Part shown: in pieces, positions 1 through 18,826 of the stretch
How the letters are laid out: every line of letters begins with the position of its first letter
Numbering within the stretch: the stretch's first letter is position 1
Translations under genes and position numbers: made by a program
Notes under the pieces: model-generated
What the model was told of the DNA's origin: nothing
Seen by the model: only the letters and a program-made list of their open reading frames with translations
Databases searched by the model: none
Source of the DNA: a bacterium
Lineage (GTDB): Bacteria > JAJRZV01
Direction: 5' to 3'
DNA length: 18,826 nucleotides
NCBI GenBank assembly: GCA_024275095.1
Contig: JAJRZV010000086.1
Location: 1 to 18,826, forward strand

Positions 1-1
1 A

Positions 2-181
2 GAATCTCAGAAGAAATGGCTCAGCCAAATAGTAAGGGAACCACCTGAAGACGTGGACATAGAACTTTTTAAAAAAGAAATGATCATTAAATTAAATATA
101 AAAAAAATTGAAAATGCCTTAAAAAATGCAAGGGATTTAAAAATGGTCCAGGACCTTTCCCGCAAAAAAATGACCTCATAA
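2..181 (+). CDS. dnaG: Probable DNA primase DnaG, C-terminal fragment (5' end outside window; frame broken)
   Basis: This reading frame is open from the left edge and stops with TAA at 179-181. The visible 59 residues are lysine/glutamate-rich and helical in character (for example ELFKKEMIIKLNIKKIENAL), as expected for the helicase-interacting C-terminal domain of bacterial primase, which makes RNA primers at the fork. The identification rests on this helical tail plus the adjoining rpoD, because dnaG-rpoD is a classic bacterial gene pair. No catalytic Toprim or zinc motif is in view. The frame appears to be interrupted. After an A7 run at 164-170, the -1 frame continues as NDLINRLKQLDKIKKINEN and stops at 226-228, which is a much more natural DnaG end. 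The intact gene would then reach 228 and lie 23 bases before rpoD. An unrelated coiled-coil protein cannot be excluded from this short tail. Confidence 0.6.
   Translation, partial: ESQKKWLSQIVREPPEDVDIELFKKEMIIKLNIKKIENALKNARDLKMVQDLSRKKMTS
164..170 (+). other. A7 homopolymer at the dnaG frame break
   Basis: Seven adenines follow CGC. Read as it stands, the frame ends eleven bases later. One extra A, or a -1 slip on the two AAA codons, opens a further 19 codons ending at 228 with a DnaG-like helical tail. It could be a missed base in sequencing, a true mutation, or polymerase/ribosome slippage. The preceding base is C, so it is not a perfect X_XXY_YYZ slippery heptamer. Confidence 0.55.
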
Positions 182-240
182 ACAGACTGAAGCAACTTGA
201 CAAGATAAAAAAAATAAATGAAAATTAAATATTTAATGAA

Positions 241-245
241 AGGGG
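241..245 (+). promoter_or_regulatory. Ribosome binding site of rpoD (decides the start)
   Basis: AGGGG (part of AAAGGGG) lies 6 bases before the ATG at 252-254. A TTG at 246 is in frame two codons upstream but directly touches this Shine-Dalgarno sequence, so it cannot be served by it. ATG 252 is the better start. Confidence 0.65.
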
Positions 246-251
246 TTGCTC

Positions 252-2006
252 ATGAGCAGACGAAAGTTCTTTGAAGAAGAATGGGACAAAATCGTCTCGC
301 TTGGAAAAGAGAAAGGATACATTACCTACGATGAACTGAACAGTTTGCTTCCCTCGGACATATTCGACGTTAAAGATATTGACAACATCCACGCACAGCT
401 CGAGAAAATTGACATTGACCTTGTCCAGTCTCCAGAGGAATACCTGCGTCGCCATCAGAAACAGCAAAGTCGCGTGGTTATAGAGGAAGAAGAAAAAGGT
501 GCCAACGATCCAGTACGCATTTACCTGAAAGAAATGGGTAATATTGAGCTGCTGGATCGCGAGGGAGAAGTGGAAATCGCCAAGCGCATTGAAACCGGCA
601 AAAACATGATCATCAAGGCTCTCATCCGTTCACCTTTTGTACTTCAACAAATTATTCAAACTACGCAATTAGTAGAAGAAGGGCATGTTAAGATTGCCGA
701 AATTATTAAAGATATTGAAGATACCGAGGAAGAGGAAGAGGAAGAGGAATTCCAGGAAATGAACTCAAGCCTTCAAAGAGCGCGGCAACAGTTCATCAGC
801 ACGGTGGAGGATTTGAAAAAACTTATCAAGAAAAAAGAAAAAGCTCTTCAGCAACTGAGAAAGGTGAAAACCAAAAAGGCTCTGAAAAAATATGAGAATC
901 AAATAGAAAAAATTGATGAGCAAATCTTTGAAAAACTTAAAAGCATTAACTTTTCTGAAAAGTATATCAGTCAGATTAAGGAAAAGCTCCGTTATTACGT
1001 TTCCGAGATCGAGCGGCTGGAAAAAGAAATCAGGGATATTGAAGCGCGCACAAAAATGAAACCTGCCCATCTCATAAAGGCATATCACAAGGCTGCAAAG
1101 GATACAAAAGAAGCCCAGCGTCTGGGAGGACGACTCCGCATTTCCATGAAAAAACTGAAAGATCTATGCGAAAAACTCGAAGAGAACACGAAACGCCTGA
1201 AGGAAATCGTTCAAGAAACGCATTCCACCGCAGAAGAAATGAAAAACACACTGGCTGATGTGGAACAGGGCGAACAGATGGCGCAACAGGCGAAGGAGGA
1301 GCTTATCAAGGCCAACCTCCGATTGGTTGTCAGCATCGCAAAGAAGTATACAAACCGGGGACTTTCCTTTCTTGACCTTATTCAGGAGGGAAATATCGGC
1401 CTCATGAAAGCGGTGGACAAATTTGAATATCAGCGCGGTTATAAATTCTCCACCTATGCAACGTGGTGGATCAGGCAGGCGATCACCCGGGCCATTGCAG
1501 ACCAGGCGAGAACGATCCGCATACCCGTTCACATGATCGAAACCATTAACAAAATAGTACGAACGTCCAGGGCACTTGTACAGGAAATGGGACGTGAACC
1601 CACACCTGAGGAAATTGCTGAAAAACTCAACCTGCCCGTGGACAAGGTACGAAAAGTACTTAAAATCGCTAAGGAACCCATATCCCTCGAAACGCCCATT
1701 GGAGACGAAGAAGACAGTCACCTGGGAGACTTCATTGAAGATAAAAAAATCATGCAGCCCCTCGAAGCTGTCATTCACATGGATCTGGCCGAGCAAACAC
1801 GCAGGGTGCTTTCCACTCTCACTCCAAGGGAGGAAAAGGTGGTCCGCATGCGTTTTGGAATAGGTGAAAAAACCGACTTTACACTTGAGGAGGTGGGTAA
1901 AGACTTCGACGTCACACGAGAACGAATCCGGCAGATTGAAGCAAAGGCGCTGAGGAAGTTGAGACATCCTTCGCGCTCCAAAATTCTCAAGAGCTTTGCC
2001 GAATAA
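252..2006 (+). CDS. rpoD: RNA polymerase primary sigma factor (RpoD / sigma-70)
   Basis: This is the housekeeping sigma factor that directs RNA polymerase to -10/-35 promoters; 584 residues. All family regions are visible: region 1.1 (about residues 8-75), region 1.2 (about 85-115, [20 protein letters not shown]), a long non-conserved, lysine/glutamate-rich coiled-coil insert (about 120-345), region 2 (about 350-420, with [20 protein letters not shown]), region 3 (about 426-500), and region 4 with the -35-reading helix-turn-helix (about 522-576, [20 protein letters not shown]). The presence of region 1.1 and the large insert identifies it as primary rather than alternative sigma. An acidic run of eight glutamates near residue 160 comes from a hexanucleotide repeat. 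The start is ATG 252, six bases after AGGGG. It lies just behind dnaG and five bases before a tRNA, so it is probably co-transcribed with both. Confidence 0.97.
726..749 (+). repeat. Perfect (GAGGAA)x4 hexanucleotide repeat inside rpoD
   Basis: Four exact tandem copies of GAGGAA encode the poly-glutamate run in the non-conserved region of RpoD. The unit is a multiple of three, so copy-number change would alter only the length of the acidic run and keep the frame. Confidence 0.8.
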
Positions 2007-2011
2007 TGTCA

Positions 2012-2084
2012 GGGCCCGTAGCTCAATTGGCAGAGCTGCCGGCTCATAACCGGCTGGTTCCAGGTTCAAATCCTGGCGGGCCCA
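2012..2084 (+). tRNA. tRNA with anticodon CAT (elongator Met likely)
   Basis: A complete cloverleaf folds by eye. It has a 7-bp acceptor stem GGGCCCG/CGGGCCC (2012-2018 with 2077-2083) and a D arm GCTC...GAGC. The anticodon stem is GCCGG/CCGGC (2038-2042 with 2050-2054) around loop CTCATAA, with CAT at 2045-2047. The T arm is CCAGG/CCTGG around TTCAAAT. The discriminator is A2084 and no CCA is encoded. The G1-C72 pair and lack of the three-G:C anticodon-stem pattern argue against initiator tRNA. An Ile2 tRNA, whose CAT anticodon is modified to lysidine, cannot be ruled out from sequence. It sits five bases after rpoD and about 30 bases before the next start codon, so it must be cut from a longer operon transcript. 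Confidence 0.93.
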
Positions 2085-2115
2085 GACGACAAAATCACAG
2101 TATGTGGGGGAGGCA

Positions 2116-2853
2116 TTGATTAACGACATACAAAATCTCAAAAAACTCCAGGAGATTGATGTAACTATCGATGAAATCGTAAACGAATCTCAAACGCTCA
2201 CACACGAAATGCACACACGACGCAAAGAACTGGAAAAAGTCCGTGAGCAGGTGCAAACACTGTCCCGGGTTATTGAGGAAAAAGAGTCAGAACGAAGAAA
2301 AAAAGAACAGGATTTGAAATACGAAGAAGACATTGTGAAAAAATGGGAAGCCCGTCTCAAAGAAATAAAAAAACAACGTGAATATCAGGCACTCATGTTT
2401 GAAATTGCCCAGGCTAAAAAAGCCAATGCTGAACTTGAGGAAGAAATACTCAAGCTTATGGAAGAGATAGAAGGACTGAAGAAAGAACATGAAGAAATTA
2501 CCCGGAAACTTGAAGGAATGGAAAAAGAGTTCAGTGAAAAAGAAAAATTTATTACTGAGAGGTTAAAACACCTGGAAGAACAGAAAGCAGAAAAGGAAAG
2601 AGAGCGAGAAACACTCGCCCAATCAATCAACCAGCAGCTTCTATCACGCTACAATCTCATACGCACCAAGCGCGGGGGTGTTGCTGTGGTAAGAGCGTGG
2701 GCGGAACGCTGTACAGGCTGTAACATGAACATTCCACCCCAGCTTTACTACGAGGTGATGAAAAACGACCGCGTGCACATGTGTCCTCACTGCCAGAGAA
2801 TCCTTTACTACGAAGAAGAGCAGGAAGCCAGTGGACAAACAAATTCGAGATGA
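2116..2853 (+). CDS. Coiled-coil protein with C-terminal C4 zinc ribbon (DUF164 / CT398 type)
   Basis: About 245 residues. The first 170 are an extended charged coiled coil containing the family segment KKQREYQALMFEI. The C-terminus is a zinc ribbon with CTGC (Cys199, Cys202) and CPHC (Cys223, Cys226), followed by QRILYY. This matches the widespread bacterial family of zinc-ribbon coiled-coil proteins (chlamydial CT398 is the structural example). Its role is not firmly known; interaction with transcription or secretion machinery has been proposed for homologues. Start choice: TTG 2116 gives a natural start MINDIQNLKKLQEID and is preceded by the purine run GGGGGAGG at 2106-2113, although the final GG is only 2 bases away. 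GTG 2104 would add four residues but has no visible ribosome binding site. The last 23 bases overlap the next gene, suggesting translational coupling. Confidence 0.85.
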   Translation: MINDIQNLKKLQEIDVTIDEIVNESQTLTHEMHTRRKELEKVREQVQTLSRVIEEKESERRKKEQDLKYEEDIVKKWEARLKEIKKQREYQALMFEIAQAKKANAELEEEILKLMEEIEGLKKEHEEITRKLEGMEKEFSEKEKFITERLKHLEEQKAEKERERETLAQSINQQLLSRYNLIRTKRGGVAVVRAWAERCTGCNMNIPPQLYYEVMKNDRVHMCPHCQRILYYEEEQEASGQTNSR

Positions 2854-3739
2854 AGTCTATTCGTACTGTGAAAAGGTTATCAGCTCCTTCGAACGTTTCC
2901 TGAAGGGGCAGGTAAAAAAATCTTTCGCATCTGCACCCACTGAATTGCAGGAAGCAGCCCAGTATGCTGTTGGTACAGGTGGCAAACGCATACGTCCTTT
3001 ACTCTTTTTGACTTCCGCTTATTCACTCGGCCAGGAAGAAAACGACAGTTTGCTGTATTTTGCCACAGGAATAGAGTTCATCCACACGTACACACTTGTA
3101 CACGACGACCTCCCGTCCATGGACGATGATCTGGAAAGACGGGGACACCCAACGGTGCACGTGGTTTACGGAGAAAGCACCGCCATTCTCACAGGCGACG
3201 CTCTGCTCACTGAAGGAGCAAGACTCCTCATCTCCCCCACGTTACTCAATTCAGTAAGTCCAGATGCGCTGCTGGCAATGGCAGACATTGTTCTGTCCTC
3301 CCGTGGTGCAGGAGGTGTCGCTGGAGGACAATTGCTGGACAAAAAACACGAGGGCACAAATACAGGTGAAAAAACATTGAAGAAAATCTATCGACAAAAG
3401 ACCGGGGAGTTTATTGCTGCATGTATCACGGCCGGTTATATTGCCGGAGGCGGCACATCCAGAAAAGACATTGAATTGCTTCACAACGTGGGAGTGGAAC
3501 TCGGTTATGCTTATCAGATCGGAAACGACATCCATGACCATCTTTACGTAAAACGGGACGCTGAAAAAGGTAAAGCCACTTACATCAAGATCGCAGGGCT
3601 TGAAAAGGCAAAAAAGATGTACGATAAGCTCATGGGCAATGTGTTTCGCGGCTCTGCCAAGGTTACAGAACCCGGATCCCCTCTGATAATGGCTATACAG
3701 TACATTGACGACCTTGTCCGCAATCGATGGATCTCCTGA
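2831..3739 (+). CDS. ispA: Polyprenyl (probable farnesyl) diphosphate synthase
   Basis: This enzyme condenses isopentenyl diphosphate with allylic diphosphates to make the C15 (possibly C20) precursor of quinones and undecaprenyl lipids; 302 residues, normal family length. Visible motifs are GGKRIRP (50-56), the first aspartate-rich motif DDLPSMDDD (92-100) with HTY before it, and the second motif at 231-236. The two-residue PS insertion in the first motif and Tyr87 five residues before the aspartates match E. coli-type bacterial FPP synthase. Oddity: the second motif reads NDIHD instead of the usual DDxxD, with Asn232 at the first aspartate position. It starts at GTG 2831 inside the preceding gene with AGGAAG just upstream, and overlaps dxs by 13 bases. 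Dxs supplies the precursor pathway, so the pair makes biochemical sense. GGPP synthase is the main alternative. Confidence 0.9.
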   Translation: MDKQIRDEVYSYCEKVISSFERFLKGQVKKSFASAPTELQEAAQYAVGTGGKRIRPLLFLTSAYSLGQEENDSLLYFATGIEFIHTYTLVHDDLPSMDDDLERRGHPTVHVVYGESTAILTGDALLTEGARLLISPTLLNSVSPDALLAMADIVLSSRGAGGVAGGQLLDKKHEGTNTGEKTLKKIYRQKTGEFIAACITAGYIAGGGTSRKDIELLHNVGVELGYAYQIGNDIHDHLYVKRDAEKGKATYIKIAGLEKAKKMYDKLMGNVFRGSAKVTEPGSPLIMAIQYIDDLVRNRWIS

Positions 3740-5607
3740 GTCGGGTCAACGGTCCTGAAGACCTTAAAAAACTCTCCCTGCCGGAGCTGTACGCTCTCGC
3801 AGGTGAAATTCGCAAGCTCATTATCCACACGTGTGCAAAAAATGGGGGACACCTCGCATCAAGTCTTGGAGCCGTAGAACTTTCTATAGCTCTTCATTAC
3901 GTGTTCAACTCTCCCGAAGACGTAATCATATTGGATGTGGGTCACCAGGCATACGCTCACAAGATTGTCACCAGCAGAAAAGACAAATTCCACACACTTC
4001 GCCAGTATGGCGGGATTTCTGGTTTTACATCTCGTGAAGAAAGTCCACACGATCCGTTTGGAGCAGGCCACTCAAGCACGTCTATTTCAGCAGCTCTTGG
4101 CATTATCGAAGGGAAACGTCTGAAGGGTCGGAAAGGAAAAGCCGTTGCAGTAATTGGTGATGGTTCCATGACTGGAGGTATGGCTTTCGAAGCACTGAAC
4201 CAGGCAGGATACCTTGGACGGGACATCATTGTGGTGCTCAACGACAACGAGATGTCCATATCACCCAACGTGGGAGCACTTCAGTCATTCATCTCGAGAA
4301 AAATCACAGACCAGTCACTTATCAAGGTCCGCAAAAAAATCAAAGAATTCATCAAGAGCCTCCCCGGAATAGGAGAAGACGTTTACCATGTTATCAAAAA
4401 AGCAGAAGATTCCGTTGTCTCTTTTTTCACCCAGGGCATTGTTTTTGAAGGTCTCGGGTTTCATTACCTCGGCCCTATTGACGGACACAGGCTGGAACAT
4501 CTCATTGAAACTTTCGAGCATGTAGCGGGGTGGGAAGGTCCTATTCTTGTACACGTGGTAACCAAAAAGGGCAAAGGGTATGCTCCCGCAGAGGCAGATC
4601 CAGAAAGGTTTCACGGAGTTGCACCATTCGATATCTCCACGGGGGAGCCACTGAAAAAGAACACACGTCCCACCTATTCTGACGTTTTTGGTAAGACACT
4701 CGTGCAACTTGCTGTCCAAAATTCAGACATAGTCGCGATTACTGCCGCCATGACAAGCGGCACAGGACTTCACCATTTTCAGGCGCGGTTTCCGGATCGC
4801 TTTTACGATGTGGGCATTGCAGAGCAGCACGCGGTTACCTTTGCAGGAGGACTCGCCACACAGGGGCTGCGGCCGGTAGTCGCGATTTACTCTACATTCC
4901 TGCAGAGAGCCTTCGACCAGATTGTACACGACGTGTGCCTCCAGAACCTCCCTGTTCTTTTTGCCGTGGACCGGGCGGGAATTGTGGGAGAAGACGGTGC
5001 CACGCACCAGGGGCTTCTGGACATCCCACTTTTTAACACCTTACCTAACCTGGTCATTATGGCTCCATCCGGTGGTAGAGAGCTGGCTTCCATGCTGGCC
5101 ACTGGTCTGACTCTCACCGGTCCCTCTGCTGTAAGGTATCCACGAGGGCTTATTCCTGACGATTTCGATCCTGAAAAAGAGCTGCCACCTCCCGTGGAAG
5201 TCGGTAAAAGCCGGGTGTTATCCCGCGGCCGTGACATCACCATTATCGCACTGGGACACGTTTTTCAGGCCTGTGAGGAAGCAGCGGAGGAACTCGAAAA
5301 AAAAGGAGTAAGTGTGCGGCTTATAGATGCGCGTTTCGTACGCCCGCTGGACGAAAAAGAATTTCTAACAGCAGCCAGAAGAACACGAAAAATACTCATT
5401 GTGGAAGAGGGAGTTATCACCGGAGGCTTCGGTAGAGCTGTGGAAGCTCTCATACGCTCACGAAAAGAGTTTCAAAATGTGAAAATACTGGTGCACGGAT
5501 TACATACTCCTTTTGTACCACACGGGAACCAGGAAAAGATGAGAGCACTGTATCAGCTTGATGCAAAAGGGATATTGAACCAGTGTTACACATTATTAAA
5601 GGGGTAA
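3727..5607 (+). CDS. dxs: 1-deoxy-D-xylulose-5-phosphate synthase
   Basis: This thiamine-diphosphate enzyme joins pyruvate and glyceraldehyde-3-phosphate in the first step of the MEP isoprenoid pathway; cytoplasmic, 626 residues, full length. Visible features: HLASSLG (42-48), GHQAYAHK (72-79), the TPP/Mg motif GDGSMTGG (144-151) followed by LNDNEMSISPNVG (171-183), the acceptor segment VGIAEQHAVTFAGGLA with the catalytic glutamate near residue 365, and a C-terminal transketolase domain ending with GLHTPFVPHG. All expected catalytic elements are present. ATG 3727 overlaps the upstream prenyl synthase by 13 bases, with no clear Shine-Dalgarno sequence, so translation is probably coupled. The next gene starts 3 bases after the stop. 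Confidence 0.97.
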   Translation: MDLLSRVNGPEDLKKLSLPELYALAGEIRKLIIHTCAKNGGHLASSLGAVELSIALHYVFNSPEDVIILDVGHQAYAHKIVTSRKDKFHTLRQYGGISGFTSREESPHDPFGAGHSSTSISAALGIIEGKRLKGRKGKAVAVIGDGSMTGGMAFEALNQAGYLGRDIIVVLNDNEMSISPNVGALQSFISRKITDQSLIKVRKKIKEFIKSLPGIGEDVYHVIKKAEDSVVSFFTQGIVFEGLGFHYLGPIDGHRLEHLIETFEHVAGWEGPILVHVVTKKGKGYAPAEADPERFHGVAPFDISTGEPLKKNTRPTYSDVFGKTLVQLAVQNSDIVAITAAMTSGTGLHHFQARFPDRFYDVGIAEQHAVTFAGGLATQGLRPVVAIYSTFLQRAFDQIVHDVCLQNLPVLFAVDRAGIVGEDGATHQGLLDIPLFNTLPNLVIMAPSGGRELASMLATGLTLTGPSAVRYPRGLIPDDFDPEKELPPPVEVGKSRVLSRGRDITIIALGHVFQACEEAAEELEKKGVSVRLIDARFVRPLDEKEFLTAARRTRKILIVEEGVITGGFGRAVEALIRSRKEFQNVKILVHGLHTPFVPHGNQEKMRALYQLDAKGILNQCYTLLKG

Positions 5608-5610
5608 TAG

Positions 5611-6261
5611 ATGGGAGGTACCAGACGCATATACCTCGTGAGGCACGGCCAGTCGCGTCCTGTTGACGAGAACGGCATTATCCGAAACATACCAGGACTC
5701 GACCTCACCGAAGAAGGAATACGGCAGGCAAAAAGTACAGCACGATTCCTCAGTCAGGCTCCCATCGGTGCAATATATTCAAGCGATGCCCCCCGAGCAG
5801 TCAAAACAGCCGAGATCATTGCACAGGAGTTAAATTTAAAAGTACAGACCTTTCCATGGCTGCGAGAATTTTCAGTTGGAGACCTGGAGGGGACACCTTT
5901 CTGGGAGCACCTGGAAGAAATAAAAAAAATTACCCGGTTAAACCGACTTGACCCCTACACCCGATTCTCGGGTGGAGAGAGCATTCAGGACCTGCACGAC
6001 AGGGTTATCCCCCCGTTGAAAAAGCTCCTTCAAGAGAGCCCACAGCACGTATGTATAGTGGCACACGGGGGCGTCAACAGGGTCATTCTCATGTCCCTGC
6101 TGAACCTGCCGTTAGATTTTTTCACACGCATAGATCAGGAAAATGCCTGTGTAAACATCATTGACGTTTCCAACGATCAGGCGATTCTACGATTGCTCAA
6201 TTTTGTTCCTTACGACGGGGTCAAAGTTCAGCGTGACATCAATGTGTACGTGACGCTCTGA
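5611..6261 (+). CDS. Histidine phosphatase superfamily protein (phosphoglycerate-mutase-like)
   Basis: 216 residues of the branch-1 histidine phosphatase fold. The phospho-accepting histidine is in VRHGQS (His12). Other catalytic-site residues visible are Arg62 (SSDAPRAVKTAE), Glu86 (LREFSVGDLEG) and His152 (IVAHGGVNR). Members dephosphorylate sugars, nucleotides, or alpha-ribazole-5-phosphate in cobalamin synthesis (CobC), and the sequence alone does not choose a substrate. No cobalamin genes lie nearby, so CobC is not supported by context. ATG 5611 follows AAAGGGG (5598-5604) at 6-base spacing. The stop overlaps the next ATG by one base (TGATG). Placement after dxs suggests only shared transcription, not a shared pathway. 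Confidence 0.88.
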   Translation: MGGTRRIYLVRHGQSRPVDENGIIRNIPGLDLTEEGIRQAKSTARFLSQAPIGAIYSSDAPRAVKTAEIIAQELNLKVQTFPWLREFSVGDLEGTPFWEHLEEIKKITRLNRLDPYTRFSGGESIQDLHDRVIPPLKKLLQESPQHVCIVAHGGVNRVILMSLLNLPLDFFTRIDQENACVNIIDVSNDQAILRLLNFVPYDGVKVQRDINVYVTL

Positions 6262-7007
6262 TGATGCTTTTGCCCCGTCATCTTCGGGGGTTATCTCACA
6301 GATTCGCGCAAATACTGCAGGCCGTTCTGCCAGGTCACTGTGGCATGTGCGGTGGGAAAACCCTGGGAGTTGAGCCATTGTGCCAGCAGTGCACTAAAGC
6401 CCTGGAGAAACCCCACGAACCCTCGTGTCCCAGATGCGCTGTGCCTTATCCTACATGTGGTAATGTTTCGTGGGAATGCGGCATGTGCCGCACATCTCCC
6501 CCGTCCTTTGACACTGTAATCACAGCTTTCTCCTATGGTCCACACGTAAAAACATTACTCATGGAACTCAAGGAAAGAACGCGGACATGGCCGGCAAGGG
6601 TGCTGGCTGAAGCACTGGTCACGCAGCTTGAAAGAAGTCATGTAAATATAAAAAATTTTCATGCTCTTGTCCCTGTGCCTGCATCTACCGTGTCGTTCTC
6701 ACGCAGATTACTGAACCCCCCGGCCGTGATTTCAGACAAGTTAAGCCCCATTATAAAAATTCCAGTTGTCAAACATGTACTACTTCATAAAGGGAACGTC
6801 TCCAAGCAGAGTGAGCTCAGTTTCAAAGATCGAATGAACAACATCCGCGGCACGTTCATTGTACGCAACAGAGAAAAAGTGCAGGGCAAAAACGTGTTTC
6901 TTGTTGACGATGTGGTGACAACAACCGCGACAGTAAGGGAATGTGCCAGGGAGTTAAAGAAAGCAGGGGCATCTCAAATCGTGGTACTTGCAGGAGCACG
7001 GGCATAG
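6261..7007 (+). CDS. comF: ComF family phosphoribosyltransferase-fold protein
   Basis: 248 residues. The N-terminal zinc-binding part carries cysteine pairs CGMC (27, 30), CQQC (41, 44), CPRC (56, 59), plus Cys66 and CGMC (73, 76). The C-terminal half is a type I phosphoribosyltransferase fold with the PRPP-binding signature FLVDDVVTTTAT (213-224). This layout is that of ComF/GntX proteins, linked to uptake or processing of transforming DNA in several bacteria. The biochemical reaction remains uncertain for most members. Oddity: the PRPP loop is normally VDDVxTTGAT; Thr222 stands where glycine is expected. ATG 6261 overlaps the preceding stop by one base and is immediately followed by a second ATG. 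The next gene begins five bases after the stop. Confidence 0.88.
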   Translation: MMLLPRHLRGLSHRFAQILQAVLPGHCGMCGGKTLGVEPLCQQCTKALEKPHEPSCPRCAVPYPTCGNVSWECGMCRTSPPSFDTVITAFSYGPHVKTLLMELKERTRTWPARVLAEALVTQLERSHVNIKNFHALVPVPASTVSFSRRLLNPPAVISDKLSPIIKIPVVKHVLLHKGNVSKQSELSFKDRMNNIRGTFIVRNREKVQGKNVFLVDDVVTTTATVRECARELKKAGASQIVVLAGARA

Positions 7008-7012
7008 AAGCA

Positions 7013-8227
7013 ATGATCCTGCGATACTACATTCGCAAACATCTGCATCATCCTTTTCAGTTCACGGCTACCATAACAGTATTCGCGCTATCTACTTCCC
7101 TGCTTGCCTCATATTCCTCTATCATCGGGTCGCTGAAAACATCCATTGCAAGACAGGTTTCACGCTTCGGCGCCAATCTGATAGTCACTCCCTTGAAAAA
7201 AAATCTTACAGAAGAAGATGCAATGTATATTAAAGATATATTCTGGCGCCATAACATTGCAGGAATAACACCCCTTGTTAAAATGCCCGTCATTGCACGC
7301 TTGAACCAAAAAAACGTACGTTTAATGCTGGCATTTGTGTGGTTTGATAAAGCATTCACCAACACCCTTGGAGAGAAAGTTATAACAGGGGTAACACAGA
7401 CCATCCCGTCTATAGAACTTACTGATACTTCAATATTCCCACAAAGCGGCATTTACCTTCCCGCAGACATATACAGGCCCGGCCTTCAGGAAGTTTCTTT
7501 TGCAACTCCGTACGGAAACAGGCGGCTCCCGGTTAAGGGGTTTTACCGCGGAGGGGGGGTACTCGAAGACCATGTACTCGCACCCTGGGATGTTTTAAAA
7601 AATTTTTTCCCTGATTCACTGACCCAAGAATTGGAAATTCTGGTGAATGCAATAACCGTTCCTGAAGACGACTTTGCCAGGAAAGACCCCTCCACCATGA
7701 CTCGAAGAGAATATGAAAAATGGTACTGCACCCCTTATGTGACATCTATCGCCAAGCAGATAAAAGAAAAATTGCCTCACGCGGGAGTGAAAATCCTGAA
7801 TGAAAACATTCGCAAGAGAGAAGAAGTCTTTCGCTGGATGTACAGGAATTACATCGGCATCGTCGTATTTATTTTCATGGCAACAATCCTTGCTTTCACA
7901 GGTGTCAACACATTAACCATTGACCAGCGTCGCCGCGAAATTGCTCTGTGGAAAGCCCTGGGCGCTACTTCCAGAGACATATTTATACTGACCACCACGG
8001 AAAGCCTCATTACTGCTGCTATTGCGGCGATATTCGCCATTCCACTGATGGCAGGGATCATCTGCTCACTGCGCAATTTGTTAAAAGGAGATGACATCAC
8101 TCTCGAGTGGACAACCACTATTCTTGCACTGGGATTGGCTGCCATCACCATATCGGTGTTATGGACAATTCTTCCCTGGAGAAGCATTCGAAATACAGAA
8201 ACCTACCACTTTATTCGACGGGAATGA
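7013..8227 (+). CDS. ABC transporter permease 1, FtsX/MacB type (DUF2318-associated)
   Basis: 404 residues with the MacB/FtsX topology: one N-terminal membrane segment (about 18-40), a large extracytoplasmic domain (about 45-275), then three C-terminal segments (about 280-300, 327-350, 368-388). The FtsX-domain signature is clear in TIDQRRREIALWKALGAT (302-319). The extracytoplasmic domain contains Y-E-K-W-Y-C-T-P-Y (234-242), which I recall from permeases next to DUF2318 proteins; this is from memory. Such permeases usually transmit ATPase motion to extracytoplasmic partners rather than form a simple channel. The start is ATG 7013; an upstream in-frame ATG at 6941 lies deep inside comF and would add unrelated residues. 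It ends in ATGA overlap with permease 2, indicating coupled translation and probable co-assembly. The substrate is unknown. Confidence 0.85.
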   Translation: MILRYYIRKHLHHPFQFTATITVFALSTSLLASYSSIIGSLKTSIARQVSRFGANLIVTPLKKNLTEEDAMYIKDIFWRHNIAGITPLVKMPVIARLNQKNVRLMLAFVWFDKAFTNTLGEKVITGVTQTIPSIELTDTSIFPQSGIYLPADIYRPGLQEVSFATPYGNRRLPVKGFYRGGGVLEDHVLAPWDVLKNFFPDSLTQELEILVNAITVPEDDFARKDPSTMTRREYEKWYCTPYVTSIAKQIKEKLPHAGVKILNENIRKREEVFRWMYRNYIGIVVFIFMATILAFTGVNTLTIDQRRREIALWKALGATSRDIFILTTTESLITAAIAAIFAIPLMAGIICSLRNLLKGDDITLEWTTTILALGLAAITISVLWTILPWRSIRNTETYHFIRRE

Positions 8228-9177
8228 AGAGAAGATTTCTTATACGCTATTTCTTACGCGCATGGAATTATTACCGCTGGACATACATTCTCATGACGAC
8301 GGCGCTCATGTTAATCGTTGCACCTGTGGCACTTCATGTGTTAATGAGCACGTCTGCCAATGAATTTATAAAAAAGAGTTCTAAATTTTCTATGGTAGAA
8401 ATTTCTTCATCACAGAAATGCAAATTGATAGATAAAAAATCCGTGCTATCACTTATAAGAAATTTTAAAAATGTCTCTGTTGTAGAAATGGAACTCGAAT
8501 TATCCTGCGTTGACAAAAATGGGATTCCCTTGAAAATACAGGCAAAATCTGATGGCCAAAGTAAAGCGTTATATTTTTCTCAGTGTACCACCGCCCCGTG
8601 TCTGCCCCTGGGTATCACTACTAACATAATAAAACTTGAGGATGTGTGGCAACAAATTCCCTGGGCACAGGGAAAGCTCAGTCAAGTAGTGTTAAAGGCT
8701 GCAAATGCTGAAGCACTTGCTGTGTTTATCAACACGAGGACTCCCTCGTTACGAGCTCGTGTGCGCCACTCGTTCAAAGAGGCAGAACTTCAAACCCTTA
8801 TACGCGTGAAGGCCTTTTACCGCAATGCGTTTTTATTCTCCTGTATTCTTGGATTTATCGCCTTTATCACGATCTCTGTAGGGTTCATTAACCAACGAAA
8901 AAAGTCCTTTGCTGTAATGCGGGCATGTGGAGCAGAAACCAGACATCTGATAAACCTTCTTGTTCTGGAATTGGGAACAGTGTATTTCGCTGCGGTATGT
9001 GTATCACTGATAAGCGTCGCCGTAGGCACATTAGCACTACGGGCGTATACAGCAACTACGCCGCTACTCATATCCACCGTGCTGGCTGTGTCCCTGCCAT
9101 TGCTCCCCGTTGCCATCGCATTCAGCATGATACTCCAGGTCCTTAAAAGTTCAGACACATATACGCTCATGCGATAA
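8224..9177 (+). CDS. ABC transporter permease 2, FtsX type
   Basis: 317 residues. One membrane segment near 20-42, a shorter extracytoplasmic domain (about 45-195), and three C-terminal segments (about 203-222, 242-270, 285-308). The cytoplasmic loop NQRKKSFAVMRACGAETRHL (223-242) is the FtsX-type coupling loop equivalent to the RRREIALWKALGA loop of permease 1. The extracytoplasmic domain holds Cys66, Cys95, and a C-x4-C pair (Cys121, Cys126). The start is ATG 8224, overlapping the upstream stop by four bases. An earlier in-frame ATG at 8107 would only read the end of permease 1 out of frame. The domain is smaller than that of permease 1, so the pair likely forms an asymmetric heterodimer; this is inference. 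Confidence 0.82.
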   Translation: MKRRFLIRYFLRAWNYYRWTYILMTTALMLIVAPVALHVLMSTSANEFIKKSSKFSMVEISSSQKCKLIDKKSVLSLIRNFKNVSVVEMELELSCVDKNGIPLKIQAKSDGQSKALYFSQCTTAPCLPLGITTNIIKLEDVWQQIPWAQGKLSQVVLKAANAEALAVFINTRTPSLRARVRHSFKEAELQTLIRVKAFYRNAFLFSCILGFIAFITISVGFINQRKKSFAVMRACGAETRHLINLLVLELGTVYFAAVCVSLISVAVGTLALRAYTATTPLLISTVLAVSLPLLPVAIAFSMILQVLKSSDTYTLMR

Positions 9178-9188
9178 AAATGATTACC

Positions 9189-9193
9189 GGAGG
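9189..9193 (+). promoter_or_regulatory. Ribosome binding site of the DUF4418 gene
   Basis: GGAGG sits 5 bases before ATG 9199. It is the clearest Shine-Dalgarno sequence in the transport operon and lies in its largest internal gap (21 bases). Confidence 0.6.
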
Positions 9194-9198
9194 ATAAA

Positions 9199-9633
9199 AT
9201 GAAAAAGCAATATTTACTGCCGGCAATCCAATTTTGTGGTGGAGTACTCCTTGTTATCGCCGGACGCTGGCTGCTACCGGTGTGCGAATTTAAGGGAATG
9301 CGCGTGCATGTAGAAGGAGGCGGTTCTGTCCCCATGAAATGTTTGTTCACTCACGAAGCCATAGCACTTGTAGGAATACTTGTCATTTTAAACACGGCAA
9401 TGGAGTTGATATTCGACAGAGTACTGCATAAACCTGTACTGTGGATGAGAATATTACTCTACCTCTCAGTGTTTTATTTAGCATATTATGCACCAGGTGT
9501 GTGTGCAGGACCCTCTATGCCGTGTGTATCAGGAACACGTCCCCTGTGGACGGCGATAGCGTCGATCGGGATTTTCCTGACAGCCTTTCAGCTGTTCCTT
9601 TTAAAATCCTCCGGTCCCGGGGATAGACCCTGA
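9199..9633 (+). CDS. DUF4418-type small membrane protein
   Basis: 144 residues with four likely membrane segments (about 7-27, 52-70, 82-100, 115-135). Recognised from the pattern C29...M-K-C48 followed by a membrane helix, and G-V-C102-x6-C109 before the last helix, which I recall as the DUF4418 signature (MKC..., GVC...MPC). This is a memory match, not a search. The function of the family is unknown. Members are often found beside FtsX-type ABC permeases, as here between permeases 2 and 3. Conserved cysteines near the membrane surface would suit metal binding or disulfide chemistry, but that is inference. It has a good ribosome binding site, and the next gene starts one base after its stop. 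Confidence 0.72.
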   Translation: MKKQYLLPAIQFCGGVLLVIAGRWLLPVCEFKGMRVHVEGGGSVPMKCLFTHEAIALVGILVILNTAMELIFDRVLHKPVLWMRILLYLSVFYLAYYAPGVCAGPSMPCVSGTRPLWTAIASIGIFLTAFQLFLLKSSGPGDRP

Positions 9634-9634
9634 G

Positions 9635-10831
9635 ATGACTTTCAGATCCAGTGTAAAAATACTTTCCTATCTACGAAACGAGCCAAGGCTTCAATATTTC
9701 TTTGTGTGCATATTCCTGTTCTTTACGGCTGTCTCATTCGTCATCTGCAGCGCCAGCGCTGTGCGCAGGGGCCTGAAACATGCTGAATTTTACGTCAGGG
9801 GAATGGTGATAATCACACCGGAAAAACACCTGAAAAATGTGAGAAGTGTATTTCTCAAAGGAACACCTGACTCGTTCGTGTCTTCTCTCACAGAAGGGTT
9901 GGCGGTACACATAAAAGAAAAAGTCAACGTGGAACCATGCGTCATTACCCTGGCACATTCGGCTCCTGCCTCGTGTTGCGATGCAGGCAACCTCCTTATA
10001 GCAGCTTTTGGTGGTAAATGCGCTTTCGCCATGAAAATGGCCGGCATATCCGGGGCTCAGCCCCGTCAGTTGAAAACAGACGAACTTCTTGCAGGGTGCA
10101 ACATCAACCGCAAAGAAGGAATGCCTCTTGTCCTGTACGGCAAACGATTCACAGTAAAAGCCAAATTCAAACCCACGGGTTTAGGATTCTTCGACAATGC
10201 CGTGTTCATGAGCTATCAATCTCTTCGGGAACTTTCGATACAAAGCCTGCAGCGTGACGACGTAAACAACCTCTTTATTCCTGAAAATGCCGTCTCATTC
10301 TATCTGCTTCCTTCCGGATTATCCGGAATTAAAAGGCTGTGTTCCTCAACTCTGCTGGCAGATGCGGGGTTAAGGTGCTTTTTCCCTTCCAATGAATTGA
10401 GGATGCTATCTGAAAAACTGCAAGTTGTCGGTTTCATGGCATTCTATTTTCCACTTGCTGCTGTTATCTTCTGTGCGCTTTTCACAGGGTTCCTGCTTAT
10501 TATTCTAACCATCACAGCACATCCCATGCTAATCCAGAATGCACTCTGGGGAGCAGCTCCCCGGGAATCAGGAAAAGACGCGCTGCTTCTCTTTCTGATA
10601 AGCGCGGGGATTCCCGCTGTTGCTGGTACATTTGTCGGTTCTTACATTTCACTTCTTTTTTCCCGCTACTTCACCGGGATGCTGGGAATTCCTTATTTAG
10701 AATCGAGAATGGTAACGGTAGTGGCGGTTATTTTATCCACAGGCTATGCACTGATCGCGGCGGCCATCTTTGCCATAATGACCTACTTCCGTATTCGAAA
10801 GGATATTCTCCTGGAGAGAATATACCTTTAA
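9635..10831 (+). CDS. ABC transporter permease 3, FtsX-like
   Basis: 398 residues: an N-terminal membrane segment (about 19-40), an extracytoplasmic domain (about 45-265), then three segments (about 270-298, 318-342, 362-385). The topology is that of FtsX permeases, but the cytoplasmic coupling loop (AHPMLIQNALWGAAPRESGK, about 305-325) is more divergent than in permeases 1 and 2. The extracytoplasmic domain carries Cys102, a vicinal pair in SAPASCCDAGN (Cys114-Cys115), Cys129 and Cys155. I recall a similar Cys-Cys motif in permeases that neighbour DUF4418 genes. That suggests permease 3 and the DUF4418 protein work as a unit, perhaps with the ATPase encoded directly after it (one base gap). 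Substrate unknown. Confidence 0.78.
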   Translation: MTFRSSVKILSYLRNEPRLQYFFVCIFLFFTAVSFVICSASAVRRGLKHAEFYVRGMVIITPEKHLKNVRSVFLKGTPDSFVSSLTEGLAVHIKEKVNVEPCVITLAHSAPASCCDAGNLLIAAFGGKCAFAMKMAGISGAQPRQLKTDELLAGCNINRKEGMPLVLYGKRFTVKAKFKPTGLGFFDNAVFMSYQSLRELSIQSLQRDDVNNLFIPENAVSFYLLPSGLSGIKRLCSSTLLADAGLRCFFPSNELRMLSEKLQVVGFMAFYFPLAAVIFCALFTGFLLIILTITAHPMLIQNALWGAAPRESGKDALLLFLISAGIPAVAGTFVGSYISLLFSRYFTGMLGIPYLESRMVTVVAVILSTGYALIAAAIFAIMTYFRIRKDILLERIYL

Positions 10832-10832
10832 A

Positions 10833-11492
10833 ATGCTTGAACTCCATCACATATCAAAGGTTTTTAATGTGCATGGTCGGGCAATATTTGCATTGAAAAA
10901 TGTATCCTGCCAGTTTCGTGAAAAAGAACTTTACGTTGTCGCAGGCCCCAACGGAAGCGGTAAAACAACCCTTCTGCGAATTGCAGCATTTAACCTTCTT
11001 CCGTCATCAGGGGAAATATTTCTCGATGGGGTTTATATCAACCCGCAAAATTCCCTCCTGAGAATTCAACTCAGAAGTTCCCTTATCAGCTTTTCACCAC
11101 AGCATCCATGCCTGCCACTCTGGCTTACAGGAACAGAGGCTGCCCGTTTCATTCCCAATATTCGAAAAGACCTGTTCGAATACTACTGTACAGTCCTCAA
11201 AGCCGAGGACGTTTTAAAACGCCCTCTCGGAGAGCTGTCCATGGGGACGAGAAAAAAGGCAAATCACGCATTTGTTCTTTCCCGGGTCGCAAAGTACTAC
11301 ATATTCGACGAACCTTTCGCATTCTTAGACGATACTTCCCAGGAGTGCCTGCGAGAAATATTCTTCGACCTTACCGGCAAAATGTCTGCAACTGTAATTG
11401 TTTCCACACCGCACAATCTCATGCAGTCAAGCACAGAAAATGTTATTTTTCTGGAAAATGGAGAATGCGTAAAAGGACCCCATGAAATCTAA
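10833..11492 (+). CDS. ABC transporter ATP-binding protein with divergent signature motif
   Basis: 219 residues, a single nucleotide-binding domain. Walker A is GPNGSGKTT (38-46), the Q-loop glutamine is Gln90 (SPQHPC), Walker B is YIFDE (156-160) with catalytic Glu160, and the switch histidine is His194 (STPHN). The signature, normally LSGGQ, reads LSMGTRKK (135-142), closer to the LSxGxxxR form of ABC-2/CcmA-like exporters. All residues needed for ATP hydrolysis appear present. It overlaps the next ATPase gene by 11 bases. Two unlike ATPases next to each other suggest either a heterodimer with two non-equivalent ATP sites or two transporters encoded together. Confidence 0.88.
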   Translation: MLELHHISKVFNVHGRAIFALKNVSCQFREKELYVVAGPNGSGKTTLLRIAAFNLLPSSGEIFLDGVYINPQNSLLRIQLRSSLISFSPQHPCLPLWLTGTEAARFIPNIRKDLFEYYCTVLKAEDVLKRPLGELSMGTRKKANHAFVLSRVAKYYIFDEPFAFLDDTSQECLREIFFDLTGKMSATVIVSTPHNLMQSSTENVIFLENGECVKGPHEI

Positions 11493-12156
11493 CGAAGCAA
11501 TCCTTACAGTCACCGGCATTACCAAAATTTACGGAAACACCCTTGCGCTTAACAATGTCTCGTTTTTAATAAATTCCGGCGAATGGGTTTCCGTGATGGG
11601 GCCTTCAGGTTCGGGGAAAACCACACTCCTGGGCATCATTTCAGGAATCATCAAACCCTCTTCAGGAAAGGTCATCCTCACAGGAAAAGAAATTACAGCT
11701 ATGAACGATGAAGAACTGAGCCTTATACGACGTCAGTGTATAGGACTCGTATTTCAAGAATACAATCTTATACCTTACCTGACAGCCCTGGAAAACGTGA
11801 TGATGGCCCAGTATTTTCACAGCATCGTAGATGAAGGTGAAGCTGTAGAGGTGCTCCACCAGATAGGGTTAGCCGAAAGAATGCATCACTTTCCTGCCCA
11901 GCTCTCGGGTGGCGAACAACAAAGGGTAAGCATCGCCAGAGCCATAGTCAATCGCCCCCTTCTCCTGTTAGCTGACGAACCAACGGGCAACCTGGACAGG
12001 ACTAATGCACAACGTATTATGGAAATATTCAAACAGCTAAACGAAGAATTGGGGGTTACCATTATATGCGCAACACACGATGAATTCGTTGCTTCATTTT
12101 CACATCGAACCCTTATTCTCCACGATGGGCGTCTCTCAGGAGAACGGGTGAGGTGA
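11482..12156 (+). CDS. ABC transporter ATP-binding protein, LolD/MacB type
   Basis: 224 residues, a canonical single-domain ATPase. A-loop Tyr17, Walker [10 protein letters not shown] (40-48), Q-loop FQEYNLIP (Gln92), signature LSGGEQQR (141-148), Walker [13 protein letters not shown] (161-172) and H-loop His199 (CATHD). The [16 protein letters not shown] and DEPTGNLD wording is typical of ATPases that pair with FtsX/MacB/LolC permeases, so permeases 1 and 2 are the expected partners. The gene starts at ATG 11482 inside the upstream ATPase and ends with a GTGA overlap into the DUF2318 gene. Its role is to energise the extracytoplasmic machinery from the cytoplasmic side. Confidence 0.93.
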
Positions 12157-13451
12157 ATCCTGTCACGCCCATTCTATTCCGGACTTTCGTTGTAGCTGTT
12201 CTTGCATTTCTTCTGTATTTCACAAGCACCCATATAAAAGCAATTTCGCGGCGGGTCGCGTTGTTAACTCTGGCTTACCTGTGGGGTCTTCTCTGGTCCG
12301 GGCTGTATCTTGCCCAGTTCACCAATGCCGGGTACCGCATTGACAAAGTCTTCGTATTGTGGATGCTCAATACATTTCTGATCACCGGGGTACAGACATA
12401 CTGGTGGCTCGCATCAAAAAACAAACAACCATCATGGATAAATCATATGTACATGGTGCTGGTATTTGTCATATTTGCTGCAATTATTTCAGAAGCAGAC
12501 ATGTCGTTCAGACACCTGGCATTTCTCAAACTAAACCGCGTATTTATCCCCATAGGGCACGTAGCCCTGCTGACAGGTGGGGGCCTGTCAATAACAATCG
12601 CTTTAATCATCACCAGACGCTGGAATACCATTGTTGAACGAATACACCCGGCCTTTCCTCTTTTGCTCGTCTTTGCCTGCGTGTTTCTGTTTTACCCGAA
12701 CGTAACCCTGCTCACCGCAATGGTTTTCGCACGCATAGCCCACGACGTGTTTCACTGGGCAAGCGTGTTTTTATTGCTACCGGATCATCCCTACCTCAGC
12801 AATCTCGTATGGGAAATAATCGGGTTGCTATTTAAAAAAGGCACTGGCGTTCTCATTGCCCACGGGGCATTTGCCATTCTTGCCGCAACAGCATTTGGTG
12901 CATTTTACTACCACCGTGACATACCACCGGAGGAGCTGAGCGGCCCTGAAAGACGCCTGTGGCTTGCAGCCAACATGCGCAGGAAAAGGCTCAACATGAT
13001 ATTTCTCGTACCCGTCTTCATCTCCATTTTCGCCAGCCTCACCCACTACCGTATAAAATCTCAGGCCATCTTCGACCCTGATCCGGTTCCTGTGGAACTC
13101 AACAAAGACGGCAGGGTCTACATACCGGTAAAGGACACGGGCGATGGCTCCATGCACAAATTTTCCGTTTCAATAGACAGGGTGAAAATCCGCTTCATCG
13201 TGCTTAAAAAACCCGACGGCAAGTGGAGTGTTGTACTTGATGCGTGCAACATATGCCCTCCCCAGGGTTACGCCCAGATCACAGGTGCACTTTTCTGTAA
13301 ATACTGTGGAACCCCCATACCTCTCAACACTGTGGGGTTGCCGGGAGGGTGCAATCCCGTACCCGTGGAGTTTCACATTTCCGATGGGTTTATTATCGTG
13401 GACGGTAAACAATTGAAAAACACCTGGATTAACTCCACCAGAGGAAAATGA
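12153..13451 (+). CDS. Polytopic membrane protein with C-terminal DUF2318 metal/Fe-S-type domain
   Basis: 432 residues. The first about 300 contain roughly eight hydrophobic segments (for example about 8-24, 35-55, 65-85, 98-113, 133-153, 168-192, 232-252, 282-297). The C-terminal domain has the DUF2318 pattern: His335 (MHKFSV), C-N-I-C (365, 368), C-K-Y-C (382, 385), and PGGCNPVPV with Cys400. Five cysteines in this arrangement suggest a bound metal or Fe-S centre. Homologues include Cj1660 of the Campylobacter cj1658-cj1665 iron-uptake locus. Histidines lie in or near membrane segments (His121, His136, His198, His201). There is no RExxE motif of FTR1 iron permeases. Start GTG 12153 overlaps the ATPase stop by four bases, with AGGAG upstream. 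It overlaps the ResB-like gene by four bases (ATGA). A role in metal acquisition or redox handling is inferred. Confidence 0.83.
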
Positions 13452-14827
13452 AACACAACTCTTCACTACGGCGTGTAATTGAATGCCTGGCTTTCGGGAG
13501 CGTGTTTCTGTATGTCAACTACCTCATTATTTCGGGTAACGTTTCGGCCTTACTCGTGCAGGGAATAGAGATATGGCAGGGTGGTGAGTACGACTTGCCT
13601 CATCTACTTCACGACTTCACTGTTGCACGTCTCATCGGCCTGGCTTTTCTGATTCTCATGCTGGTGCAGGCAACTCTTACTTTCATAAAAAACATTACAT
13701 GGCACAGACAATTCACGGCGTCGATAACATCACCAGCGGATGTGCTCCGAAAAAAGAACCACACAGTTATCAAGTTACCGCTTTCGGATGAAGGCACCTC
13801 AAATTTCGTCACACGCATCATCCTGTTTCTCAAAGAACACGGCTACAACACCTCTGCACTTGATACCTCCTCGTCCACAACCATCATTGAGGGACGCCGC
13901 GTACAAAAGGGGGTGACCGCTGCGTTTCTAACAAAGCTCTCTTTTATCGGTCTCCTTGCATCATTTTTCCTCAGTGCTATCTACAGGCAGGCTGTTGATG
14001 TAAATCTTGCAGAAGGTGAAATTTTTCACAGAATGCATCAGGCCGTGGCATCACGTTTTCAATGGCCTACCAGCAAATCAGAAAATCTAAAGCCCCTGAT
14101 TCGCGACCTGCTCTCCCGTGGTTTTACAATCGAAAGCGTCATCTTCACCCGGGACGAGCTTCCTGCAGAAGCAGGTAAAGAACTTTTCGCAGGTGTACTT
14201 TATGCCCATGTTACGTATACATCTCCAGAAGCACAAGGTGATTTTCTTTTGGGATTTTTCCCACCCCATCGCGTAAAAAACACACTGTTTTTGAATGTTT
14301 CTGATTTCGGTTTCGCACCCTGCATGCGCATATACCATAACAACCAAAGGGTATTCTCCAAGTGCGTGAAAATGAAACTCTTTCCAGTAGGCCGCGAGGA
14401 TGGATTCCCCCTTCCAGGGGAGTCAAACGCCCGTCTGGTTTTTCGCCTGCGTGCTGAAAACGATGTTATTGATACCTATTCTCCCGCCTTCCACACCACC
14501 CTCTACTCAACCGGCGGAAAGGTTGAAGGAATTCTCAAAACCGGACAAACCCTGGCCCTCAGCTCCTACACGATCCTGCTGGTAAGAACGATTCCCTGGA
14601 TCACCCTCACATTTACCCGCGATGCAGGCCTGGTGGTCCTGTGGCCGTCTTTAATAGCATTAATGTTCTCGTGTGTGCTTTACCTCGTGCTAAGCATTAC
14701 TTCACGCACTCCTCGAGTGGTTGTGCTCGTCATGCGGTCTGGGAAGGACGTGAAAACATACGCAACCGGAACTTCAACATTTCTAAAAAAACTTACATAT
14801 CACCTTTTGCAGCTGAGACAGGAATAG
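13448..14827 (+). CDS. ResB-like membrane protein
   Basis: 459 residues. Membrane segments near 10-30, 58-82, 158-178 and 394-416, with a large soluble part between the third and fourth (about 180-390). The layout and the C-terminal stretch W-I-T-L-T-F-T-R-D-A-G (384-394) followed by a final helix recall ResB/CcsB, the haem-handling partner of CcsA in cytochrome c biogenesis System II, whose equivalent reads LxxxxDPG. ResB normally works with CcsA, but no CcsA-like gene is in this window. In the third helix, where ResB usually has a conserved histidine, I read FLTKLSF with Lys163; the alignment is from memory. ATG 13448 overlaps the DUF2318 stop by four bases. It closes the operon and faces mglA across 31 bases. 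Assignment is to family level only. Confidence 0.65.
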   Translation: MKHNSSLRRVIECLAFGSVFLYVNYLIISGNVSALLVQGIEIWQGGEYDLPHLLHDFTVARLIGLAFLILMLVQATLTFIKNITWHRQFTASITSPADVLRKKNHTVIKLPLSDEGTSNFVTRIILFLKEHGYNTSALDTSSSTTIIEGRRVQKGVTAAFLTKLSFIGLLASFFLSAIYRQAVDVNLAEGEIFHRMHQAVASRFQWPTSKSENLKPLIRDLLSRGFTIESVIFTRDELPAEAGKELFAGVLYAHVTYTSPEAQGDFLLGFFPPHRVKNTLFLNVSDFGFAPCMRIYHNNQRVFSKCVKMKLFPVGREDGFPLPGESNARLVFRLRAENDVIDTYSPAFHTTLYSTGGKVEGILKTGQTLALSSYTILLVRTIPWITLTFTRDAGLVVLWPSLIALMFSCVLYLVLSITSRTPRVVVLVMRSGKDVKTYATGTSTFLKKLTYHLLQLRQE

Positions 14828-14858
14828 AACCCTTAAAATTTAAACTCGAGAAAACAGG

Positions 14859-15449
14859 CTACCTGGCACCCTTTTTAAGCTCAATAAGCACCAGCTTCGA
14901 AATCGCCTTAAGCGTATCGAACACGCCCACGCCCTTGGTTGCCACCGCTTCAAAATCAGGCACACTCTCCTTGTTCAAAAGGGTACGCATTTCGTCAAGC
15001 GGGGCAGCATTGGGCAGGTCGCGCTTGTTGTACTGAATGACATAAGGTATCTTCTCCAGCGAAAGTCCCTGCTCTTTTAAATTATCTATCATGTTCTGGA
15101 AACTCTCGATGTTCGCTTCCATACGTTCCACCTGACTGTCCGCCACAAACACGATGCCATCAACACCTTTTAATATGAGCTTTCTGGAAGCATTGTAAAA
15201 AACCTGCCCGGGCACTGTATAGAGATGAAAACGAATTTTAAATCCCCGAATTGTACCCAGATTAAGAGGTAGAAAGTCGAAGAAAAGAGTTCGTTCTGTC
15301 TCCGTGGCCAGTGAAATCATCTTGCCTTTCTGGTCAGGTGCTGTTTTGTTGTATATGTACTGCAAATTCGTGGTTTTCCCGCAAAGTCCCGGACCGTAAT
15401 AAACAATTTTGCAATTAATCTCCCTGGATGAATAGTTTATGAAAGACAT
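14859..15449 (-). CDS. mglA: MglA-type small GTPase
   Basis: 196 residues of the bacterial Ras-like polarity GTPase MglA, which cycles between GTP and GDP states and marks the leading pole in gliding/twitching bacteria. Motifs: P-loop GPGLCGKT (19-26), switch I region [18 protein letters not shown] (48-65) with Arg53, G3 as TVPGQ (78-82), where the usual Asp is replaced by Thr as in all MglA, then [13 protein letters not shown], and NKRD (141-144) for guanine recognition. All key residues match the Myxococcus protein as I remember it. It starts 30 bases after the mglB stop, so the two are co-transcribed. The ATG 15449 start agrees with the family's short N-terminus. The stop lies 31 bases from the convergent ResB-like gene. 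Confidence 0.95.
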
Positions 15450-15479
15450 CTGGCTCTACTACCCCCGCTCAGACAATAT

Positions 15480-15971
15480 TCACTCACTGAAAAGATTGTC
15501 AATATCATCATCGGTAATCTCGGCAAAGGGGGACTCCTGGGCAGCCTCCTGTTCCACCTTGGACATGAGCCTTTGAAAGATATCATTCAGCTGCGCGCTT
15601 GCCTTTTTCACCCGGAGCCTGACCAGACCCAGCGAAGAGCGGTTATCGAAAATTACAACAAGAATGACTCTTTCCCCCACGAGAGACATGTGTATGTTAT
15701 CTTTTTCACCTTCGTGAAAAATAATACTGAACTCTTTTTCCCCTATAAGACGGGCAATGCCACCCGTAGCTGCAATGTTACCTGCTGTAAGGGATGCAAG
15801 GGATGTGGTATCAAGGTTCTCTGTCTCCCCCGCACTGGCAACGAGCTGTCCATTTTTATCCACAAGGAACACGATGCGTGCGTTGGCCTCCCGTAAAAGG
15901 CGTTCCAGCACCTCTGTTATTTCCCGGAATTCCTGCTCATACATTATAAGTGGAACATTATCCACAGCCAT
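15480..15971 (-). CDS. mglB: MglB-type Roadblock/LC7 GTPase-activating protein
   Basis: 163 residues of the Roadblock/LC7 fold. The segment EANARIVFLVDKNGQLVASA (about 29-48) and the following alternating strand/helix pattern are characteristic of MglB, the GTPase-activating partner that stimulates MglA and marks the opposite pole. The C-terminus is acidic (ITDDDIDNLFSE). It lies directly upstream of mglA, the usual arrangement. Start ATG 15971 has no strong Shine-Dalgarno sequence; an internal ATG about nine codons later (MYEQEF) is possible but would cut into the family's N-terminal strand. A TATAAT element precedes the gene. The role in polarity is known for homologues; here it is inferred. 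Confidence 0.92.
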   Translation of the reverse strand: MAVDNVPLIMYEQEFREITEVLERLLREANARIVFLVDKNGQLVASAGETENLDTTSLASLTAGNIAATGGIARLIGEKEFSIIFHEGEKDNIHMSLVGERVILVVIFDNRSSLGLVRLRVKKASAQLNDIFQRLMSKVEQEAAQESPFAEITDDDIDNLFSE

Positions 15972-16006
15972 ATCGTCTGCCCCGCTGTATTATTTGTACG
16001 GAGCAC

Positions 16007-16035
16007 ATTATATCAAAATATACCTTAATATTAAA
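16007..16035 (-). promoter_or_regulatory. Candidate sigma-70 promoter for mglBA
   Basis: On the minus strand a perfect TATAAT (16007-16012) lies 36 bases before the mglB ATG. A TTTAAT element (16030-16035, 3/6 match to TTGACA) stands 17 bases further upstream. The spacing is ideal and the region is AT-rich, in the 59-base gap between porB and mglB. It would let mglBA be transcribed independently of the por operon. Confidence 0.45.
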
Positions 16036-16966
16036 AAACCTTTAAGCCTGATTTATCCAGACTCAACAAACGCTCCCATTCCTCATCCACAGCCTCCTGA
16101 ATTTTATTTATAAGCCCTCTGTTGGCCTCTGTAAAAAGATGACGGAAACGCCTCTGGCGCTTGAGAAACTCTTCTACGGGTTTTTTCTCGCGGGGTTTAT
16201 ACGTCACCCTCACCCGGCCATCCTCAATCTCGTAAAGGGGCCAGAAGCAGGTATCGGAGGCAAGCCTGGCCATTTCAACGCTCTCATGTTCAGGATAATT
16301 CCATCCGGGCACGCAGGAGGTGTACACATTGAGAAAAGCAGGGCCGTCTATCCGGAAGGCCTTTTCGGCCTTGGTGTAGAGGTCCTTCCAGTTGCCCATG
16401 GATGCCTGTGCCGCATACTTTACTGGATGAGCAGCCACAATTTCTGTCAGGCGCTTACGCGGTTGCATTTTCCCGGGAATGACCCTGCCGGCAGGGGAAG
16501 TGGTGGTGCTGGAGAAAAGGGGCGTGGCGCTGGAACGCTGAATTCCTGTATTCATGTACGCCTCATTGTTATAACACACATAAACAAACCGATGCCCTCT
16601 CTCCAGTGCTCCTGAAAGGGCCTGCAGTCCAATATCGTATGTACCACCATCACCACCAAATGCAACTACGTTAATACGCTGGGCGAGTGCACCCTTCTTC
16701 TCCAGGGCTCTGATGGCACTTTCTATACCTGCCGCCGTCGCCGCCGTATTCTCAAAGGCACTGTGCATCCATGGCACTCTCCATGCAGAATACGGGAAAA
16801 TACTGGAAGCCACCTCCAGACATCCCGTGGCCGTCACCACAACCACAGGCTCTGGAGATGCATTGAGAACGAGCTTTACCACAATGGGAATACCGCATCC
16901 TGCACACATGCGGTGTCCACCCGCAAGGGGACTACCCTTTGCTGCAATATCCTTCAACGTAGCCAT
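16031..16966 (-). CDS. porB: Pyruvate:ferredoxin oxidoreductase, beta subunit
   Basis: 311 residues, the thiamine-diphosphate-binding subunit of the four-subunit 2-oxoacid:ferredoxin oxidoreductase that interconverts pyruvate + CoA with acetyl-CoA + CO2 and reduced ferredoxin. The TPP/Mg motif begins FGGDGGTYD (103-111) and continues through CYNNEAYMNTGIQRSS. Cluster-ligand cysteines are Cys21 and Cys24 (HRMCAGCG), Cys49 (TATGCLE) and Cys218 (SCVPGW), as in the beta subunits of heterotetrameric enzymes. It ends with a typical long charged C-terminal helix. Start ATG 16966 follows a strong AGGAGGT. Oxobutyrate or oxoisovalerate versions are alternatives, but the porCDAB set with this alpha subunit favours pyruvate. 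Confidence 0.93.
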   Translation of the reverse strand: MATLKDIAAKGSPLAGGHRMCAGCGIPIVVKLVLNASPEPVVVVTATGCLEVASSIFPYSAWRVPWMHSAFENTAATAAGIESAIRALEKKGALAQRINVVAFGGDGGTYDIGLQALSGALERGHRFVYVCYNNEAYMNTGIQRSSATPLFSSTTTSPAGRVIPGKMQPRKRLTEIVAAHPVKYAAQASMGNWKDLYTKAEKAFRIDGPAFLNVYTSCVPGWNYPEHESVEMARLASDTCFWPLYEIEDGRVRVTYKPREKKPVEEFLKRQRRFRHLFTEANRGLINKIQEAVDEEWERLLSLDKSGLKVF

Positions 16967-16970
16967 TGTT

Positions 16971-16977
16971 ACCTCCT
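16971..16977 (-). promoter_or_regulatory. Ribosome binding site of porB
   Basis: AGGAGGT on the minus strand lies 4 bases before ATG 16966. In the restored porA frame the porA stop codon TAG (16976-16978) overlaps this site, consistent with tight coupling. Confidence 0.7.
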
Positions 16978-16983
16978 ATTCTC

Positions 16984-18174
16984 TCACGCCCAGATAATCG
17001 TAGCGTTTAACATCGCTACTACCTTCCAGCAGTGCCTCAAGTTGTGAAAAAACCTCATGTGCATGCTCAACCTTAAATCTCTACCTCCGAGCCCGTAGAT
17101 GCGGTTGATCAGTTTCGGCTTGCTGGAGGCTTCGTAAAGTGCAGATCTGATCTCCGTGTACATTGGTCCTGCAAAAGCCCCAAAAGAGTCTGAACGATCA
17201 AGCACCGCTACAGCTTTTGCATTCTGCAGGGCAGCACAAATTTCTTCCTGAGGAAATGGCCGAAAAACGCGCATCTTGAGCATACCAACCTTCCTGCCTT
17301 CTCTTCTCAACTGTTCAACCACATATCGAGTTGTACCCGCGGCTGTTCCTGCAATAACAATGACAAGTTCTGCATCTTCGAGGCCGTACGTTTCAAAGTA
17401 CCCGTACGAACGACCAAACCGCTTCCCGAATTCCTCTCCGATCTCTTTAACAACACGTTTCGCATGATAGTATGCTTCCGCCTGGAGACGCTTGTGTTCC
17501 ATGTAATAATCAGGAAGGTCAACAGGTCCGACAGTAATGGGATTGGAGATGTCCAGAAAATTGTAGGGACTTCGAGGTTGAGTGCCGATAAATTCTCTCA
17601 CCTCTTCATCGCTGAGTGGAGTGACATTGAAAACCGAATGAGACACGTAAAACCCGTCGGACATCACCATCACAGGAAGAAACACATCAGGGTGTTCAGC
17701 AATCCGAACAGCCTGGATGAGATTATCATAAACCTCCTGGGCGTCTTCAGAATAAAGCTGAATCCAGCCGGCATCTCTGCCGCCCATGGAATCTGAGTGG
17801 TCACAGTGAATGTTCAAGTTGGAATTGAGAGCCCTGTTGACAACCGCCATTACGAGGGGCAGCCTCAGGCTCGCCGCCACGTAAAGCATTTCCCACATAA
17901 GGGCGAATCCCTGGCTGGATGTGGCCGTCATCACACGCACCCCGCATGTGGCTGCTCCAATGCATGCGCTCATAGCAGAATGTTCACTTTCAACGGTAAC
18001 AAGCTCTGTTTGAACTTCTCCGTTGGCCACGTATTCAGCAAACTTTTCCATCACCGTTGTGGATGGAGTAATGGGATAGGCAGCCACCACGTCTGGATGG
18101 ATCTGTTTCATCGCCAGTGCTATGGTTTCATTGCCGGTAAGGGCCAGCATTTGTCTTTTTACCTGGGCACTCAT
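16984..18174 (-). CDS. porA: Pyruvate:ferredoxin oxidoreductase, alpha subunit (C-terminal frame broken)
   Basis: 396 residues as read. It is the alpha subunit, carrying the pyrimidine-binding domain of the TPP site: AAYPITPSTTVMEKFAEY (about 34-51), ESEHSAMSACIGAATCGVRV, TSSQGFALMWEMLY, NIHCDHSDSMGGRDAGWIQL. These match pyruvate-type PorA well. After GLGGRD the frame as given reads LRLSMHMRFFHNLRHCWK... and stops at 16984-16986. The neighbouring frame gives KVEHAHEVFSQLEALLEGSS then DVKRYDYLGVRE and stops at 16976-16978, which is a typical PorA C-terminus. One base is therefore missing around 17073-17077. Start ATG 18174 has GAGGTG four bases upstream. The gene follows porD by 8 bases. The enzyme is probably functional if the break is a sequencing error. 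Confidence 0.93.
   Translation of the reverse strand: MSAQVKRQMLALTGNETIALAMKQIHPDVVAAYPITPSTTVMEKFAEYVANGEVQTELVTVESEHSAMSACIGAATCGVRVMTATSSQGFALMWEMLYVAASLRLPLVMAVVNRALNSNLNIHCDHSDSMGGRDAGWIQLYSEDAQEVYDNLIQAVRIAEHPDVFLPVMVMSDGFYVSHSVFNVTPLSDEEVREFIGTQPRSPYNFLDISNPITVGPVDLPDYYMEHKRLQAEAYYHAKRVVKEIGEEFGKRFGRSYGYFETYGLEDAELVIVIAGTAAGTTRYVVEQLRREGRKVGMLKMRVFRPFPQEEICAALQNAKAVAVLDRSDSFGAFAGPMYTEIRSALYEASSKPKLINRIYGLGGRDLRLSMHMRFFHNLRHCWKVVAMLNATIIWA
17073..17077 (-). other. Frame-break point in porA
   Basis: On the minus strand the bases read AGA GAT TTA AGG. Inserting one base within the TTT/AA stretch switches into the frame AAG GTT GAG CAT, which encodes a recognisable PorA end. The break is a single-base loss next to short homopolymers. 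Confidence 0.7.
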
Positions 18175-18182
18175 TTTTCACC

Positions 18183-18479
18183 TCACACTTCTTCCATAAT
18201 CATGGTAATGCACTTCACCTTGGGAGGGCACTCTTCCGCACAGATACCACAACCTTTGCAGTGATCGTAGTCGAAGCCCTTCATCTTTCCGTCCTCCACG
18301 ATCACCGCGTCATCAGGACAATAAACCCAGCAAAAGAGGCAATTAATGCATTTGTCCAGTTCGACGACAGGACGTTGAACACGCCACTCGCCTGTGTGAA
18401 AAGCCTCGGAAGTGGCACCTCCAACGATAATGCCTCCGATATGGAGGTCTCGCCAGCCTTTAAGTTTTGCTTTCTCCAT
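18183..18479 (-). CDS. porD: Pyruvate:ferredoxin oxidoreductase, delta (ferredoxin-like) subunit
   Basis: 98 residues. Two [4Fe-4S] ferredoxin motifs are complete: C44-x2-C47-x2-C50-x3-C54-P and C74-x2-C77-x2-C80-x3-C84-P. Cys90 is an extra one near the end. The N-terminal WRDLHIGGIIVGG and FHTGEWRVQRPVV segments are typical of PorD, which passes electrons from the TPP-proximal cluster to external ferredoxin. Start ATG 18479 lies 6 bases after a perfect AGGAGG and overlaps the end of porC by 20 bases. Its TGA stop touches the ribosome binding site of porA. Order gamma-delta-alpha-beta is the Thermotoga-like arrangement. Confidence 0.95.
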   Translation of the reverse strand: MEKAKLKGWRDLHIGGIIVGGATSEAFHTGEWRVQRPVVELDKCINCLFCWVYCPDDAVIVEDGKMKGFDYDHCKGCGICAEECPPKVKCITMIMEEV

Positions 18480-18826
18480 ACACCACCTCCTGGGTCCTCT
18501 TAACAGCCTCTATGTTCTTCTCAACAATGTCTTCGTGAAAATACTTCGAAAGGATTTCCTTGATGTTTTCCACAATTTCTTCTTGCTCGAGCTCACCCCA
18601 CACTGAAAAAAACGCTGCCAGCATGGGCATGTTAGGGAGATCCCTGCCCATGGTCTCTGTGGATATACGCGTCGCAGGGAGTGTGTATATGCGGTTATTT
18701 GACATCCCGAGTTGCCTGCGTACTGTATCCACGTCTTTCTCTGTATTGAGTATAAACACGGTATTCTCATCGCAACCTTCTTTTACAAGGGGCGACTGTA
18801 TGAGAAAAGGGTCCACAACCACTACA
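18460..18826 (-). CDS. porC: Pyruvate:ferredoxin oxidoreductase, gamma subunit (5' end beyond window)
   Basis: The frame is open through the right edge, so only about the last 121 residues are seen. The visible part (VVDPFLIQSPLVKEG, ILNTEKDVDTVRRQLG, YTLPATRISTETMGRDLPNM, MLAAFFSVWGELEQEEIVEN) matches the C-terminal half of the gamma subunit domain of 2-oxoacid:ferredoxin oxidoreductases, which lies at the interface and assists CoA-dependent catalysis. The ATRISTETMGRDLPN segment is typical of the pyruvate type. GTG codons at the edge are internal codons, not starts, because an upstream in-frame codon continues. The stop lies 20 bases into porD. The operon promoter must be upstream, outside the window. 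Confidence 0.92.
   Translation of the reverse strand, partial: VVVVDPFLIQSPLVKEGCDENTVFILNTEKDVDTVRRQLGMSNNRIYTLPATRISTETMGRDLPNMPMLAAFFSVWGELEQEEIVENIKEILSKYFHEDIVEKNIEAVKRTQEVVYGESKT
18486..18491 (-). promoter_or_regulatory. Ribosome binding site of porD
   Basis: Perfect AGGAGG on the minus strand, 6 bases before ATG 18479 and inside the porC coding region. Confidence 0.65.

Follow-up and report, generated by a model that had tools for sequence, protein, structure and literature searches.

The closest studied system to the locus described here is FetMP-FetABCDEF of Campylobacter jejuni (Cj1658-Cj1665), the P19/FTR1 iron uptake cluster, whose fetA-fetD mutants show poor growth when iron is scarce (PMC10783030). 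Like our locus, it places the gene for a DUF2318 membrane protein in one cluster with those for two unequal permeases of the FtsX type and for an ABC ATPase. Clusters in Acidobacteriota and Chloroflexota (for example L016 and L044) encode an FTR1-type domain followed by DUF2318 in a single protein, with FetB, FetC and the ATPase adjacent, as here, and most of the DUF2318 relatives that we found are fused in this way to a true FTR1 permease (L016: PF03239, 5e-40). Two further systems are relevant. System II cytochrome c synthetase (ResB/CcsA, CcsBA) has a ResB-family homolog in the locus and bona fide ResB and CcsA in the same genome, and BchE, the anaerobic Mg-protoporphyrin ester cyclase, resembles a companion radical SAM protein encoded outside the operon (428 bits on TIGR02026, under the cut-off of 481).

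We analysed a window of 18,826 nucleotides (contig C51) belonging to a bacterial genome of 2.45 Mb that is 97% complete; among the genomes searched as relatives, the nearest shares at best its domain. Positions 7013-14827 hold eight co-directional genes, w1 to w8:

7013-8227, + strand: w1, FtsX-type permease of 404 aa, FetB homolog (PF02687, 4e-11)
8224-9177, + strand: w2, FtsX-type permease of about 317 aa, FetC-like, divergent and short (PF02687, 2e-8)
9199-9633, + strand: w3, DUF4418 protein with four predicted TM helices (PF14387, 4e-16)
9635-10831, + strand: w4, permease of the DUF4418-linked type, CC motif at residues 114-115
10833-11492, + strand: w5, divergent ABC ATPase with its nearest matches among ECF/CcmA types (PF00005, 9e-19)
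11482-12156, + strand: w6, FtsE/LolD-type ABC ATPase, FetD homolog (PF00005, 1e-34)
12153-13451, + strand: w7, FTR1-derived membrane domain without REGxE, plus C-terminal DUF2318 (PF10080, 1e-24)
12741-12788, + strand: HDxxH-x8-PDH motif, w7 residues 197-212
13143-13421, + strand: DUF2318 domain of w7, predicted Rieske-like fold
13448-14827, + strand: w8, ResB-like protein lacking the histidine that the compared canonical ResBs have in TM3

These coordinates bear out the same-strand operon of the preliminary description, with gaps of at most 21 bases (21, 1 and 1), and correct its five overlapping junctions to four (w1/w2, w6/w7 and w7/w8 by 4 bases each, w5/w6 by 11). Its two unlike ATPases (ABC_tran in both, w5 divergent and ECF/CcmA-like, w6 of FtsE/LolD type) and its DUF4418 and DUF2318 proteins agree with Pfam. 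Since comF (6261-7007) ends only 5 bases upstream of w1, the transcription unit may begin farther upstream; scans of the window for promoters and terminators gave a result little above chance, a Fur-box scan of it gave no match, and it contains no cytochrome genes. P19 (PF10634) and FTR1 (PF03239) have no Pfam match in the window or anywhere in the genome, which does encode FeoB; the reported absence of both stands to that extent, but w7 contains a degenerate FTR1-type domain.

By sequence comparison, w1, w2 and w6 constitute a FetB/FetC/FetD ABC transporter. The first matches the FetB-family HMM at 2e-63 against 3e-25 for FetC, although it lies on a branch longer than 3 in the FetB tree and has no placement there. 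The second, whose start was read from the sequence (ATGA overlap with w1), is only weakly FetC-like (FetC-family HMM 5e-8, FetB HMM 2e-5), while w6 matches both NCBIfam FtsE (2e-63) and Fet-cluster ATPases (about 1e-63 to 1e-77, phmmer). Measured against Fet/P19 systems, the locus has DUF2318 and homologs of FetB, FetC (weakly) and FetD in one cluster, but neither P19 nor an FTR1 with two REGxE motifs. It differs further from C. jejuni Fet in its additional ResB-like subunit, in a DUF2318 protein whose FTR1 domain persists in degenerate form and bears HDxxH...PDH, and, in the window only, in a DUF4418 cassette.

The FTR1 ancestry of w7 emerged from profile comparison: its membrane half aligns with FTR1 domains over 279 columns (14 sequences; hhalign 99.3%, E 5e-20), and control comparisons with unrelated membrane families reached 0.1-0.3%. 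Both REGxE iron motifs are lost. The pair is found in none of 17 ResB-linked DUF2318 proteins against 52 of 55 FTR1-fused ones, whose clusters, unlike the window type, have no ResB-like gene. Conversely, HDxxH-x8-PDH is present in all 14 main ResB-linked DUF2318 proteins, although not in three secondary paralogs, and in none of 63 others (0/55 FTR1-fused, 0/8 P19-type). Judged from these alignments, w7 is a FetA-like protein whose membrane domain derives from FTR1 and has shed the acidic iron motifs.

The DUF2318 domain of w7 matches PF10080 and has the cysteine pattern CxxC-x13-CxxC-x14-C (C365, C368, C382, C385, C400). An AF2 model gives it a pLDDT of about 90-97, against low values (about 45-65) for most of the membrane half. 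Residues 318-424 of the model resemble Rieske ferredoxins (VIA Z 8-10 over about 92-104 residues, rmsd 2.6-3.7); the DUF2318 alignment, compared with the PDB by sequence, gave no Rieske match. Canonical CxH/CxxH cluster ligands are absent from DUF2318, which has two CxxC pairs at their places, according to a reading of the sequence and not a superposition. We predict a four-cysteine Rieske fold for the domain, which provides DUF2318 with a testable model.

Assigning w8 also required profile comparison. It has no match to PF05140 (ResB), and a single one to CCB1 (2e-4) below the cut-off; however, its family aligns, across 321 columns and most of its length, with bona fide ResB proteins from this and related genomes (hhalign 99.5%, E 2e-22), controls for the comparison giving about 0.1%. 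The ResB-like identity proposed earlier was thus missed by Pfam and recovered between profiles, and w8 is best regarded as a ResB-family subunit. The TM3 histidine, present on alignment in the ResBs of C86, C61 and L041, is missing throughout the w8 family. The operon also departs from System II in having no CcsA and in pairing its ResB homolog with an FtsX-type ABC transporter.

Genes w3, w4 and w5 are, by sequence, a nested DUF4418 ABC cassette, comprising a DUF4418 protein, a CC-motif permease and an adjacent ATPase, and sit between the fetC and fetD homologs. Four cysteines of w3 (C29, C48, C102 and C109) are invariant in a five-sequence alignment, C48 being missing from some rows of a second alignment of three sequences; its AF2 model is of four helices (pLDDT 70) and resembles only generic four-helix bundles in the PDB. 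Three FtsX permeases had been proposed for the operon, and Pfam supports w1 and w2; w4 has no Pfam match and is not matched by the FetB or FetC HMMs, and its place depends on a match (2.7e-27) to an HMM made from DUF4418-linked FtsX permeases other than w4; eight of nine permeases of this type have the CC motif. The ATPase w5 has a degenerate signature (LSMGT) and its best NCBIfam matches, of ECF/CcmA type, are far under their cut-offs; it is unlike the usual ATPase of DUF4418 cassettes, which is nearer to w6. We found no paper linking DUF4418 with DUF2318 or FtsX.

Using a DUF2318 alignment to scan 84,980 species genomes, we kept 80 loci, and 14 of these are of the ResB-linked type, distributed among Nitrospirota, Geobacteraceae, Anaeromyxobacter and one further bacterium. 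Every one of the 14 includes a ResB-like gene and none of the remaining 66 does, as counted with a w8-family model built partly from these loci; w8 alone, as a phmmer query, recovers eight of the 14 (1e-5 to 2e-9). Several (L034, L036-L041) have the order FetB-FetC-ABC-DUF2318-ResB-like, that is, the window without w3-w5, and none includes P19. In the DUF2318 tree the 14 ResB-linked proteins, w7 included, fall into a single clade (100/99). A distinct variant of the Fet machinery, handling metals, haem or redox cofactors, had been suggested, to be sought in gene neighbourhoods. Its core, which lacks P19 and intact FTR1, does recur across these 14 loci; the full eight-gene set does not, DUF4418 being absent from all 14 related loci and nested in a ResB-linked set in the window alone.

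Canonical ResB, CcsA and a small CopD-like membrane protein (its CopD match is below cut-off) are encoded near many ResB-linked loci and near none of the 66 others; a thioredoxin-like companion is found at only some. The BchE-like B12 radical SAM protein, below cut-off on TIGR02026 as given above, is present in 15 of 15 genomes with the ResB-linked type and in none of 13 with other DUF2318 types, an association for which Fisher's test (3e-8) overstates independence because the lineages are few, mostly Nitrospirota. In the window's genome the ResB, CcsA, CopD-like and BchE-like genes lie together on contig C61, apart from the operon. BchE-like genes also lie near ResB and/or CcsA in seven regions from an unselected sample of genomes, some of them close to multihaem-cytochrome-like genes. 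Since these seven regions are without the Fet-type module, it looks like an accessory of the BchE-like/ResB/CcsA system. Multihaem cytochromes accompany the variant itself in only 3 of 14 loci, and so we claim no general rule. Although the window's genome has both BchE-like and BchH-like genes, chlorophyll synthesis is unlikely, for BchB is absent and the BchH-like gene adjoins a cobaltochelatase-type subunit. We found no paper on BchE with ResB in non-phototrophs, where the present data associate a tetrapyrrole-type radical SAM enzyme with ResB/CcsA.

Homology, the loss of one motif and gain of another, the single clade and the gene linkage establish the variant at the level of sequence; what we infer is its role, substrate, cofactor and direction. 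Our preferred reading, to which we give about even chances, is that the operon is a variant of Fet (fetABCD, DUF2318-FtsX-ABC) that has moved off iron permeation and into the extracytoplasmic haem or c-type cytochrome branch. Haem or cytochrome assembly is probable over iron import because the core set recurs alongside cytochrome-building genes. ABC transporters of the FtsX type, such as MacB, LolCDE and FtsEX, use ATP hydrolysis for conformational work, and the transporter here could likewise act on w7 and w8 and not move ions. The Rieske-like four-cysteine domain would hold a metal or [2Fe-2S] centre and the histidine motif of w7 would bind haem or metal, so that w7, w8 and the ABC transporter might deliver or redox-condition haem or apocytochrome for the ResB/CcsA synthetases of the genome; the cassette, through exposed cysteines in w3 and the CC motif in w4, may add thiol or metal handling. 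Several observations count against this reading: w8, without the TM3 histidine, need not bind haem itself; the model of the w7 membrane half is of low confidence; DUF2318 has no Rieske match by sequence; the BchE-like correlation comes from few lineages; the ResB, CcsA and BchE-like genes are on another contig, and the window itself is without cytochrome genes; and BchE-like/ResB/CcsA loci also occur without a Fet-type module. If it is right, an iron permease of the FTR1 family has been turned to another use inside a conserved machine, and the DUF2318/FtsX ABC module is linked to cytochrome c biogenesis. It would also bear on what FetABCD does for FetMP: persistence of the module without an intact iron permease suggests that the job of FetABCD itself is redox or cofactor handling.

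A more specific and quite speculative extension is that, in non-phototrophs, the BchE-like enzyme makes a modified tetrapyrrole that is put into extracytoplasmic cytochromes through ResB/CcsA, for which a protein of the w7 type, the FtsX-type ABC transporter and the ResB-like protein would be the dedicated handling machine, joined in the window's lineage by the DUF4418 cassette.

Compatible with the preferred reading, and a serious possibility if a somewhat doubtful one, is that the DUF4418 cassette is an ABC transporter unrelated to the ResB-linked Fet variant and independent of it, the two simply sharing a transcript. The absence of DUF4418 from the 14 related loci and the existence of DUF4418 cassettes without DUF2318 (L018-L021) speak for such independence, whereas the nesting of the cassette between the fetC and fetD homologs, and, in two Clostridia from the rumen (L075, L084), the cassettes that adjoin ordinary P19/FTR1 Fet clusters, speak for a connection.

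We think it unlikely that the operon is still an iron importer, with w7 as a permease using histidine-motif ligands and powered by the ABC transporter and a redox-active DUF2318, even though w7 descends from FTR1 and every experimentally studied relative acts in iron uptake (PMC10783030, PMC6083913). Such an importer would have lost both REGxE motifs, would lack P19 at all 14 loci, would stand in a genome with FeoB and in a window without a Fur-box match, and would have ResB and CcsA as partner genes.

Improbable to a similar degree is a machine that handles copper or thiols, and not haem, on behalf of periplasmic metalloproteins, for instance by delivering copper or reducing the thiols of apocytochromes. 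It would suit the conserved cysteines of DUF4418, the CC motif of w4, a NosL-like reading beside one DUF4418 cassette (L020), the CopD-like companion, the short DUF2318 proteins near heavy-metal-binding-like proteins (L179) and the thiol oxidoreductase FetE of Campylobacter (PMC10783030), but the thioredoxin-like companion is confined to some loci, the CopD match is below cut-off and the association with ResB/CcsA is more specific.

As for the abundance of the haem- or cytochrome-linked variant that we prefer, the window was the only locus of the ResB-linked type among 386 genomes sampled independently, and the variant is therefore rare. Other DUF2318 loci in that sample were FTR1 fusions, P19 clusters, orphans and a short DUF2318 protein accompanied by a single FtsX permease and a single ATPase; in L179, short DUF2318 proteins are found near heavy-metal-binding-like proteins.

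Within the eight-gene operon, the second ABC-type ATPase (w5, window positions 10833-11492) retains an intact Walker A motif but has LSMGT in place of the LSGGQ signature, so that, judged by its motifs, the ATPase of this second ABC system may be degenerate or regulatory. At locus L157 (9268-11562), a DUF2318 lipoprotein adjoins an ATPase as well as a permease of the DUF4418 type, marked by its CC motif; this is another link between the DUF2318 and DUF4418 families. Beside the DUF4418 cassette of L020 lies a gene (3373-3795) whose product, read from sequence alone, is NosL-like with an ECGM motif, hinting at copper.

In an unselected sample, the most frequent DUF2318 arrangement was a short DUF2318 protein with one FtsX permease and one ATPase, seen at L163-L167, L169, L172, L174, L179 and L180, all without FTR1 and P19; no functional study of it was found in the papers searched. 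Second DUF2318 paralogs lacking the HDxxH...PDH motif occur at L041 (16721-17992) and at L080 (9757-11999); in L080 a further short gene of the ResB-like kind comes after the paralog.

The genome that contains the window lacks BchB and, on that ground, is non-phototrophic; it clusters genes for a BchE-like radical SAM protein, a CopD-like protein, CcsA and ResB on contig C61 (L029, 745-5176). On contig C8 (L183, 2458-7874), a cobaltochelatase-type ChlI/D subunit adjoins a BchH-like chelatase subunit, the latter scoring above the curated cut-off. In genomes without the ResB-linked Fet-type module, ResB and/or CcsA lie near BchE-like genes (L150-L156), often together with a small lipoprotein, and multihaem-cytochrome-like genes stand next to some of these loci (for example L151, L152 and L153).
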